Shown here: positions 1 to 64,000 of the stretch, piece by piece
Numbering within the stretch: position 1 is the first letter of the stretch
How the letters are laid out: the number at the start of each line of letters is the position of its first letter
Source: Christiangramia portivictoriae DSM 23547
Lineage (GTDB): Bacteria > Bacteroidota > Bacteroidia > Flavobacteriales > Flavobacteriaceae
Direction: 5' to 3'
Assembly: GCF_000423045.1 (NCBI RefSeq)
Contig: NZ_KE383971.1
Span: 196,092-260,091, forward strand
DNA length: 64,000 nucleotides
The notes under the pieces: model-generated
The model's input: the letters and a program-made list of their open reading frames with translations, nothing else
Told to the model about the DNA's origin: nothing
Databases searched by the model: none
Position numbers and translations under genes: made by a program

Positions 1-1146
1 GTATAGAGGCGTTCGTAATTCGTGCGTGATGGTAGTTAGGAACTGAGCTTTTGCCAGTGATGCTTTTTCTGCATTTTCCTTAGCCAGAATCAATTCAGAA
101 TTCTTCTTTTGCAACAACTCATTTGCTCTGGCCCGTAGATTATTGTTTTTGTACAGGCTTAATGTAAGCAGCGATAATATGGTGATCAAGGCTACGCTAA
201 GTATTGTCGTAAGTTTGTTTACTTTTAAAGTTCTTTCGGTCTCTGCCTGCTGAGCTGTAAGTTGATCTACAGTAGATTTCAGTGCCGAATTTCCTAAGCG
301 GGCATTCGCTTCAGTTGCAAGCGCTTCTTTGTTTACATCGAAAATGGTTTCTCTAATTAAATTTCCCTGCTGAAGTAATTCAAGGGCGCTCGCATAATTT
401 TTTCTTTCCTGAGCAATTTCACTCAAAAGATTATAACTGTACATGATCATGCCTGTATATCCTTCTTCCTTGGAGATATTCAAGGCATTTCTGGCAGCAA
501 GTTCTGCTTTTTCGTAATTTCCGTCTTTCAGAAAGCCGCGAGCCATAAAATAGTTCAATCTGGACTTTTCGTACTGGTTATTCGATTCTTCAAGGTAAAT
601 TTCTGCATTTCTCAATTCAGCCAGCGCTCTTGGTTTGGTTTCATCGTTATTGAAGTAAATAACAGCCCTGTTTAGAGCAATAATCCCCAGTTGCTCCCGA
701 TTATTTTGCTGAGTGTAATATTTTTCTGCTAGCCCCAGATAATTCAGGGCCCTTGTATATTCTCTTTTCGAAGTAAGCAATTTGGAATACAGCACATAAG
801 AATAGTTCAAACCAGCATCATCGTTGATCTCTCTTTGAATAGACATTGCTCTGTCCAGCTGACTAATTCCATTGTCGTATTCATGTCGAACATGATACAT
901 CCTGCTAAGAATGGTGCTGGTGAGGGCGATATAGCTTTTCGCATCTATGCGCCTGGATAACTTTAAGGATAGATCTAATTGTTCCTGAGCCTTGTCAAAA
1001 TTCATTGTATTGATAGACACCTCGGCTGCTGCCAGCAGTTTTTTGATCTGTTCAGGTTTTGGGTTTTCTTCATCAATCCCGGACTCCTGGAATCCAAAGA
1101 TGGCGAAGCAACATACTAAAAGGATGAAACGCTTGAAGTTTTTCAT
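1..1146 (-). CDS. TPR-containing sensor histidine kinase (N-terminal part, cut by window edge)
   Basis: The open frame runs from an ATG at 1146 to base 1 without a stop, giving 382 residues of a longer protein. It begins with a signal-peptide-like segment (MKNFKRFILLVCCFAIFGF). About 230 residues of helical repeats of TPR type follow, for example the NYEKAELAARNALNISKEEG unit. One membrane span (around residues 305-325, TTILSVALITILSLLTLSLY) leads into a short coiled coil. The last visible residues are FLTTITHELRTPLY, the H-box of a HisKA phospho-acceptor domain, with the histidine about eight residues from the edge. The ATPase domain, and any receiver or HTH domains, lie outside. Family knowledge: periplasmic TPR kinases of this layout are common in Flavobacteriia. 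The ligand is unknown. It lies 44 bp downstream of gap in the same direction, behind a hairpin. Confidence 0.85.
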   Translation of the reverse strand, partial: MKNFKRFILLVCCFAIFGFQESGIDEENPKPEQIKKLLAAAEVSINTMNFDKAQEQLDLSLKLSRRIDAKSYIALTSTILSRMYHVRHEYDNGISQLDRAMSIQREINDDAGLNYSYVLYSKLLTSKREYTRALNYLGLAEKYYTQQNNREQLGIIALNRAVIYFNNDETKPRALAELRNAEIYLEESNNQYEKSRLNYFMARGFLKDGNYEKAELAARNALNISKEEGYTGMIMYSYNLLSEIAQERKNYASALELLQQGNLIRETIFDVNKEALATEANARLGNSALKSTVDQLTAQQAETERTLKVNKLTTILSVALITILSLLTLSLYKNNNLRARANELLQKKNSELILAKENAEKASLAKAQFLTTITHELRTPLY

Positions 1147-1152
1147 TTATGG

Positions 1153-1196
1153 AAAAATAGCTAGAAGCTTTAATAAGTTGTTAAATATAGCTATTT
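1153..1196 (-). terminator. Possible terminator after gap
   Basis: Nine-base arms AAATAGCTA and TAGCTATTT (1155-1163 and 1188-1196) pair across a 24-base loop. On the minus strand a run of five T follows. The upstream arm overlaps the gap stop codon. The loop is long, so this is only a moderate candidate. Confidence 0.35.
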
Positions 1197-2198
1197 ATCG
1201 TTAACAAGTGAAATTAAATCGATAAGACGATTAGAGTAACCAATTTCGTTATCATACCAGCCAATCAGTTTGATTAAAGTTCCATCGATTACAGAGGTCA
1301 TTCCGGCATCGAAAATGCAACTATTCTTATTGTCCAGGATATCTACAGAAACTATAGGATCTTCAGTATACTCCAGGATTCCCGACATTTCATTTTCTGA
1401 AGCTTTTTTGAAAAGCTGGTTCACTTCTTCTATGCTCGTAGATTTTTCCACATTCAATGTCATATCAGTAAGAGAGCCATTTGGAACCGGAACCCTGATG
1501 CCGCATCCTCCAATAACTTCGGTCAGGTCTGGGAATATGCTCGTAAGTGCTTTTGCTGCACCAGTAGTGGTAGGAATAATGGATTGTGCTGCCGCCCGAC
1601 TTCTACGTAAATCTTTATGAGGTTTGTCATGCAAACTCTGGTCTGATGTAAAGGAATGAACAGTGGTGATATAAGCCTGTGTAACCCTTAATCGATCATG
1701 GATCACCTTTAGCATTGGTGCTGCATTATTAGTCGTGCAGGAGGCATTTGAAATAATTTTTTCATCACCGGTTAGAATTTCTTCATTAACACCCAATACG
1801 ACCATCTTTATGGCATCGTCCTGTGGAGGTACCGATAGAATGACTTTTTTAACACCATTCTTCAGGTGTGGCATTAAGACTTCGGTCGTTTTGAATTTAC
1901 CGCTACTTTCTATAACCATCTCCACTCCAAACCTATCCCAGGGAATATCTTTCGGACTTTGAAAATTTAATAGCGGAATAATACGACCATCCACAATTAT
2001 TTCGTTGTCACCAGCAGAAATTTCATTGAAGATTCTTCCGTGGATACTATCATACCTGAGTAAGTGGGAAAGACTACGGGCGTCATGAATATCATTGATA
2101 GCCACAACTTCGATCTCTGGATGGTTTAGTAAAAGTCTAAAGAGATTTCTGCCTATGCGGCCAAAACCGTTAATGGCAATTTTTACAGGACTCGCCAT
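1191..2198 (-). CDS. gap: Glyceraldehyde-3-phosphate dehydrogenase, type I
   Basis: This is a 335-residue glycolytic/gluconeogenic enzyme that interconverts glyceraldehyde 3-phosphate and 1,3-bisphosphoglycerate with NAD. The N-terminal Rossmann motif INGFGRIGRNLFR is present, and the acidic residue in AINDIHD suits NAD rather than NADP. The catalytic cysteine is Cys154 in NASCTTN and the partner histidine is in TTVHSFTSDQ. The phosphate-binding region PHKDLRRSRAAAQSIIPT and the GIRVPVPNGS arginine are conserved. The usual CTTNCLAP reads CTTNNAAP, so the second, non-catalytic cysteine is Asn. Family length is normal. It starts 9 bp after the lipA stop, so lipA and gap are probably co-transcribed. 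Flavobacteria often carry two gap paralogues; which one this is cannot be told here. Confidence 0.95.
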   Translation of the reverse strand: MASPVKIAINGFGRIGRNLFRLLLNHPEIEVVAINDIHDARSLSHLLRYDSIHGRIFNEISAGDNEIIVDGRIIPLLNFQSPKDIPWDRFGVEMVIESSGKFKTTEVLMPHLKNGVKKVILSVPPQDDAIKMVVLGVNEEILTGDEKIISNASCTTNNAAPMLKVIHDRLRVTQAYITTVHSFTSDQSLHDKPHKDLRRSRAAAQSIIPTTTGAAKALTSIFPDLTEVIGGCGIRVPVPNGSLTDMTLNVEKSTSIEEVNQLFKKASENEMSGILEYTEDPIVSVDILDNKNSCIFDAGMTSVIDGTLIKLIGWYDNEIGYSNRLIDLISLVNDK

Positions 2199-2207
2199 GC
2201 AAACTTT

Positions 2208-3089
2208 TTAATTGATATGCTTTTGTGCTTTATAAGAAGATCTTACCAGAGCGCTGCTTTCTACGTGTCTAAAACCTAATTCCAGTCCGTATTCTTCATA
2301 GCGCTTAAATTGATCTGGAGTAATGAACTGTTTGACCGGTAAGTGTTTTTTACTTGGTTGAAGATATTGGCCAATCGTGACCACATCTACACCGGCTTCA
2401 CGAAGATCTCTTAAGGTTTGGAATACTTCCTCTTCCTGCTCGCCAAGGCCAAGCATGATTCCAGACTTGGTTCTTCGAATTCCATTGTCCTTTAAATACT
2501 TAAGTACGGCCAGACTACGATCATACTTTGCCTGAATACGCACTTCTCTGGTAAGGCGTTTAACGGTCTCCATATTGTGAGAAACCACTTCAGGACTTAC
2601 TTCGATGATTCGATCTATATTGCGTTCATTTCCCTGGAAATCGGGAATTAATGTTTCCAGTGTTGTTTCAGGATTCATTCTACGAATCGCCTTTACAGTT
2701 TCTGCCCAAATAATAGATCCCATGTCCTTAAGATCATCACGATCTACGCTGGTCACAACAGCATGCTTGATCCCCATGATCTTGATAGATCTGGCAACCT
2801 TTTCAGGTTCATCCCAGTCTACAGTCTCAGGTCGGCCGGTTTTAACACCGCAAAACCCACAGGATCTTGTACATACATTCCCAAGGATCATAAAAGTAGC
2901 TGTTCCCTCACTCCAGCATTCACCCATGTTCGGGCAACTACCGGAAGTACAAATAGTATGTAAGTCATATTTATCAACCAGGCTTCTCAACTCGGTATAT
3001 TTCTTACCAGTAGGAAGCTTCACGCGTAACCACTTTGGTTTTGGAGTTCTTTGTGTCTTGGTTTTTACTGGAGCAACGTCTGTATTCAT
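2208..3089 (-). CDS. lipA: Lipoyl synthase
   Basis: Radical-SAM enzyme that inserts two sulfurs into protein-bound octanoate to make the lipoyl cofactor of 2-oxoacid dehydrogenases and the glycine cleavage system. From the ATG at 3089 it has 293 residues. The auxiliary cluster cysteines are C47, C52 and C58 (CTSGSCPNMGEC), and the radical-SAM cluster is C73-x3-C77-x2-C80 (CTRSCGFC). The C-terminal RSSYKAQ serine, a ligand of the auxiliary cluster, is present. An in-frame ATG at 3110 was not chosen because it lies inside a TATCTTTG promoter box (3108-3115), and homologues start at the MNTDVAP-like position. gap follows 9 bp downstream in the same direction. Confidence 0.95.
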   Translation of the reverse strand: MNTDVAPVKTKTQRTPKPKWLRVKLPTGKKYTELRSLVDKYDLHTICTSGSCPNMGECWSEGTATFMILGNVCTRSCGFCGVKTGRPETVDWDEPEKVARSIKIMGIKHAVVTSVDRDDLKDMGSIIWAETVKAIRRMNPETTLETLIPDFQGNERNIDRIIEVSPEVVSHNMETVKRLTREVRIQAKYDRSLAVLKYLKDNGIRRTKSGIMLGLGEQEEEVFQTLRDLREAGVDVVTIGQYLQPSKKHLPVKQFITPDQFKRYEEYGLELGFRHVESSALVRSSYKAQKHIN

Positions 3090-3107
3090 AGCAATAAATC
3101 TCTGTTT

Positions 3108-3115
3108 CAAAGATA
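3108..3115 (-). promoter_or_regulatory. Promoter -7 box for lipA-gap
   Basis: On the minus strand TATCTTTG matches the Bacteroidota -7 consensus TAnnTTTG. It ends 18 bp before the lipA ATG at 3089. A clear TTTG -33 element is not seen at the ideal spacing. The box rules against the upstream ATG at 3110. Confidence 0.5.
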
Positions 3116-3167
3116 CAATAATAAGCTGAACTGCATAAATTAGACTACCGCCGATTCGAAACCTTAC

Positions 3168-3737
3168 TTAAGGTTTCCTGCTTTCAATAATAGCTGCAAG
3201 TAACTTCTTGGCACGCAGTAGTTTTACCTTAATATTACTCATGGGTTCATCGAGATATTCTGCAATTTCCTTATAGGATTTCTCCTGAAAGAACCTGAGG
3301 TTGATCACTTCCTGGTAATGCGGTTTTAATTGCTTGATATCAAAAAGTAACTGTTCGAGATTCTGTTCTTTGATAAGCTTATCTTCAATCCCCGGGGTAT
3401 CATCTGCGATCTGGTAAACCTGTTCTTCATCCTGCATGGAAGTCCTTGATCTAATAGAGGCTTTTTTCTTCCTGATTTGATCTATATGGATGTTCTTGGA
3501 AATTGCTATGAGCCATGTCACAAAGGAATAATTATCATCAAAGGTTTCAATGCGATTAAAAGCTTTGGAAAAAGTCTGGATGGTAATATCTTCAGCTTCA
3601 TACTCATTCTGAGTCTTTTTAAGCTGAAAGCCATAAACATCTCCCCAGAATCTGTCTACCAGATAATTGAATGCCGACTGGCTGCCTTTCTGTGCTTCGC
3701 TGATCTTTTCTGAAAGTTGATTTGGGTTTACTTCCAC
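3168..3737 (-). CDS. ECF-type RNA polymerase sigma factor
   Basis: The 189-residue protein has both ECF sigma domains. Region 2 spans about residues 20-95 (AEDITIQTFSKAFNRI, then FVTWLIAISKNIHIDQIRKKK). Region 4 is a helix-turn-helix around residues 135-185 (SYKEIAEYLDEPMSNIKVKLLRAKKLL). It directs RNA polymerase to a specific promoter set, which cannot be deduced here. Its start overlaps the end of the glycosyltransferase gene by 10 bp, so the two are translationally coupled. No anti-sigma factor or FecR-like gene is adjacent, which is unusual for ECF factors of known mechanism. Control may therefore be transcriptional or come from elsewhere. Confidence 0.9.
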   Translation of the reverse strand: MEVNPNQLSEKISEAQKGSQSAFNYLVDRFWGDVYGFQLKKTQNEYEAEDITIQTFSKAFNRIETFDDNYSFVTWLIAISKNIHIDQIRKKKASIRSRTSMQDEEQVYQIADDTPGIEDKLIKEQNLEQLLFDIKQLKPHYQEVINLRFFQEKSYKEIAEYLDEPMSNIKVKLLRAKKLLAAIIESRKP

Positions 3738-4828
3738 TGTCCTGGTTTTGAAATGAGGTTGGAGCTAAATATAGCCAATTGAAAAAATATCAGGAAAAAA
3801 TCAAATAATGGGTAGAACCAGATGACGTCTCTCTCATCAAGCTTTTCAGCAGCTTTGTAATACACGACCCCGTCAAGAATCAATTTAATTATTAGAATGG
3901 ATATAACTGCGATAGGGAATACCTGGAGTATGCAGAGTATGATCAATAAGATCCAGAAAAATAATCTTGCAGTGTAATAAACTCCAAGCAGTAACTGGTG
4001 TATCTTCTGGTATTGTCTGGCTGTAGACACGTGCCTGCGTTTCTGTGTCATCCATTCTGAAAAATTTTTCTTCGGAACACTTCTCGTTATGGAATCTTTA
4101 GAAAAGCAAATAGCGGTATTCTCATCGTTCGCTGCTTCATTGACGAATAGGTCATCGTCTCCAGATTTAATATGCAGGTGACTGGCGAAACCTTTTAATT
4201 CGTAAAATCTATCTGAGGTATAAGCCAAATTACGGCCAACACCCATGTATGGGATACCATTTTTTGCATAGCTAAAATACTGCAGCGCAGTTAGCAAGGT
4301 TTCAAATCGTATTAATTTGTTCAATAATGAATTCTTCTGTTTGAAGTATCCGCCATATCCAAGAATGATTTCCCTGCTCGTAAACTCGTGCGTCATTTCA
4401 CTAATCCAGTTCCTGGATTGGGGTACGCAGTCTGCATCAGTAAATAAAAGGTAGTTGTTGGAAGCTTTTTTAATACCCAGGGTGAGGGCATATTTTTTAT
4501 TCGCCCAGAATGCTTCGATGTTCTGAACATTTACAATCTTCACCCGTGGATCGATATTCTGAAAATGCTCCATGATCTCCAGGCTATTGTCTGAAGAAGC
4601 ATCATTGATTAGAATAAGTTCGAAATCCGGATGATCTTGTTCCAGAATAGCAGGTATACAATTCTGCAAATTCGCTGCTTCATTTTTCGCACAAACAATC
4701 ACTGAAACGGGCAGGCTTGCAGTTTGTGACTTTTCCGAAGATGCAGAAGTGAATGAGAAAAAACTAAGATTATAAAGAATATTGATTATACCCGAAAGTA
4801 TAAATAGACCAAATAAGACTATTTCCAT
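3728..4828 (-). CDS. Family 2 glycosyltransferase, membrane-bound
   Basis: This 366-residue protein has a GT-A catalytic domain between membrane segments. There is an N-terminal span (residues 1-25). The nucleotide-sugar binding core starts with SVIVCAKNEAANLQ near residue 42, and the DxD metal motif is in LLFTDADCVPQ near residue 130. A QKRRHVSTAR stretch near residue 265 corresponds to the QxxRW-type acceptor motif of processive or lipid-linked GT2 enzymes. Two or three C-terminal membrane helices follow. It probably transfers a sugar to a lipid or polysaccharide at the inner membrane; donor and acceptor are unknown. It lies 5 bp after the small membrane protein gene and overlaps the sigma-factor gene, forming a three-gene unit. 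Confidence 0.88.
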   Translation of the reverse strand: MEIVLFGLFILSGIINILYNLSFFSFTSASSEKSQTASLPVSVIVCAKNEAANLQNCIPAILEQDHPDFELILINDASSDNSLEIMEHFQNIDPRVKIVNVQNIEAFWANKKYALTLGIKKASNNYLLFTDADCVPQSRNWISEMTHEFTSREIILGYGGYFKQKNSLLNKLIRFETLLTALQYFSYAKNGIPYMGVGRNLAYTSDRFYELKGFASHLHIKSGDDDLFVNEAANDENTAICFSKDSITRSVPKKNFSEWMTQKRRHVSTARQYQKIHQLLLGVYYTARLFFWILLIILCILQVFPIAVISILIIKLILDGVVYYKAAEKLDERDVIWFYPLFDFFLIFFQLAIFSSNLISKPGQWK

Positions 4829-4833
4829 TTAAT

Positions 4834-5040
4834 CTAAGTAGTCTTGGCGGTATCTGAACAATTCTCCATCTCGTCTGGTAGTTTTCCACAAAAGCTACAT
4901 GGTTCACCAGATTTGTTGAGGTAAGGATTCTGGCTGGCGCAGGTACCGGCAAACTTTCCATTTTTCTTTCCCCATATTTTAATAGCAATTCCGGCAAAAG
5001 CCAGACCTAACAATACCAGACTGATAATAAATAGTTTCAT
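4834..5040 (-). CDS. Small membrane protein with C-terminal Cys cluster
   Basis: From the ATG at 5040 the protein is 68 residues: one membrane helix (MKLFIISLVLLGLAFAGIAI), a basic segment, then a soluble tail. The tail has a GTCASQNPYLNKSGEPCSFC pattern (Cys-x12-Cys-x2-Cys) and another Cys near the end, which could bind zinc or iron. Similar short 'membrane or secreted' proteins are widespread in Flavobacteriia with no assigned function. A longer in-frame start at 5103 was rejected because it adds an unrelated hydrophobic segment and would lie upstream of a TAnnTTTG-like box at 5059-5066. It is first in an operon with the glycosyltransferase and the sigma factor. Confidence 0.75.
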   Translation of the reverse strand: MKLFIISLVLLGLAFAGIAIKIWGKKNGKFAGTCASQNPYLNKSGEPCSFCGKLPDEMENCSDTAKTT

Positions 5041-5206
5041 AGACTTCGAATTCTGTTGCAAAAATAATAATAAAAACAGGCAACTGAAAATTGGTCGTCT
5101 CATTAGTATATCGTTTACACTATTTAACTAAATTTTAATCGAATATGTAGCGCTATCAGTTAATTCAGAGATATCTTGCAGCGTTAACCACGAAAAAAAC
5201 TACAAT

Positions 5207-5827
5207 ATGAAATTTAAAATGTTATTTACAACTCTTGCACTTTCAGCAGTCGTTTTCACTTCTTGTGATGATGGTAAAAAGAAAGAGCAGGAAGAAAAAG
5301 AGAAAATGGAGCAAATGGAAGCCGAAGAAAGAGAGGCTGAAATGCAGGCTGAAAAGGAAAAGCAGGAGATGCAATCCAACAGTATCGCTGCAAAAGCGAT
5401 GGCAACAGACACTCTAAGTACTTTAGTATCTGCTCTAAAATCTGCTGAATTAGCAGAGATGATGAAGACAGAGGAAGGTCCTTTCACAGTTTTCGCGCCG
5501 AACAACGCTGCGTTTTCTAAAGTAGATCAGGCGACACTAGAAAGCTTGATGATGGAAGAAAATAAAGACAAACTGGCTGGTGTATTGAAATACCACGTAG
5601 TTGAAGGTGAAGTTATGGCTGCAGATCTTGTCAAATTGATCCAGGATAATAACGGAACTTATGCGGTTTCTACCGTTGGTGGAGGAGAGTTGAAAGCTTC
5701 TTTAGAAGGCGAGAACGTGATCCTTACCGATGAGAATGGAAATAAGGCGACTGTAGTACAGGCTGATGTTGATGCTTCTAACGGAGTTGTTCACATCATC
5801 GATGCAGTAGTGATGAAGAAAGCATAA
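5207..5827 (+). CDS. FAS1 (fasciclin) domain lipoprotein
   Basis: The 206-residue protein begins with a lipoprotein signal (MKFKMLFTTLALSAVVFTSC, lipobox FTSC), so the mature N-terminus is a lipidated Cys20. A highly charged Glu/Lys/Met/Gln-rich helix (about residues 24-55, probable coiled coil) follows. One FAS1 domain occupies about residues 65-206. Its H1 motif is seen in EGPFTVFAPNNAAFSKV and its H2 motif in NGVVHIIDAVVMKK. FAS1 domains mediate adhesion or protein interaction at cell surfaces. The gene stands alone with its own terminator. Confidence 0.9.
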   Translation: MKFKMLFTTLALSAVVFTSCDDGKKKEQEEKEKMEQMEAEEREAEMQAEKEKQEMQSNSIAAKAMATDTLSTLVSALKSAELAEMMKTEEGPFTVFAPNNAAFSKVDQATLESLMMEENKDKLAGVLKYHVVEGEVMAADLVKLIQDNNGTYAVSTVGGGELKASLEGENVILTDENGNKATVVQADVDASNGVVHIIDAVVMKKA

Positions 5828-5846
5828 TTCTTCGACGAATTATAAG

Positions 5847-5877
5847 AAAAAAGGAGCGCATTTGCGCTCCTTTTTTT
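5847..5877. terminator. Bidirectional terminator between FAS1 gene and murB
   Basis: A hairpin with arms AAAAAGGAGCGCA and TGCGCTCCTTTTT is flanked by A and T runs on both sides. It can terminate the FAS1 gene on the plus strand and murB on the minus strand. The T run touches the murB stop codon at 5876. Confidence 0.85.
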
Positions 5878-6892
5878 AATTGATAATATTGACTTCTGCC
5901 TCTAAAGGAACTTCAAATTTTGAATAAACTTTATCCTGGATCATCTTGGCAAGGTTCAGAATTTCCTCGCCTGTTGCCTCGCCATAATTGACCAGTACCA
6001 AAGCCTGATTCTTGTGAACTCCTGCGTCCCCATGTCGATATCCTTTAAGACCAGCCTGATCAATAAGCCATCCCGCCGGAATTTTTATTTCATCACTAGA
6101 AACCTGATATGAGGGTATTTCGGGATATTCCAGTTGTAATTCTTCAAATTGCCGTTTTGCAATCACGGGATTTTTAAAAAAGCTACCGCTGTTTCCAATT
6201 TCCTTAGGGTCAGGTAATTTTGATCTCCTTATAGTAATCACTGCATTCGATACATCCTGAATTCCTGGATCATTGATTCCAGATTTTTCCAGTTCATTGC
6301 GAATCGCTCCGTAATCGAGATGTAACTGATGATTTTTTTTGCTAAGCCTGAAACGAACAGATGTGATAATATAGAGGCCTTTGAGTTCATTCTTGAAAAC
6401 TGAGTTTCGATAGCCAAAATTACAATCTTCCCGACTGAAGTCTTTCTCTTCAAGAGTTTGAATATTCATGGCATGACAACTTTCAAAGCTGTCTTTCAAT
6501 TCCACCCCGTAGGCGCCAATATTCTGAATAGGGGAAGTGCCTACATTACCCGGAATAAGCGATAAATTCTCTAATCCTCCAAAACCTTGATCGATCGTAT
6601 ATAATACCAGTTCATGCCAGTTTTCTCCAGCAGCAACTTCCAGAATTACTTCATTTTCATCTTCAGCGACAACCTTTATGCCTTTGAGAGCTATATGAAC
6701 TACTGTCTTATGAATATCCCTGGTAAGCAGCATGTTGCTACCACCTCCAAGAATAAATAACTCAGAAGAATAACTTTTCTTTAGAAGACGCCTTAGGTCC
6801 TCAAGGCTCGAGACCGATATAAATTTATCGGCCCGAACATCGATTCCAAAACTGTTATACTCCTTTAGTGAAAAGTTACGTATGACCTGCAT
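5876..6892 (-). CDS. murB: UDP-N-acetylenolpyruvoylglucosamine reductase
   Basis: FAD enzyme that reduces UDP-GlcNAc-enolpyruvate to UDP-MurNAc with NADPH, in cytoplasmic peptidoglycan precursor synthesis. At 338 residues it matches the longer E. coli-like type I form. Seen motifs are the FAD-binding LFILGGGSNMLLT near residue 45, LSLIPGNVGTSPIQNIGAYGVEL near residue 115, the catalytic serine in GNSGSFFKNP near residue 230, and the C-terminal LEAEVNII glutamate. Its ATG overlaps the aminotransferase stop by one base (TAATG arrangement), so translation is coupled and the two form an operon. Confidence 0.95.
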   Translation of the reverse strand: MQVIRNFSLKEYNSFGIDVRADKFISVSSLEDLRRLLKKSYSSELFILGGGSNMLLTRDIHKTVVHIALKGIKVVAEDENEVILEVAAGENWHELVLYTIDQGFGGLENLSLIPGNVGTSPIQNIGAYGVELKDSFESCHAMNIQTLEEKDFSREDCNFGYRNSVFKNELKGLYIITSVRFRLSKKNHQLHLDYGAIRNELEKSGINDPGIQDVSNAVITIRRSKLPDPKEIGNSGSFFKNPVIAKRQFEELQLEYPEIPSYQVSSDEIKIPAGWLIDQAGLKGYRHGDAGVHKNQALVLVNYGEATGEEILNLAKMIQDKVYSKFEVPLEAEVNIIN

Positions 6893-8088
6893 TAAGCTTT
6901 GCTATTATATTGCTTTAAAGCTTTTTCCAGAATGACCAGTGCACGCTGTAAATTTTCTTTCTTCAAAACATAGGCAATTCTTACCTGATTCAATCCTGTA
7001 TTTGGGGTAGAGTAGAACCCAGCCGCAGGTGCTACCATGATTGTCTCATTTTCATCTTCGAAATCTTCCAGTAACCATTTTGCAAAATCATCTGCATTTT
7101 CGATTGGAAGTTCAGCGATACAGTAAAAGGCTCCCTTTGGATTTGCCACCTTTACACCTTCAATCTTTTCCAGTCCCTGTACCAGAAGGTCTCTTCTTAA
7201 AGTGTACTGATCGATCACTTCGTCAAAATAGCTTTGAGGAGTATCTAAAGCAGCTTCACTGGCAATTTGCGCAAATGTTGGCGGGCTCAATCTTGCCTGT
7301 GCAAATTTCATGGCCGTAGCGATCACTTCAGTATTTTTAGAAACCAGACAACCTATACGAGCTCCACACATGCTGTATCTCTTTGAAACCGAGTCTACCA
7401 TAATGGCGTGATTGGCCAGTTCAGGAATACTCATAATAGAATGATGTTTTACACCATCATATGCGAATTCGCGATATACTTCATCTGAAACGATAAAAAG
7501 GTCGTGCTTGATTGCGAGATCAGCCAGCTGTTTGATCTCCTCTTCTGTATAAAGGTAACCTGTTGGATTACCAGGATTGCAAATAAGTATCGCCTTCGTT
7601 TTCTCGGTGATCAATTTTTCAAATTCTGAAATTGGAGGAAGGGCAAAACCATCCTCGATCTTAGCCTGAATTGGTTTAATGTTTACTCCAGAAGCAGTTG
7701 CAAAACCATTGTAGTTTGCATAAAATGGTTCTGGGATGATCACCTCGTCTCCCTGGTCTGTAATGCTTCCCATGGTGAAAAGCAAAGCTTCAGATCCTCC
7801 AGTAGTGATAATGATATCTTCTTTTTCAACAGGAAGAGCAGTATTTTTATAGTATGAAGCGAGTTTTTCACGATAACCTTCAAAGCCTGCAGAATGACTG
7901 TATGACAGGACTTCAATATCATGATTTTTCACAGCGTTTAACGCCACTTCAGGAGTCGCGATATCTGGCTGACCAATGTTCAGCTGATAAATGATTTTAC
8001 CTTTTGCAGCGGCTGCTTCAGCATAAGGGACTAATTTTCTTATAGGTGATTCGGGCATTTGCTGCCCTTTATTTGAAATCTTTGGCAT
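6892..8088 (-). CDS. Class I/II pyridoxal-phosphate aminotransferase (aspartate aminotransferase-like)
   Basis: This is a fold-type I aminotransferase of 398 residues starting at the ATG at 8088 (MPKISNKGQQ). PLP-binding features are visible: the phosphate-cup region TTGGSEALLF, the substrate/PLP motif NPGNPTGYLYTEEE, VSDEVYREFAYDG, and the Schiff-base lysine in DSVSKRYSMCGARIG. It probably transfers amino groups between aspartate or another amino acid and 2-oxoglutarate; the exact substrate is not fixed by these motifs. The longer in-frame start at 8148 was rejected because a good promoter (8118-8148) lies there. murB overlaps its stop. Confidence 0.9.
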   Translation of the reverse strand: MPKISNKGQQMPESPIRKLVPYAEAAAAKGKIIYQLNIGQPDIATPEVALNAVKNHDIEVLSYSHSAGFEGYREKLASYYKNTALPVEKEDIIITTGGSEALLFTMGSITDQGDEVIIPEPFYANYNGFATASGVNIKPIQAKIEDGFALPPISEFEKLITEKTKAILICNPGNPTGYLYTEEEIKQLADLAIKHDLFIVSDEVYREFAYDGVKHHSIMSIPELANHAIMVDSVSKRYSMCGARIGCLVSKNTEVIATAMKFAQARLSPPTFAQIASEAALDTPQSYFDEVIDQYTLRRDLLVQGLEKIEGVKVANPKGAFYCIAELPIENADDFAKWLLEDFEDENETIMVAPAAGFYSTPNTGLNQVRIAYVLKKENLQRALVILEKALKQYNSKA

Positions 8089-8117
8089 GATAGTTCTTTT
8101 ATAGGTTTGCAAAATTG

Positions 8118-8148
8118 CAAAAATAAAGCCTGAATCAAGAATAAACAA
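8118..8148 (-). promoter_or_regulatory. Promoter for aminotransferase-murB
   Basis: Minus strand: TTG (8146-8148), 20 bp, TATTTTTG (8118-8125). This matches the Bacteroidota TTG/TTTG plus TAnnTTTG consensus and lies 30 bp before the ATG at 8088. Confidence 0.6.
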
Positions 8149-8186
8149 TCCTGAATTATACGGTCTAAGCAGTTAAATTTCAGCAT

Positions 8187-8214
8187 AAAAAAAGCCTCCA
8201 GTAAAGGAGGCTTT
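8187..8214 (-). terminator. Terminator after DUF1573 gene
   Basis: Arms AAAGCCTCC (8191-8199) and GGAGGCTTT (8206-8214) pair perfectly around a 6-base loop. On the minus strand the T run follows, so it ends transcription of the DUF1573 gene before the aminotransferase promoter. Confidence 0.85.
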
Positions 8215-8238
8215 CAAATTTATTTCTGGAAGATGGCC

Positions 8239-8625
8239 TTAACTACCTGTCTCATCCACTATCTGTCCCTTAATTTTTAAGGACTTTATAGGTTCTTCAG
8301 CATTAGAATAAACCGTCACGGTTTTTCTGATATGACCTACTTTCTTTGTGTCGTACTTTACCTGGATTTCCCCGGTTTCGCCAGGCATGATTGCCTTTTC
8401 AGGTTTCTTGGGGATCGTGCATCCACAGCTGGATTTTATATCTTCCACGATCAAAGGTTCGTCTCCAACGTTTTTAAATTTGAAGACACGTACTCCATCG
8501 CTACCTTTTTTTATAATACCATAGTCGATCGTTTCAGAATCGAACTCGAATTTGGCCGAGTTTTGCGCCTGGGTGGTAGCAAAACCTGCCAGTACGAAAA
8601 CTACGATTGCAATTAATTTTCTCAT
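8239..8625 (-). CDS. DUF1573 domain protein, secreted
   Basis: The 128-residue protein has a signal peptide (MRKLIAIVVFVLAGFATTQA) and a DUF1573 immunoglobulin-like domain over the rest. The signature is DYGIIKKGSDGVRVFKFKNV, followed by IKSSCGCTIPKKPEKAIMPG with its paired cysteines, and VKYDTKKVGHIRKTVTVYSN. The fold resembles ASH/MSP-type beta domains. DUF1573 proteins are abundant and periplasmic or exported in Bacteroidota, and their function is not established. The gene stands alone with its own promoter and terminator. Confidence 0.9.
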   Translation of the reverse strand: MRKLIAIVVFVLAGFATTQAQNSAKFEFDSETIDYGIIKKGSDGVRVFKFKNVGDEPLIVEDIKSSCGCTIPKKPEKAIMPGETGEIQVKYDTKKVGHIRKTVTVYSNAEEPIKSLKIKGQIVDETGS

Positions 8626-8649
8626 AATTCAGTTATTTATTCGGATTAG

Positions 8650-8680
8650 TAAAGATAAGGTGAAATGGGCTCAATCTCAA
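8650..8680 (-). promoter_or_regulatory. Promoter for the DUF1573 gene
   Basis: Minus strand: TTG (8678-8680), 20 bp, TATCTTTA (8650-8657). The -7 box has one mismatch to TAnnTTTG. It lies 24 bp upstream of the ATG. Confidence 0.4.
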
Positions 8681-8759
8681 AATTTTAATCATTTCAGCAG
8701 CTTTCATAATCCTTCATTAATAATTACTTTTGCCCATATTTCAAAAACCAGACCAAGAA

Positions 8760-11390
8760 ATGGCAATTGCTTCACAATACAATGCGAAAAAAGTAGAGGA
8801 TAAGTGGTATGACTACTGGATGAAGAATAACTACTTTCACTCTGAAGTAGATGAGCGTGAACCTTATACGATAGTGATCCCGCCTCCTAATGTCACGGGA
8901 GTTCTCCATATGGGTCACATGCTGAACAATACCATTCAGGATGTCCTGGTTCGTCGAGCTAGACTAAAAGGTTATAATGCCTGTTGGGTGCCGGGAACAG
9001 ATCATGCTTCTATCGCTACAGAGGCTAAAGTTGTGGCGAAATTAAAAGAAGAAGGTATCGATAAGAATGATCTTAGCCGTGAGGAATTTCTACAGCACGC
9101 CTGGGACTGGACTCATAAACATGGTGGAATTATTCTACAGCAATTAAAGCATCTTGGTGCCTCTTGTGACTGGGAGCGTACAAAATTCACGATGGATGAT
9201 GACATGTCGGCATCGGTCATTAAAGTTTTTGTAGATCTGTATGACAAAGGACTTATATACCGCGGATACCGTATGGTGAATTGGGATCCTCAGGCAAAAA
9301 CTACACTTTCAGACGAAGAAGTGAATTATGAAGAGCGTAATGGAAAGCTCTTCTATTTAAAATATAAGGTAGAGGGAAGCGACGATTATCTTACGGTTGC
9401 CACGACCAGGCCGGAAACTATTCTTGGCGACACTGCGATCTGTATCAACCCTAACGACGAACGTTTCGCCCATCTTCGAGGCAAAAAAGCGATTGTGCCA
9501 ATCTGTAATCGAAGCATTCCTATTATCGAGGATGAATATGTAGACATGGAATTTGGAACCGGATGTTTAAAGGTGACTCCGGCGCATGATGAGAACGATA
9601 AGAACCTGGGAGAGAAACATCAACTGGATGTTATCGATATTCTTAATGATGATGCGACCCTGAATAGCTATGGTCTGCATTATGAAGGAAAGGATCGTTT
9701 TGTTGTTCGTGCAGAGATTGTAGAGGAGCTGGAACTATCTGGTAACCTTTCGAAAGTGGAAGATCACGTCAACAAAGTGGGAACCAGTGAAAGAACAGGT
9801 GCTGTGATCGAGCCAAAGCTCAGCGATCAATGGTTTCTGAAGATGAAAGAAATGGCAGAGCCTGCTATCAAAGCTGTGGTAGGTGACGATATTAACCTGG
9901 TGCCAGAAAAGTTTTTGAACACTTACAGGCACTGGATGGAAAATGTGCGGGACTGGAATATCTCTCGCCAGTTATGGTGGGGGCAGCAAATTCCTGCTTA
10001 TTTCTACGGAAATGGCAAAGAGGATTTTGTAGTAGCTGAAACTGCTGAACTGGCACTGGAAAAAGCCAGGAAAGTAACTCAGAATGAATCACTTCAAGCT
10101 GAAGATCTTACTCAGGATAAGGATGCACTGGATACCTGGTTCTCCTCGTGGCTATGGCCAATGAGCGTTTTCAACGGAATTCTTGAACCGGAAAATAAAG
10201 AGATACAATATTATTACCCTACTAACGACCTGGTTACAGCACCTGAAATTCTGTTTTTCTGGGTAGCTCGTATGATCATGGCTGGTTATGAATATCGTGG
10301 AGAAAAACCTTTTAAGAACGTATACCTAACCGGAATAGTTCGGGATAAGCAGCGTCGTAAAATGTCCAAGTCTCTAGGGAATTCACCAGATCCACTTGGA
10401 TTAATTGAGCAATATGGGGCAGACGGAGTTCGTGTAGGGATGCTTTTAAGTTCCCCTGCAGGCAACGACCTTATGTTTGACGAGGATCTTTGCAAGCAGG
10501 GTAGTGCTTTTACTAATAAAATTTGGAATGCTTTCAGACTCGTAAAAGGCTGGGAGATTTCCGAAGAAACAGAGCAACCGGAAACAGCGAAAAAAGCGAT
10601 CGAATGGTATAAAGCTAAATTTCAGCTTAGTCTTAGAGAGATCGAAGACCATTATTCCAAATACCGAATAAGCGATGCTTTGATGTCTACCTACAAGTTA
10701 ATATGGGATGACTATTGCAGCTGGTTCCTGGAAATGGTAAAACCCGGATATGGAGATCCTATAGATGCAGTTACTTACAGTCAGGTGATCGAAATCCTGG
10801 AAGACAACTTAAAAATACTTCATCCATTTATGCCATTTGTTTCTGAAGAGATCTGGCAAACTATTACTGAAAGATCTCCGGAAGAAGCACTGATCATTGC
10901 AAAATGGCCAGCGCAGACTTCCTTTGATGAAACCATTATTAAAGAGTTCGCTCATGCTTCTGAAGTGATCGCAGGAGTAAGAAAGATTAGAAAAGACAAG
11001 AACATTGCCTTTAAGAATCAGATCGAATTAATGGTGATGAATAATGAAAATACCAGCAGTAGTTTTGATTCGGTCATTTCCAAAATGGGTAACATCTCCA
11101 GCTACAACTATGTGACTGAAGCTACAGAAGGAGCCTTGTCCTTTAGAGTGCGGAGCAATGAATATTACATTCCAATAGTAGGCGCCATTGATGTGGATGC
11201 TGAAAAGGCGAAGATCCAGGAAGAATTATCTTATACAGAAGGTTTCCTGAAATCTGTCGATAAAAAATTGTCCAATAAGAGATTTGTAGACAATGCTCCT
11301 GAAAAGGTGGTTGCTATCGAAAAGGCTAAAAAAGCAGATGCTGAAGCTAAGATAGAAGCTCTAAAGGCCAGTCTTAAAAATCTAGGCTAG
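8760..11390 (+). CDS. valS: Valine--tRNA ligase
   Basis: Class I aminoacyl-tRNA synthetase that charges tRNA-Val. From the ATG at 8760 it has 876 residues. The HIGH-type signature is HMGH (50-53) in [16 protein letters not shown] and the KMSKS loop is at 534-538. The CP1 editing domain is recognisable ([20 protein letters not shown]). A C-terminal coiled coil (ending [20 protein letters not shown]) is typical of ValS. The upstream in-frame ATG at 8730 overlaps a TACTTTTG promoter box (8725-8732) and was rejected. The gene is a single transcription unit. Confidence 0.97.
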
Positions 11391-11407
11391 ACCTGATAGT
11401 CAAGCGC

Positions 11408-11440
11408 AAAAAAAAGAGGATCATTTGATCCTCTTTTTTT
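11408..11440. terminator. Bidirectional terminator between valS and the ACBP gene
   Basis: A near-perfect palindrome AAAAAGAGGATCA / TGATCCTCTTTTT is flanked by A and T runs. It serves valS on the plus strand and the convergent acyl-CoA-binding protein operon on the minus strand. Confidence 0.88.
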
Positions 11441-11446
11441 GTTCTT

Positions 11447-11716
11447 CTAATTGATCTTGCCAATATATTCTTCAACAAGTTCTATATATTTTTCCTCCGC
11501 TTCCTTTTTACTAAGTTTTCTTACCTGGACAAGCGCATTGATCTTAAAAGCGCTTCTCAGATCGCCCTGGTTTCCAGGTGGTATGTAGAAACCGTTTCTT
11601 TCTGTAGCTCGCTTGTAAAGTGCGTAGAAATGCAGCATCACATCGGGTGGAAATTGTTCCTCGGTCTTGCTCGCCATTTCATAGGCTCTAAGAAATTTCA
11701 TGTTTTCTACTACCAT
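11447..11716 (-). CDS. Acyl-CoA-binding protein
   Basis: The roughly 89-residue protein resembles the four-helix ACBP family, which binds long-chain acyl-CoA in the cytoplasm. The segments matching the family are LRAYEMASKTEEQFPPDVML, HFYALYKRATERNG (family LYALYKQAT) and the C-terminal SKKEAEEKYIELVEEYI. The usual GKAKWDAW segment is replaced by GDLRSAFKINALVQVRKL. An ATG at 11716 lies 7 bp after the psd stop and was chosen. Starts at 11737 (ATG) and 11743 (TTG) would overlap psd. It is the last gene of the rsfS-ftsH-LUD-cdsA-psd cluster, which fits a role in phospholipid or acyl metabolism. Confidence 0.8.
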   Translation of the reverse strand: MVVENMKFLRAYEMASKTEEQFPPDVMLHFYALYKRATERNGFYIPPGNQGDLRSAFKINALVQVRKLSKKEAEEKYIELVEEYIGKIN

Positions 11717-11723
11717 CACGTGA

Positions 11724-12380
11724 TTATGATACAACATCAGCAATTACGCTTACGCCACCTTTTACTTTATCATTGATTCCAACATTGACTTTAGTGCCAA
11801 TTGGTAAGAATACGTCTACACGGCTTCCAAATTTAATAAAGCCACTTTCACTTCCCTGAACTACCTCAGTTCCTTCCTCTGCATAATTTACGATGCGCTT
11901 GGCAAGTGCTCCGGCTATCTGTCTGTAAAGAACTTCACCAACAACTTCGTTCTCAACTACCACTGTGGTTCTTTCGTTTTCCTCGCTGGATTTGGGATGC
12001 CATGCTACCAGGAATTTCCCTGGATGGTATTTACTGAATTTTACTTTTCCGCCAACCGGGTGACGTGTAACATGAACGTTCAATGGTGACATGAAAATAG
12101 AAACCTGTAATCTTTTATCTTTAAAATATTCCTTTTCAAAAACTTCCTCGATCACCACTACTTTCCCGTCAACAGGAGAGACAACATGTTCATTATTGTG
12201 AACGGTTGGTCTTTTAGGGTTTCTAAAGAACTGAACGATCAGTAAAAAGAAAAGTACCGAGACTACGAGAATGGCAAATTTCAACCAGTAGAGGTCAATG
12301 AGGCTATAAGTTACTACGTTGATCGCAATAAGGATCAGCGCAGTTAATATCATTATTTTGTATCCTTCCTTATGAAACAT
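11724..12380 (-). CDS. psd: Phosphatidylserine decarboxylase proenzyme
   Basis: Converts phosphatidylserine to phosphatidylethanolamine at the inner membrane using a pyruvoyl cofactor made by self-cleavage. At 218 residues it is the short type. Two N-terminal hydrophobic helices (about residues 10-50) anchor it. VVSPVDGKVVVIEEV, IFMSPLNVHVTRHPVGGKV and the cleavage region SGFIKFGSRVDVFLPIG are visible. Cleavage is expected between Gly and Ser of FGSR. Its start overlaps cdsA by 11 bp, which places two successive steps of phospholipid synthesis together. Confidence 0.94.
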   Translation of the reverse strand: MFHKEGYKIMILTALILIAINVVTYSLIDLYWLKFAILVVSVLFFLLIVQFFRNPKRPTVHNNEHVVSPVDGKVVVIEEVFEKEYFKDKRLQVSIFMSPLNVHVTRHPVGGKVKFSKYHPGKFLVAWHPKSSEENERTTVVVENEVVGEVLYRQIAGALAKRIVNYAEEGTEVVQGSESGFIKFGSRVDVFLPIGTKVNVGINDKVKGGVSVIADVVS

Positions 12381-13206
12381 AATTCAATATATATAAATAT
12401 GCATAGATGAATGGGCTTGCAAATATAATACTATCCAGCCTGTCAAACAATCCGCCATGTCCTGGCATCAATTTTCCGCTGTCTTTTACGCCTGCCTGTC
12501 TTTTGAATTTGGACTGAATCAGATCGCCCAGAGTGCCGAAAATACTTAGAATAATCGCCATGCCTAGCCAAATAAGCGGCGTATTAAATTTACTAAAATC
12601 TGAAAGAGTGGTAGGAAAGAGTGGGCTGTAATACCAGATCGCGTAGCTCATCAGGCAGCTAAACACAAGTCCGCCCAGAAATCCTTCGATCGTTTTATTC
12701 GGACTTATCTTTTCATAAAGTTTATGCTTTCCGAAGTTTTTACCTACGAGATAAGCGAAAGTATCATTCGTCCAGATCAAAAAGAAAATTCCGATGACCA
12801 GCTTAGGAATAAAAACGCCCTCTATGGTTGGAATAAGGGTTAGGAAAATGGTGGAAGAAATAAGATAAAATATGATGATGATATATTTTTTCTTTTCGAA
12901 AACCGGGATCTTCTTGACTATAATAAGGTCTTTTACCAGGAAGAGGTTTACGAAAATTGTAATGAATAAAAGCATCACCGTGGCATCCTGATTAAATTTC
13001 AGAAAACTGAAGAGGTAAAACAGTATCGCCTGTAAAATAAATAACGCGTAGCTTTTGAGCCGAAGCAACTTTTGCATTTCAACAAGGCAAACGAGGCTCA
13101 ACAGGTAGAAAAGAATTATAAATATTAATTCAGAGGAGAGTATCGAAGCAACCAGAATGGCTGTATACAATAGTCCAGATACAGTACGTATAATGGTTTC
13201 CTTCAT
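12370..13206 (-). CDS. cdsA: Phosphatidate cytidylyltransferase
   Basis: Integral membrane enzyme that makes CDP-diacylglycerol from phosphatidate and CTP. The 278-residue protein has about eight hydrophobic helices. The complete family signature lies near the C-terminus: SKFKRQAGVKDSGKLMPGHG followed by GLFDRLD. FLIWTNDTFAYLVGKNFGKH in the middle is also typical. Its start is 3 bp after the LUD gene stop and its end overlaps psd, so the genes are probably co-translated. Confidence 0.95.
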   Translation of the reverse strand: MKETIIRTVSGLLYTAILVASILSSELIFIILFYLLSLVCLVEMQKLLRLKSYALFILQAILFYLFSFLKFNQDATVMLLFITIFVNLFLVKDLIIVKKIPVFEKKKYIIIIFYLISSTIFLTLIPTIEGVFIPKLVIGIFFLIWTNDTFAYLVGKNFGKHKLYEKISPNKTIEGFLGGLVFSCLMSYAIWYYSPLFPTTLSDFSKFNTPLIWLGMAIILSIFGTLGDLIQSKFKRQAGVKDSGKLMPGHGGLFDRLDSIIFASPFIYAYLYILNYVS

Positions 13207-13209
13207 AAA

Positions 13210-13821
13210 TTACAGATCTTCCAGCAGTAGCAGGTATAAATTCTTTGTGCTACTTCCATAGCTCATAAAATCACCTTCTTTCTGGGTTTCAAAATTTTTA
13301 ATGGTGGTAATATTGGAAGGGATTTGTTGTTTGTTTTTAAACTTAATTCCTCTTAATCCTTCTCCTATGGTGTCTATCAACTGGCTGGTTGAAGAAAGGA
13401 TAATGAAATTGGTAGGGAGGTCGTGAAGTTTTCTTTCTTTGATCTGGTTCGACGAGATCAGAATAGATCCATCATTAGCCACGAGAAATTCACAGGTAGA
13501 AAGATAAAATTCAGCTTTTGCAGAGTGATTGAATTCCAGGTTAAAACCTTTGAATTTTTCCTTCAAATTATCGTCGAAACAGCAGCATTCTCTCTCATAC
13601 CAGTCGTTTTCCAATAATATATTATCGAAAGCTTCCTGTACTTCAGCTTCATCAATGCAGTATAAGAACTTTCCCCCGTTATTTTTAAAGTTGAGCATAA
13701 AGCGCTCGTCAGTAGGTAATTTTACCTCTGGCATATACTTCCCTCGGTCTGCTTTCTCAGGCGTATCCTGATCCTGCTCTGCTCTCGCCTTGGGATTAAG
13801 AAACCTTTTGAATAGATTCAT
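13210..13821 (-). CDS. LUD domain protein (LutC/YkgG-like)
   Basis: The 203-residue protein resembles the LUD domain family. The matching parts are an N-terminal charged region, a central CEFLVANDGSILISSNQIK segment (family 'ADTGT/ADNGSI' region) and LPTNFIILSSTSQLIDTIGE. LutC homologues belong to lactate-utilisation complexes, but no LutA or LutB partner is nearby. In many Bacteroidota this gene sits between ftsH and cdsA, and its role there is unknown. A hairpin separates it from ftsH; a TAACTTTG box overlapping that hairpin (13853-13860, minus) could be its own promoter. Confidence 0.75.
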   Translation of the reverse strand: MNLFKRFLNPKARAEQDQDTPEKADRGKYMPEVKLPTDERFMLNFKNNGGKFLYCIDEAEVQEAFDNILLENDWYERECCCFDDNLKEKFKGFNLEFNHSAKAEFYLSTCEFLVANDGSILISSNQIKERKLHDLPTNFIILSSTSQLIDTIGEGLRGIKFKNKQQIPSNITTIKNFETQKEGDFMSYGSSTKNLYLLLLEDL

Positions 13822-13859
13822 GGGGATGGATTCTGTTTCTTAGACATTTTATCAAAGTT

Positions 13860-13900
13860 AAAAAATCTGAAATTAACCCTTGTTTAATTTCAGATTTTTT
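13860..13900 (-). terminator. Strong hairpin between ftsH and the LUD gene
   Basis: Fifteen-base arms (AAAAAATCTGAAATT at 13860-13874 and AATTTCAGATTTTTT at 13886-13900) pair perfectly with an 11-base loop. Reading the minus strand, it lies just after the ftsH stop and ends in six T, so it can terminate or attenuate transcription into LUD-cdsA-psd. Confidence 0.75.
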
Positions 13901-13915
13901 AGCTATAGTTCTACA

Positions 13916-15973
13916 CTACTTATTAACCGAATCCTGATCGAACTGATCTTCAGTTTTTGGAGCCGGATCATTGGAGCTGATGGTCTCATTTGAGACATTA
14001 CTTCCTTCGGGTAGTGCGTTGGTTTCCTTTACAGGTTTCCCGATTGGTTCTTCTTTTTCGTACGGTCTTTTTCCGAAGATCTTTTCAAGGTCATCTTTAA
14101 AGATCACTTCTTTGTCCAGAAGGATTTCAGCAAGTTGTGATAGTTTGTCCTTATGATGTTCTAATAGGTCGATCGCGCGTTTGTACTGTTCCTCAATGAG
14201 GTTGGAAATTTCCTTATCGATCAATTCCGAAGTTTTCTCACTATAAGGTTTAGTGAAGTTATATTCACTCTGCCCTGAGCTATCGTAATAGGTAAGGTTT
14301 CCTACTGCATCGTTCAAACCATAGATGGTAACCATCGCCCTGGCTTGTTTGGTAACCTTTTCCAGATCACTAAGTGCTCCGGTGGAGATCTTGTTGAAAA
14401 TAACCTTTTCTGCAGCACGACCACCAAGAGCGGCACACATTTCATCAAGCATTTGTTCCGGGCGAACGATCAAACGTTCTTCTGGAAGATACCAGGCAGC
14501 TCCTAGGGATTGTCCACGTGGTACAATCGTTACCTTAACCAGCGGGGCAGCATGTTCCAACATCCAGCTCACAGTTGCGTGACCGGCTTCATGGAATGCA
14601 ATTGCCTTTTTCTCACTTGGAGTTATGATTTTGTTCTTCTTCTCGAGACCACCAACAATTCTATCCACGGCATCAAGGAAATCCTGCTTACCTACTGCTT
14701 TGTTTCCTTTTCGAGCTGCGATAAGGGCCGCTTCGTTACAAACATTTGCAATATCTGCACCAGAGAAACCTGGGGTTTGCTTGGCGAGAAATTCAGTGTC
14801 AAGTTCATCTGCAACTCTTTTCAATGGAGCTAAATGAACTTCGAATATTTCTTTTCTTTCGTTTAGATCTGGAAGATCTACATAGATCTGCCTGTCAAAT
14901 CTACCAGCCCTCATTAATGCTTTGTCAAGCACATCTGCACGGTTGGTAGCGGCAATAACGATCACATTCGTATTGGTTCCAAAACCATCCATCTCGGTTA
15001 ATAGCTGGTTTAAGGTATTTTCCCTTTCATCGTTAGAACCTGAAAAATTACTTTTTCCTCTTGCTCTACCAATGGCATCAATCTCATCAATAAAAATAAT
15101 GGAAGGAGATTTTTCTTTTGCCTGTTTGAAAAGGTCACGTACTCTCGAAGCTCCAACTCCAACGAACATTTCAACGAAATCTGATCCAGACAGAGAGAAG
15201 AAAGGAACTTTAGCCTCGCCGGCTACCGCCTTTGCAAGTAAAGTTTTACCTGTTCCCGGAGGTCCTACCAATAATGCTCCTTTCGGGATTTTACCTCCCA
15301 GCGCTGTATACTTTTCAGGTTGCTTAAGGAAGTCTACAATTTCCTGTACTTCTTCCTTGGCACCTTCCAGTCCGGCAACATCTTTAAAAGATGTCTTTAC
15401 ATCTGTGTTTTGATCAAACAGTTTTGCTTTTGACTTCCCTATGTTAAAAATCTGGCCTCCAGCACCACCGCCGCCTCCAGCGCTCATCTTTCTCATGATG
15501 AAGATCCATACTCCAATGATGAGGATGAATGGAAGAAGAGTAAGGAAAAGGTCGCCAAGAATGTCACTGCTTGTGTCGTAAGTAACAACAGTCGCTAAGT
15601 TATTCTCGTTTTTGATCTCGTTGATGTCATTTTCAAAATTCTGAAGATCTCCGAACTGAAAAGAATATACTGGTGAGTCACCTGTTGAAAAGAGGTCTGG
15701 ATCGATGTTTTTTTTATGTATCTCTTTCTCCTTTGCTTCCTGGGTAAGATATACACGAGCCTGATTTCTATTGATGATCTCAACTTTCTCTACATCACCG
15801 TTCTTGAGATATTCTTTAAATTCTGCCGGATTCGTTTTTGCAGGTTCAGAGAAACCACCGTCTCCGAATAAATTGAGACCAAGAAATATAATTATGATCG
15901 CAGCATAAATCCAGTAGGCACTGAACTTAGGTTTTCTGGGATCGAGTTTTTTCTTCGCTTTTTGATTCGCCAT
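13916..15973 (-). CDS. ftsH: ATP-dependent zinc metalloprotease FtsH
   Basis: Membrane-anchored AAA+ protease that degrades membrane and regulatory proteins. The 685-residue protein has two membrane spans (about 20-36 and 145-162) around a periplasmic domain. A glycine-rich linker ([11 protein letters not shown]) follows. The AAA domain has Walker A GPPGTGKT (about 235), Walker [10 protein letters not shown] and the SRH segment [15 protein letters not shown]. The zinc motif HEAGH is at about 461-465. The acidic C-terminal tail ([13 protein letters not shown]) is variable in the family. It follows rsfS by 22 bp in the same direction. Confidence 0.97.
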
Positions 15974-15995
15974 TATGTCTTGCTAAAAATTAAAT

Positions 15996-16367
15996 TTAAT
16001 AACTTGTTTGGATAGAAGTGATTTTCGCATCACCCCAAAGGCTTTCAATATCGTAAAATTCCCTGATATGCTTCTGGAAAACATGTACAACGACGTTCAC
16101 GTAATCCATGAGCACCCACTCGGCATTCTCACTACCTTCGATGTGCCAGGGTTTGTCCTGTAATTCTTTACTAACCGTTTTTTGTATGGAATTGACTATG
16201 GCGTTAACCTGTGTGTTTGAAGTACCGTTACAGATTATAAAGTAGTCGCAAACTGTGTTTTCAATTTCTCTAAGATCAAGGATATCAATGTCATTACCCT
16301 TTACTTCCTCAATCCCTTTAATAATATGTGCAATAAGTTGATCGCTGTTTTTTTCCTTTTCTGACAT
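15996..16367 (-). CDS. rsfS: Ribosomal silencing factor RsfS
   Basis: The 123-residue protein of the RsfS/Iojap family binds ribosomal protein uL14 and blocks subunit joining during starvation. Conserved segments are LDLREIENTVCDYFIICNGT, STSN-type TSNTQVNAIV, KPWHIEGSENAEWVLMDYVN and VVHVFQKHIREFYDIESLWG. It is the first gene of the minus-strand cluster with ftsH. A TAAATTTG box on the minus strand (16386-16393) upstream is a candidate -7 element. birA is transcribed divergently. Confidence 0.93.
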   Translation of the reverse strand: MSEKEKNSDQLIAHIIKGIEEVKGNDIDILDLREIENTVCDYFIICNGTSNTQVNAIVNSIQKTVSKELQDKPWHIEGSENAEWVLMDYVNVVVHVFQKHIREFYDIESLWGDAKITSIQTSY

Positions 16368-16385
16368 TAATTTGATTTATTTATG

Positions 16386-16393
16386 CAAATTTA
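16386..16393 (-). promoter_or_regulatory. Candidate -7 box for rsfS-ftsH
   Basis: TAAATTTG on the minus strand, 18 bp before the rsfS ATG, fits TAnnTTTG. No clear -33 TTTG is seen at about 19 bp. Confidence 0.35.
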
Positions 16394-16459
16394 TCATTTT
16401 TTGCTCTTTTCGAGGAGATTCTTACAGAAGATTTAACGCCTCTATTTCTTATCATTACC

Positions 16460-17188
16460 ATGCGTATAATCAAAGTTAATGCCATTGACTCTACGAATAC
16501 TTTCGTGCGGAAGTTCTATGACAATAATGGTCAATTTGAACCTGTTTGCGTAAGTGCAGCCCATCAAACTAATGGCAGGGGACAGAGAGGGGCTAACTGG
16601 AATGTTCAACCCGGTCAAAACCTCACTTTTAGTATACTTTACCCGCAGCAGGACCTTAATATTTCAGGCTATTTTAAACTGAACATCTGCATTTCCTTAG
16701 CTATCCTGGAGGTACTGGCAGCCAAAAACCTGCCTCAGCTCAAAGTGAAATGGCCAAACGACATTATGTCACAGCGAAAGAAACTTGGTGGAATTCTAAT
16801 TGAGAACATTGTCAAGACCGAAGGCATCGTGGCCAGTATTATTGGTATTGGTATCAATGTGAATCAAACCAATTTTAATGAGCTGCCCCAAGCAACTTCC
16901 CTAAAAAATGTGACCGGTATTCATTGGAGTGTTGATGATCTTCTCCATGAACTTTGTGAAATTCTGGATCTTCGATTGCGCTCAATTGGTGTAATGGATA
17001 CAAAGGAACTGATGGAGAACTATGAAAACCACTTATTTCGAAAAGATGTTATATCTACCTTCCAGGTGAATGAAGATAAATTTAATGGCATTATTCGCGG
17101 GGTAACTTCAGAAGGAAAACTTCAGGTTGAAAAAGAAGAGCAGGTGTTCCAAACCTTCGATCTCAAAGAAATCAAATTGCTGTATTAA
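16460..17188 (+). CDS. birA: Biotin--[acetyl-CoA-carboxylase] ligase
   Basis: Attaches biotin to biotin carboxyl carrier domains through biotinyl-AMP. The 242-residue protein is only the catalytic and C-terminal domains and lacks the N-terminal helix-turn-helix of E. coli BirA, so it should not act as a repressor. Seen motifs are NAIDSTNTF at the start, the biotinyl-AMP loop GRGQRGANW near residue 37, LKVKWPNDIMSQRKKLGGIL near residue 95 and IGIGINVNQ. It converges on the SRPBCC-pyrE pair and ends at a hairpin. Confidence 0.94.
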   Translation: MRIIKVNAIDSTNTFVRKFYDNNGQFEPVCVSAAHQTNGRGQRGANWNVQPGQNLTFSILYPQQDLNISGYFKLNICISLAILEVLAAKNLPQLKVKWPNDIMSQRKKLGGILIENIVKTEGIVASIIGIGINVNQTNFNELPQATSLKNVTGIHWSVDDLLHELCEILDLRLRSIGVMDTKELMENYENHLFRKDVISTFQVNEDKFNGIIRGVTSEGKLQVEKEEQVFQTFDLKEIKLLY

Positions 17189-17213
17189 AAAAGCCGGAAA
17201 TACATCCGGCTTT
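17187..17213. terminator. Terminator between birA and the SRPBCC gene
   Basis: Arms AAAGCCGGA (17190-17198) and TCCGGCTTT (17205-17213) pair perfectly around a 6-base loop, with an A run on the left and a short T run on the right. It overlaps the birA stop and serves the converging genes. Confidence 0.75.
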
Positions 17214-17221
17214 AGAAAATT

Positions 17222-17614
17222 TTAGAGCTTCCCAATATTTTCAGTAAGGGAATTGATAAATTTTTGCAGAGGGCCTTTGATCATCATGCCCATCATCGCA
17301 TTAAATTTTCCTACAAAGTCCATATGGACTTCACAGCTGTTATCACCTATGGGAGTAATATGTGTGTTCAGGCTAAATGGAAACTTATCTGATGTAGACC
17401 CCAGAACCACTAATTCCGGTTCTTTTGTTTCAGTGATCTTCAGTTTGATTTCCGGCATGCTTTTAAGTTGAAAAATAAAAGTATCGGTTGCAGTAACCAC
17501 GAACTTTTCCTTGCTTTCCGGCATGATCTGCTCGTAATTCTCTACGTTGGTTAGGAAATCAAACATTTCCTGCTGGCTCTTATTTGCTTGTACTTTTTGG
17601 CTTTCTAATTTCAT
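17222..17614 (-). CDS. SRPBCC (START/Bet v1-like) family protein
   Basis: The 130-residue protein has the helix-grip pattern of SRPBCC proteins. An N-terminal strand and helix (KSQQEMFDFLTNVENYEQIM) precede a beta sheet (NTHITPIGDNSCEVHMDFVG) and a long C-terminal helix (MMGMMIKGPLQKFINSLTEN). Such proteins bind hydrophobic ligands, and the ligand here is unknown. It lies 1 bp after the pyrE stop, so it is translationally coupled to pyrE. This pairing is frequent in Flavobacteriia but unexplained. Confidence 0.8.
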   Translation of the reverse strand: MKLESQKVQANKSQQEMFDFLTNVENYEQIMPESKEKFVVTATDTFIFQLKSMPEIKLKITETKEPELVVLGSTSDKFPFSLNTHITPIGDNSCEVHMDFVGKFNAMMGMMIKGPLQKFINSLTENIGKL

Positions 17615-17615
17615 A

Positions 17616-18257
17616 TTATGGTTTCCAGTTTGCCGGATCTTTTCTCCAGTTTCTAAGGATATCGGCTTCTTCAGTATTTATATAATTCGTGTTGTGAGCA
17701 GTATCTATCAGGTGATCGTAATCGCTCAAAGTATGCAGCTCTATTTTTTCGGCTTGAAAGTTCTTTTCAGAAGCTTCAAAACCATAGGTGAAGATTGCGA
17801 ACATGCCTTTAACGTTAGCACCGGCTTCTTTTAATGCATGCACAGCGTTTAAACTGCTTTTCCCCGTGCTTATGAGGTCTTCAATGACCACCACGCTCTG
17901 TCCTGGCTGTAAATTACCCTCGATCTGGTTTTTTCTTCCGTGACTTTTTGGTTCGGGTCTTACGTAGACAAAAGGAAGACTCAGGTATTCAGCAACCAGC
18001 ATTCCTATTCCAATTGCACCGGTGGCCACGCCAGCGATCACATCTGCCTTGCCATACTTCATTTCAATTTGCTTGGCGAAATGCTCTCGCACGTAGTTCC
18101 TAATGCTTGGATATGAAAGAATGATCCTGTTATCGCAGTAGATTGGCGACTTCCAGCCGCTAGCCCACGTAAAAGGCTCTTGCGGTTCTAATTTTATTGC
18201 TTTAATTTGCATTAAAAGCTCAGCGGTCTTTTTTGCTGTTTCCTTATTCAAAATCAT
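17616..18257 (-). CDS. pyrE: Orotate phosphoribosyltransferase
   Basis: Transfers phosphoribose from PRPP to orotate to give OMP in pyrimidine synthesis. The 213-residue length is typical. The PRPP-binding motif is VVVIEDLISTGKSSLNAVHA near residues 120-140. The flexible catalytic loop carries FVYVRPEPKSHGRKNQIEG, with its Lys and Arg residues. GVATGAIGIGMLVAEYL is also conserved. Its ATG is only 8 bp from the divergent NUDIX ATG, so each gene's promoter must lie within the other coding region or overlap it. Confidence 0.95.
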   Translation of the reverse strand: MILNKETAKKTAELLMQIKAIKLEPQEPFTWASGWKSPIYCDNRIILSYPSIRNYVREHFAKQIEMKYGKADVIAGVATGAIGIGMLVAEYLSLPFVYVRPEPKSHGRKNQIEGNLQPGQSVVVIEDLISTGKSSLNAVHALKEAGANVKGMFAIFTYGFEASEKNFQAEKIELHTLSDYDHLIDTAHNTNYINTEEADILRNWRKDPANWKP

Positions 18258-18265
18258 AGGTACAA

Positions 18266-18889
18266 ATGTATAAAGTTTTTGTGAATGATGTCCCCATAAT
18301 AATTTCTACGAGAAAGGATTTTGGAGGAAACTATAAGAACTATCGATTAAAAACAGTTCGCTTAAAAAAGATAGTCCGGAAGATACTGGATGGTAAACTC
18401 ACCCACGTGAATTTGTACAATAAGGACGAATCCAAACTACTGGATCTTCTTCTGAAGAAAATGAAGGTAGTGACTGCTGCCGGCGGGATGGTCATTAATC
18501 CCAAGGAGGAGATCCTTTTTATTTATCGCAACCATCGCTGGGATCTTCCGAAGGGAAAAACCGAAAAGAATGAGAGCATTGAGGATTCAGCCATTCGTGA
18601 GGTAGAAGAGGAAACGGGTGTGCAGGGCCTTGAGATCAAACGTTTTATAACCAGGACCTTTCATATTTTTAAAAGGAATGGGAAACTTCGCCTGAAGGAA
18701 ACCTACTGGTACGAAATGTATACAGAATATGACGGGGAACTGGTACCTGAACTGAATGAAGGGATCAAAAAGGCGAAATGGAAAAATTATGAGAAAACCC
18801 AGAAAGCTCTCACAAAATCCTATGCAAATATCCTGATGCTTTTTCCTGAACGTTATCTAGCGGGGCAATCTAAAGATCGGATAGCGTAA
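18266..18889 (+). CDS. NUDIX hydrolase
   Basis: The 207-residue protein has a central NUDIX domain. The full box, in pieces, is GKTEKNESIEDSA then IREVEEETGVQGL (about residues 103-128), fitting G-x5-E-x7-REVxEExG. About 70 residues of N-terminal extension (KVFVNDVPIIISTRKDF and beyond) precede it. Hydrolysis of a nucleoside diphosphate linked to another group is expected; the substrate is not identifiable. Its 3' end overlaps the converging M14 peptidase gene by 33 bp. Start separation from pyrE is 8 bp. Confidence 0.88.
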   Translation: MYKVFVNDVPIIISTRKDFGGNYKNYRLKTVRLKKIVRKILDGKLTHVNLYNKDESKLLDLLLKKMKVVTAAGGMVINPKEEILFIYRNHRWDLPKGKTEKNESIEDSAIREVEEETGVQGLEIKRFITRTFHIFKRNGKLRLKETYWYEMYTEYDGELVPELNEGIKKAKWKNYEKTQKALTKSYANILMLFPERYLAGQSKDRIA

Positions 18890-20608
18890 ATGCGCTTCTT
18901 CATAATTTGAAGATCGCTTATGCAGCCAGTCCAGTTGCGCGTACCAGTTACTTCGGAAATCTGCATCGTCCTTTTTCTTTTGATCGAATTCCTTCTGAAG
19001 ATCAGCATCGCTGTCAAGTAATTCTTTCGCCTTATCTTCGAAGACATATGGTGAAAATCCTTCTTTTTGCTGAAGAACGGTATCAAAAAAGTTCCAGTTA
19101 AAAAACGAGTCTGTTGCCGAAGGTTCCAGTGTTTCCAATAGATATCTTGCTCCATCCTGAAAAGTGGTCACCAGATAATCTCCCTGTCTAAAACGAACTT
19201 CCGCTGTAGACTTGCTCACTTTCGTATTTTGATGTGGATAATGACCCTCGTATGGGTTTTTAGAAGTGTCGTAATCTTCGATTTTGTAAACCTCTACCTG
19301 AATTAGCGTATCACGATCAAGTGCTTCCATCTTAATGTTATTCATCTTGAGACGATCTACAACTTGCCACCAGCCCTGTGGGATAATGTAAGCTCTTGGG
19401 ATTTCTACCTCTTCGGTAGCTTTAAAATTATCATAGTAATCGATTTCTTTGGAGAATTTTTTATCTGTATCATATTTAAGCCGTTCGCCATTTGTTACTT
19501 CGCTGGCTATCTTTTCAGCTTCAAAACCTTTAAATTGTCTTTTACTCGGATTTTCCTGGTCAACTTCAAATTGCAGGTTATAATGCCTGTCTGTTAAATA
19601 CTTTCTTCTAGCCTGGTTTCGCAGATCCTTGATCCTGGTAGATTCTTTATCTGTGATCCTGATCATGGATTGCATTAATTCGTAGGTTCCATAAACCCGT
19701 TTATCATACCTTTTAAGCATATGAGTTTCTACCATCATACCCAAAGTATTCCATAAAGTGGTGTATCCTGTACTGTATCTTGGCGAATCCATGAACTGTG
19801 AAAAGCCTGCTTCAGGAACATCATTGAAAACGTTGACATATGGCGTGATATCCCAGTTTTTATTCTTTAAGGAATCTTCCAGAGCGGGCATCATAGTCTC
19901 ATTGAGATACTTCCCCAGGTTTCCACCTAGTTTGTTATGCTGAGTGAATAAATGGGTAAGCGTGTACTGGTAATCTGCGCCATTGCTCACATGGTTGTCT
20001 ATGAATACTTCAGGATCCACATAATGAAAGATCTCGTAAAAGGTCTGAGCATTTTTGGTATCGGCTTTTATAAAATCCCGGTTAAGATCATAATTTCGGG
20101 CATTTCCGCGGAAACCATATTCCTTGGGTCCATTCTGGTTGGTTCTTGTGCCAGAATTGCGATTGAGTGCGCCGCCAACGTTATAAATTGGAATGGTTGC
20201 TACGATCGTGTTCTTTGGTGAGTTAATAGAGTCACCGGCCATATCCCTGAAAAGCATCATGGTCGCATCTATTCCATCACTTTCTCCAGGATGTATCCCG
20301 TTGTTGATGAGGATAAAACTATGCGACTTGCGAATCTTCTCCAGGTCAAATTCACCGTTTGCGTTGTAGATGGCCAGATGCAAAGGATATCCACTATCTG
20401 TACTGCCAAACTCAATAAGATCTATGGAAGGATACGCTTCAGCAAGTTTTTCGTAATAGGCAATCACTTCCTCATAAGTACCAGTTTCTTTCCCACCAGA
20501 TTTTTCGAAACGCGTTTCGAAATCATAATTCTTTACCAGCTTGTATTTCGAAAAGTCGCAAGAACTAAAGCTGATAGCCAGCCCCAATATCAACCACAAT
20601 TTTTTCAT
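18857..20608 (-). CDS. Secreted M14-family zinc carboxypeptidase, lipoprotein
   Basis: The 583-residue protein starts with a lipoprotein signal (MKKLWLILGLAISFSSCDF; Cys17 is the likely lipidated residue). The N-terminal half is an M14 domain. The zinc ligands are His and Glu in NNGIHPGESDGID (about residue 105) and a second His in VFIDNHVSNGADYQYT (about residue 205). A catalytic Glu is likely in MMVETHMLKRYDKR. The C-terminal half (about 370-583) has no clear motif but a PRAYIIPQGWWQVVDRL segment seen in this subfamily. It probably digests peptides at the outer membrane or cell surface. There is a 33-bp convergent overlap with the NUDIX gene. Confidence 0.88.
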   Translation of the reverse strand: MKKLWLILGLAISFSSCDFSKYKLVKNYDFETRFEKSGGKETGTYEEVIAYYEKLAEAYPSIDLIEFGSTDSGYPLHLAIYNANGEFDLEKIRKSHSFILINNGIHPGESDGIDATMMLFRDMAGDSINSPKNTIVATIPIYNVGGALNRNSGTRTNQNGPKEYGFRGNARNYDLNRDFIKADTKNAQTFYEIFHYVDPEVFIDNHVSNGADYQYTLTHLFTQHNKLGGNLGKYLNETMMPALEDSLKNKNWDITPYVNVFNDVPEAGFSQFMDSPRYSTGYTTLWNTLGMMVETHMLKRYDKRVYGTYELMQSMIRITDKESTRIKDLRNQARRKYLTDRHYNLQFEVDQENPSKRQFKGFEAEKIASEVTNGERLKYDTDKKFSKEIDYYDNFKATEEVEIPRAYIIPQGWWQVVDRLKMNNIKMEALDRDTLIQVEVYKIEDYDTSKNPYEGHYPHQNTKVSKSTAEVRFRQGDYLVTTFQDGARYLLETLEPSATDSFFNWNFFDTVLQQKEGFSPYVFEDKAKELLDSDADLQKEFDQKKKDDADFRSNWYAQLDWLHKRSSNYEEAHLRYPIFRLPR

Positions 20609-20750
20609 AAATATTTCTAAAAATGGAGGCGTAAACTTAGTTAAAAACTGGCAGTATTGCTAAAAATGAGCGCATTTCTGGAATCTTATGAATCGATGTT
20701 AAATTAAAACTAATCCTTACCGCGGCTTACTCAAGCTACTAAAATCAATT

Positions 20751-20758
20751 TATTTTTG
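20751..20758 (+). promoter_or_regulatory. Candidate -7 box for sorbosone dehydrogenase-TonB receptor operon
   Basis: TATTTTTG matches TAnnTTTG and sits 14 bp before the ATG at 20773. No clear -33 element is visible. Confidence 0.35.
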
Positions 20759-20772
20759 TGGAAAACTGAAAG

Positions 20773-22065
20773 ATGAGAAAGAATATCAAAAATTTATGCT
20801 TGGCTGGAACCTTCCTGTTTTCGGTTAGTATGACCGGGCAGGCTATTGAGAATTTAAGTGATCAGAAAAAACAGGAACTGGCCAAAGCCGGTCCTGATAT
20901 TGTTCAAACCACGGTGGGTCCATTGAAATTGCCGGCTCCTTTTTCTACGGAATCTGTAAGCAAGGAAAGTAAGATCGTGGAATGGCCCGAGGGTGAGATG
21001 CCAAAAGCTCCGGCAGGGTTTAAGGTGACAAAATTTGCTGAAGGCCTGGAACATCCGAGAAGAACCTATGTCGCACCTAATCATGATATTTTTGTAGTGG
21101 AGTCTGATGACGCCAAGAAAAGTGCGAATAAGATTACGATGTTTCGTGATAAGGACCAGGACGGAGTGCCTGATGAAAAATACAGTTTTCTGAAAAATCT
21201 GAATCAACCATACGGAATGCTGGTAATGGGAGACTGGTTTTATGTGGCGAATGTAGATGGGGTGGTTCGTTTCCCCTATAAGGAAGGACAGACTGCTATT
21301 GACCAGAATGGGGAAGAAGTGTATGCGCTTCCAGCCGGAGGTTATAATCATCACTGGACCAGGAACATGATCGCAGGTCCTGATAATAAGAAAATATATA
21401 TTACTGTAGGTAGCTCGAGTAATGTTGGAGAACACGGGATGGAGAAAGAAGAACGCAGAGCCAACATCATCGAGATCAACCCTGATGGTAGTGGAGAAAG
21501 AATTTATGCGTCTGGTTTAAGAAATCCTGTAGGTGTAGACTGGAATCCAGTTACCGGTGAACTCTGGGCAGCCGTAAATGAAAGAGATAAGATAGGGGAT
21601 AACCTGGTTCCAGATTACGTGACCAGCGTAAAAGATGGTGGTTGGTATGGATGGCCATATTCTTATTATGGAAATATCAAAGATCCACGATGGGCCAATG
21701 ATCCACATAATGAATTGGTGGAAAAAGCCATCATCCCTGATGTTCCGGTAGGAGCTCATACCGCATCCCTTGGATTGATATTTTATACCCAGGATGCATT
21801 TCCAGAGAAGTATCATAATGGAGCATTTGTAGGCCAGCATGGATCATGGAACAGGTCAAATTTTGCGGGATATAAGGTAGTTTTTATTCCTTTTGATGCG
21901 AATGGAGTTCCACAGCAACCAGAGGATTTTCTTACTGGTTTTATTGCGAGCGATGATTCCAGCCAGGTTTATGGAAGACCTGTTGGCGTCACTACGCTGC
22001 CTGATGGATCATTACTTGTAAATGATGACGACGGAAATACAATCTGGAGAGTCTCCGCAGAATAA
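20773..22065 (+). CDS. Secreted PQQ-type sugar (L-sorbosone) dehydrogenase-like beta-propeller
   Basis: The 430-residue protein has a signal peptide (MRKNIKNLCLAGTFLFSVSMTGQA) and a six-bladed propeller of the sorbosone/glucose dehydrogenase family. Typical blade motifs are GFKVTKFAEGLEHPRRTYVA, YGMLVMGDWFYVANVDGVVR, KKIYITVGSSSNVGEHGMEK, YASGLRNPVGVDWNPVTGEL and FVGQHGSWNRS near the C-terminus. Members oxidise sugars or related compounds in the periplasm with PQQ, although many homologues have unproven activity. It is followed after 9 bp by a TonB receptor. The pair suggests that the substrate, or PQQ itself, is imported by the receptor (inference). Confidence 0.88.
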   Translation: MRKNIKNLCLAGTFLFSVSMTGQAIENLSDQKKQELAKAGPDIVQTTVGPLKLPAPFSTESVSKESKIVEWPEGEMPKAPAGFKVTKFAEGLEHPRRTYVAPNHDIFVVESDDAKKSANKITMFRDKDQDGVPDEKYSFLKNLNQPYGMLVMGDWFYVANVDGVVRFPYKEGQTAIDQNGEEVYALPAGGYNHHWTRNMIAGPDNKKIYITVGSSSNVGEHGMEKEERRANIIEINPDGSGERIYASGLRNPVGVDWNPVTGELWAAVNERDKIGDNLVPDYVTSVKDGGWYGWPYSYYGNIKDPRWANDPHNELVEKAIIPDVPVGAHTASLGLIFYTQDAFPEKYHNGAFVGQHGSWNRSNFAGYKVVFIPFDANGVPQQPEDFLTGFIASDDSSQVYGRPVGVTTLPDGSLLVNDDDGNTIWRVSAE

Positions 22066-22074
22066 TTAGAAAAT

Positions 22075-24366
22075 TTGAAAAAACTACATCTAGTCCTGGC
22101 TTTCTTGCTATGCAGTTCTGCATTGGTAAGTTCACAGAATTTTAGCGCGAAAGTAAAGGACTCCGAGTCTGGAAAATTTCTTAATGATGTCACGGTAACT
22201 GCCGTAAGTTCTGGGAAAATTCAGATTACAGACACTAATGGAAATTTCAGTTTTGACGGTATCAGTTTTCCGTTAAAGCTGAAATTTTCTTTTATAGGAT
22301 ATAGAAGCACCACTGCAATTTTTGATGCTTCAGAAGAAGGAACGATCATTGAACTGCAGCGTGATGTTGATGTTTTATCTGAAGTTGTTCTGCGCAGCTC
22401 CAATATTCCGCAGAAATTATTAAAGGAATCAGCCGCGGTGAGTGTGCTTTCAGCAGAAGATTTCAATAGAGTAGATGATTTTAACCTGGTGCAAAACCTA
22501 AATTATGTGCCGGGTGTTTTTGTGAGTCAGGGGGCGCTGAATACCAATAAAATCGATATTAGAGGAATCGGTGCTCGTGCTCAATACAGTACAAACCGGA
22601 TAAAATCCTACATTAATGGTATCCCTCTTACCACCGCAGAAGGTGAATTAACCCTGGATGATTTTGACAATTCCTATCTTGACAGGATCGAGATCTATAA
22701 AGGTCCGGTTTCTTCCATATTTGGAGCAGGATTGGGAGGTGCGATCAATTTGTATACTCAGCGAAACAGGCCGGATCAGCGCTCTGTACAAACCAATTTT
22801 AGCTATGGAAGCTTTAATACCAGGAAAACGGGTGTTAATGTAAATTACGTCGAGGATAGTCTGGACATTGCGATCAACTACAATAAACTGGATAGTGATG
22901 GCTACCGCGATAATGGAGCATACAATCGAAATTCGTTTGTAGTGACCGCTGGTTTGCTAAATAAAAAAGGAAATCGCTGGGATCTTTTCTATAATTATAC
23001 CAATCTAAAAGCCTTTATTCCCAGTTCTTTGAATGAAGATGATTTGCTAAACTCACCCACAAAAGCTGCTTTTACCTGGGGCAGGGCAGAGGGTTATGAA
23101 TCGTACGACAAGAACATTCTTGGTTTGGCCTATACCCATAATTTTTCTGAAAACTGGAAGAACCAGACCAGCATATTTATGAATTCCCGTGATGGATATG
23201 AACCCCGTCCTTTTGATATTCTTGATGAAGACAGGAATTCGATTGGTCTTCGAACAAATTTCAATCACGAAACTGCAATCGTAGGCATGCCTGCGAAAGT
23301 AAGTTTTGGAGCTGAAGGGATGCTGGAATTCTACGAAGTTACAACTTACCAGAACTTGTACGAGGACTTTGAGAATCGTGGCAGTGTCCAGGGAAATAGT
23401 CTTAGCAACAATGAGCAGGATCGAGATTACATCAATTTCTTCGGTCAGATCCAGTTGGAATTAACCTCAAAATTAACGGCAGATCTTGGAATTAACTTGA
23501 ACACTACTTCCTATGATCTTCAGGATAATTTTAACCAGAATACAGAAGATCAGTCTGGGGATTATAGTTTTGATGCGGTAGTTTCGCCGAGACTGGGATT
23601 AAGCTATGAAGCCTTTAAGGGGAAGCACTTCTATGCTTCAGCAAGTCACGGGTTTTCTGCGCCCACGGTAGCTCAAACCCTGACTCCGGAAGGTAGCATT
23701 AATACAGATCTTCAAACAGAAACGGCTTGGAACTACGAGATTGGCTTTAAAGCAAACTGGTTCAAAAACAGGTTATATACGGAAGTGAATGCATATTCCA
23801 TCCAGATTCGAGACCTTTTGGTCGCCAGAAGGATCGACCAGGATCGCTACGTTGGAGTGAATGCAGGAAAGTCTGATCATTATGGCCTGGAATTTACTTC
23901 AGCCTACTTACAGCCACTTTCGAATGATGCGTCCATCAAATTTTTACTGAATGCAAATCTCACCGATTATACATTTGATAAATTTGTGGATCTTGGTGAA
24001 AATTATTCTGGAAATGAAATACCAGGTGTGCCTGAATATATGCTAACACCAGCGGTAGAATTCAGCTATAAAGACTTTTCAGCAAATATAAATTACCAGA
24101 TGTTTGGTGAAATGGCGCTGGATGATTCAAATTCCGGTAGTACTGATGCTTACGAGTTACTGAATTTCAGACTAGATTATTCTACGCAAATAACCAGTTA
24201 TCTGGAAGCAGGTGCGAACTTTGGGATCAATAATATTACAGATGAGCTTTATGCTTCTAGTATCGTTACCAACGCGGTAGGTTTTGGAGGTTCTGCCCCA
24301 CGTTATTATTACCCGGGAATGCCCAGAAACTATTATGCTGGCCTGAATTTGAAATTAAGTCTTTAA
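22075..24366 (+). CDS. TonB-dependent outer-membrane receptor
   Basis: The 763-residue protein starts at a TTG codon at 22075. No ATG precedes the signal peptide (MKKLHLVLAFLLCSSALVSS) in this frame, and the next Met is far inside. A CarboxypepD_reg-like domain (about 23-100) precedes the plug (about 115-225, with IDIRGIGARAQYST and IEIYKGPVSSIFGAGLGGAI). A 22-strand barrel follows to the C-terminus, with ELYASSIVTNAVG and PRNYYAGLNLKLSL at the end. It imports a scarce nutrient with TonB energy. No SusD partner is present, so a small molecule such as a metal chelate or cofactor is likelier than a glycan. Its stop overlaps that of coaD by 3 bases. Confidence 0.92.
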   Translation: MKKLHLVLAFLLCSSALVSSQNFSAKVKDSESGKFLNDVTVTAVSSGKIQITDTNGNFSFDGISFPLKLKFSFIGYRSTTAIFDASEEGTIIELQRDVDVLSEVVLRSSNIPQKLLKESAAVSVLSAEDFNRVDDFNLVQNLNYVPGVFVSQGALNTNKIDIRGIGARAQYSTNRIKSYINGIPLTTAEGELTLDDFDNSYLDRIEIYKGPVSSIFGAGLGGAINLYTQRNRPDQRSVQTNFSYGSFNTRKTGVNVNYVEDSLDIAINYNKLDSDGYRDNGAYNRNSFVVTAGLLNKKGNRWDLFYNYTNLKAFIPSSLNEDDLLNSPTKAAFTWGRAEGYESYDKNILGLAYTHNFSENWKNQTSIFMNSRDGYEPRPFDILDEDRNSIGLRTNFNHETAIVGMPAKVSFGAEGMLEFYEVTTYQNLYEDFENRGSVQGNSLSNNEQDRDYINFFGQIQLELTSKLTADLGINLNTTSYDLQDNFNQNTEDQSGDYSFDAVVSPRLGLSYEAFKGKHFYASASHGFSAPTVAQTLTPEGSINTDLQTETAWNYEIGFKANWFKNRLYTEVNAYSIQIRDLLVARRIDQDRYVGVNAGKSDHYGLEFTSAYLQPLSNDASIKFLLNANLTDYTFDKFVDLGENYSGNEIPGVPEYMLTPAVEFSYKDFSANINYQMFGEMALDDSNSGSTDAYELLNFRLDYSTQITSYLEAGANFGINNITDELYASSIVTNAVGFGGSAPRYYYPGMPRNYYAGLNLKLSL

Positions 24367-24824
24367 GAAAACTGGGTCTTTACGACTTCAGGAACCATAA
24401 AATCATAACTTCCACCGTGACGCATCACATCTCTAACCACGGTGGAAGAAATATGAGCAAGACCAGAACTGGAAATTAGAAAAATGGTTTCGATACCAGA
24501 CATTTTGTAATTAGTTTGTCCAATAGCCTTCTCAAATTCAAGATCCTGAGCATTTCGCAATCCTCTTAATATAAATTCTGCATCTTTGGTTTTGCAATAA
24601 TCAACGGTAAGTCCGCTGTAAGTTTCCACCTGAATCTTAGCTTCGTCTTTGTATGTCTCCTTTAGAAAATGTAATCTTTCTTCCAGGCTGAACATATATT
24701 TCTTGCTCGAATTGGTACCAATTGCCAGAATGATCTTATCGAATAGCGGTAAAGCACGGTCGATTATATCGGTATGGCCCAGGGTTATGGGGTCAAAACT
24801 TCCAGGGAAAACTGCAATTTTCAT
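24363..24824 (-). CDS. coaD: Phosphopantetheine adenylyltransferase
   Basis: Fourth step of coenzyme A synthesis: 4'-phosphopantetheine plus ATP gives dephospho-CoA. The 153-residue length is normal. The nucleotidyltransferase motif GSFDPITLGH (T/HxGH type) is at the N-terminus. DCKT-like VDYCKTKDAEFILRGLRNAQ and DLEFEKAIGQTN are conserved. The usual ISSSxVRE motif appears as SGLAHISSTVVRDV. It lies 17 bp after ddl in the same direction and shares an operon with it. Confidence 0.95.
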   Translation of the reverse strand: MKIAVFPGSFDPITLGHTDIIDRALPLFDKIILAIGTNSSKKYMFSLEERLHFLKETYKDEAKIQVETYSGLTVDYCKTKDAEFILRGLRNAQDLEFEKAIGQTNYKMSGIETIFLISSSGLAHISSTVVRDVMRHGGSYDFMVPEVVKTQFS

Positions 24825-24841
24825 AATTCTTGATTTAGGTG

Positions 24842-25819
24842 CTATTGATTCAATGCGGCTTCCACGGCACTACCAAAAAGATCTTTTAGCGTGATTCCTG
24901 CTTTCTCAGCTTGTTGAGGTAAAATACTCGCCTGGCTGATTCCGGGGTTGGTATTCATTTCAATGAAATGTGGTTCTCCATTGTGGAAAATAAATTCTGA
25001 TCTTGAAAAGCCTTTCATCTTTAATTTGCGGTAGATCATTTTAGCGATCTCCTGAACTTTCAGGGTGTCTTCCTCAGAAATTCTGGCCGGTGTGATCTCC
25101 TGGGATTTTCCGAGGTATTTAGCTTCATAATCAAAGAATTCCCCATCAGGAACAATTTCTGTGACAGGCAAAGCGACAATTTCACCTTTGTACATAATAA
25201 CCCCTACCGAAACTTCAGTTCCATCCAGAAATGATTCAATGATCGCTTCATCATCTTCAGTAAAAGCAGTTTTTGCCGCAGAAACTATTTCTTCTTCGGT
25301 TTTAACCTTAGTTACCCCAAAACTACTTCCGGCACGATTTGCCTTCACGAAACAAGGAAGACCAACGCGATCTACGACAGCCTTTGTGTCGATATCCTCC
25401 CCTTTATTCAGAAAGTAATTCGTGGCGGTTTTAACTCCGTATGGTCTTAAAACCGAAATAAGATCTCGTTTATTGAAAGTTAGAGCCGATTGATAGTAAT
25501 CACAACTGGTCTGCGGTACTCCAATAAGCTCTAAGTATGCCTGAAGTAATCCGTTTTCTCCAGGTGTCCCATGGATCGTATTAAAAACGCAGTCAAAACT
25601 TATCACCTTTTCATCGATAGTAACTGTAAAATTACTTTTATTAATGGGGTAAGGTGTATCATCTTCAGTTACCACGAACCATTCGCTTTGCAGGATATGA
25701 ACACGGTATGGCTCATAGAGGTCACGATCAAGATGTTTGTAAACAATATTACCACTGTTTATCGAGATGCGGTATTCACTGGAATAACCGCCCATAGCGA
25801 TGGCGATTGTTTTCTTCAT
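24842..25819 (-). CDS. ddl: D-alanine--D-alanine ligase
   Basis: ATP-grasp enzyme that makes D-Ala-D-Ala for peptidoglycan. From the ATG at 25819 it has 325 residues. N-terminal IAIAMGGYSSEYRISINSG, the ATP-binding VGLPCFVKANRAGSSFGVTK and IIESFLDGTEVSVGV, and the metal-binding FIEMNTNPGIS are visible. The in-frame ATG at 25861 would lie upstream of a good promoter and was rejected. It is divergent from the PASTA gene and co-directional with coaD. Confidence 0.95.
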   Translation of the reverse strand: MKKTIAIAMGGYSSEYRISINSGNIVYKHLDRDLYEPYRVHILQSEWFVVTEDDTPYPINKSNFTVTIDEKVISFDCVFNTIHGTPGENGLLQAYLELIGVPQTSCDYYQSALTFNKRDLISVLRPYGVKTATNYFLNKGEDIDTKAVVDRVGLPCFVKANRAGSSFGVTKVKTEEEIVSAAKTAFTEDDEAIIESFLDGTEVSVGVIMYKGEIVALPVTEIVPDGEFFDYEAKYLGKSQEITPARISEEDTLKVQEIAKMIYRKLKMKGFSRSEFIFHNGEPHFIEMNTNPGISQASILPQQAEKAGITLKDLFGSAVEAALNQ

Positions 25820-25849
25820 ATTCAATATTTCCGGGTTGAAGTCGTTAAA

Positions 25850-25881
25850 CAAAAATATCACTTAATAGGGCAGTCACCAAA
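25850..25881 (-). promoter_or_regulatory. Promoter for ddl-coaD
   Basis: Minus strand: TTTG (25878-25881), 20 bp, TATTTTTG (25850-25857). Both elements match the Bacteroidota consensus. The -7 box lies 30 bp before the ddl ATG. A TATCTTTG box on the plus strand (25896-25903) may serve the divergent PASTA-rluD genes. Confidence 0.65.
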
Positions 25882-25920
25882 ACCAAAGGGTTTTATATCT
25901 TTGTCCATTATCATGAAACT

Positions 25921-26544
25921 ATGGGATTTTTTCGATTTATCTTCAGCAAGACCTTTTTAATTCAATTGGTGCTTGCCGGTATTGTATTGATTATACTTGC
26001 TTTTCTGGCAATGCAATGGCTGGATTACTCCACAAATCAGGATCAGCGTATCGAAGTTCCCGATCTTGCGAGAATGAATCTGGATAAAGTGGAAGATCGT
26101 CTGGATGAGATGGATCTGGATTTCGAAATTCTTGATTCGGCAAATTTTAACCCGGATTTTCCTCGTTACTCTGTGATAGACCAGGCGCCTGCACCGGGCA
26201 AATTTGTAAAGGAGGACCGTAAAATTTATTTAACCCTTAATCCTTCCGGGTACCGAAAGGTTGAGATTCCACAAAACCTGATCAGGAAAACCCGCAGACA
26301 GGTAGAACCAACCTTAAGATCTTTAGGTTTCGAAATTGGAGAGGTTAGCTACAAGCCAGATATTGCTGAAGATGCGGTACTTGAAATAAGACATAAAGGA
26401 AAATTGGTGGAAGCCGGTGAAAAGCTCATGAAGACATCTGTGCTTGATCTTGTTCTTGGCGATGGGAGTGGAAGATACAGAGAACTGGACGAAGATAGTC
26501 TGGATGTAGAACAGGAAACAGAAAGTGAAGTAGATGAATTCTAA
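25921..26544 (+). CDS. PASTA domain membrane protein
   Basis: The 207-residue protein has an N-terminal membrane helix (about residues 11-33) and two PASTA domains outside. The first is RIEVPDLARMNLDKVEDRLD through SVIDQAPAPGKFVKEDRKIY (about 41-105). The second starts at VEIPQNLIRKTRRQVEPTLR (about 107-180). An acidic tail follows. PASTA domains bind peptidoglycan stem peptides or beta-lactams in kinases and PBPs, but no kinase or transpeptidase domain is present here. It overlaps the rluD-like gene by 11 bp. The arrangement ddl / PASTA-rluD recurs in Flavobacteriia and hints at a cell-wall link. Confidence 0.88.
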   Translation: MGFFRFIFSKTFLIQLVLAGIVLIILAFLAMQWLDYSTNQDQRIEVPDLARMNLDKVEDRLDEMDLDFEILDSANFNPDFPRYSVIDQAPAPGKFVKEDRKIYLTLNPSGYRKVEIPQNLIRKTRRQVEPTLRSLGFEIGEVSYKPDIAEDAVLEIRHKGKLVEAGEKLMKTSVLDLVLGDGSGRYRELDEDSLDVEQETESEVDEF

Positions 26545-27586
26545 TATGGAACCCAACACCAACCTGGATGATCAGGATGAAAGCCTTTATGAGCATCATA
26601 AGTTTGTTGCTGAAGTAGGGCAGAATCCACTTAGGGTGGATAAATACCTGATGAACTTCATCGAAAACGCAACCAGGAACAAAATCCAAAAGGCAGCCAA
26701 AAGCGGAAATATCTACGTAAATGGTGAAACCGTAAAGCAAAATTATAAAGTTAAAGGCGGCGATACGGTACAGGTGATGTTCGAGCATCCTCCTTATGAA
26801 TATTTGCTGGTGCCTGAAGATATTCCACTGGATATTGAGTATGAGGACGATACTTTACTGGTAGTAAACAAACCTGCCGGAATGGTGGTACATCCAGGTC
26901 ATGGTAATTACAGCGGTACACTAATCAACGCGCTTGTACATCATTTTGATAACCTACCGAACAATAGTAGTGATCGCCCGGGACTGGTTCACAGGATCGA
27001 CAAGGATACCAGTGGATTGCTAGTGATTGCCAAGACCGAAGAAGCAATGGCGCATTTATCAAAACAGTTTTTCGATAAAACGAGCGAAAGGGAATATGTT
27101 GCGATCGTATGGGGAAATGTAGTGGAAGACGAAGGAACCATAGAAGGGAATATTGGTAGAAATCCTAAGAACCGATTGCAGAATATCGTGTATGAAGGAG
27201 ATCTGGAAGAGGAGGGAAAACCAGCGGTGACACATTACAAAGTGATTGAAAGACTTGGGTACGTAACCCTGGTCTCATGCAGACTTGAAACTGGCAGAAC
27301 TCACCAGATCAGGGTGCATATGAAACATATTGGGCATACGCTTTTTAACGATGAACGCTACGGTGGCGACAAGATTCTGAAAGGAACTACTTTTACGAAA
27401 TACAAACAATTTGTAGACAACTGTTTTAAGGTGCTTCCAAGACAGGCTTTGCACGCCAAAACCTTAGGTTTTACCCATCCAACAACAGGAAAATGGTTAA
27501 GTTTTGATACTAAAATTCCTGAGGACATTCAACTTTGTGTTGAGAAGTGGAGAGCGTATGCGAAAAGTCAGCTTGAGAATCTCTAA
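26534..27586 (+). CDS. RluD-like 23S rRNA pseudouridine synthase (RluA family)
   Basis: The 350-residue protein has an N-terminal S4 RNA-binding domain (about 35-90, LRVDKYLMNFIENATRNKIQ). The RluA-type catalytic domain follows, with LVHRIDKDTSGLLVIAKT holding the catalytic Asp near residue 158. ETGRTHQIRVHMKHIGHTLF and RQALHAKTLGFTHP are also typical. It most resembles RluD, which modifies helix 69 of 23S rRNA, but paralogues are hard to separate by eye. It is coupled to the PASTA gene by an 11-bp overlap. Confidence 0.9.
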   Translation: MNSNMEPNTNLDDQDESLYEHHKFVAEVGQNPLRVDKYLMNFIENATRNKIQKAAKSGNIYVNGETVKQNYKVKGGDTVQVMFEHPPYEYLLVPEDIPLDIEYEDDTLLVVNKPAGMVVHPGHGNYSGTLINALVHHFDNLPNNSSDRPGLVHRIDKDTSGLLVIAKTEEAMAHLSKQFFDKTSEREYVAIVWGNVVEDEGTIEGNIGRNPKNRLQNIVYEGDLEEEGKPAVTHYKVIERLGYVTLVSCRLETGRTHQIRVHMKHIGHTLFNDERYGGDKILKGTTFTKYKQFVDNCFKVLPRQALHAKTLGFTHPTTGKWLSFDTKIPEDIQLCVEKWRAYAKSQLENL

Positions 27587-27655
27587 CATAAAAGCTGTCT
27601 ATTGATCTATCGATAACTAATTCTGGGAGGCTTCAGGATTTTTGATGATTCAGCT

Positions 27656-27663
27656 TATATTTG
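27656..27663 (+). promoter_or_regulatory. Candidate -7 box for yaaA
   Basis: TATATTTG matches TAnnTTTG and lies 13 bp before the yaaA ATG. A TTTG at 27641-27644 is too close to be an ideal -33 element. Confidence 0.3.
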
Positions 27664-27676
27664 GAAAAACACGAAA

Positions 27677-28438
27677 ATGAAAATTGTTGTTTCCCCAGCT
27701 AAAAGCCTGGATTACGATTCAAAATTACCCAGCAGTCGTGGTACACAGCCACAATTCCTGGAAACTACCGCCAAAATAAACAGGAAGTTATCCCGTCAAT
27801 CCAAGAAAGAGCTTTCCGAATTGATGAGCATCAGTGATAAACTGGCAGATCTTAATTACTCCAGATACCAGGAATTTGAGGAAGATCATACCAAGAAGAA
27901 TTCAAGACCGGCAATGTACGCGTTCGATGGCGATGTTTACACAGGTTTGGATGCTTATACCATTCCTACAGATAAACTTGATAAACTTCAGGATACTTTA
28001 AGAATATTATCCGGGATGTACGGCATCCTAAGACCTTTGGATCTCATGCAGCCTTATCGCCTGGAAATGGGAACTTCTATAGGAATTGAGCGCAATGAAA
28101 ATCTTTACGAGGTCTGGAAGGATAAAATCACAAAGTCATTAAATGCTGAGCTGAAGGATGAAGAGTTATTTCTGAATCTTGCCAGTAACGAGTATTTTAA
28201 GGCAGTAGATACCAAGCAATTAAAGGTGCCGGTCATCGCACCAGTTTTTAAAGATTATAAGAACGGAAAGCTCAAGATCATCAGTTTTTACGCGAAGAAG
28301 GCTCGCGGAGCGATGGTTAGATACATCATCGATAAAGATTGCGAGACACTGGAAGATATCAAAGGCTTCGATTACGAAGATTATCGCTTTAGTGAAGAGC
28401 ATACAGAAAAGGAAAATCAGCCAACTTTTATAAGATAG
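27677..28438 (+). CDS. yaaA: Peroxide stress protein YaaA
   Basis: The 253-residue protein belongs to the YaaA/DUF328 (UPF0246) family. Conserved parts are the N-terminal [55 protein letters not shown] in two pieces, [12 protein letters not shown] and [20 protein letters not shown]. In E. coli YaaA lowers intracellular free iron during hydrogen peroxide stress and binds DNA. The uracil-DNA-glycosylase-like gene begins immediately after its stop, so the two may form a DNA-protection pair. Confidence 0.93.
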
Positions 28439-28439
28439 T

Positions 28440-29108
28440 ATTCTGGAACTTTTTCATCATACTCATCCATTTCCACCTTTTATTCCTGAAGATGCCACGA
28501 AGCTCATTGTAGGAACGCTACCACCTCCGCGATTTACACGAGGGGACTTGAAGCCAGATGATGTAAATTTTTGCTATGGCAGCAGGGATGGTTTGTTATG
28601 GCCGGTGCTTTCTCGGTTATTTCAGCTGGAGTTGAAGTTTGAGAACACTTCAGAAGCGATACAGCAGCGCCAGGATTTTTTGAAAAGGAGAAAGATTGGG
28701 ATTTGTGACATCGTGGAGAGTAGCATGCGCGCAAAGGTCAATGCCAGTGACCTGGGAATGCAGGAAGTAAAGCTACGCGATATGCTGGAAATTCTTCGGA
28801 AGAATCCTAAGATCGATACACTACTATTTACCGGAGGGAATTCTAAAAACGGTCCTGAATATTTCTTCAGAAGATATTTGAAGAAGACGGGTACAGACAT
28901 TAGACTAAAGATCGTGTCGAACACATCACCCAGGATTCATCAGTTCATTTTGGATGGACGGGTCATTAAAACAGTATCGTTGATCGCGCCTTCAGGTGCT
29001 GCGAATATTTCAATTGGCAGTTCTGAACTTTATAAGGAAATAAAAAAGAAAAACCCTGAATTCAATACGTTTGATTTCAGGGTTCTTCAGTATAAAGAAT
29101 TTTTCTAG
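28440..29108 (+). CDS. Uracil-DNA glycosylase family protein with non-ATG start
   Basis: The frame is open from a stop at 28431-28433 to 29108. Conserved sequence begins at once after yaaA: HTHPFPPFIPEDATKLIVGT then LPPPRFTRGDL, which is the UDG-fold motif 1 region. An ATT at 28440 or CTG at 28443 is the only reasonable start, as no ATG or GTG occurs upstream of motif 1. A TTG at 28548 would delete it. From ATT the product is 222 residues. Later motifs are NFCYGSRDGLLWPVL, GICDIVESSMRAK, LLFTGGNSKNGPEYFFRRYL and IAPSGAANISIGSSELYKEI. It probably acts on damaged bases. The start codon is uncertain. Confidence 0.8.
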   Translation: MLELFHHTHPFPPFIPEDATKLIVGTLPPPRFTRGDLKPDDVNFCYGSRDGLLWPVLSRLFQLELKFENTSEAIQQRQDFLKRRKIGICDIVESSMRAKVNASDLGMQEVKLRDMLEILRKNPKIDTLLFTGGNSKNGPEYFFRRYLKKTGTDIRLKIVSNTSPRIHQFILDGRVIKTVSLIAPSGAANISIGSSELYKEIKKKNPEFNTFDFRVLQYKEFF

Positions 29109-29109
29109 A

Positions 29110-29244
29110 TCACTGCAATTCTTTTTTATCCTGGTGAGCCAGGGTAGTAGGCTTGATCTTGAATTTTTTACGTTTTGGCCTCAGCTTACCACTGGTTCCA
29201 ATAGCAATCTTTCCTCTTTTCGTTTTCTTGTCACCTCGACCCAT
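29110..29244 (-). CDS. 30S ribosomal protein THX
   Basis: A 44-residue, very basic protein starting MGRGDKKTKRGKIAIGTSGK, followed by LRPKRKKFKIKPTTLAHQDK. The MGxGDKKTxRGKIxxGTxGKxRP pattern matches Bacteroidota protein THX (bTHX), a small peptide bound to the top of the 30S head. Its ATG (29244) directly follows the TAG of the 47-residue gene upstream, without a spacer. It converges on the uracil-DNA-glycosylase-like gene, with one base between stops. Confidence 0.88.
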   Translation of the reverse strand: MGRGDKKTKRGKIAIGTSGKLRPKRKKFKIKPTTLAHQDKKELQ

Positions 29245-29388
29245 CTATTTCTTATTTTGCTGATCTTTGATGGTCTTTTCATCAAAATCCACCTTATTCG
29301 TTCTTTCGTTGCGATTTCCGGTGGGATTAGTTGGGTTTTTTTGATCCTTTGATCTTTCTCTCTTGTTATCTTCAATTGGTCCTCCCAT
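29245..29388 (-). CDS. Small hydrophilic protein, 47 residues
   Basis: From an ATG at 29388 the frame encodes 47 residues starting MGGPIEDNKRERSKDQKNPT and ending TIKDQQNKK. It is strongly charged, has few hydrophobic residues and is probably unstructured. Its stop codon abuts the THX ATG, so the two are likely co-translated. I do not recognise a family. The exact abutment with a ribosomal protein supports it being real, and a ribosome- or RNA-related role is only a guess. Confidence 0.6.
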   Translation of the reverse strand: MGGPIEDNKRERSKDQKNPTNPTGNRNERTNKVDFDEKTIKDQQNKK

Positions 29389-29464
29389 AATATATAATTT
29401 TACGATTTGATCTAAGATAGCAAGTAGTAGTCTAAAAAGCTCCTAAGAGGCTGTTACAATTAGG

Positions 29465-30229
29465 TTAAAGCTTGATAGGACTAATAAATTCTGAGATCTT
29501 CGATGTCCCTTCCTTTTCAAGATGTTTAATAAAAGCACTACCAATGATCGCACCTTTAGCAAATTGTGTGGCCGCTTTGAAAGTCTCCTGATCTTTAATC
29601 CCGAAACCTACAATCTGAGGATTCTTTAAATCCATTTCATGAATTCTGCGAAAGTAATTACTGGTTGCTTCCCCAAAACCTGAAGTAGATCCGGTAACAC
29701 TGGCGCTGCTTACCATATATATAAATCCATTAGACACAGAATCGATAAACCTGATTCTTTCTTCTGAAGTTTGAGGAGTGATAAGGAATATATTGATCAA
29801 TCCATATTTTTCAAAAAGCTGCTTGTATTGTTCATGGTAGACATCCACCGGTAGATCTGGGATAATAAGTCCGTCAATGCCAGTTTCAGCACATTTCCTG
29901 CAAAATTCCTCTACTCCATATTGCAGCATTGGATTAAAATACCCCATGATGATCAAAGGTATCCCAACTTTTGATCTAATATCCTTTAGCTGCTCGAAAA
30001 GTTTGTGCGTGGTCATTCCATTGCGCAGGGCTTTAGTCGAACTTTCCTGAATTGTAGGGCCGTCTGCCAGTGGATCGCTAAATGGAAGTCCAATCTCGAT
30101 AAAGTCGACACCGCTTTTTTCCAGGTCTAAAATGATCTGTTCAGTATCATCAAGTGATGGAAAACCTGCACTAAAATATATGGAAAGAAGTTTTTTGTTT
30201 TCTTTTAATTTCTCCTGAATTCTATTCAT
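29465..30229 (-). CDS. trpA: Tryptophan synthase alpha chain
   Basis: Cleaves indole-3-glycerol phosphate and passes indole to TrpB. The 254-residue TIM barrel carries the catalytic Glu in VDFIEIGLPFSDPLADGPTI (about residues 40-60) and the catalytic Asp in that same segment. Further motifs are PLIIMGYFNPMLQYGV, DGLIIPDLPVD and the phosphate-binding YMVSSASVTGSTSGF and GFGIKD. It is the last gene of the operon, 3 bp after trpB. Confidence 0.96.
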   Translation of the reverse strand: MNRIQEKLKENKKLLSIYFSAGFPSLDDTEQIILDLEKSGVDFIEIGLPFSDPLADGPTIQESSTKALRNGMTTHKLFEQLKDIRSKVGIPLIIMGYFNPMLQYGVEEFCRKCAETGIDGLIIPDLPVDVYHEQYKQLFEKYGLINIFLITPQTSEERIRFIDSVSNGFIYMVSSASVTGSTSGFGEATSNYFRRIHEMDLKNPQIVGFGIKDQETFKAATQFAKGAIIGSAFIKHLEKEGTSKISEFISPIKL

Positions 30230-30232
30230 TTT

Positions 30233-31414
30233 CTATAAATTGAAATAGTCAATATACGTATTCAAATCCTTGTCACCTCTACCTGATAAATTCACCACAA
30301 CAATATTGTCCTTTTCAAATTTCCGGTTTTCAAAAACTGCCAGGGCATGCGAGGTTTCTATCGCAGGGATTATTCCCTCCAGTTTGGCCAGTTCCAAACC
30401 GGCTTTCATGGCTGCTTCGTCTGTAATACTAATAAATTCGCCTCGTTTGCTGGTAAAAAGATTCGCATGCATAGGTCCAACTCCCGGGTAGTCCAGGCCA
30501 GCTGAAATACTATAAGGCTCGGTAATCTGCCCGTCACCAGTTTGCATTAAAAGCGTTTTGCTTCCATGAATAATTCCCGGCTTTCCTAATGCAGAAGTGG
30601 CAGCACTTTCCCCGGTATCAATACCTTTACCAGCTGCTTCCACGGCAATAATTCCAACGTCTGGATTGTCGAGATAATGGTAATAGGCGCCGGCAGCGTT
30701 GCTACCACCACCCACACAGGCGATCACATAATCTGGATCTTCTGTATTTTCCTTTTCCATTAACTGGTACTTGATCTCTTCAGAAATAACACTCTGGAAC
30801 CTGGCTACCATGTCTGGATAAGGATGAGGTCCAACCACAGAACCTATGATATAATGAGTGTCTACGGGATTATTGATCCAGTCGCGAATAGCTTCGTTGG
30901 TAGCATCCTTCAAAGTACGGCTTCCAGATTTTGCCGGGATTACCTGGGCTCCCAGCATTTTCATCCTGGCTACATTGGGAGATTGTCTTTCAATATCCAC
31001 CTCGCCCATATAGACGATGCATTCCATTCCCATTAAAGCACAAACCGTTGCGGTGGCCACACCATGTTGACCAGCTCCAGTTTCAGCAATGATTCTTTTT
31101 TTTCCAAGCCTTTGCGCCATTAGGATCTGCCCAACTGTGTTATTTACTTTATGAGCACCCGTATGGCAAAGATCTTCACGTTTAAGATATACTTTGGTGC
31201 CGTAATGCTCGCTAAACCGCTTTGCATAATATAATGGCGTAGGTCTCCCTACATATTCTCTTAACAGATCATGAAATTTCTCCTGGAAGGATTGCTCCTG
31301 CATGATCTCAATATACCTGGAACGCAGTTCTTCTACGTTGGGGTACAGCATTTCAGGAATATAAGCTCCGCCAAAATCCCCGTAATATCCTTTTTCATCT
31401 ACCTGATAGCTCAT
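30233..31414 (-). CDS. trpB: Tryptophan synthase beta chain
   Basis: PLP enzyme that condenses indole and serine to tryptophan. The 393-residue protein has the Schiff-base lysine in [15 protein letters not shown] (about residue 87). The phosphate loop is [13 protein letters not shown], and [20 protein letters not shown] and [11 protein letters not shown] are present. This is the standard TrpB1 form that pairs with TrpA. It starts 1 bp after trpF stops, so translation is coupled. Confidence 0.97.
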
Positions 31415-31415
31415 T

Positions 31416-32117
31416 TTATGAATTTATCTTTTGTTTGAATTCTTTTAATTCCTTCAATTTTTTTAATCCGGGTTTTAATTCGAATTTACTATTTACATCT
31501 ATGGCATAAAGAAGATCTGGTTTGCCTTCTCTGTAGAAATGATTTTTCAATTCGGCTATGGCTTCCCCATGCTCAGGGCCAATACCACCACTAAGGAAAA
31601 AGGGCGTGTTGGAGGGATACTCTTTTAAAATCTGCCAGTCAAATTCTTTACCGTTTCCACCTCGTAATACTCCTTTAGTATCAAATAGAAAATAATCTGC
31701 GATACCTTCGAATGCCTGAATTCTCTGAAAATCGAAGTGATCACCAACACTAAAAACCTTGATAAGCTCAGGGGTACTCCCTTGTTGCTGAAAGCTATTC
31801 TTCAGTTTTTGACAGAATTCTGCCGACTCCTCTCCGTGTAACTGAATAGCATCCAGTTGATGCTTGCTGGCAGTCTCCAAGATGATGGAAATTGTCTCAT
31901 TTACAAAAACTCCTGTTTTTTTGATATCAGAAGGAAGTTCAGGAAGTTTTCCGTCGAAATAGCGGGGAGACTTTTCGTAAAATATAAAACCCATGTAAGT
32001 AGGCTTTAGATCTGCTACCTGCAACATATTTCCTGGTTGCTGCATCCCACAAACCTTAAGACTCAATCCAGAACTTTGTCCTGAAGCCGGCGTAGTTAAG
32101 TTTTGTTCCTGCATCAT
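31416..32117 (-). CDS. trpF: Phosphoribosylanthranilate isomerase
   Basis: Isomerises PRA to CdRP in tryptophan synthesis. The 233-residue protein has the catalytic Cys in [11 protein letters not shown] (about residue 23). [27 protein letters not shown]-like [39 protein letters not shown] and the phosphate-binding [14 protein letters not shown] are recognisable. The first ~18 residues ([18 protein letters not shown]) are an N-terminal extension without homology that I know. It lies 6 bp after trpC. Confidence 0.93.
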
Positions 32118-32123
32118 TTCTAT

Positions 32124-32915
32124 TTATGACTTGCTATTAATTCCTTTTATAAAATCCCTGGCTGCTTTCCCTGGATCTTCTGTACGCATGAAGTTCTCTC
32201 CAACCAGAAAGCCTTTATACCCATAGTCCTGAAGTTCTGCGATCACTTGCGGATCGCTGATACCACTTTCTGAAACCTTGACGAATTCATCTGGAATATG
32301 TTTTGAAAGAGTTTTGGAGTTTTCAATACTCACTTCGAAAGTTTTAAGGTTTCTGTTATTGACCCCAATCATATCTACATTTGCCTCGATCGAATTTTCA
32401 AGTTCCTTCAGGTCGTGAACTTCAAGTAGAACATCCATGCCTAAATTTCTTGCGAAAGTTGCCAGACGTTTTAACTCTTCCGTGGGTAATACGGCCGCTA
32501 TTAGCAGGACTACATCGGCACCAAATGCTTTGGCTTCCAGGATCTGGTAATCATCTACGATAAAATCTTTACGCAAAACAGGCATTTCCACAACCGCCCT
32601 GGCATATAAAAGATCTTCAAGGGAACCCCCAAAGTATTTACCGTCAGTAAGGACAGACATGCCGCAAACTCCGGCGTCCTGATAGCCGCTGGCCACATCC
32701 TGAACGTTGAGGTCGTGGTTAATGATAGATTTGGAAGGTGACCTTCGTTTGTGTTCAGCGATTATTCCACTGCTGGAAGATCTAAGTTTATCTGCCAGTG
32801 AAACCGGGCTTCTTTGAAATAAGATGGAGTTTTCAAGCTGTTCTACGGGGAAAATGGATTTTTTAAGTTCCACTTCCCGGCGTTTGTCTGCGACAATTTT
32901 ATCCAGAATATTCAT
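32124..32915 (-). CDS. trpC: Indole-3-glycerol phosphate synthase
   Basis: Forms the indole ring from CdRP. From the ATG at 32915 it is 263 residues (MNILDKIVADKRREVELKKS). The catalytic lysine region is SSSGIIAEHKRRSPSKSII, and PVLRKDFIVDDYQILEAKAF, LLEVHDLKELENS, MIGVNNRNLKTF and SESGISDP follow the family closely. The ATG at 32960 lies inside trpD and would add 15 unmatched residues. It follows trpD by 11 bp and is separate from trpF, unlike the fused enterobacterial gene. Confidence 0.96.
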   Translation of the reverse strand: MNILDKIVADKRREVELKKSIFPVEQLENSILFQRSPVSLADKLRSSSSGIIAEHKRRSPSKSIINHDLNVQDVASGYQDAGVCGMSVLTDGKYFGGSLEDLLYARAVVEMPVLRKDFIVDDYQILEAKAFGADVVLLIAAVLPTEELKRLATFARNLGMDVLLEVHDLKELENSIEANVDMIGVNNRNLKTFEVSIENSKTLSKHIPDEFVKVSESGISDPQVIAELQDYGYKGFLVGENFMRTEDPGKAARDFIKGINSKS

Positions 32916-32926
32916 ATTCTCAGTAT

Positions 32927-33919
32927 TTAAGTACTTAAGTCCTGTAATTTTTTGAAACATCTGAAGGCATTTCCAGATGCGATCGATTCCTTTGCACGGG
33001 CAAAACCATCCTCAGCACTAAGATTTTCTACAGTAGCGATGGCCATCCCTGCATTGGCGCATACGACATTTTCCTGCGCTGCCGTACCGTTTCCTTTCAA
33101 TATGCCCGTTAAGATTTCTGCGGAAGATTCAATCGAACCACCTCCGGCAATCTGTGATGGCTGTAATTCTGATACTCCAAAATCCTGCGGTCTCAACATG
33201 CTTTCAGAATCATTTCGAATACTTTTGGTCTCACAGGTTAATGAAATTTCGTCGTAACCATCAAGAGCATGGAGTATTGTGTAATTCTTGTTTGTATTTT
33301 GATAAAGATACGCATACATACGTGCCAGCTCCAAACTGAAAACTCCTACAAGTTGATTCTTAGGAAAAGCGGGATTTACCATTGGTCCAAGCATATTAAA
33401 GAATGTCTTTACGGCCAGGCTTTTTCTTACCGGCGCTACATTCTTCATAGCGGGATGGAATAGGGGAGCGTGTAAAATGCAAATATTGGCTTCTTCCAGC
33501 GACTTTTGAAGAAAGCCTTCGTCATTGCTAAATTTTATACCGAGATGTTCCATCACATTGGAACTTCCGCTCACCGATGAGACACCATAGTTTCCATGCT
33601 TGGACACCTTGACTCCTGCACCTGCAGTCACAAGAGAGGCGGTTGTGGAAATATTAAAAGTGTCTTTTCCATCACCACCGGTTCCGCAAAGATCCACGGT
33701 GTTGTAATCCTTGAGATCTACCTTTACACACAGTTCGAGCAATGCATCTCTGAAACCTTCCAACTCCTGGATAGTAATGCTTCTCATCATGTAGACGGTG
33801 AGAAATGCCGCGATCTGTGATTCTGAATATTTACCTTCAGAAATATTGAAAATGGCCTGTTTTGCTTCGCTGGTTGTAATTGTCTCGTGACTAATCAGCC
33901 TGTTTAAAAGATCTTTCAT
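32927..33919 (-). CDS. trpD: Anthranilate phosphoribosyltransferase
   Basis: Adds phosphoribose to anthranilate. The 330-residue protein has the PRPP-binding VDLCGTGGDGKDTFNISTT (about residues 77-95) and the anthranilate-binding KHGNYGVSSVSGSSNVMEHL. PVRKSLAVKTFFNMLGPMVN and LDGYDEISL are also conserved. It overlaps trpG by 4 bp (ATGA), so the amidotransferase and this enzyme are coupled but not fused. Confidence 0.96.
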   Translation of the reverse strand: MKDLLNRLISHETITTSEAKQAIFNISEGKYSESQIAAFLTVYMMRSITIQELEGFRDALLELCVKVDLKDYNTVDLCGTGGDGKDTFNISTTASLVTAGAGVKVSKHGNYGVSSVSGSSNVMEHLGIKFSNDEGFLQKSLEEANICILHAPLFHPAMKNVAPVRKSLAVKTFFNMLGPMVNPAFPKNQLVGVFSLELARMYAYLYQNTNKNYTILHALDGYDEISLTCETKSIRNDSESMLRPQDFGVSELQPSQIAGGGSIESSAEILTGILKGNGTAAQENVVCANAGMAIATVENLSAEDGFARAKESIASGNAFRCFKKLQDLST

Positions 33920-34542
33920 GAAGTTGTATGCTCGTTTTTCTTATTCTGATGTGTTACCGATTCAGATTCGTGTTCAACCCAGTTTTTGATCATTTTTTTG
34001 CCATCTGGCGTCAAAACCGATTCCGGGTGAAACTGAACACCTCGAACATCAAATTCCCGATGTCTCAACGACATTACCTCACCTTTTATGTCATAACTGG
34101 TAGCCTGCAACTGGGGAGGAAGATCTCTGGCAACAACCCAACTGTGGTATCGCCCAACTTCCAGTTCCCTTTCTAGACCATTATATAGATATTCATCTTC
34201 TACAAATACTTCAATACTTGTGGCAACACCATGATAAACTTCTTCAAGATTTAGTAATGTACCACCATAAACTTCCCCAATTGCCTGCATCCCCAAACAT
34301 ACCCCGAGAATACTTTTGGTTGCTCCATATTCTGCAATGATCTGTTTTAAAAGGCCTGCCTCCTCCGGGATTCCAGGACCTGGAGATAGTAAAATCTTAT
34401 CATAATCTTCCACCTCTTCAAGGTCAAGCTGGTCATTTCTCTTCACCGTCACTTCACAATCCAGTTCTTCAAGATAATGTACAAGATTGTAGACGAAAGA
34501 ATCGTAATTGTCTATTACTAGTATCTTTTTCATCTTTTCCAT
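33916..34542 (-). CDS. trpG: Anthranilate synthase component II (glutamine amidotransferase)
   Basis: Class I glutamine amidotransferase that feeds ammonia to TrpE. In the 208-residue protein the oxyanion region is ILLSPGPGIPEEAG and the nucleophilic Cys is in ILGVCLGMQAIGEVYGG (about residue 80). The His-Glu pair is in GVQFHPESVLTPDG. GRYHSWVV is the family motif before it. The first ATG (34542) is 1 bp from the trpE stop; another in-frame ATG follows at 34533. The same fold serves PabA, but operon position fixes it as TrpG. Confidence 0.95.
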   Translation of the reverse strand: MEKMKKILVIDNYDSFVYNLVHYLEELDCEVTVKRNDQLDLEEVEDYDKILLSPGPGIPEEAGLLKQIIAEYGATKSILGVCLGMQAIGEVYGGTLLNLEEVYHGVATSIEVFVEDEYLYNGLERELEVGRYHSWVVARDLPPQLQATSYDIKGEVMSLRHREFDVRGVQFHPESVLTPDGKKMIKNWVEHESESVTHQNKKNEHTTS

Positions 34543-34543
34543 A

Positions 34544-35938
34544 CTATATTTCTTCAGCTATTTCCAGAGCTTTGGTAAGGGCTCCCAGTTTATTGTATAC
34601 TTCCTGCAATTCATTTTCAGGTTTTGATTCTGAAACAACTCCGGCACCTGCCTGGTAATGTAGTTCGTGATCTTTACTTACGAAAGATCTAATGATGATC
34701 GCATGATTGAAATTCCCTTCAAAATCCATAAAACCAATCGCACCACCGTAAGCCGACCGATTCACATTTTCAAATTTTTCAATAAGTCGCAGTGCCATGG
34801 GTTTCGGCGCACCACTTAAAGTTCCGGCAGGGAAGGTGTCTGCAACGATCTGCGGAGTTGGTACATTGGCGGCTATCTTTCCGGTAACCTTGCTCACCAG
34901 GTGAATCACATGAGAAAAGAATTGTATTTCGCGGTAATTCTCAACTACTACATCACTTCCGTTACGGCTTAGATCATTGCGTGCCAGGTCAACCAGCATC
35001 ACGTGTTCTGAATTTTCCTTACGATCTGCAGCGAGTTCTTTGGCCAGTTCTGCGTCCTTTTCATCATTCCCGGTACGTTTAAAAGTTCCGGCAATAGGAT
35101 GAATTTCAGCCCGACCTTCATTTACCACCAATTGCGCTTCAGGTGAACTACCGAATATTTTGAAATTTCCGTAGTCAAAATAAAAGAGATAGGGGGAAGG
35201 GTTTACATTCCTCAATGCCCGATATACATTGAATTCATCACCCTTGAATTTTTGAGAAAAGCGCCTGGACAGTACCAGCTGGAATACATCACCTCGCTGG
35301 CAATGCTCCTTCGCAGCTTCCACCACGTTGCGATATTCATCGTCGTTCAGGTTCGAGGTAGGCTCATTGGTTCTGGAAAAATTATAGGATGCGAAATTTT
35401 TAACCTTCAGCAGTTGTTCTATCTCCTCCAGTCTGGATTCAGATTCATAACTGTGATCAAAGATATAAGCTTCGTTTTTAAAATGATTGATCGCGATGAT
35501 GTTTTGATATACCGCATAGTAAACATCTGGAATTTGTAAATCCTTTTCTTTCCGGCTTATCTCCACATTCTCAAAATATCGCACGGCATCATATCCTATA
35601 TAGCCGAAAATCCCATTATTGATGAATTTATAATCTGAAGTATCTGCCTTAAATCTTTTGGAGAATTGCTGGATCGCAGCAGGAACTGAAACCTTTTGGT
35701 CAATCTTCGTTGTTTGAACGGTTCCATCAGGCAGACTTTCAGTAATCATATCGTTTTCGACCTTAAAGGAAGCGATTGGATTACAGCAGATGTAGGAAAA
35801 GCTATTGTCACTGGCGTGGTAATCACTACTTTCTAGCAAAAGACTATTTGGATAGCGGTCCCGAAGCTTCAAATAGATACTTACCGGGGTGATCGTATCT
35901 GCAAGGATCTTTTTTGAAGTTGTATTTAATTCGAACAT
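34544..35938 (-). CDS. trpE: Anthranilate synthase component I
   Basis: Makes anthranilate from chorismate with ammonia from TrpG, the committed step. In the 464-residue protein the N-terminal feedback site LLLESSDYHASDNSFSYI (about 34-51) contains the LLES motif that binds tryptophan. The catalytic domain has GDVFQLVLSRRFS, SPYLFYFDYGNFKIFGSSPE, ELAADRKENSEHVMLVDLAR NDL in pieces, FPAGTLSGAPKPMA and YGGAIGFMDFEGN. It is preceded by a leader peptide and a terminator that control entry into the operon. Confidence 0.96.
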   Translation of the reverse strand: MFELNTTSKKILADTITPVSIYLKLRDRYPNSLLLESSDYHASDNSFSYICCNPIASFKVENDMITESLPDGTVQTTKIDQKVSVPAAIQQFSKRFKADTSDYKFINNGIFGYIGYDAVRYFENVEISRKEKDLQIPDVYYAVYQNIIAINHFKNEAYIFDHSYESESRLEEIEQLLKVKNFASYNFSRTNEPTSNLNDDEYRNVVEAAKEHCQRGDVFQLVLSRRFSQKFKGDEFNVYRALRNVNPSPYLFYFDYGNFKIFGSSPEAQLVVNEGRAEIHPIAGTFKRTGNDEKDAELAKELAADRKENSEHVMLVDLARNDLSRNGSDVVVENYREIQFFSHVIHLVSKVTGKIAANVPTPQIVADTFPAGTLSGAPKPMALRLIEKFENVNRSAYGGAIGFMDFEGNFNHAIIIRSFVSKDHELHYQAGAGVVSESKPENELQEVYNKLGALTKALEIAEEI

Positions 35939-35960
35939 GGAATCTTAAATTTTTTTAAAT

Positions 35961-35989
35961 AAAAAAAGGCTTGTCGTGAGACAAGCCTT
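35961..35989 (-). terminator. trp operon attenuator (leader terminator)
   Basis: On the minus strand AAGGCTTGTC (35989-35980), loop TCAC, GACAAGCCTT (35975-35966) form a perfect 10-bp stem followed by seven T, 22 bp before the trpE ATG. The sequence CTCACGA (35980-35974), in the loop and stem, is exactly complementary to TCGTGAG (36025-36019) at the end of the leader peptide gene. That pairing would open the terminator, giving the two mutually exclusive structures of ribosome-mediated attenuation. Confidence 0.9.
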
Positions 35990-36019
35990 ATATATCTATA
36001 TATGAAATGGCGTATCAGC

Positions 36020-36067
36020 TCACGATCTTTTGCGTAAGTTACTCCACCACCAGTTATGTGTATTCAT
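36020..36067 (-). CDS. trpL: trp operon leader peptide with three tandem Trp codons
   Basis: The short frame encodes MNTHNWWWSNLRKRS. It has three consecutive TGG codons at 36052-36044 and its TGA stop at 36022-36020. It lies between a consensus promoter and the leader terminator upstream of trpE. An in-frame ATG nine bases earlier (36076) would give three more residues (MLI), but lies within a few bases of the expected transcription start. A ribosome stalled on the Trp codons leaves TCGTGAG free to form the antiterminator; one that reaches the stop codon covers it. This is the sensing element of the operon. Confidence 0.9.
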   Translation of the reverse strand: MNTHNWWWSNLRKRS

Positions 36068-36081
36068 AATTAACATGGCTT

Positions 36082-36112
36082 CAAAGATAGAAATCAATTA
36101 TTCATTATCAAA
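36082..36112 (-). promoter_or_regulatory. trp operon promoter
   Basis: Minus strand: TTTG (36109-36112), exactly 19 bp, TATCTTTG (36082-36089). This is a perfect match to the Bacteroidota consensus TTTG-N19-TAnnTTTG. Transcription should start about 6-8 bases downstream, just before the leader peptide gene. Confidence 0.85.
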
Positions 36113-36156
36113 CTAAATTTTAAAAAGAATCTCAAAGATTTACTTTGGGAAACTTA

Positions 36157-36726
36157 TTAGAATTGCAATTTAATGTCAAGGTCAAAATTGTCATAAATAG
36201 TTTTATCTCCAAGATTGTCAAAGAAACTACCAGACCCGTAACGTACATCGTACTTGGTTCTATCTATAGTTACCTGAGTGGTAGCTGTATCACCGTTCAT
36301 GTTCAGGTCAAATGTTAAAGGATGTGTTTTCTCTTTAATGGTAAGATCTCCTACAATTCCATACTTACCGTTACCTTTAGAAGCCGCGCTGGTAATCACG
36401 AGTTTTGCTTTAGGATGATCATTTACTCCGAAAAAATCATCAGACTTCAAATGTCCTTCCAGTTTCGCTTTGCCATCTCCTGAAAGATCGGTTACGGTAA
36501 TACTGCTCATGTCCATGACAAATTCACCACCTGTGATCTTATCGTCTTCCATCATAAGGTAGCCACTTTCCAGTTGAATAGTTCCTTCATGAGAACCGGT
36601 CACTTTTTCTCCGGTCCAGGTAATGCTGCTTTCAGAAGTTTTTACCTCTTTTTTCGAATTTGTAAATGCTACGGTAGTTACTACTACGAGCATAATTACT
36701 GCGGAATTGATTAATTTACTTTTCAT
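36157..36726 (-). CDS. YceI family periplasmic protein
   Basis: The 189-residue protein has a signal peptide (MKSKLINSAVIMLVVVTTVAF) and a YceI lipocalin-like barrel over the rest. SSITWTGEKVTGSHEGTIQL, KLEGHLKSDDFFGVNDHPKA and VGDLTIKEKTHPLTFDLNMN are the family landmarks. YceI proteins bind isoprenoid-type hydrophobic ligands in the periplasm. It is 16 bp after the nitroreductase and is last in a marR-nitroreductase-yceI unit. Confidence 0.92.
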   Translation of the reverse strand: MKSKLINSAVIMLVVVTTVAFTNSKKEVKTSESSITWTGEKVTGSHEGTIQLESGYLMMEDDKITGGEFVMDMSSITVTDLSGDGKAKLEGHLKSDDFFGVNDHPKAKLVITSAASKGNGKYGIVGDLTIKEKTHPLTFDLNMNGDTATTQVTIDRTKYDVRYGSGSFFDNLGDKTIYDNFDLDIKLQF

Positions 36727-36742
36727 GATACTTATTATTATA

Positions 36743-37396
36743 TTAAACGAATTGGATTAAATCTGAAGTTGATTTTCTAACCTTAGCCAGGTGCTGATAC
36801 TTATCATCCTCGCTTCGATACCCAATAGGCGCAATCACCGCCGTAGTGAGATCCTTATCTTTAAGCTGAAGAATTTCATCAAACTTTTCCGCATCAAAAC
36901 CTTCCATTGGGCAGGCATCTATTTTCATATGTGCCGCTGCAGCTAACAAATTCCCTAAAGCGATATAAGCCTGTTTCGCTGCCCATAAATTCTGCTTTTC
37001 CTGGGGTAATTGAAGCGTGGTGTTTTTAATCATATCCTCCATACCTTTCAGGTCTTCTCTGGACATATTACGCGTAGCTGCAATATTGTCCATGTAATTA
37101 TCCACATATCTTTCAGTTACCCTGGTAAGATTTGCGAAAATCACCAAATGCGATGCTTCTGTCACCTGGGTCTGGTTCCAGGCTTCAGCTTTTAATTTTT
37201 CTCTTATTTCCGGATTTTCAACTACGATCACCTCATATGGCTGTAACCCGTAGGAAGAGGCAGTCAACTGAATGCTTTCCAATAATTGATGAAGGTCCTC
37301 AGTATTGATTTTCTTATCGCTATCAAATTTCTTTGTAGCATATCTCCAGTTGAGGTCTTCGTTGAATCTTGTTTTAGTCTGTGTTTCTAAGCTCAT
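36743..37396 (-). CDS. Nitroreductase family NAD(P)H oxidoreductase (NfsB-like)
   Basis: The 217-residue FMN flavoprotein has the N-terminal FMN-phosphate motif RYATKKFDSDKKI, substrate-pocket SYGLQPYEVIVVENP, AAKQAYIALGNLLAAAAHMK and the C-terminal PIGYRSEDDKYQHLAKVRKS. It reduces quinones, nitro compounds or similar electrophiles; the physiological substrate is unknown. It overlaps the marR gene by 23 bp and is probably repressed by that regulator. Confidence 0.9.
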   Translation of the reverse strand: MSLETQTKTRFNEDLNWRYATKKFDSDKKINTEDLHQLLESIQLTASSYGLQPYEVIVVENPEIREKLKAEAWNQTQVTEASHLVIFANLTRVTERYVDNYMDNIAATRNMSREDLKGMEDMIKNTTLQLPQEKQNLWAAKQAYIALGNLLAAAAHMKIDACPMEGFDAEKFDEILQLKDKDLTTAVIAPIGYRSEDDKYQHLAKVRKSTSDLIQFV

Positions 37397-37832
37397 TTAA
37401 TTTATAATTTAAATCTGTTAATTCCTGTGTTGTCAATTTTTCTGAAAAACTGTTCTCCATGGATTCAACCAGAGGATCGATCTCTTTTAAAAGCTCCTGT
37501 CCAGTTTCGGTAATTGTGATCTCAACCTTCCTTCTATTGGAAGGACAAATGATTCTTTGACACAGGCCTTTATCGATCAGTTTGTCCACCAGTCTTGTGG
37601 TATTGCTCATCTTGCTAACCATTCGTTCCTGGATATTACCAAGACTGGCAGGCTTGCCTTTCTGTCCTCTTAAGATCCTTAGAACGTTGAATTGCTGCGG
37701 ACTTATACCGAATGGTTTTAATACATCCTGCATTTGATCGCCTAAATGATTGGCCGTCACAATTAAATTCAGGACTAGTTTTTTAGTTTCTGAAATCTGA
37801 TTAGAAGTTTTTAAGAGATCCTCGATTTTCAT
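37374..37832 (-). CDS. MarR family transcriptional regulator
   Basis: The 152-residue protein has the winged helix of MarR repressors. QFNVLRILRGQKGKPASLGN leads to the recognition region ERMVSKMSNTTRLVDKLIDK, and the wing lies in CPSNRRKVEITITETG. N- and C-terminal helices form the dimer interface. Family members usually lose DNA affinity upon binding phenolic or oxidising compounds. A perfect palindrome overlapping its -7 box (37847-37864) suggests autorepression of marR-nitroreductase-yceI. Confidence 0.92.
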   Translation of the reverse strand: MKIEDLLKTSNQISETKKLVLNLIVTANHLGDQMQDVLKPFGISPQQFNVLRILRGQKGKPASLGNIQERMVSKMSNTTRLVDKLIDKGLCQRIICPSNRRKVEITITETGQELLKEIDPLVESMENSFSEKLTTQELTDLNYKLNELRNTD

Positions 37833-37846
37833 TTGTTAGTACAACA

Positions 37847-37864
37847 TTTGTATGTACAAATATA
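37847..37864 (-). promoter_or_regulatory. Palindromic operator overlapping the marR promoter
   Basis: TTTGTA-TG-TACAAA at 37847-37860 is a perfect palindrome. On the minus strand TATATTTG (37864-37857), a TAnnTTTG -7 box, overlaps it, 24 bp before the marR ATG. Binding here would block RNA polymerase. Confidence 0.6.
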
Positions 37865-37968
37865 AAAATATGATTTGATAATGATAATAAATAATTGTTA
37901 AAAAAGTCCTTGGGGACTTTACGGTTTTTAAGCAATCCTATCTTTACACTAATCAAAACTTGAGTAAC

Positions 37969-38283
37969 ATGAAAGAATTATCACAGGACGAATGGCAACA
38001 GAAAGCCAAAAACGATGATAAGGCAGTTCTTCTGGACGTAAGAACAGAGGAGGAAGTCGATGAAGGATATATTCCAAACTCCAAGAATATCGATATTTAT
38101 AAAGGTCAGGAATTTGTTGATGAAGTAGATAAGCTTGATCGTGACAAGCATTACTATATATATTGTCGCTCTGGAAAAAGAAGCTCCCAGGCCTGTACCC
38201 TGCTGGATCAAATGGGATTCGCAGAAACCTACAATCTTGCCGGAGGATTTTCAGAATGGGAAGGAGAAAAGGAAACCAACTAA
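37969..38283 (+). CDS. Rhodanese-like domain protein
   Basis: A single rhodanese domain of 104 residues from the ATG at 37969 (MKELSQDEWQ). The active-site loop CRSGKRS carries the sulfur-accepting Cys near residue 66. VLLDVRTEEEVDEGYIPNSK and YNLAGGFSEWEGE are the family's other motifs. There is no signal peptide, so it is cytoplasmic. It may move persulfide sulfur between proteins. A TTG 9 bp upstream is an alternative start. It ends at a good terminator. Confidence 0.92.
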   Translation: MKELSQDEWQQKAKNDDKAVLLDVRTEEEVDEGYIPNSKNIDIYKGQEFVDEVDKLDRDKHYYIYCRSGKRSSQACTLLDQMGFAETYNLAGGFSEWEGEKETN

Positions 38284-38303
38284 ACTATTTATAATCAGTT
38301 TAG

Positions 38304-38330
38304 AAAGCACCACTTGTTGGTGCTTTTTTA
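38304..38330 (+). terminator. Terminator after the rhodanese gene
   Basis: Arms AAAGCACCA (38304-38312) and TGGTGCTTT (38318-38326) pair perfectly around a 5-base loop and are followed by T residues. Confidence 0.85.
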
Positions 38331-38441
38331 TTTATACTAATACTGAAACATCGGTTTATGCGTTAAAAACTTAAACCGGATTATTTGATTAGTATATTTA
38401 ATTGATATATTTAACCCCGATTGACCTCGAATTAAAGCATC

Positions 38442-39125
38442 ATGAATAAATCTTTATCTTTTTTAATTACAGCGCTATTGTTCGCTACGAGTTTAACTGC
38501 CCAGGATTTTAGCTTCGGAATAAAGGGAGGACCAAGTTATTCCTCAGGCGGTACCATCACAGGTATAAGTTCTAATGGGTTGTATTTTGACGGAGTTGTG
38601 GAAGCCGAATCTGAGATAACATTTCACGCCGGTGCCTTTTTCGAAGTCAGATTCGGAAAATTCCTACTAAGACCCGAATTTATTTACAGCACCATGGAAA
38701 CTGAATTTCCATTTCCTACTGCCCCTTCTATCTATGCGGTCGACAAAATTAATGTACCCTTACTGGTAGGATATAATATTTGGGGACCAATCGACATTTA
38801 TGCCGGTCCTGCTTATCAAAATATACTGGACGCCTCACTGGAAGGAACTGAGCCGCCAGATCTGGAAATAGTAGCTCAAAATACTCCGCTTTCTGGTCAG
38901 GTTGGTATCAAAGGTTCTTTTGGAAGATTTGAACTTGATTTAAGATACGATCGTTCTTTGTCTTCAGAAGAAAATCAGGGGATCGATATTGTAAATGCTG
39001 ACTATGGGATTAATCGTGCGACTTTTAATGATACAAGGTTGAACCAGATCATGCTAAGCATAGGATTCAAAATATTTGATAGTTCTGCGAATCCAGGCAG
39101 AAGAAAAGGTGGATGTTATTTTTAA
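38442..39125 (+). CDS. Outer-membrane beta-barrel protein (PorT-like)
   Basis: The 227-residue protein has a signal peptide (MNKSLSFLITALLFATSLTA) followed by alternating beta strands of an eight-strand barrel. FSFGIKGGPSYSSGG, GAFFEVRFGKFLLRPEFIYS, INVPLLVGYNIWGPIDIYAG and FGRFELDLRYDRSLSSEE are visible. The conserved N-terminal 'GIKGG' and 'KINVPLL' patterns occur in the Bacteroidota outer-membrane barrel family. The C-terminus ends in a Gly/Arg/Cys tail (GRRKGGCYF) after the last strand. Function is unknown. Confidence 0.85.
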   Translation: MNKSLSFLITALLFATSLTAQDFSFGIKGGPSYSSGGTITGISSNGLYFDGVVEAESEITFHAGAFFEVRFGKFLLRPEFIYSTMETEFPFPTAPSIYAVDKINVPLLVGYNIWGPIDIYAGPAYQNILDASLEGTEPPDLEIVAQNTPLSGQVGIKGSFGRFELDLRYDRSLSSEENQGIDIVNADYGINRATFNDTRLNQIMLSIGFKIFDSSANPGRRKGGCYF

Positions 39126-39142
39126 AATAACACGACACATTT

Positions 39143-39168
39143 AAAAGGCTCCTCTGGAGCCTTTTTTT
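39143..39168. terminator. Bidirectional terminator between barrel gene and symporter
   Basis: Arms AAAAGGCTCC and GGAGCCTTTT around loop TCT, followed by a T run on the plus strand. It overlaps the stop codon of the converging symporter gene. Confidence 0.85.
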
Positions 39169-40990
39169 ATAGTACCTGGGTTCGGATCTTAAACCAAAGC
39201 CTTCTTAAAACAAAGGCTAGAACCAGAACAATACCCGTAGTAATGGTTGCCTTGAAATATTCACCATAGATCCAGTAACCTGTACTGAATAAAGCAGCAT
39301 ATACAGCGAAGCACCCAAGTATGGTCGCTACAATTCCTAAAGGAACATTCCAGGAGTCAGCAGCGGCATTTTCATCCATTTGATTACCTATAGCTTTCCA
39401 GCCCGGTCCTCCAGGCTGAGTGCGCTGGTAGAAATTAATGAGCACTTCTTTTCTCTCAGGTTTTGTTAGAAAGGTAACCAGCAACCAGCAAAAAGTAGTG
39501 ATGCCAACCACCACCGGATAGGTAGCCCAACCAGGAAGTATTCCTGTAATTTGTGAGTTTGTAGCAATGTCCATACCGCCAAACATATAAATGCCGGCAC
39601 CTGTAAAATTAAAGATTACTGATATTATGCCTGATACCAGCATGGCTGTAATCTCACTCCAGGCGTTGATGCGCCACCAGAACCAGCGTAGAAGGAATAT
39701 AAGACCAGTGCCAGCTCCAAACATTAGTATGATATTGAATAATTGCAGGGCGTTTTGTAATACAAGCGCCAGGATTGCACTTATAAGCATCAGTATTATG
39801 GTACTTATTCTTCCAACATTCACCAATTCTTTTTCTGAAGCAGTTTTTTTGATATACCGGGAGTAAAAGTCATTCACTATATAGGAAGAGCCCCAATTTA
39901 AATGTGTTGAAATCGTAGACATATAGGCAGCAACCAGAGAGGCTATTACCAGGCCCAGAAGGCCTGCTGGCAATTTTGTTAACATTGCAGAGTATGCCAG
40001 ATCCTGACCGAGCTTATCTTCGCTCACGTTGGGAAAGGCTACCTGGATGCTATCCAGATCTGGGTAAACGATCAGGGAGGCCAGCGCTACAAGGATCCAC
40101 GGCCATGGTCTCAAAGCATAATGAAGCACGTTGAAAAAGAAAGTAGCTCCAATTGCATGATTTTCATTCTTTGCGGCGAGCATTCTCTGAGCCACATAAC
40201 CACCACCTCCAGGTTCTGCGCCGGGATACCAGGCACTCCACCACTGTACAGCCAATGGTATAATTAAAAGAGTGATCAAGGCTTCGGTGTTAGAGAAATC
40301 GGGAAGCATGCTTAGCTTACCGGAAACATTATCGTGAGTCAATAAATTTTCGAGTCCGCCCACCTCCGGTAAATTCACGCAATAATACGCAGCACCAATC
40401 CCACCTATAATTGCAGTGAAAAAAAGTATAAAATCTGTATATACCACACCTTTAAATCCACCAAGAGTACTGAAGATAACCGTTACAATACCAGCCAGGG
40501 CGAGAGTTTCGATAGCAGACAGCCCCAGCATGACCTGGCCAATTTTAATCGCAGCCAAACTCACAGCGGCCATAGCCATCACATTAAATACAACCCCTAA
40601 ATACAAAGCTCTGAAACCTCTTAGGAATTTCGCCGGTTTCCCTCCATATCTTAATTCATAAAATTCGATATCTGTATCCACATTGGATTTACGCCATAAT
40701 CTTGCGTAAACAAAGACGGTTAGCAGGCCCGTTAGTAAAAACGCCCACCATACCCAGTTTCCAGAAACTCCGTTATTACGTACAATATCTGTAACCAGGT
40801 TTGGAGTATCTGTGGAAAAAGTAGTGGCAACCATGGAAACGCCAAGTAGCCACCAGGGCATCGTTTTGCCAGACAAAAAATATTCTCTGGAATTTTTACC
40901 TGAAGTTTTGGAAACATAAAATCCAATTCCCAGGGTTAGCGCAAAAAAAGAGAAAATAAGGACGTAGTCTATAGTAGCTAATTCGATCAT
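39167..40990 (-). CDS. Sodium:solute symporter family protein
   Basis: This 607-residue integral membrane protein has about 14-15 predicted helices and belongs to the SSS (LeuT-fold) family. Family landmarks are the N-terminal FALTLGIGFYVSKTSGKNSR EYFLSG (in two parts), MPWWLLGVSMVATTFSTDTP, FSTLGGFKGVVYTDFILFF (SSS signature region) and VASLVAAYMSTISTHLNWGS (sodium site in TM8). Substrates of this Bacteroidota subgroup are probably sugars or organic acids but cannot be fixed. No enzyme neighbour points to a substrate. Confidence 0.92.
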   Translation of the reverse strand: MIELATIDYVLIFSFFALTLGIGFYVSKTSGKNSREYFLSGKTMPWWLLGVSMVATTFSTDTPNLVTDIVRNNGVSGNWVWWAFLLTGLLTVFVYARLWRKSNVDTDIEFYELRYGGKPAKFLRGFRALYLGVVFNVMAMAAVSLAAIKIGQVMLGLSAIETLALAGIVTVIFSTLGGFKGVVYTDFILFFTAIIGGIGAAYYCVNLPEVGGLENLLTHDNVSGKLSMLPDFSNTEALITLLIIPLAVQWWSAWYPGAEPGGGGYVAQRMLAAKNENHAIGATFFFNVLHYALRPWPWILVALASLIVYPDLDSIQVAFPNVSEDKLGQDLAYSAMLTKLPAGLLGLVIASLVAAYMSTISTHLNWGSSYIVNDFYSRYIKKTASEKELVNVGRISTIILMLISAILALVLQNALQLFNIILMFGAGTGLIFLLRWFWWRINAWSEITAMLVSGIISVIFNFTGAGIYMFGGMDIATNSQITGILPGWATYPVVVGITTFCWLLVTFLTKPERKEVLINFYQRTQPGGPGWKAIGNQMDENAAADSWNVPLGIVATILGCFAVYAALFSTGYWIYGEYFKATITTGIVLVLAFVLRRLWFKIRTQVL

Positions 40991-41062
40991 TCTTAGAGCA
41001 GCGTATTTGCTACAATAACGAAAATTTATTCGATATATGTAAGACTATAATCAGCATACAAT

Positions 41063-41092
41063 AAAAAAGGGACGACTTAGTCATCCCTTTTT
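41063..41092 (-). terminator. Terminator downstream of rlmF
   Basis: Arms AAAAAGGGA-C-GAC and GTC-A-TCCCTTTTT pair with one mismatch around loop TTA. On the minus strand a T run follows. It is 170 bp after the rlmF stop and before the symporter. The rest of 40991-41262 shows no gene. Confidence 0.6.
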
Positions 41093-41262
41093 CGGTTGGT
41101 TAGTTAAAGAATAAGGTATTAATACACCTATGCTATACTTACTCGATAACCAAAACTTTAAGCGTTAAATTTAGACTTTTTAATTGAATTTCCTAATAAG
41201 GGTTTATACTTAAAATACAGATGCTTACAAAAAGTTTGAAATGAATTGAAGTCAGATTATTT

Positions 41263-42111
41263 TTAAAATTTCCAGGCTATAAATCTGGATTTTTTATTTC
41301 CCAGTTGCATCGGAATAATATCATAGTCTGCACCCAGTTTTTTCAGGTGTTTTTCTATAGCCGGCAGGTTTTGCTGTTTTGAAACCAATGAGGTGAACCA
41401 CTGGACTTTTCCTTCTACTTTTTGACTGTCTCTAATCATTCTTTTCAGAAATAAAGCTTCGCCGCCCCTACACCATAATTCATTGGAGCGACCTCCAAAA
41501 TTCAACTTTCTGGTGTCAATACCCAGATTGCTGTTTTTTCTGAAATTAGCTTTATTCGCTTCTTCTGCGGAATCATGAAAGGGTGGATTGCACATACTGA
41601 AATCTAACGAATCATCTTCTCGAATCACGTTTTTCAAAATCGATCCGCGATCCTTCTGAAGTCGAATTTTTATTTGAGATGCAAGCTTGTTGTTCAGGAC
41701 ATTTTGTTCTGCTGCTTCAATAGATCGCATTTCAATATCGCTGCCAATCATGTTCCATCCCATATGCTTCGCTGCCAGGATTGGATAGATACAACTTGCT
41801 CCAACGCCAATATCAATTCCTGCATAGCGCTTCTTGCCGATCTTTTGATCAAGAAAATCCTTGAGATGCAATAGATAATCCATCCTACCGGGAATGGGAG
41901 GGCAGAGAAATCCCTTTGGAATATCCCAGTTCTCAACTTGATAATGATAATGCAGAAGCGCTTTATTCAGGTAAAGTACTGCTTCAGAATTGCTGAAATC
42001 TATGGTGAGATTGCCATATTTGTTTCTGAAGACATGGTTTTCTAGATCGCTGTTAACCTTGACCAAGGCAGGGAAATCATAAGGTTGTTTATGAGGATTT
42101 TCTGGATGCAT
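41263..42111 (-). CDS. rlmF: 23S rRNA (adenine(1618)-N6)-methyltransferase
   Basis: SAM-dependent enzyme that methylates A1618 of 23S rRNA. In the 282-residue protein the N-terminal FPALVKVNSDLENHVFRNKY and the SAM site YAGIDIGVGASCIYPILAAK (about residue 97) match the family. The N6-adenine catalytic motif NPPF is in FSMCNPPFHDSAEEA. NELWCRGGEALFLKRMIRDS and WFTSLVSKQQNLPAI are family hallmarks. The gene stands alone. Confidence 0.94.
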   Translation of the reverse strand: MHPENPHKQPYDFPALVKVNSDLENHVFRNKYGNLTIDFSNSEAVLYLNKALLHYHYQVENWDIPKGFLCPPIPGRMDYLLHLKDFLDQKIGKKRYAGIDIGVGASCIYPILAAKHMGWNMIGSDIEMRSIEAAEQNVLNNKLASQIKIRLQKDRGSILKNVIREDDSLDFSMCNPPFHDSAEEANKANFRKNSNLGIDTRKLNFGGRSNELWCRGGEALFLKRMIRDSQKVEGKVQWFTSLVSKQQNLPAIEKHLKKLGADYDIIPMQLGNKKSRFIAWKF

Positions 42112-42169
42112 ATAATCTTTTCAGAAGGTAAAAATAAGGAAATAAGAGTCTGTCAACTGGATCTGCTAC

Positions 42170-43591
42170 CTATCCAAACCAGAGGTCATTTTCCACCAGC
42201 TCTTCAGAAGCATCTAATTTAATGGGTGAAAGATTTTTCTTTGTATTTAAATACCGACTTACAATACGATCTGCATAACTCGATGTTTTCGCGGGTACCA
42301 GGAAATTGGTGAATTCGTCGGGATGGTTAAAGTTGTCTGCAGGTCCAATATATCCGTAGCCGGCGTATTTACCCTTGTTGAGGTATATAAAACTTTTTTC
42401 ACCTTTTACACGCCCTTTCTCCATAAGAAGACAGGATTCGTCATAAGTTCCAATGAATTCTACAGCTCTGCTCACCCGGTCGTTATATTCCTCAACTGAT
42501 ATTTCACCTTTGCAAACTCCGCTACAAGTATGCACCTTATAGTGGTTGCAGGCAGAATTGGCACTTTGCAAACCGGTATATTTTGGGCACAGATCGAAGT
42601 CTTTGCACAGGTTTTCCAGAAAACTTATCGCTTCTTCGCGAGTATAAAATTTCATCCAGCTAACCGGCGCAATTTTGTTCTTGTGCAAAGCAAACACTTC
42701 TATACCTTTTTGATTATGATAGGAGGTAAGGGTATAGGGCCTGGAAACTTTTTTCTGGGCTTTATTGTATTTCGGGTAAAATTTCAGAATTAATTCAGCT
42801 TCTCTGAGTAGCGCAAGAAACTCAGAACCTGTTAGCTCATAATCGATGCTATAAGTCTCCTGCATCAGGGAATATTTCCGATTGCTTCTTTCCTGGAAGT
42901 GGGATTTAATACGGGTTTTGATATTCTTCGCCTTGCCGATGTAGAGGGGAATACCGTCTTTATCCCGAAAAAAATACACTCCGGTAGATTTTGGAAGCTT
43001 TTCAAAATCGGCATTTTTGAAGTGGGGCGGTAGATATTCTGCACCACTCTTTCTATTTAGAAATTCGGTTACCACCTCGAGCTCAGGATCCAGTGAAAGG
43101 CAGCGCTTTAACAAGATTACCGTCGCTTCACAATCCCCCTGTGCACGATGCCGGTCATAAATGGGAATATTGATGGAAGTACAAATATTCCCTAAACTGT
43201 AAGAAAAAAGACCCGGTATTAATTTTTTCGTAAGCCTTACGGTACACAGGCGCTTTCTTTTAAAATCCATGTCAAGCATGGCAAACTCTGCCCTTAGGAT
43301 GTTGTAATCGAAGTTTACATTATGTGCAACGAAAATACAGTCCCGGGTCATCTCCATGATTTCGTCTGCGACTTCAGAAAACTGCGGTGCACTGCTTACC
43401 ATGTCATCATTGATGCCGGTAAGACTTTCAATATACAGTGGAATGGATTGACTGGGATTTACCAGCGAAGTAAAGGTTTTTGTAATTTCACCATTCTCAA
43501 GAATGATCACGCAAACCTCTGTGATCCTGTTACCTTTGATACCGTTTCCGGTGGTCTCGATATCAACAACCGCGTATTTCAACTCCTCCAT
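42170..43591 (-). CDS. DEDDh exonuclease fused to GIY-YIG nuclease domain
   Basis: The 473-residue protein has two nuclease domains. Residues 1-165 form a DnaQ-like 3'-5' exonuclease, with Asp/Glu in AVVDIETTG, Asp in FVAHNVNFDYNILRAEF and His/Asp in HRAQGDCEAT. Residues about 205-280 form a UvrC-type GIY-YIG domain (GVYFFRDKDGIPLYIGKAKN, KTRIKSHF). The rest contains a Cys-rich piece (CPKYTGLQSANSACNHYKVH). Fusions of this type are known as DEDD exonuclease/GIY-YIG proteins, also in actinobacteria, and are presumed to act in DNA repair. It lacks the UvrC C-terminal RNase H-like and HhH domains. Confidence 0.9.
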   Translation of the reverse strand: MEELKYAVVDIETTGNGIKGNRITEVCVIILENGEITKTFTSLVNPSQSIPLYIESLTGINDDMVSSAPQFSEVADEIMEMTRDCIFVAHNVNFDYNILRAEFAMLDMDFKRKRLCTVRLTKKLIPGLFSYSLGNICTSINIPIYDRHRAQGDCEATVILLKRCLSLDPELEVVTEFLNRKSGAEYLPPHFKNADFEKLPKSTGVYFFRDKDGIPLYIGKAKNIKTRIKSHFQERSNRKYSLMQETYSIDYELTGSEFLALLREAELILKFYPKYNKAQKKVSRPYTLTSYHNQKGIEVFALHKNKIAPVSWMKFYTREEAISFLENLCKDFDLCPKYTGLQSANSACNHYKVHTCSGVCKGEISVEEYNDRVSRAVEFIGTYDESCLLMEKGRVKGEKSFIYLNKGKYAGYGYIGPADNFNHPDEFTNFLVPAKTSSYADRIVSRYLNTKKNLSPIKLDASEELVENDLWFG

Positions 43592-43693
43592 GCCTGCAAA
43601 TTACTATAAACTTCAGAAAAAATAAAGGAAAATATCCAAACTAATGGAATAAATCCAAAAACGTCAATAATTGGAGCAATTGAGTTCAGTTTT

Positions 43694-44815
43694 CTACTTA
43701 CGTTTTTTCTTCTTCAATTTATTCAGCCAGATAATGGTTCCGGTGACGGGTAGGGAAGTGGCAATCAGGCAAGCCAGAAAATAAATAATCTTGGAAAAGA
43801 TCCCAAATATCTCACCGGTGTGCAAAGGTTTAATGAGCGAGGCGATCTTCACATTGAGATCCTTATCGTCGAAAAGTTCTTTTTTCAACACCGCTCCATT
43901 CCGGTCCAGTACCAGCAGGTCTGATGTTGAAGGAGACCAGTTCACATCTCCATATTTTCTTATCTGAAGCACTTCATCCGCCTGCTGGGGAATACTGATG
44001 CTGGTTTTTCCTTTATAATCCAACTCATTATTTGCTATGGAATAGACTTCTGAAAGAGGAATCAGATCAGAACCTGGTGTTTCAGAAGTGATTCCGGGAC
44101 CTCCTCGTCCTCCAAAAATTTTCGTACCCAGAACCTGGCTTCCTGCTTCCCGATACCATTCAAAAGACCAGCAAAGTCCTGTAAGTATCATCACGACCAG
44201 GACAATACAGGAGTAGAAACCAAGAGTGTTATGTAGATCGTGATTGATTCTTTTCCAGTTTGCCGACCATTTGATCTTAAACCCTGGTTTAAAAGCCTTC
44301 CATTTCCATTTCTTCGGAAACCAGATGATGATCCCGGTAATGGACAAAAACAAAAAGATGATTGTAGCGATACCAACAATGGGCCTACCAATGCCTGTAT
44401 CAAGAAGAAGCCACCGATGCATTCTAAACATAACACTGAAGAATTCGTCCAGTGGTGAAGGCTCAGGTTTAAGAATTTCTGCGGAATACGGATCCATCAT
44501 AAAAGTTGTTCCCCGACGATCTTCCGGGGAGGTCTTCACCCTGAATTCGTAGGCTTCAGAAGCTTCTGTTGGAATGGTGACAGAAGAAACTATGCCTTTT
44601 TCTGATATCCTGGAGCTTAGTTCATCGATCGATAACTTTTCGGAAGAGGGAACAACGCGAAGTTCTTCAGCAAAAATTGCTTCGATCTCCTTTTCAAAAA
44701 CCAGCATGGTGCCACTAAAGCAAACCAGAAACAGGATGATTCCGCTGGCCAGACCCAACCAGAGATGCACATCTGTCATAAACTTCCGAAATGTATAAGC
44801 CTTCTTTTTTTTCAT
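43694..44815 (-). CDS. PepSY-associated transmembrane protein
   Basis: The 373-residue protein has four membrane helices: about 20-42 (ASGIILFLVCFSGTMLVFEK), 145-168, 195-220 (FYSCIVLVVMILTGLCWSFE) and 340-362. PepSY-like periplasmic stretches lie between (LSIDELSSRISEKGIVSSVT; TSISIPQQADEVLQI). An HRWLLLD segment near residue 133 and a second His region (KRINHDLHNTLGFYS) are typical of this family. Homologues are often iron-regulated and act as siderophore or ferric reductases; here no TonB receptor is adjacent. The basic tail is KLKKKKRK. A palindrome lies about 190 bp upstream. Confidence 0.88.
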   Translation of the reverse strand: MKKKKAYTFRKFMTDVHLWLGLASGIILFLVCFSGTMLVFEKEIEAIFAEELRVVPSSEKLSIDELSSRISEKGIVSSVTIPTEASEAYEFRVKTSPEDRRGTTFMMDPYSAEILKPEPSPLDEFFSVMFRMHRWLLLDTGIGRPIVGIATIIFLFLSITGIIIWFPKKWKWKAFKPGFKIKWSANWKRINHDLHNTLGFYSCIVLVVMILTGLCWSFEWYREAGSQVLGTKIFGGRGGPGITSETPGSDLIPLSEVYSIANNELDYKGKTSISIPQQADEVLQIRKYGDVNWSPSTSDLLVLDRNGAVLKKELFDDKDLNVKIASLIKPLHTGEIFGIFSKIIYFLACLIATSLPVTGTIIWLNKLKKKKRK

Positions 44816-45121
44816 TACTTATAATATGATTTTAACCTCACCGGTTTGATAAAATTTTATTTGAATTATTTAATTGGACACTTAGCTGGTAATTCCGCTG
44901 CTCATCCTTCGGATCCAGTTCTCTGGAAATAGATTTGCAGTTTCACCGAATTGGAAAAACTTTGCTTTCAAACCTTGGCACTACGTGATAAATCATCAAA
45001 AATTGTTTATTTAGACTAAATATAAACAAGTTGCGAATGTATCCTAAATTTTTAAATTTTGAAAATTGTTAGAATGATTTCAAATAGAAATTTTTGAAAT
45101 GGAAGTGAGTTCCTGGATTTA
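44816..45121. other. Intergenic region with a candidate operator palindrome
   Basis: No gene or RNA was recognised. At 45003-45029 outer arms TTGTTTAT and ATAAACAA flank an inner perfect palindrome TATTTAG-A-CTAAATA (45009-45023). An AT-rich dyad upstream of a PepSY gene could be an iron-regulator site, but this is inference. Confidence 0.4.
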
Positions 45122-45160
45122 AAAGAAAGAAGCTTCCGCATCGCGAAAGCTTCTTTCTTT
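45122..45160 (-). terminator. Hairpin after the 43-residue gene
   Basis: Fourteen-base arms AAAGAAAGAAGCTT (45122-45135) and AAGCTTCTTTCTTT (45147-45160) pair perfectly around an 11-base GC-rich loop. It lies 3 bp beyond the stop of the minus-strand small gene. The T run after it is weak. Confidence 0.65.
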
Positions 45161-45163
45161 AAT

Positions 45164-45295
45164 TTACTGTAAAAAATAGACCAGGATCATGATACCGATC
45201 CCAGCGCTTAGAATAGCATACTTCATCAAATTGTAGCTTCTCTCCAGGCGTTCGATCTTTTCAGTAAATTCATGGTCTTCATTTGATCTTTCCAT
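45164..45295 (-). CDS. Small single-span membrane protein, 43 residues
   Basis: From an ATG at 45295 the frame encodes a charged N-terminal helix (MERSNEDHEFTEKIERLERS) with a leucine/isoleucine heptad pattern, then a hydrophobic helix (YAILSAGIGIMILVYFL) ending at the stop. It looks like a tail-anchored or single-pass protein with a short coiled coil. The hairpin immediately after it supports it being a real gene. I do not recognise a family. It lies between the alpha-2-macroglobulin gene and the PepSY gene. Confidence 0.6.
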   Translation of the reverse strand: MERSNEDHEFTEKIERLERSYNLMKYAILSAGIGIMILVYFLQ

Positions 45296-45359
45296 GATCT
45301 TTGATTTGGGGTTATCAATATCATAAAAATTTAGTTAACATCCTAGATCATTTCGCAAC

Positions 45360-48300
45360 TTATGGATTCTCATCAATATCAACTCGAATTCCACTGGTAT
45401 GTCCCGAAAATTCTGGAGCATACATAGATTCTATCGTGCTAATTCCATTCGAGAAAGATCCAGCATTATTCGCTCTTACAGTGTATTCCAGTACATAAGA
45501 TCCTTTTCTTAGTGTGTCAAAGAAGAAATGTGTTGCAGCATCTCTGGTGCTTTCATAATAGCGGGTATTATTCTGATACTTATGTTCACTAATCACATTA
45601 GTTGGCTCAAAACCACTGGCACGCATATCCTTTAAATGGATAAATTCCATATCAGCTTCGGCCCTTACAACCAGTCTTACACTTACCAGGTCTCCGACTT
45701 TCAGCTGTGTATTGGCGCCAATTCTTTTAAGTTCATTATTACCAATATTGAGATATAGTTCCTTCTCGATATTCAGCGGACTCTCAGAGTGTGTTTTGAT
45801 CTTGTCAAGATCTTCAAAATACTGCCAGTAAGCACCGCCATAACCCGCGGTTGTATTATTATTCTCTATCTTCAGATTTCCAAAATCTTCTGAAAATTCT
45901 CCGGCTTTCCAGGTTTTTTTGACATATCCAGATCCAGCTTGTGCAGGAGTTTCGCCAGGTTCTTCCATATTCAGGTTCTCTCCACCAATAACGATTTGAG
46001 TATTCGAGCTCAGTGGAAGTATATCCATGCCCTGCATAAGCAACGCATAAACGGCTGCAGTGGTGGATTTAGTAGTTTCCCAATAATTCGTTCTCTTATT
46101 CTGAATCAACCAGATCTTGAGTTCTTCAATGGTTTCTATATCTTTCGTTACTTCAGCAAAAGCCTGGATTATTTGTGCTTGCACTTCAACAGGAGTATTA
46201 AATGTTCTCCAGCTAGCAGTATTCTCTTTCCAGTACATGCCGTAGGTTTTGGATTTTACCGCCGTTTGTTTGAGAGACTCCAAGATTTCCAGTGCTTTGG
46301 TGCTGTGCCCAAATCTATGCAGGGTGACAGCCAGTTTTGCTTTTTCTGAAAGATCATAATCTGTCCATCGTTGCTTTTGATATTCCAGAGCTTTTTCAAT
46401 GAGATTTTTCTGGTCAGCCGGGATTGGAAACTCTTCCTGATGCATGCTTCTGGTATGTGCATAGGCTAGAACCGTGTAGGTTTTATAGAATTCGGTTGAA
46501 TTACCTGGCTGTCTTCTTTTCTTCTGCTCCATCAATTCGTTATCCAGATAGGCGATCGCATTGGCAAGAATTCTTCGATCTTCCAGCTCAATCTTCATGT
46601 TCTTTAACTTTCCGAAGCCTTCGATAATATGCGAAGTGATATAATAGTTATCCCTGCCACCGGCAAACCATGGAAAAGCGCCCGAGGAATTTTGCGTTCT
46701 GCGCAACCTACTCATTAGTGAAGTCAGTTCACTGTCAATCCGCTCGTTTTCAAACAGTAAACCAATACGTTGCTGCTGCAAACTCTCAGATTCAGCATCC
46801 TGAACCCACGGGGTTTCAGCAAGCAACAGACTCTTAAGTTCTTCATTTTTCTGAAGATTACTCACCATACTGGAATCTTTTCTCCAGTTTGCATAAACTT
46901 CTGCGATCTCAGGTTTTGAGTTCACGATTTTCTGTCCAACAGAATTAGCGAAGATTTTCGAAAATATCTGTTCAGAACAATCATGCTCATATTCCATTAG
47001 GTAAGGCAAACTTTGCAAGGCAAACCAACCGGGATTGGAAGTATATTCAAATGCGAACAAATGATTCTCCAGTGTTTTGGAGTCATTCGTTTGAAGATTT
47101 TCGAATTCAAAGCTTTCAGTTTCTCCTGCTCTTACAAATAGCGGGATACTTTCATAAACCAGCATCCTGTTCTTCAAAACCGGCAGTAAATTTTCTTCTC
47201 CATCGCTAAAATCTCCTGCTTTTGCAAGGATTCTATAGGTCACCGCAGGAATAGTATCGGGAACAAAAAGTTTCCAGCTTACAACCCTGGTTTTTCCCTC
47301 CTGGATCTGGAAGGCTTGCAACGTTTCAGTATTTCCCATAGGAATATCTACCGGCTCCATTGTCACAGCGTTGAATAATTTAAGAACAGCGTTCCCCGTT
47401 ATGGTTTCAGCGGAAAGATTTGACACTTTCGCCTTGAAAATGATACTATCACCCTCTCTTAAAAATCGTGGTGCATTTGGTACCACGTTCAGATCCTTGC
47501 TTGTGGTTACGACTTTCTCCAGGTTACCTTTGCTCCAGTTCCTGTTATGAGCCAGCAATCTCAATTTCCAGCTGGTTAAAGCTTCCGGAGTGGTGAAACT
47601 AAAGGAAATAGTACCATTTTCATCCAGTCTTAAATCTGGGAAGAAAAACGCAGTTTCCTGTAGATTTGTTCTGGCATCAACATTTTCCAGGCCTTTCAGA
47701 CCTTTGCTGGTGGTAATGATCACCACTCCATCCACCGCTTTGCTGCCGTAAAGAAGAGTAGCTTCAGCGCCTTTTAGAATTTCGACACTTACAATATCCT
47801 TTGAATCGAGCTCGTAGTTCTCAACAGGTTTTCCGTCTACGATAAACATCGGGCTTCCAGTCCCATCCAAACTTGAATTACCTCTTATCTTAAACTCTGT
47901 ACTTGCTCCCGTTCTGGATACCTCAACGCCGGCAACCTTGCCCTGTAGCAAGGCTACAGATTCACTTTCTTGATCGGCAACTTCCATGACTTCCTCGGCC
48001 ACAGCTTCACCATAACCTACAGCTACAACTTCATCCAGACTGGCAGAATCGGCTTCAAGGTCAATAAATACTTCAGTCTCATCACCAAGCTGGAATTCCT
48101 GACTCACATAACCTACATAACTAAAAATAAGAGTAGCATTTTTTGGAGCATCGATTCCAAATTCACCATCGAAGTCTGTCTGCGCTCCAAGACTCGAACC
48201 TTTGATTATTACATTCACTCCTGGTAGCGGTTCCCCGTTTTCATCAACCACTCTTCCCTGTACACGAGCATCAGAATCCACATTACTGCTCACCTTCAAA

Positions 48301-51300
48301 GTACGCAGATAATTCCTGTATTGATAACTGTTAGGCTGTCCAAAATAAAAACCAAATTGAGAGAGCTGATCAAAGCGAAGATTCACCCGACTGTAATAAT
48401 TATTTCTACCAAAATATCTATACAGGTTAGTGCTTCGGCCTAAATTATCAAAATACAAGGATGGATAATTAGATGTGAAACCAGTGAATCCTGCGTCGGT
48501 ATTCCACTCATCTTTTTTGAATTGATCTAGTGAAATATCATACATGGAAGCCAGAACTTCAGCTTCCTTTTTTTCTCCAGGAGTTGATATTTTAAAACTC
48601 CAGGTTTCTTCAAGTCCAGGACTAATTTTATTTCTGAAAGTTTCTGTAGAGATTTCAATATTTTCAGAATCTTTTCTGAAGTTCACTACCTCATTGAATT
48701 CAATTTGCCTGTTATTCATCACTGAAGAAACAACCAGTTTAAACTCCTGTTCCTGTAAGGATTTGAGCGGAATCTTTAATAGCAACTTTCCATCGAGCCT
48801 GTCATATTCTCTGAAGATGGAAGTACGATCACTGCTAAATGCTGAAACGCGAATTTGTAAATTTTTTATTGGAGAGCTGATCTCCACCTGTGCATAAGCA
48901 TCTGAAGCTAATGTTTGCTTATTGACGATACGTACCAAAAGATCCTGAGCTGTATACGGTATTTTGCTTTCTGGATCCTGTATACTAATTACCTGTTGCA
49001 GTTCTTCTGTTTTTCCATCATGTTGTAGATGGAAACTTAGCAGGTAGCTCCCGGCCTTCCAGTTTCTGGTGGCGATGTCATCTTCAAAATCCCCATCTGA
49101 ATTAAAACTGGATTCATAAACTTTTTCCAGTTGGTCCCAGTTTTCTGGCTTTGTCGGCTTTCGATAAGGTTCATTCGGGAATAGTCTCTCAAATTCATCC
49201 TTGGAAATAAGTTCGAATTCAGGAGCTTCCCACCATCTTTCCTGATAGTGTTTTTCAGGGTTTTTAAGCCGGTAGATCTTATAATTACCGCTTGCATATA
49301 TCTTTTGATCATTGAGATTTCTGATGGTAAGATCGATCTTCAGCGTATCGTTGATATCGATTTTTTCGGAAATTTCAAGCTTTGGAAGAAAATTCTTGTT
49401 CCCAATTTTCAGGGATTGCTGTGCATCCCTGGTTTCTCCACTCACATCGGTTACAGAGGCAGATACAGAGTAGCGATAAATAAGATCATTTAGATCGTTC
49501 TGCTGGTCTGTTTTCGCTTCAAAAGGAATGATAAATTTGCCATTTTCATCAGTTTCAGTAGTATCAGTTTTTATGATCACAGGATCTGAATAATAACTTC
49601 TCCACCACGAATAATGCATGCGTTCCCTGGTGATTGTGTAGGCAACTTTAAGATTAGGGAGCGATGCACCAATATAGGCTACAGCAGAACCCTTAAGTTC
49701 AATTTCTTCACCTAATTTGTAGGCTTTATTAATAGTGTCAAAAGTTACTTCAAAGGTGGGTCGTTTATACTCTTCTACACTAAAATATTTGTAATCATCC
49801 TGAAAGTAATCCAGGTTGTCCCAGAAATCGGAATCGGTTTCAAAATATTCTTCAGCATAAATGGAGAACTGGCCGGTAAGGTTATTGACTGGAAGATCGA
49901 AACTACCTGTAAAAGAGCCATATTCATTGGTTTTGAATCTCAATTCATGGATTTCGTTCTCATTGGGGTCATCTACGAATACATCGATATATTCATTAGC
50001 AACTACACTGGTTGAATCTTTTCTATGCTGAAGTAAAACTCCTTTAAAATGTACTTTCTGTCCTGGACGGTAGATCGCACGATCCAGGAAGAAAAGTACC
50101 TTCGCCTGTGAATTATCATTTTCATTTTGACTGGCAGAATAGCGATGGCCGCCGCGATTAAAGGATGAGGAATAAAAATCTTCACCTTTCGTGAATTCCA
50201 AATGCTCTTCCCAGTAGCGGCCTCCTGAATAACGATCCAATAGTATTTCTCCATTTCGATCTGAAGTTCGGGTAAGAATAGTTGCTTGTTTCTTTTTAAC
50301 CTTTAGTACTACATCACTAAGGTTTTCTCCTGTTTTACGATCAACTACATGAAACAGGTTGTTTTTTTGCAGGTCTGTTCTGGAAACGGCGATGTTGGTT
50401 ACTAAATAAGTCCCGGAAGTATGATTGCCTTCTGAATCGTATAGATGAACAAGATACTGGCCGAAGTCTTTTCCGGGAAGCACAATTTCAGTAGAATGCT
50501 CGTTATAATCAGTTTCCCCTGGTAAAATGATCTGTGCGCTATCTGAAATTTTTGCAGCTTCTTTTCTTATAAAAGCAGCTCTATCCTGATAGTTTACCTT
50601 ATCCAGAAAGTCCATGCTCACCTTACCTATTTTCATATAAATAGTATCAGTATTCCTGTAAGTCAGTTTAGCGCGTCCTGGTTCATCTCGGGTCAGAATA
50701 TTCTGCAATTGCGCCTCCAGACTAGGTGCGGTAAGCTTTGTCAATAAATTCTGGGCATTTTGCCGGGTAAGCGTATTACTGTAATTCGACTCAATCTGCT
50801 TTAAAAGATCAACCGCTTTAACATTATATTCCGGATACTTCAGTAGTCCCTCGTCCTCTCTTTCTGTAGCTTTTTCAGCATAGGCATTCGCCAGTTCAAA
50901 AAGTAACTGTGCCTTGATTTTTCGATCCTTGGATTTTTCTTCCAGTTTCTCAACCGCACTGATATATTCCTGGAAGTCAACATGAAAAACATCACGTACA
51001 AATTCAAGACGCTGTAATTTCCAGTAATTTAGAGACACATCACTGCTGTCCCTTGCGTGAGTTTCTTCCAGTTCCTGATACTGCTTCAGCGCAAGTAGTT
51101 TAGAATTTTCAGAATCCTTGATAATAGCATTTTCAAATCTTGAGTCAACAGCAAAAAGTACTTCTTTACTAATAGTTGTTTTTGCAGCTTCAAATTCAGC
51201 ACTAAAAAAACTTTCATCCTTCAGGAATTCCAGGTAACGTCCTGCTAAAAGATCATAAATAGAAGGTTTGAAATCCCTTGTGATGGCTTTGGCATTTAGA

Positions 51301-51818
51301 AGAACATCGATTTCAGCATTGGGGAAGTTGACCAGTTTTTCGGGATTAGCAATAGCATTTTTATGAGCTGTATGAATACTGTCTTTGATAGTTTCCAGGG
51401 ACCAGGTGGTTAAATCTGAAACATCAGGATTATCAATTTGTTTCTGGTCGCGACGGCTCCATCGGTTCTGTTTGTAATAATCACCGAGTATTTCAGCTTT
51501 ATAACTTTGCAGGACCTGATCAAATGGAAAAGGGATCTGGGCAATGGTATGATTGATATCCTTTAGAATGTAGTTCTCGGCTTTTTCGTGATTGATCTGG
51601 TAAAGACGGTAGTGGGATATCTTTGATTTTATGAGCTCATCATACCGCTTATCAGCCCATGCTCGCTGCATGAGATTGTTAGTTTGCTCTAAAGCCGTTT
51701 CCACTTTGCCCTCTTTTTCGAGAGAGTTAATATGATACCAACTTTCTTTGTAGTTTGGGTTTTGCGCGAACAGTAAACTTTGGGATATGATGAAGATCCC
51801 TAAAAACAGTTTTTTCAT
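45360..51818 (-). CDS. Alpha-2-macroglobulin with inserted CarboxypepD_reg and TonB-plug module
   Basis: The 2152-residue secreted protein has a signal peptide (MKKLFLGIFIISQSLLFAQ) without a lipobox. An N-terminal helical part (to about 370) precedes MG/A2M domains, including VLFFLDRAIYRPGQKVHFKG near residue 570 (MG2). At about 1185-1376 a CarboxypepD_reg domain (GRVVDENGEPLPGVNVIIKG) plus a TonB-plug-like domain (FKIRGNSSLDGTGSPMFIVD; VSVEILKGAEATLLYGSKAV) is inserted before the A2M core (LTSWKLRLLAHNRNWSKG). The thioester motif is CSEQ with Cys1614, followed by the alpha-toroid and a receptor-like C-terminus (ends GIRVDIDENP). A protease-trapping or surface-protection role is expected; the plug has no barrel. 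Confidence 0.92.
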   Translation of the reverse strand: MKKLFLGIFIISQSLLFAQNPNYKESWYHINSLEKEGKVETALEQTNNLMQRAWADKRYDELIKSKISHYRLYQINHEKAENYILKDINHTIAQIPFPFDQVLQSYKAEILGDYYKQNRWSRRDQKQIDNPDVSDLTTWSLETIKDSIHTAHKNAIANPEKLVNFPNAEIDVLLNAKAITRDFKPSIYDLLAGRYLEFLKDESFFSAEFEAAKTTISKEVLFAVDSRFENAIIKDSENSKLLALKQYQELEETHARDSSDVSLNYWKLQRLEFVRDVFHVDFQEYISAVEKLEEKSKDRKIKAQLLFELANAYAEKATEREDEGLLKYPEYNVKAVDLLKQIESNYSNTLTRQNAQNLLTKLTAPSLEAQLQNILTRDEPGRAKLTYRNTDTIYMKIGKVSMDFLDKVNYQDRAAFIRKEAAKISDSAQIILPGETDYNEHSTEIVLPGKDFGQYLVHLYDSEGNHTSGTYLVTNIAVSRTDLQKNNLFHVVDRKTGENLSDVVLKVKKKQATILTRTSDRNGEILLDRYSGGRYWEEHLEFTKGEDFYSSSFNRGGHRYSASQNENDNSQAKVLFFLDRAIYRPGQKVHFKGVLLQHRKDSTSVVANEYIDVFVDDPNENEIHELRFKTNEYGSFTGSFDLPVNNLTGQFSIYAEEYFETDSDFWDNLDYFQDDYKYFSVEEYKRPTFEVTFDTINKAYKLGEEIELKGSAVAYIGASLPNLKVAYTITRERMHYSWWRSYYSDPVIIKTDTTETDENGKFIIPFEAKTDQQNDLNDLIYRYSVSASVTDVSGETRDAQQSLKIGNKNFLPKLEISEKIDINDTLKIDLTIRNLNDQKIYASGNYKIYRLKNPEKHYQERWWEAPEFELISKDEFERLFPNEPYRKPTKPENWDQLEKVYESSFNSDGDFEDDIATRNWKAGSYLLSFHLQHDGKTEELQQVISIQDPESKIPYTAQDLLVRIVNKQTLASDAYAQVEISSPIKNLQIRVSAFSSDRTSIFREYDRLDGKLLLKIPLKSLQEQEFKLVVSSVMNNRQIEFNEVVNFRKDSENIEISTETFRNKISPGLEETWSFKISTPGEKKEAEVLASMYDISLDQFKKDEWNTDAGFTGFTSNYPSLYFDNLGRSTNLYRYFGRNNYYSRVNLRFDQLSQFGFYFGQPNSYQYRNYLRTLKVSSNVDSDARVQGRVVDENGEPLPGVNVIIKGSSLGAQTDFDGEFGIDAPKNATLIFSYVGYVSQEFQLGDETEVFIDLEADSASLDEVVAVGYGEAVAEEVMEVADQESESVALLQGKVAGVEVSRTGASTEFKIRGNSSLDGTGSPMFIVDGKPVENYELDSKDIVSVEILKGAEATLLYGSKAVDGVVIITTSKGLKGLENVDARTNLQETAFFFPDLRLDENGTISFSFTTPEALTSWKLRLLAHNRNWSKGNLEKVVTTSKDLNVVPNAPRFLREGDSIIFKAKVSNLSAETITGNAVLKLFNAVTMEPVDIPMGNTETLQAFQIQEGKTRVVSWKLFVPDTIPAVTYRILAKAGDFSDGEENLLPVLKNRMLVYESIPLFVRAGETESFEFENLQTNDSKTLENHLFAFEYTSNPGWFALQSLPYLMEYEHDCSEQIFSKIFANSVGQKIVNSKPEIAEVYANWRKDSSMVSNLQKNEELKSLLLAETPWVQDAESESLQQQRIGLLFENERIDSELTSLMSRLRRTQNSSGAFPWFAGGRDNYYITSHIIEGFGKLKNMKIELEDRRILANAIAYLDNELMEQKKRRQPGNSTEFYKTYTVLAYAHTRSMHQEEFPIPADQKNLIEKALEYQKQRWTDYDLSEKAKLAVTLHRFGHSTKALEILESLKQTAVKSKTYGMYWKENTASWRTFNTPVEVQAQIIQAFAEVTKDIETIEELKIWLIQNKRTNYWETTKSTTAAVYALLMQGMDILPLSSNTQIVIGGENLNMEEPGETPAQAGSGYVKKTWKAGEFSEDFGNLKIENNNTTAGYGGAYWQYFEDLDKIKTHSESPLNIEKELYLNIGNNELKRIGANTQLKVGDLVSVRLVVRAEADMEFIHLKDMRASGFEPTNVISEHKYQNNTRYYESTRDAATHFFFDTLRKGSYVLEYTVRANNAGSFSNGISTIESMYAPEFSGHTSGIRVDIDENP

Positions 51819-51928
51819 AGGTAGCAGGTTAGGTTGTAATGCTATTAAAAAGGTACTAAAAGATTTAGCACTGCAAAGGTTATGCCTGTAATATTAAAAG
51901 CAAACAACTTAATCTGAAACCCGGGACC

Positions 51929-52693
51929 TTAATTGTTGAGAGAGGTGCGTAATTTGTGAAATTCTTCCTCCAGAAAACTCAATTGTTGCTTGATATCGGT
52001 ATTTCTGCTATCCGGAATACGATGATAGAATGCATATTTGATCTCCCAGAGTTCTTTTACATCTGCATAAGCCATCTCAATGTCCTCTATTCCTTTATGA
52101 TCTGCTTTTAGAATAAACTTTTTTGCCGACTGGTATATTCTTCTCAGGAATACTTTCTCTTCGGAAACGACCAGGAACAAACAGGCACTCGCGAGATTTG
52201 CAAATTGCTTTTTCTGAACTTTGACTCCAATAACAACATCTTTAGGATAAAAACCATCAGAATCTGTACTCATTTCCAGGTCGTGAATTACAAAAGCACG
52301 CAGATCTGACTCATGATAGATAGGCAGATGGATTTCTGGCAAGTCCTTTATAAAGTTATTTTTCTGATGATGTGCTATATAGTCCTGTTGTAACTCCGGA
52401 GTGATACAGGGTACCTTTTTACAGATATCTGGTTTAGTATTTAGATCATCATGTTCGGGTTTCCCTCTGAATTTGAGTAATTCGTTTACGGTAAGTTCAC
52501 TGGTTAGCAGATCGTCTATCGGGATGCTAAAATAATTAGCAATTTTTATAATAGTTTCAATTTTAGGTTCGCTGCGTCCTTCCTCGTAAGCGCCTAAAGT
52601 CCCGCGCTTAAGGTCGAAAAGCTCTGCGAAGGCCTGCTGACTCAAACTGCGAACCGATCGTATTTTCCTGATATTTTTTCCGAATAAAGACAT
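51929..52693 (-). CDS. XRE-family regulator with S24/LexA-like C-terminal fold
   Basis: The 254-residue protein has an N-terminal helix-turn-helix (about residues 6-62, LSQQAFAELFDLKRGTLGAY; YEEGRSEPKIETIIKIANYF). A linker and a C-terminal domain resembling the peptidase S24 fold (about 125-215) follow. Where LexA has the catalytic GDSM the sequence reads LEMSTDSDGFYPKDVVIG, so self-cleavage seems lost. A Glu/Lys-rich helix ends the protein (LSFLEEEFHKL). It diverges from the ybjN-pspA-flotillin operon, and shared octamers between them suggest it controls both itself and that operon. Confidence 0.85.
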   Translation of the reverse strand: MSLFGKNIRKIRSVRSLSQQAFAELFDLKRGTLGAYEEGRSEPKIETIIKIANYFSIPIDDLLTSELTVNELLKFRGKPEHDDLNTKPDICKKVPCITPELQQDYIAHHQKNNFIKDLPEIHLPIYHESDLRAFVIHDLEMSTDSDGFYPKDVVIGVKVQKKQFANLASACLFLVVSEEKVFLRRIYQSAKKFILKADHKGIEDIEMAYADVKELWEIKYAFYHRIPDSRNTDIKQQLSFLEEEFHKLRTSLNN

Positions 52694-52696
52694 TAA

Positions 52697-52788
52697 TTGC
52701 TAATAATATTTGCAGAATTGAAAATTTATTGTAAATTAGTCTAACAATATTAGCAAATACATTTCAGTATTGCTAATTTTTTTAGTCT
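52697..52788. promoter_or_regulatory. Putative XRE operator cluster
   Basis: TTGCTAAT at 52697-52704, its complement ATTAGCAA at 52749-52756, and TTGCTAAT at 52770-52777 are three exact copies of one octamer. The last two form an inverted repeat separated by 13 bp. TTAGTCT also occurs twice (52736-52742 and 52782-52788). All lie between the XRE gene and the divergent operon. Confidence 0.55.
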
Positions 52789-52959
52789 GAAATGTTCGAA
52801 CACTCAGAGATCTGTTATTAACCAACTAAAGAATTAGAATTATGATCTCATTTATTATCGATGTAGCCACCGAGCTTATCATGTTTCTTTAACAAAGTCT
52901 TAATACTTTTTTGTATTATTAGGCTCTCAAAATAGTAGTACTAACCGTAATAACCACCT

Positions 52960-53355
52960 ATGAAAAATCACTTCAATATCACGAGAGATTTTTTACTGGA
53001 ATTAAATTTTAATATCACCCGGGAGAATCCGGAAGACGGACTCCTGGTGATCCAAAAAGAAAATTCTGGAATTAGAAATCTTATCGTAGGCGTTGCTCCG
53101 CCAATCCTGATCATGGAGCAGTACATATTTAAGATCAACAACCAGTCTGAAAAGATCTTTAAAAGTTTATTGCAGAAGAATCGTGACATTGTTCACGGAG
53201 CTTTTGTCCTGGACGAGTCTGGTGAAAAAGTCATTTACCGTGACACCCTTCAAATCGAGAATCTGGATCTGAACGAACTGGAAGGGAGCTTAAACTCACT
53301 TAGCTTATTAATGAGTGAATATTCAGATCAAATCATTGAATTCTCAAAATATTAA
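52960..53355 (+). CDS. YbjN/CesT-like small protein
   Basis: The 131-residue protein has no signal peptide. Its pattern of an N-terminal helix (NHFNITRDFLLELNFNITRE), beta strands (GLLVIQKENSGIRNLIVGVA; IVHGAFVLDESGEKVIYRDT) and a C-terminal helix (ELEGSLNSLSLLMSEYSDQI) fits the type III chaperone-like (CesT/YbjN) fold. Such proteins usually bind a partner protein. As first gene of the PspA-flotillin-ATPase operon it may act as an adaptor, analogous to small partners of PspA paralogues elsewhere. That role is inferred. Confidence 0.7.
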   Translation: MKNHFNITRDFLLELNFNITRENPEDGLLVIQKENSGIRNLIVGVAPPILIMEQYIFKINNQSEKIFKSLLQKNRDIVHGAFVLDESGEKVIYRDTLQIENLDLNELEGSLNSLSLLMSEYSDQIIEFSKY

Positions 53356-53366
53356 AAATCAGCATT

Positions 53367-54083
53367 ATGAACATCTTTAAGAGATTATTTAAAATAGGGG
53401 AGGCAGAAACAAATTCTGCCCTGGACAAAATGGAAGATCCCATCAAAATGACCGAGCAGGGCATTAGAGATATGAAGCTTGACCTGGATAAAAGTCTGGA
53501 AGCGCTGGCACAGGTGAAAGCACTGGCTATAAGAGCGAAGAACGACCAGGAGGAATTTCAGAATAAAGTGGACGATTACCAGAATAAAGCCATTATCATC
53601 CTGAAAAAAGCGCATTCCAAGGATATGGAGCAGGCAGAGGCAGATCGCCTAGCGCAGGAAGCTCTTGTGCAAAAAGAAGCGGCACAGCAGCAGGTTCTAC
53701 GAGCAAAGGAAGAGTCGGTTAAATTCGATAATAATGTTGCTCAACTGCAAAAGAATATCCAGACTATAAAAGCAAATATCGGGAACTGGGAGAATGAACT
53801 CAAAACCCTGAAAGCAAGGGTCAAGGTTTCCAACGCTACCAAAAACCTGAACAAGCAAATGGCTGAACTTGATAGCACCGGTACGGTTTCTATGCTGGAG
53901 CGTATGAAGGAAAAAGTAGCCCAGGAAGAAGCGCTGGCAGAAGCTTATGGAGATATCGCCAGTGCCTCCAAATCTATCGATGAGGAAATAGATAAGGCGG
54001 CAGATACCACAAAAGCCCAGGCAAGTGATGAACTGGCGAAGCTGAAAGAACAACTTGGAATGAAAGATTCTAAAAACGAATAA
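53367..54083 (+). CDS. PspA/IM30 family protein
   Basis: This 238-residue, almost entirely helical protein matches the ESCRT-III-like PspA/Vipp1 family. The N-terminal amphipathic helix is MNIFKRLFKIGEAETNSALD, followed by KMEDPIKMTEQGIRDMKLDL, the long hairpin coiled coil (QVLRAKEESVKFDNNVAQLQ) and C-terminal helices (LAEAYGDIASASKSIDEEID). These proteins polymerise on stressed membranes and preserve or remodel them. It starts 11 bp after the ybjN-like gene and ends 2 bp before the OB-fold gene. Confidence 0.93.
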   Translation: MNIFKRLFKIGEAETNSALDKMEDPIKMTEQGIRDMKLDLDKSLEALAQVKALAIRAKNDQEEFQNKVDDYQNKAIIILKKAHSKDMEQAEADRLAQEALVQKEAAQQQVLRAKEESVKFDNNVAQLQKNIQTIKANIGNWENELKTLKARVKVSNATKNLNKQMAELDSTGTVSMLERMKEKVAQEEALAEAYGDIASASKSIDEEIDKAADTTKAQASDELAKLKEQLGMKDSKNE

Positions 54084-54085
54084 AC

Positions 54086-54796
54086 TTGGATAACCTAATC
54101 AACATACTTTTTTCAGAGGTAAACGTGATCCTGAGCGTATTGCTCATCATCCTGATTCTCTACTGGATCATCACCATGATAGGTGGCCTGGATTTCGATC
54201 CAGATTTCGATATCGATGTAGAAGTTGATGCAGATGTGGATCTGGATTCCGGCATCGAAGGGGGGAATATGGACTTTGAAGATATTTCCAATACCGAGAT
54301 CAACCAGGAAGATGTGGTGGGGAAAAGGCGAAAACCTTTAAAATGGTGGCAGATTTTCCTTATCTACTTCAATTTTGTGGGACTGCCATTCATGTTCACT
54401 TTTACTTTCTGGATCTTTGTCTGGTGGTTTATCACCACACTGGTTACGGCGATCACAGCGACTTATGACAATTTCATAGGTTTTGGGATCATGCTCCTGG
54501 CTTTGTTTCCGGCACTAATAGTGACTAAAATTCTAACCACCCCTTTTAAAGGTTTCTTCAAAAACCTGAATAAGGATGGTGATGCGCCCATCGATTATCT
54601 TGGCAGGAAGGCCACTTTGTTATCTACAATTTCCGAAGACCGAATGGGAAATGCTGAGGTGAGTGTTAACGGCGATAGTTTGTCTATCTATGTAAAGTCA
54701 CTTACCGGTGATGTACTCTCTTATGGAAGCAGTGTTCTCATTATCAAGCGATCTCCAGATCGCAATTATTACCTCGTACAATCATATAACGAATAA
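54086..54796 (+). CDS. Membrane protein with C-terminal OB fold (YqiJ/NfeD-like)
   Basis: The 236-residue protein starts at TTG (54086), 2 bp after the pspA stop; the hydrophobic N-terminal helix begins directly after it. Membrane helices are at about 9-33, 88-112 and 118-142. An Asp-rich loop (FDPDFDIDVEVDADVDLDSG) lies between the first two. The C-terminal 60 residues form an OB-type barrel (APIDYLGRKATLLSTISEDR; GNAEVSVNGDSLSIYVKS). NfeD and YqiJ proteins with such domains are standard partners of flotillins, and the flotillin gene follows 15 bp downstream. It probably docks the flotillin scaffold in the inner membrane. Confidence 0.82.
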   Translation: MDNLINILFSEVNVILSVLLIILILYWIITMIGGLDFDPDFDIDVEVDADVDLDSGIEGGNMDFEDISNTEINQEDVVGKRRKPLKWWQIFLIYFNFVGLPFMFTFTFWIFVWWFITTLVTAITATYDNFIGFGIMLLALFPALIVTKILTTPFKGFFKNLNKDGDAPIDYLGRKATLLSTISEDRMGNAEVSVNGDSLSIYVKSLTGDVLSYGSSVLIIKRSPDRNYYLVQSYNE

Positions 54797-54811
54797 TCTA
54801 AACTAACTACA

Positions 54812-56887
54812 ATGGAATCAATCTTACCAATTATTGGAATTGGAATTGGCGTCTTGCTATTTCTAATCATCGTTTACTTCGCGATCATCGCGATGTTCTA
54901 TAAAAAAATTCCCCAGGGACAGGCACTCATCAGGACCGGCTTTGGAGGGACAAAGGTCGCTACAGATAAAGGTTTGTATACCGTACCTGTTTTCCATAAG
55001 ACAGAAGTTATGGACATCTCTGTTAAGAAGATCCAGATCGAAAGACTCGCACACGAAGGTCTTATTTGTAAAGACAATATGCGTGCAGATATCAAAGTGG
55101 CCTTTTTCGTGCGTGTGAACAATGATATCGAATATATCAAGAAAGTGGCGCAAACCATAGGTGTGGACCGAGCCTCTAAAATTGCCACGCTGGAAGATCT
55201 TTTTGAAGCAAAGTTTTCAGAAGCATTAAAAACAGTGGGTAAAAAATTCGATTTTATCGAACTTTATGAAGCCAGACGTGAATTTCGTGATGAAATTGTA
55301 AATATTATCGGGACAGATTTGAATGGCTATACGCTGGAAGATTGTGCGATCGATTTCCTGGAGCAGACTTCAGTAAAGGAATTAAAGCCGGATAATATCC
55401 TCGATGCGGAAGGGATCAAGAAGATCACCGAACTTACCGCCGTGCAGAACATGAAGGCCAATCTTATCAAGCGCGATGAGGAAAAAACCATCAGGAAGCA
55501 GGATGTGGAAGCTCGTGAAGCAATTCTTGAACTGGATAAGCAGTTAGCTGAAAAAGAAGAACAGCAGAAACGTGAAATTTCGAATATCAAGGCTCGTGAA
55601 GAAGCTGAAACTTTAAAAGTTAATGAAGAAGAACGCCTGAAATCTGAAAGCGCGCGAATTGCTACGGAAGAAAAAGTGAAGGTTGCTGAAGAAAACATGC
55701 AACGCCAGATCATTGTGGCGCTTAAAAATAAAGAGCGTACCGATGCTGTGGAATCTGAAAGAGTCGAAAAAGACAGACTACTGGAGGCGACCGAACGTGA
55801 AAGAGTGGTAACTCTTGCTCAGATCGAGAAAGAAAAAGTAGTGGAAGTTGAGAAGAAAAATATCCAGGATGTGATTCGCGATCGAGTGATGCTGGAAAAA
55901 GGTGTAGTGGAAGAGCAGGAGAACATGAAAGATATCCAGGCATTTAAAACAGCCGACAGGGATAAGCAGGTTAAAATCACTACTGCGGAAGCATCTGCCC
56001 AGGAAGAATTGATCAAAACGATTAAATCTGCAGAAGCTCAGAAGGAAGCCGCCAAGCAAAAAGCTGAAGAGATCAATATCGAAGCACTTGCTCATAAAGA
56101 AGCCAGCCAGAAACAAGCTGAAGCCAGAAAAATACTTGCTGAAGCCCAGGCGAAAGAAGAAGCGACTGTTGGTATGTCTGAAGCTCAGGTGATGCATGCG
56201 AAGGCTGATGCCAACGAGCGTCAGGGACTTGTGGAAGCGAATATCATCGAGAAAAAAGCACGTGCTGAAGCGGCCGGAATGGAAGCCAAAGCAGATGCGA
56301 AACGTAAAGATGGACTTGCTGAAGCTGATGTGATTAAAGAGAAAGCGATAGCCGATGCTTCAGGAATCGAGGAGAAAGCTGCAGCCATGAAGAAACTGGA
56401 TGGTGTTGGAAAAGAGCATGAAGAGTTCAAATTAAGACTGAACAAAGATCTTCAGGTAGATCTCGCCAATATCAATATTCAGAAGGAAATCGCAGATGCA
56501 CAGGCGCAGGTTATTGGAGATGCTTTGAAAGCTGCTAAGATCGACATCGTTGGTGGAGAGACTATGTTCTTTGATCAAATCGTGGGACAGATCACCAGAG
56601 GTAAAGGATACGACAGGCTTGTCCAAAACTCTACGAACATCCAGGAGGTAAAAACTGCCATTCTTGGTAGTGAAGATGTAAAGGGAAATTTGTTGGAAAA
56701 AGTAAGAGACTTCGCGTCTAAATATGGAGTAAGTACCGAGGATATCAAAAATCTTAGTATTGCGTCACTCATCACAGATCTTAAGATAAAATCTGATGAT
56801 AAAGAAGAGCAAACCATGCTCGGCAATCTTCTGAACCTGGCGAAAGGTCTGGGAATTCAGGATAAGCCGATCTCAAAACTCAGATAA
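54812..56887 (+). CDS. Flotillin (SPFH/Band 7) family protein, YqiK-like
   Basis: The 691-residue protein has one N-terminal membrane helix (about 5-29) and an SPFH domain (about 35-205, with YKKIPQGQALIRTGFGGTKV; FVRVNNDIEYIKKVAQTIGV). A very long Glu/Ala/Lys-rich coiled coil (about 215-560, repeated KADANERQG / EAKADAKRKDG units) and a globular tail with GGETMFFDQIVGQITRG follow. Flotillins oligomerise into membrane microdomain scaffolds. The YqiK type is longer than eukaryotic flotillins. Position between the OB-fold protein and the giant ATPase indicates a shared membrane complex. Confidence 0.93.
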   Translation: MESILPIIGIGIGVLLFLIIVYFAIIAMFYKKIPQGQALIRTGFGGTKVATDKGLYTVPVFHKTEVMDISVKKIQIERLAHEGLICKDNMRADIKVAFFVRVNNDIEYIKKVAQTIGVDRASKIATLEDLFEAKFSEALKTVGKKFDFIELYEARREFRDEIVNIIGTDLNGYTLEDCAIDFLEQTSVKELKPDNILDAEGIKKITELTAVQNMKANLIKRDEEKTIRKQDVEAREAILELDKQLAEKEEQQKREISNIKAREEAETLKVNEEERLKSESARIATEEKVKVAEENMQRQIIVALKNKERTDAVESERVEKDRLLEATERERVVTLAQIEKEKVVEVEKKNIQDVIRDRVMLEKGVVEEQENMKDIQAFKTADRDKQVKITTAEASAQEELIKTIKSAEAQKEAAKQKAEEINIEALAHKEASQKQAEARKILAEAQAKEEATVGMSEAQVMHAKADANERQGLVEANIIEKKARAEAAGMEAKADAKRKDGLAEADVIKEKAIADASGIEEKAAAMKKLDGVGKEHEEFKLRLNKDLQVDLANINIQKEIADAQAQVIGDALKAAKIDIVGGETMFFDQIVGQITRGKGYDRLVQNSTNIQEVKTAILGSEDVKGNLLEKVRDFASKYGVSTEDIKNLSIASLITDLKIKSDDKEEQTMLGNLLNLAKGLGIQDKPISKLR

Positions 56888-56894
56888 TTAAAAT

Positions 56895-56915
56895 AGCCGG
56901 TGCCTGGCACCGGCT
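56895..56915 (+). other. Intercistronic hairpin between flotillin and ATPase genes
   Basis: AGCCGGTGC (56895-56903), loop CTG, GCACCGGCT (56907-56915) is a perfect, GC-rich 9-bp stem followed by TCCTT, not a full T run. It may attenuate or stabilise the upstream message rather than terminate fully. Confidence 0.5.
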
Positions 56916-56962
56916 TCCTTAAAAATCTACATCAAATACATCACAAACTTCAGGAAGAGAAT

Positions 56963-59900
56963 ATGGCAAAGGAACCCATAAAGGAAGAGAATGCGCAAAA
57001 ACTGGATGTTGGTACCTACGAGGTAATCCAGGGCAGACTGCAAAAACAAAAAACAGAACTTCAGGCCAGGCTTCAGAAATTAAATGAAGAGCGGCAAAAG
57101 GTTTTTGGGTCTCTGGAAACAAAGCTTATTGCCAATGACCGCATTAACACTGAAAACAATTGTATCGCCCGGGATATCGTTTCGCTTGGGAACACCTGTG
57201 TTTTTGGTTATAATGTGCATTTCGGCCTGCGTACAGAGATCTCCTTGAATGATGTGATGAGCGTCTACAGGTTTGAGAACAATGCTTTTGAAGCGATCGA
57301 TACAGGTCTTCTAAAAGACGAAGTTTTCGAATCTGATTTTAAAAATCTTTATAAGTATTACAGGAATACCATTTTCTCGAAATTCGCGGTTATTGGAAAT
57401 TACCTGTATATGGTTTTCCGATTAAGTGAGAGTGTGACAGATATCAAAACCTTCAAATGGCTTATTAAAGATGAAGGTTTGCAATATGTGGACAATCGCA
57501 GTGATCACGAATACAAACTGCCATCACAACACGAATTTAACTGGCAGGAAGTATCCAGAGATCAGCATCGGCAGGGAGTTCATGCGCATGTTTCTATTCT
57601 GGATCGTGTTTTTGTAGAGACCATTGGCGGCGATCTTACGATCAAGATCGAAGATAATACCAATGATGGAAAAGGAATCTATTCCGAAGAAGTGGAGCAT
57701 AGGGATCAAACCCTGGATGACGGGCAGTATAGATTTGCCAACCTGGGGAATTTGATCATTCTTGAGATCAAACCCTTTCAGGAAACTCCGCGTTATTTTG
57801 TGTATAATCATAAACTTCGGGAAGTACAAAAAATTAGCAGTATCAAGGATACCTGCGTTTTATTGCCAGATGATCAGGGAATAATATTTCCAACCGGATA
57901 TTATTTGCAAACCGGGGAGTATCATTTATTCGATCATAGCATTCCGAATTTAAGATTTCAGGAAAAGATCAGTTCTCCCAATGGCGAGGATTTTCTGTAT
58001 GTTTTTTATGCTCCGGAAAACGGACTGTACAACCTGATGAGCTACAACGTGATCTCCCAGGAAATACAAACTCCAATTATTTGCAACGGTTTTACCATTC
58101 TCGAGAATGGGGAGTTATGCTACTTCAAAAATGAGAACGAACAAACCAAACACCATGTGATCCAGATCTGGCAAACGCCATATTTAAATGGCGATTTTAT
58201 GCCTTCCAGTCATAAGGATAGCCTTTTATATAAGATCGGGAACAAGGATATCGTAAAAGCGATGGCTGAGGTTAACGGACTCGTAAATTTGCTCAATAAA
58301 GAGGATAATTATGATGGTTTGTATGCAGATCTTTCCAAGCGTTCCAAAGATATTCTGGATGCTTATTACTGGCTGAAAGAAGAGGAAACTCAGCTTCTAA
58401 ATGAACCACTTCGGGAAATCAACCAGGCGGCAAATGCGGCGATGGATGAATTTGAAAAGGTGCTGGAACTTAAAAAGAATGCAAGGCAGAAAACTAACGA
58501 AATAGGCAAAGAAGCGGAGCAAATTTTTAATAAGATTAAAAGTTCTGGTTTTCGCGATATCAATGATTTCGTAAATGCGCTTACTCAGCTTAGATCCCTT
58601 CGCGGTGAAGCGATAAGTTTGAAAGAGGTTCGTTATGTAGATGAGCAATTCATTGAGAACCTTGAAGAGCAGATTGCTGAACAAACTACCAGAATCTCAC
58701 GACGATGTGTGGAATTTTTGCTGGATGAAAAAGCTCTGAATCCCTATTACAAAGCTGTAAGTGCAAAGGAAGAACAGCTGTCTGAGATTAAAAAGGTAGT
58801 GGATGCCCGAAAACTGGAAGAAGAAGTCAATAAAACTTCAGAAGATTTGGAATTATTGATCGATATCGTTTCCAATCTTGAAATTGAGGATACTTCGCAT
58901 TCTACAAAGATCATCAATAACATCTCGCTGATTTTTTCTTCGATCAACCAGTTAAAGGCAGAGATCAGGAAGAAAAGAAAGTCTCTTGGAAGTGCTGAAG
59001 CCCAGGCCGACTTTGCCGCGCAATTGAAGCTTATCGATCAAAGTATCATCAACTATCTTGATATTGCAGACACTCCGGAAAAATGTGATGATTTTCAAAC
59101 CAGGATTTCTATACAGCTGGAAGAACTGGAAGGGAAGTTTGCCGATTATGAAGAATTCATCGAGCTTATTATTGAGAAGCGGGAAGAGGTTTATAATGCT
59201 TTCGAGGCGCGCAAGAATACACTTGTAGAAAAGCGGAATAAACGCGCGGTTACTTTACAAAATTCCGCAGAAAGAATTCTGAAAGGGGTACGTAAGAAAT
59301 CTGAATCTTTCCACGAGGTTTCAGAGATCAATGCCTATTTCGCTGCAGATATCCTGGTGAACAAAGCTCGCGATATTGCCGGGCAACTTCAGGAAATGGA
59401 TGACAGTGGTAAGGCTGAAGAAATCCAGTCCATGCTGAAGTCGGCACGGGAAGATGCACTGCGAAAACTCAAGGATAAAAAAGAAATTTACGAGGATGGC
59501 GATACGATCATCAAGCTTGGAAAACACAAATTTGGCGTTAATAAACAGGAGCTTGATCTTACGATCTTATATGTGGATGATGCTTTGCATTATCATATCA
59601 CTGGAACCGATTTTTATCAGAAGATCGAAAACGAGACGCTTCTGAAATCTGAACAATACTGGAGTCAGGATTATATTTCAGAAAATAAAAATATCTACCG
59701 CGCCGGTTTTCTCGCGTATAAGTTATTCCGAAGATTTGGTGAAGCATTGAAAGATCATACAGAGGAAGATTTGATCAGGCTGGTGCAGGAAGAGAGCAGT
59801 AAGGATTATTCTGAAGGATATGTAAAAGGAATTCATGATCTGGACGCGGCAAAAATCCTATCTGTGCTGCTGGAAAAACACGAGGCCCTGGATTTGCTTC

Positions 59901-61840
59901 GGTATCATCCTGTTATTCGTTCCTGCGCGCAATTCTTCTGGAAATTTTCTTCTGCGGAAATACGGTCCAATTTAGATAAGAACATCAAAGCAGCGGGAGA
60001 AGTCTTGCAAATTTTTCCAAATTCCAGAGAATACCATTCATTGCTGAAAATACTAACCAAAGAGATCCAGGAATTTGGGCAGGAATCAGGAATTTTTGAG
60101 CCGGAGCTGGCTTCTGAAGCTGCAGCATATCTATTCGAGGAACTGCAAAATGATGATGATTTTCAAAAAAGCGGAATCGCCATAGGGATCAAAGAAGACT
60201 TTTGGAGTATGCTGAAGTCTGAAAATGCTGACCTGAAATTTAAGGATAGTCTGGAAAACCTGAACTCAAACCAGGCGAAAGTAGCTTTAATAGAGCAGTG
60301 GTTAAAAGCATTTTTGCAGAGCGAGGCGAATGAGCAAACCAATCTGAAAAATAAATACGTGAGTGAAGCAGCGGCGTTGCTGCTTTTTGAAGACGAATCT
60401 GTTCTAAACACAAAATTCACTTCCCCGTCTCTGCAAATAGAGAATCTACGAGGAGAGCATCGTCTGATAAAAGCAGGAGTTTTCGATTTTAATTATCACG
60501 ATTTTGTATCAACTTACAGAAGCTATTTTGAGATCGACGTACCGGCTTACCAGGAATTTAGAAAAGCCAGGCATGATGTGACCCTTCAGCTTAAAGAAGA
60601 TCTTAAACTAGAAGAATTCAAACCGGGAACGCTCAATTCTTTTGTTCGGAATAAATTGATAGACCAGGTTTACTTTCCGCTATTTGGGGATAACCTGGCC
60701 AAACAGCTGGGCACCGTTGGGGATCAGAAACGAACCGATAGAATGGGTTTGCTATTGCTTATCTCTCCGCCTGGTTACGGAAAAACCACTCTAATGGAAT
60801 ATATCGCGAACAGGCTGGGACTGGTTTTTATGAAAATTAATGGTCCCGCAATTGGTCACGAGGTAACTTCAGTAGATCCATCATCAGCTACGAATTCGGC
60901 AGCCCGGGAAGAGCTAAAAAAACTGAATCTTGCCTTTGAAATGGGGAATAACGTGATGCTGTATCTTGACGATATCCAGCATTGCAATCCTGAATTCCTT
61001 CAGAAGTTTATATCTCTTTCCGACGGAACCAGGAAAATTGAAGGAATTTATAATGGAAGATCGAGAACCTATGATATGCGTGGCAAGAAATTTTGCGTGA
61101 TCATGGCCGGGAATCCATATACGGAAAGTGGCGAGAAATTCCAGATTCCCGATATGCTCGCGAACCGTGCAGATATTTACAATCTTGGAGATATTATTGG
61201 AGATACGGCTCACCTGTTCAGGCTGAGTTTGATCGAAAATTCGCTGACTTCCAATCCTGTTCTGCACCAGTTAAGCAGTAAGAATTTTGATGATGTGTAT
61301 AGATTGCTGGACAGAATCGAGAATAACAACCAGGAAGTTCAGCTGGAAGGGAACTATTCGAACCAGGAAGTGCAGGAATATGTGGCTGTTCTGGAGAAAG
61401 TCATACAAATAAGAAACAGTGTTTTGAAGGTTAATGCGGCTTATATAAAAAGTGCAGCGATGGAAGATGAATATCGAACAGAACCATCTTTCAAATTGCA
61501 GGGTTCTTATCGTGATATGAACAAGCTGGTGGCAAAAGTAGTTCCGGTAATGAATGATGCTGAATTACAGAAGCTTATTTTATCGCATTACGAAAGTGAA
61601 TCTCAAACGCTCACTTCAGCTGCGGAAGCAAATTTGTTGAAATATAAAGACCTTACCGGTAGTTTGAATGATGAGGAGCGCAGAAGATGGAATACCATCC
61701 AGGAAACATTTCAGAAGAATAATAAGCTAAAAGGTTTTGGGAACAAAAATGAGTTGGCGCAATTACTATCGCAAATGATGGAATTTACTGATGGTCTGGA
61801 GGGAATTAAAAAAGTATTACAGAATGGTTTAAAAAGGTGA
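56963..61840 (+). CDS. Giant coiled-coil AAA+ ATPase ('DNA repair ATPase' type)
   Basis: From the ATG at 56963, preceded by AGGAAGAGA, the product is 1625 residues. An N-terminal coiled coil (LQKQKTELQARLQKLNEERQ) leads to a beta-rich region of about 400 residues, perhaps a propeller (QETPRYFVYNHKLREVQKIS; FLYVFYAPENGLYNLMSYNV). Extended coiled coils follow (about 480-860). The AAA+ module near the end has Walker A SPPGYGKTT (about 1268-1276) and Walker B VMLYLDDIQ (about 1330). A sensor-like VIMAGNPYTESGEKFQIPDM and NRADIY follow. Annotated homologues are called DNA repair ATPases, without evidence that I can see. Its operon with PspA and flotillin argues for membrane-scaffold remodelling (inference). 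Confidence 0.85.
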   Translation: MAKEPIKEENAQKLDVGTYEVIQGRLQKQKTELQARLQKLNEERQKVFGSLETKLIANDRINTENNCIARDIVSLGNTCVFGYNVHFGLRTEISLNDVMSVYRFENNAFEAIDTGLLKDEVFESDFKNLYKYYRNTIFSKFAVIGNYLYMVFRLSESVTDIKTFKWLIKDEGLQYVDNRSDHEYKLPSQHEFNWQEVSRDQHRQGVHAHVSILDRVFVETIGGDLTIKIEDNTNDGKGIYSEEVEHRDQTLDDGQYRFANLGNLIILEIKPFQETPRYFVYNHKLREVQKISSIKDTCVLLPDDQGIIFPTGYYLQTGEYHLFDHSIPNLRFQEKISSPNGEDFLYVFYAPENGLYNLMSYNVISQEIQTPIICNGFTILENGELCYFKNENEQTKHHVIQIWQTPYLNGDFMPSSHKDSLLYKIGNKDIVKAMAEVNGLVNLLNKEDNYDGLYADLSKRSKDILDAYYWLKEEETQLLNEPLREINQAANAAMDEFEKVLELKKNARQKTNEIGKEAEQIFNKIKSSGFRDINDFVNALTQLRSLRGEAISLKEVRYVDEQFIENLEEQIAEQTTRISRRCVEFLLDEKALNPYYKAVSAKEEQLSEIKKVVDARKLEEEVNKTSEDLELLIDIVSNLEIEDTSHSTKIINNISLIFSSINQLKAEIRKKRKSLGSAEAQADFAAQLKLIDQSIINYLDIADTPEKCDDFQTRISIQLEELEGKFADYEEFIELIIEKREEVYNAFEARKNTLVEKRNKRAVTLQNSAERILKGVRKKSESFHEVSEINAYFAADILVNKARDIAGQLQEMDDSGKAEEIQSMLKSAREDALRKLKDKKEIYEDGDTIIKLGKHKFGVNKQELDLTILYVDDALHYHITGTDFYQKIENETLLKSEQYWSQDYISENKNIYRAGFLAYKLFRRFGEALKDHTEEDLIRLVQEESSKDYSEGYVKGIHDLDAAKILSVLLEKHEALDLLRYHPVIRSCAQFFWKFSSAEIRSNLDKNIKAAGEVLQIFPNSREYHSLLKILTKEIQEFGQESGIFEPELASEAAAYLFEELQNDDDFQKSGIAIGIKEDFWSMLKSENADLKFKDSLENLNSNQAKVALIEQWLKAFLQSEANEQTNLKNKYVSEAAALLLFEDESVLNTKFTSPSLQIENLRGEHRLIKAGVFDFNYHDFVSTYRSYFEIDVPAYQEFRKARHDVTLQLKEDLKLEEFKPGTLNSFVRNKLIDQVYFPLFGDNLAKQLGTVGDQKRTDRMGLLLLISPPGYGKTTLMEYIANRLGLVFMKINGPAIGHEVTSVDPSSATNSAAREELKKLNLAFEMGNNVMLYLDDIQHCNPEFLQKFISLSDGTRKIEGIYNGRSRTYDMRGKKFCVIMAGNPYTESGEKFQIPDMLANRADIYNLGDIIGDTAHLFRLSLIENSLTSNPVLHQLSSKNFDDVYRLLDRIENNNQEVQLEGNYSNQEVQEYVAVLEKVIQIRNSVLKVNAAYIKSAAMEDEYRTEPSFKLQGSYRDMNKLVAKVVPVMNDAELQKLILSHYESESQTLTSAAEANLLKYKDLTGSLNDEERRRWNTIQETFQKNNKLKGFGNKNELAQLLSQMMEFTDGLEGIKKVLQNGLKR

Positions 61841-61921
61841 AACCTGTGAATATTTGAATAAAATTTTTCAGTTTTCAATTAAATAACAGAACTTTCGAAG
61901 TTCTAACCAAACCAACTATTT

Positions 61922-62800
61922 ATGGCCTCAGGATTTTTTGCTTTACTGGATGATATTGCAGCGTTGATGGATGATGTTGCGGTAATGAGTAAGGTCGCGG
62001 GTAAGAAAACTGCCGGATTACTAGGCGATGATCTTGCCGTGAATGCAGAAAAAGCCAGTGGATTTATTTCAGACCGAGAATTGCCCGTTCTCTGGGCGAT
62101 TACCAAAGGCTCGTTACTAAACAAGCTTATAATTTTACCCGTTGCATTTTTACTGAGTGCTTTTGTTCCGGTGGCCATAAAGATCATTCTCATCATTGGA
62201 GGTTTGTATCTGGCCTATGAAGGAGCTGAAAAAATCTATGAATACATCTTTCCTCACAAACACGATGTTGCCAAACCGGATGTGGAAAATCTTTCCAAGG
62301 AGCAAATGATGGAGCGGGAACAGGAAAAGATCAAATCTGCTATTTTAACAGATTTTATTCTTTCTGTAGAGATCGTGATCATTGCTTTAGGAACCGTAAG
62401 CGGAGAGGAGTTGCCAACTCAAATTGGAGTTGTAAGTATCATCGCACTTGTAGCTACCGTTGGTGTTTATGGCGTGGTTGCTCTTATCGTAAGAATGGAC
62501 GAATTTGGAGCAAAGCTTATCAATATGAATGAGCAAACTGATAGTTTTTCAGATAAAGTTGGTCAATTTTTAGTGAATGCTTTGCCATGGGTTATCAAAG
62601 GTCTGGCATTCATTGGTACGATCGCATTGATGCTGGTTTCAGGTGGAATATTTGTTCATAACCTTCATTTTATTCATGACCTGGTTCATTCACTTCCTAC
62701 CATACTTGGCGAGTTTTTAGTAGGCCTGGTGGTGGGTGCACTCGTCTTACCTCTTGTTGGATTAGGGAAAAAAATATGGAGGTCGGTTTCAGGAAAGTAG
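61922..62800 (+). CDS. DUF808 (YedI) family membrane protein
   Basis: This 292-residue protein begins MASGFFALLDDIAALMDDVA, the conserved DUF808 start. About six hydrophobic helices follow (LIILPVAFLLSAFVPVAIKI; LILIIGGLYLAYEGAEKIYE region; ELPTQIGVVSIIALVATVGV; ALPWVIKGLAFIGTIALMLV). The loop YIFPHKHDVAKPDVENLSKE is also typical. Function is unknown. It lies 81 bp after the ATPase gene in the same direction and may belong to the PspA-flotillin cluster or be independent. Confidence 0.9.
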   Translation: MASGFFALLDDIAALMDDVAVMSKVAGKKTAGLLGDDLAVNAEKASGFISDRELPVLWAITKGSLLNKLIILPVAFLLSAFVPVAIKIILIIGGLYLAYEGAEKIYEYIFPHKHDVAKPDVENLSKEQMMEREQEKIKSAILTDFILSVEIVIIALGTVSGEELPTQIGVVSIIALVATVGVYGVVALIVRMDEFGAKLINMNEQTDSFSDKVGQFLVNALPWVIKGLAFIGTIALMLVSGGIFVHNLHFIHDLVHSLPTILGEFLVGLVVGALVLPLVGLGKKIWRSVSGK

Positions 62801-62825
62801 GGTTTTTGGAGTGGTGATTTTGATA

Positions 62826-62852
62826 TTGAAAGCGACCTAAATTATAGCTTTG
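62826..62852 (+). promoter_or_regulatory. Candidate promoter for the methyltransferase gene
   Basis: TTG (62826-62828), 16 bp, TAGCTTTG (62845-62852), matching TAnnTTTG. A TTTTG at 62818-62822 gives an alternative 22-bp spacing. The ATG is at 62891. Confidence 0.4.
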
Positions 62853-62890
62853 TAACTTCTATATATAACCCTGAAAAATTCAATCTAGAC

Positions 62891-63538
62891 ATGAAAAAAC
62901 CATGGCCTACCAAAGCTGCGATGGAACAGGTATACTGCATGAGGCTATGGGGCAGAGGGGAAACTGACTTTTATTCCGGGAATGGTTCGCATGATGACGC
63001 GCTGGTGCAGCCATACCTGGAAGTAGTTAGAAATTTCCTTAATTCATTTTCTCGCGGACTTCGCGTTTGTGATCTTGGATGTGGCGATTTTAATATAGGA
63101 AGGCAATTACTGGATCACGCCCTTCACTATATCGCTGTAGATATAGTTCCTGCACTAATCAATTACAATAAAGTTCATTTTCAGTTTGATAATCTTGAAT
63201 TTAGATACCTGAATATTGCGACAGATGAGCTTCCAGAGGGGGATGTAGTTATTTTAAGGCAGGTTTTACAACATCTGTCTAATGATGAGGTTCAAAGTGT
63301 GCTGAATAAAATCAACAGCTTTAGATATCTTATTCTTACAGAGCATCATCCGGAGTATCATTTTACTCCAAATGCAGATATAATTTCCGGACAGGGTATA
63401 CGGCTCAATAAGAATAGCGGACTGGTCATTGAACAGCCACCTTTCAATTTCCGGTTTCGGGATCGTACGGAATTGTTATCCATTAAAGTGCCTGAGGGTA
63501 AGGGCGTGATCAAAACTATGCTTTATAAAATTCAGTAA
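62891..63538 (+). CDS. Class I SAM-dependent methyltransferase
   Basis: The 215-residue protein has motif I VCDLGCGDFNIGRQLL (about residues 59-74), motif II around YIAVDIVPALINYNK and motif IV/post-I in GDVVILRQVLQHLSNDEVQ. The N-terminal AMEQVYCMRLWGRGETDFYS and the C-terminal RLNKNSGLVIEQPPFNFRFR are particular to this family. The substrate is unknown; a small molecule or sugar is plausible. No signal peptide is present. Confidence 0.85.
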   Translation: MKKPWPTKAAMEQVYCMRLWGRGETDFYSGNGSHDDALVQPYLEVVRNFLNSFSRGLRVCDLGCGDFNIGRQLLDHALHYIAVDIVPALINYNKVHFQFDNLEFRYLNIATDELPEGDVVILRQVLQHLSNDEVQSVLNKINSFRYLILTEHHPEYHFTPNADIISGQGIRLNKNSGLVIEQPPFNFRFRDRTELLSIKVPEGKGVIKTMLYKIQ

Positions 63539-63829
63539 ATCGATGCCAGGTTCAGATTAAAGAGGCCGGGTTGATATGGAGAGAATGGTAAACATATATA
63601 AATTAGTTCTGTCGTGGGTTTTCTTCAAATGAAGCTGAATCTATATAGCTTAACTGACATGATTTGCTAAAAGTTATGGAGCGTTCTACTCTGAAGAAGT
63701 CGGAAAAAATGGAAATACAGGATGAATAACCGCTGCTAAATATTCGGAAGTTAAAATTGAGCGAGTCAGCTCTTTTTGTTGAACCCGCTCAAATTTTAAA
63801 GTTTTTCTTGCTGAAGAAAGGTGTTCAGA
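63539..63829. other. Intergenic region without a recognised gene
   Basis: Only tiny frames (15-17 codons) occur. An imperfect inverted repeat (TTGAGCG near 63757-63763 and CGCTCAA near 63786-63792) encloses a GAGC/GCTC dyad followed by five T. It could form a terminator, but its role is unclear. Confidence 0.3.
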
Positions 63830-64000
63830 TTAGGACTCGAGTCCTGGGATAGGAGAAAACTTTCCATTTGTGGATTTTCCAAGAATCTCAACATCCTTGA
63901 TATCCCGGTATTCTTCAATCGCCAGCTTAAGCTGATCTACTGTATCCCGGCGAACTTTTACTCCTCCTGTTTTTTTATTTTTATTTCTAACTTCAATATA
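63830..64000 (-). CDS. Unidentified protein, C-terminal 56 residues only
   Basis: The frame is open from the window edge to a TAA at 63830-63832. Visible residues begin YIEVRNKNKKTGGVKVRRDT and continue VDQLKLAIEEYRDIKDVEIL GKS, ending SPIPGLES. The segment looks like a beta hairpin with a basic loop followed by an amphipathic helix and a disordered end. I do not recognise the family. Orientation is opposite to the methyltransferase, so the two converge. Confidence 0.5.
   Translation of the reverse strand, partial: YIEVRNKNKKTGGVKVRRDTVDQLKLAIEEYRDIKDVEILGKSTNGKFSPIPGLES

Follow-up and report, generated by a model that had tools for sequence, protein, structure and literature searches.

A probable ribosome-mediated attenuator of the Bacteroid-trp family precedes the tryptophan operon of Christiangramia portivictoriae

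The window analysed here, a stretch of 64,000 nucleotides in contig 2 of the 3.27-Mb genome of Christiangramia portivictoriae DSM 23547, carries on its minus strand the trp operon, with trpE, G, D, C, F, B and A following one another downstream of a short leader (Table 1). The nearest named relatives of this genome are Gramella/Christiangramia. The gap between a YceI-like gene and trpE is filled, on the same strand, by a promoter, a short open reading frame (ORF) with the codons TGG TGG TGG and an intrinsic terminator.

Table 1. Features of the trp leader region and its neighbouring genes, in window coordinates
Feature	Position	Strand	Basis or remark
YceI-like gene	36157-36726	-	Upstream of the leader; 39.4 bits, below the model cut-off
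TTTG box	36109..36112	-	Read from the letters
-7 box TATCTTTG	36082..36089	-	Bacteroidota TAnnTTTG type
Leader peptide ORF MLIMNTHNWWWSNLRKRS*	36020..36076	-	Conserved outer start ATG 36076
Three Trp codons (TGG TGG TGG)	36044..36052	-	Read from the letters
Strand 1 core CTTACG	36033..36038	-	Pairs with 36024-36019 (1:2 hairpin)
Strand 2 core TCGTGAG	36019..36025	-	Includes the leader stop codon
Strand 2, downstream part	36007..36018	-	Predicted folds; CGCCAT, GATA and GCC
Strand 3 core CTCACGA	35974..35980	-	Terminator loop with one flanking nt from the 5' arm and two from the 3' arm
Intrinsic terminator hairpin (3:4), then T run	35966..35989	-	Scan, conservation, covariation
trpE	34544..35938	-	Opens the operon; top-scoring family anthranilate synthase component I at 426.7 bits, short of the 517.7-bit model cut-off
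trpG, trpD, trpC, trpF, trpB, trpA	29465..34542	-	Family model matches; trpF below its models' cut-offs, the other five each above one

In the enterobacterial trp leader, a leader ribosome acts together with four strands, 1 to 4, whose pairings, 1:2 with 3:4 on the one hand and 2:3 on the other, are mutually exclusive. The unit in the window is predicted to share the leader ribosome, the four strands and the exclusive pairings, and is unlike the enterobacterial leader in that the core of its strand 3 sits on the apex of the terminator. The coordinates and minus-strand letters on which the original prediction was built were borne out on reading the sequence, including the three Trp codons and the 18 nt between the last of them and the start of the strand 2 arm. 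Likewise, that arm includes the leader's own stop codon and forms seven pairs with the strand 3 core, and the terminator has ten perfect pairs (35989-35980 with 35975-35966) around a TCAC loop and is followed by seven T, two of which lie within the stem. The hallmarks of a ribosome-mediated attenuator, an ORF with a run of Trp codons and an intrinsic terminator before the first gene, are present at the level of the sequence. The leader peptide is a different matter, since the 15 codons originally proposed were counted from an inner ATG at 36067, which is missing from some Christiangramia relatives (for example L008, L011 and L084), whereas the outer ATG at 36076 gives 18 codons. Of 85 distinct leaders, 84 have a start codon eight codons ahead of the Trp run (80 ATG, four GTG or TTG), and ATG, GTG or TTG occupies that place in 182 of the 207 leaders of a wider set; judged by conservation, the outer ATG is probably the leader start.

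The leader very probably belongs to an already catalogued family, Bacteroid-trp (RF01692), a Bacteroidetes RNA that Weinberg et al. 2010 entered in their Table 1 as probably cis-regulatory (PMC2864571). At the gathering score, an Rfam scan of the window returned no match; at a permissive threshold, RF01692 matched the leader over the full length of the model (positions 1-131) with 48.8 bits and an E-value of 4.3e-5, 0.2 bits below the curated cut-off of 49 bits. When the whole genome was searched, the leader had an E-value of 1.1e-4 and the next place scored just 25.6 bits, which speaks against a second copy. Among 18 relatives, 14 scored above the cut-off, one of them L004, a member of the genus, with 59.3 bits; L038, L039, L104 and L106 fell below it, the last two also belonging to the genus. 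The consensus structure of the family is a 1:2 hairpin with UGG codons inside it, and the UGG run of the leader falls within this hairpin. The likeness thereby extends to the location before the trp genes of a Bacteroidota genome, the Trp-codon leader, the 1:2 hairpin, the phylum and the full-length model match. The model ends at GGCUUGUC, without the 3' arm of the terminator and without a 2:3 switch, unlike the unit described here. A catalogued family missed by 0.2 bits can look like a new finding, and what may be added to RF01692 is the terminator, the half of the switch in which strand 2 pairs with the terminator apex, and possibly a leaderless leader.

The RF01692 model itself seems too narrow. 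Specifically, a scan of 149 class-level genomes, run with filters under which weak matches drop out, found seven, five of them over the cut-off; 46 of the same genomes have a TrpE match at an E-value of 1e-70, and 21 of 27 order- and class-level trpE upstream regions were positive in a joint scan for leader and terminator. These numbers together suggest that the model under-reports, and a better one should annotate more trp operons. The Rfam scans also rule out the enterobacterial leader family, a T-box or another riboswitch: Trp_leader had no match in the window at the gathering score, nor was it among the 14 matches to E 10 in 35900-36200. It is exceedingly improbable that tryptophan is sensed otherwise, by a TRAP-like protein, a T-box or a ligand riboswitch, with the ORF being incidental. 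No point in favour of such a sensor was found; none of the Rfam families attains its gathering score in the window, only Bacteroid-trp among the 14 matches nears its cut-off, and conservation covers both the Trp codons and the distance separating them from strand 2.

This conservation was followed across 104 trpE loci, 80 from a named collection and 24 from a genus search that included the window, with some species present in both sets. An attenuator leader precedes trpE at 103 of them. The Trp run lies within up to 400 bases upstream of trpE at 95 loci and, together with its terminator, farther up at eight others (469-564 bases); the one remaining locus lies at a contig end, where trpE is preceded by just 32 bases. 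A further 140 upstream regions came from a family sample of one genome per genus and from order and class samples, drawn only from trpE matches within E-value limits, with part of the order and class matches fetched. A loose scan found a Trp-run ORF in 133 of these regions, 109 of which also have a perfect-stem terminator; it found no such ORF in L227, L242, L243, L244, L246, L247 and L250, six of which belong outside the family. In the joint scan for leader and terminator, 227 of 244 trpE-upstream regions were positive, yielding 207 distinct leaders. The conserved TGG runs anticipated by the original prediction are indeed found in relatives, with three Trp codons in 189 and two in 18 of the 207 leaders under a scan that demanded at least two.

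Of the 171 leaders with CGTGA, 164 place strand 2 at 18 or 19 nt from the Trp codons. TCGTGA contains the stop codon in 71 of 85 leaders, a count made up of 69 found by script and two by eye, and the stop lies elsewhere in 14; twelve of the latter have one extra base between the Trp codons and the arm and a stop 6 nt later, and two stop earlier. A stop codon inside the arm is thus usual yet not essential, and since the position of the stop varies and the spacing is kept, it is the spacing of the arm to the Trp codons, by this comparison, and not the exact position of the stop that appears to be key.

Between the attenuator terminator and trpE, eight of the 104 loci (L016, L018, L019, L035, L040, L059, L060 and L065, from Salegentibacter and the Muricauda/Flagellimonas group) contain an ORF of 94-98 residues at about -360 to -42 from trpE. 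The two of these eight ORFs that were scanned are GIY-YIG domain proteins (Pfam PF01541, E-values 1.2e-17 and 9e-15).

Could the terminator simply belong to the upstream YceI-like gene, with a Trp-rich ORF next to it by chance? The site does lie in the gap after that gene and on the same strand, and a generic terminator scan found three terminators where shuffled sequence gave 2.8, a result that taken alone says little even though the leader terminator has the longest stem. Against this reading, which we consider exceedingly improbable, stand the Bacteroidota promoter between the YceI-like gene and the terminator, the retention of the unit before trpE even where the small ORF intervenes, and a complementarity maintained with other letters. 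A chance origin of the unit is also rejected by the rarity of the terminator pattern with a TCAC loop, which occurs once in the window, in none of 100 shuffles and once in the whole genome. Covariation was assessed in a plain alignment of 109 rows, which share descent, against 200 shuffles. For the terminator stem, 82 cells with double changes were counted compared with 10.1 in the shuffles, none of which reached this number. Within the leaders, GGCTTGTC/GACAAGCC is invariant in 136 of 207, which could be expected if the 5' arm of the terminator serves two pairings.

The second pairing to be weighed is the hairpin of strands 1 and 2. The original prediction held that the enterobacterial scheme is simplified here, with no 1:2 hairpin needed and the masking of the arm by the ribosome alone being what matters. 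A ribosome at the stop codon would indeed suffice in folding to mask strand 2 (probability of 2:3, 0.00). Yet the minimum-energy fold of the leader holds a CUUACG:CGUGAG hairpin, whose base is formed by GUGGUG from the Trp codons with CGCCAU from the downstream part of strand 2, and this core is also found in the Rfam consensus structure. The fold of the whole leader has a z-score of -3.26. In 200 of the 207 leaders, 37 of the 42 divergent ones among them, half or more of the strand 2 core pairs with upstream sequence, and the mean z-score is -1.72; when only the stretch from the Trp codons to strand 2 was shuffled, 142.2 of 207 and 27.1 of 42 were expected, a high baseline that is nevertheless exceeded. 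Set against this, a leader folds better than at least 19 of its 20 strand 1 shuffles in only 86 of the 207.

Compensatory change in this hairpin is visible and uneven. Among the 158 leaders with the standard arm, CTTACG occurs with CGTGAG in 70, TTTACG with CGTGAA in four and ATTACG with CGTGAT in two, but CTTACG with CGTGAA in six and GAAACG with CGTGAA in another six, combinations that need a broken pair or a bulge, and strand 1 lacks the NNNACG form in 62. In the alignment, the outer pair is C-G in 38 rows and T-A in 43, an exchange that may represent few events. The 1:2 core has 54 double-change cells against 22.6 in shuffles, with none of 200 reaching this value, although two of four measures are ordinary (reached by 100 and 37 of 200 shuffles). 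Covariation for the base of the hairpin, in which the Trp codons pair with CGCCAT, was sought in the alignment and not found. On balance, the upstream pairing of strand 2 above its baseline, the predicted and consensus folds and the replacement of C-G by T-A make an attenuator that dispenses with the 1:2 hairpin improbable. The class of mechanism originally proposed, a ribosome-mediated trp attenuator, is supported. Its simplification is not supported, and the element is not new, as RF01692 shows; the 1:2 hairpin and a longer antiterminator were the features overlooked.

The alternative pairing, of strand 2 with the terminator apex, is nearly invariant as TCGTGA:TCACGA in Flavobacteriaceae, and TCACGA is present in 165 of 207 terminator apexes. 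Because the pairing hardly varies inside the family, evidence for covariation in 2:3 rests on divergent lineages. For the 42 leaders without a TCACGA apex, the duplex of the arm with its own apex has a mean of -10.97 kcal/mol, compared with -7.83 kcal/mol for the apexes of other leaders. The leader's own apex beats the average swap in 33 of the 42 and is not better in nine, some of which differ from the standard apex by one letter. In seven leaders (L204, L221, L230, L240, L241, L248 and L252), no swap of 65 is as good; examples of arm and apex are GGATTCAG:CTGAATCC in L221, GAGAAGC:GCTTCTC in L240 and L241, GAACAG:CTGTTC in L248 and CCGGAT:ATCCGG in L230. Across all 207 leaders, the share of shuffles of the strand 2 zone that pair as well has a median of 1 in 60, and in 75 leaders it is above that. 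The signal is weaker in the plain alignment, in which the 2:3 helix shows double changes in 12 cells where shuffles give 8.0 (reached by 10 of 200), six double-change pairs against 3.0 (3 of 200) and 85.1% paired positions against 83.3% (0 of 200). The covariation of the two 7-mers that the original prediction looked for is therefore seen in part: the complementarity appears to be mostly kept, with other letters, in the divergent lineages, while inside Flavobacteriaceae there is little change to follow. The parts of the unit, their conservation, their compensatory change and the mutually exclusive pairings can be read from the sequences.

The antiterminator is predicted to reach beyond the seven pairs of the arm. 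Before the 3' arm of the terminator is made, the predicted fold has UCGUGA:UCACGA followed by GAUA:UGUC and GCC:GGC around an AU-rich hairpin, so that GATA and GCC of the downstream part of strand 2 pair with the terminator 5' arm. This longer antiterminator would ease the limit that a 7-bp arm would free only two terminator pairs. Taken in isolation, it folds with a z-score of -1.94, and 11 of 200 shuffles do as well. In 144 of 207 leaders, half or more of the terminator 5' arm is paired upstream; with only the linker shuffled, the mean z-score is -1.36, with values below -1 in 121 of 207 and -0.7 in the window. These predictions provide moderate evidence for an extension along the terminator 5' arm.

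The ribosome was represented in folding by a mask reaching from 12 nt upstream to 15 nt downstream of the first P-site codon base, an assumed footprint. For an RNA ending at 35970, the ribosome-free leader forms 1:2 at 0.99; stalling on any of the three Trp codons raises the probability of 2:3 to 0.82-0.90, and with the ribosome at the stop codon 2:3 falls to 0.00 and 3:4 stands at 0.59. The original proposal that a stalled ribosome frees the arm and a ribosome at the stop masks it is thereby reproduced at this RNA length. For an RNA ending at 35974, 2:3 also wins without a ribosome (0.79). In the full RNA, the masked folding no longer follows the proposal, as the terminator is favoured at 0.96-0.97 in every ribosome state, and with the ribosome at the first Trp codon 1:2 re-forms (0.91). 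Since the complete terminator wins in every state, antitermination must, according to these models, be kinetic, decided as RNA polymerase passes.

The unit is very probably a transcription attenuator that controls the trpEGDCFBA operon through the ribosome and is orthologous to Rfam Bacteroid-trp; the ribosome reading the three Trp codons most likely decides whether the trp genes are switched on. With ample charged tRNA-Trp, the ribosome would reach UGA and cover strand 2 (UCGUGAG), or it would depart and leave strand 2 held in the 1:2 hairpin; in either case, the terminator would form and transcription would stop before trpE. When tRNA-Trp is short, the ribosome would stall on UGGUGGUGG and cover strand 1, leaving strand 2 free. 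While the 3' arm has yet to be synthesized, strand 2 would pair with CUCACGA at the terminator apex and, according to the predicted fold, with much of the terminator 5' arm. Once 2:3 has formed, RNA polymerase would read on into trpE. We infer the ribosome stalling, the kinetics, the termination and the response to tryptophan from this arrangement, and read-through would be expected to rise as charged tRNA falls.

The promoter called consensus by the original prediction is present, but it is of the Bacteroidota TAnnTTTG type, judging from its letters, and not a sigma-70 consensus. Its layout is TTTG-N19-TATCTTTG, with a TTTG box that we take to be -33-like. It is overlapped by a sigma-70 match at 9 of 12 positions, a kind of site that occurs 15 times in 4 kb, compared with 10.5 expected. 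TAnnTTTG was found in 195 of 207 leaders when the 90 nt upstream of the Trp run were searched. In 61 of the 195, as in the window, a gap of 5 nt separates this motif from the codon eight positions ahead of the Trp run; a second, broad group has gaps of 16-20 nt. With one leader per genus, the motif is present in 103 of 105 and the 5-nt gap in 21 of 105.

In Flavobacterium psychrophilum, where the TAnnTTTG consensus is described, the box occupies -12 to -5 (PMC9723704), which places the predicted transcription start of the window at the AUG or one base before it. It is accordingly possible, though we hold the reading tentatively and rate it below even, that both this species and roughly a fifth of the Flavobacteriaceae genera sampled translate the leader peptide from a leaderless transcript. 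The ribosome would then load right at the 5' terminus of the attenuator RNA, with no ribosome-binding site involved. This reading extrapolates from start mapping in that one species, in which 5.5% of mRNAs are counted as leaderless (PMC9723704), a figure that speaks against it, as does the longer gap between TAnnTTTG and the start in many genera. A leaderless leader ORF, if real, would offer a neat system in which to test how initiation proceeds without Shine-Dalgarno sequences.

Similar elements have been described in the family. Rochat et al. 2019 place Bacteroid-trp upstream of the trp operon of F. psychrophilum and compare it with the E. coli leader, so that location and attenuator-like character agree with the window; that element is from another genus and, in the passage concerned, is discussed rather than tested (PMC6414381). 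A 2021 transcriptome paper describes strong clues for leader-peptide attenuation before amino-acid operons of F. psychrophilum, and it also reports a hisG 5' element that has no Rfam match (PMC9723704). Such attenuation is what the reported amino-acid operons share with the trp leader, from which the hisG element differs in its histidine codons and other letters.

Tandem Trp-run leaders with terminators precede trpE in L229 and L236 (two of 140 regions by scan) and, by eye, also in L234 and L241. In the C. portivictoriae genome, a weak pattern search around one pheA-family and one acetolactate-synthase match found no runs of phenylalanine or branched-chain codons. Upstream of hisG in the same genome (L259, minus strand), there is a putative histidine attenuator of the same design, MTNFNVHHHHLLLHAQAR*, with its His run at reverse-complement offset 1360 and the terminator AACCCG..CGGGTT. 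The apex of this terminator holds GTTTGAG, with which CTCAAGC forms a duplex of -9.5 kcal/mol.
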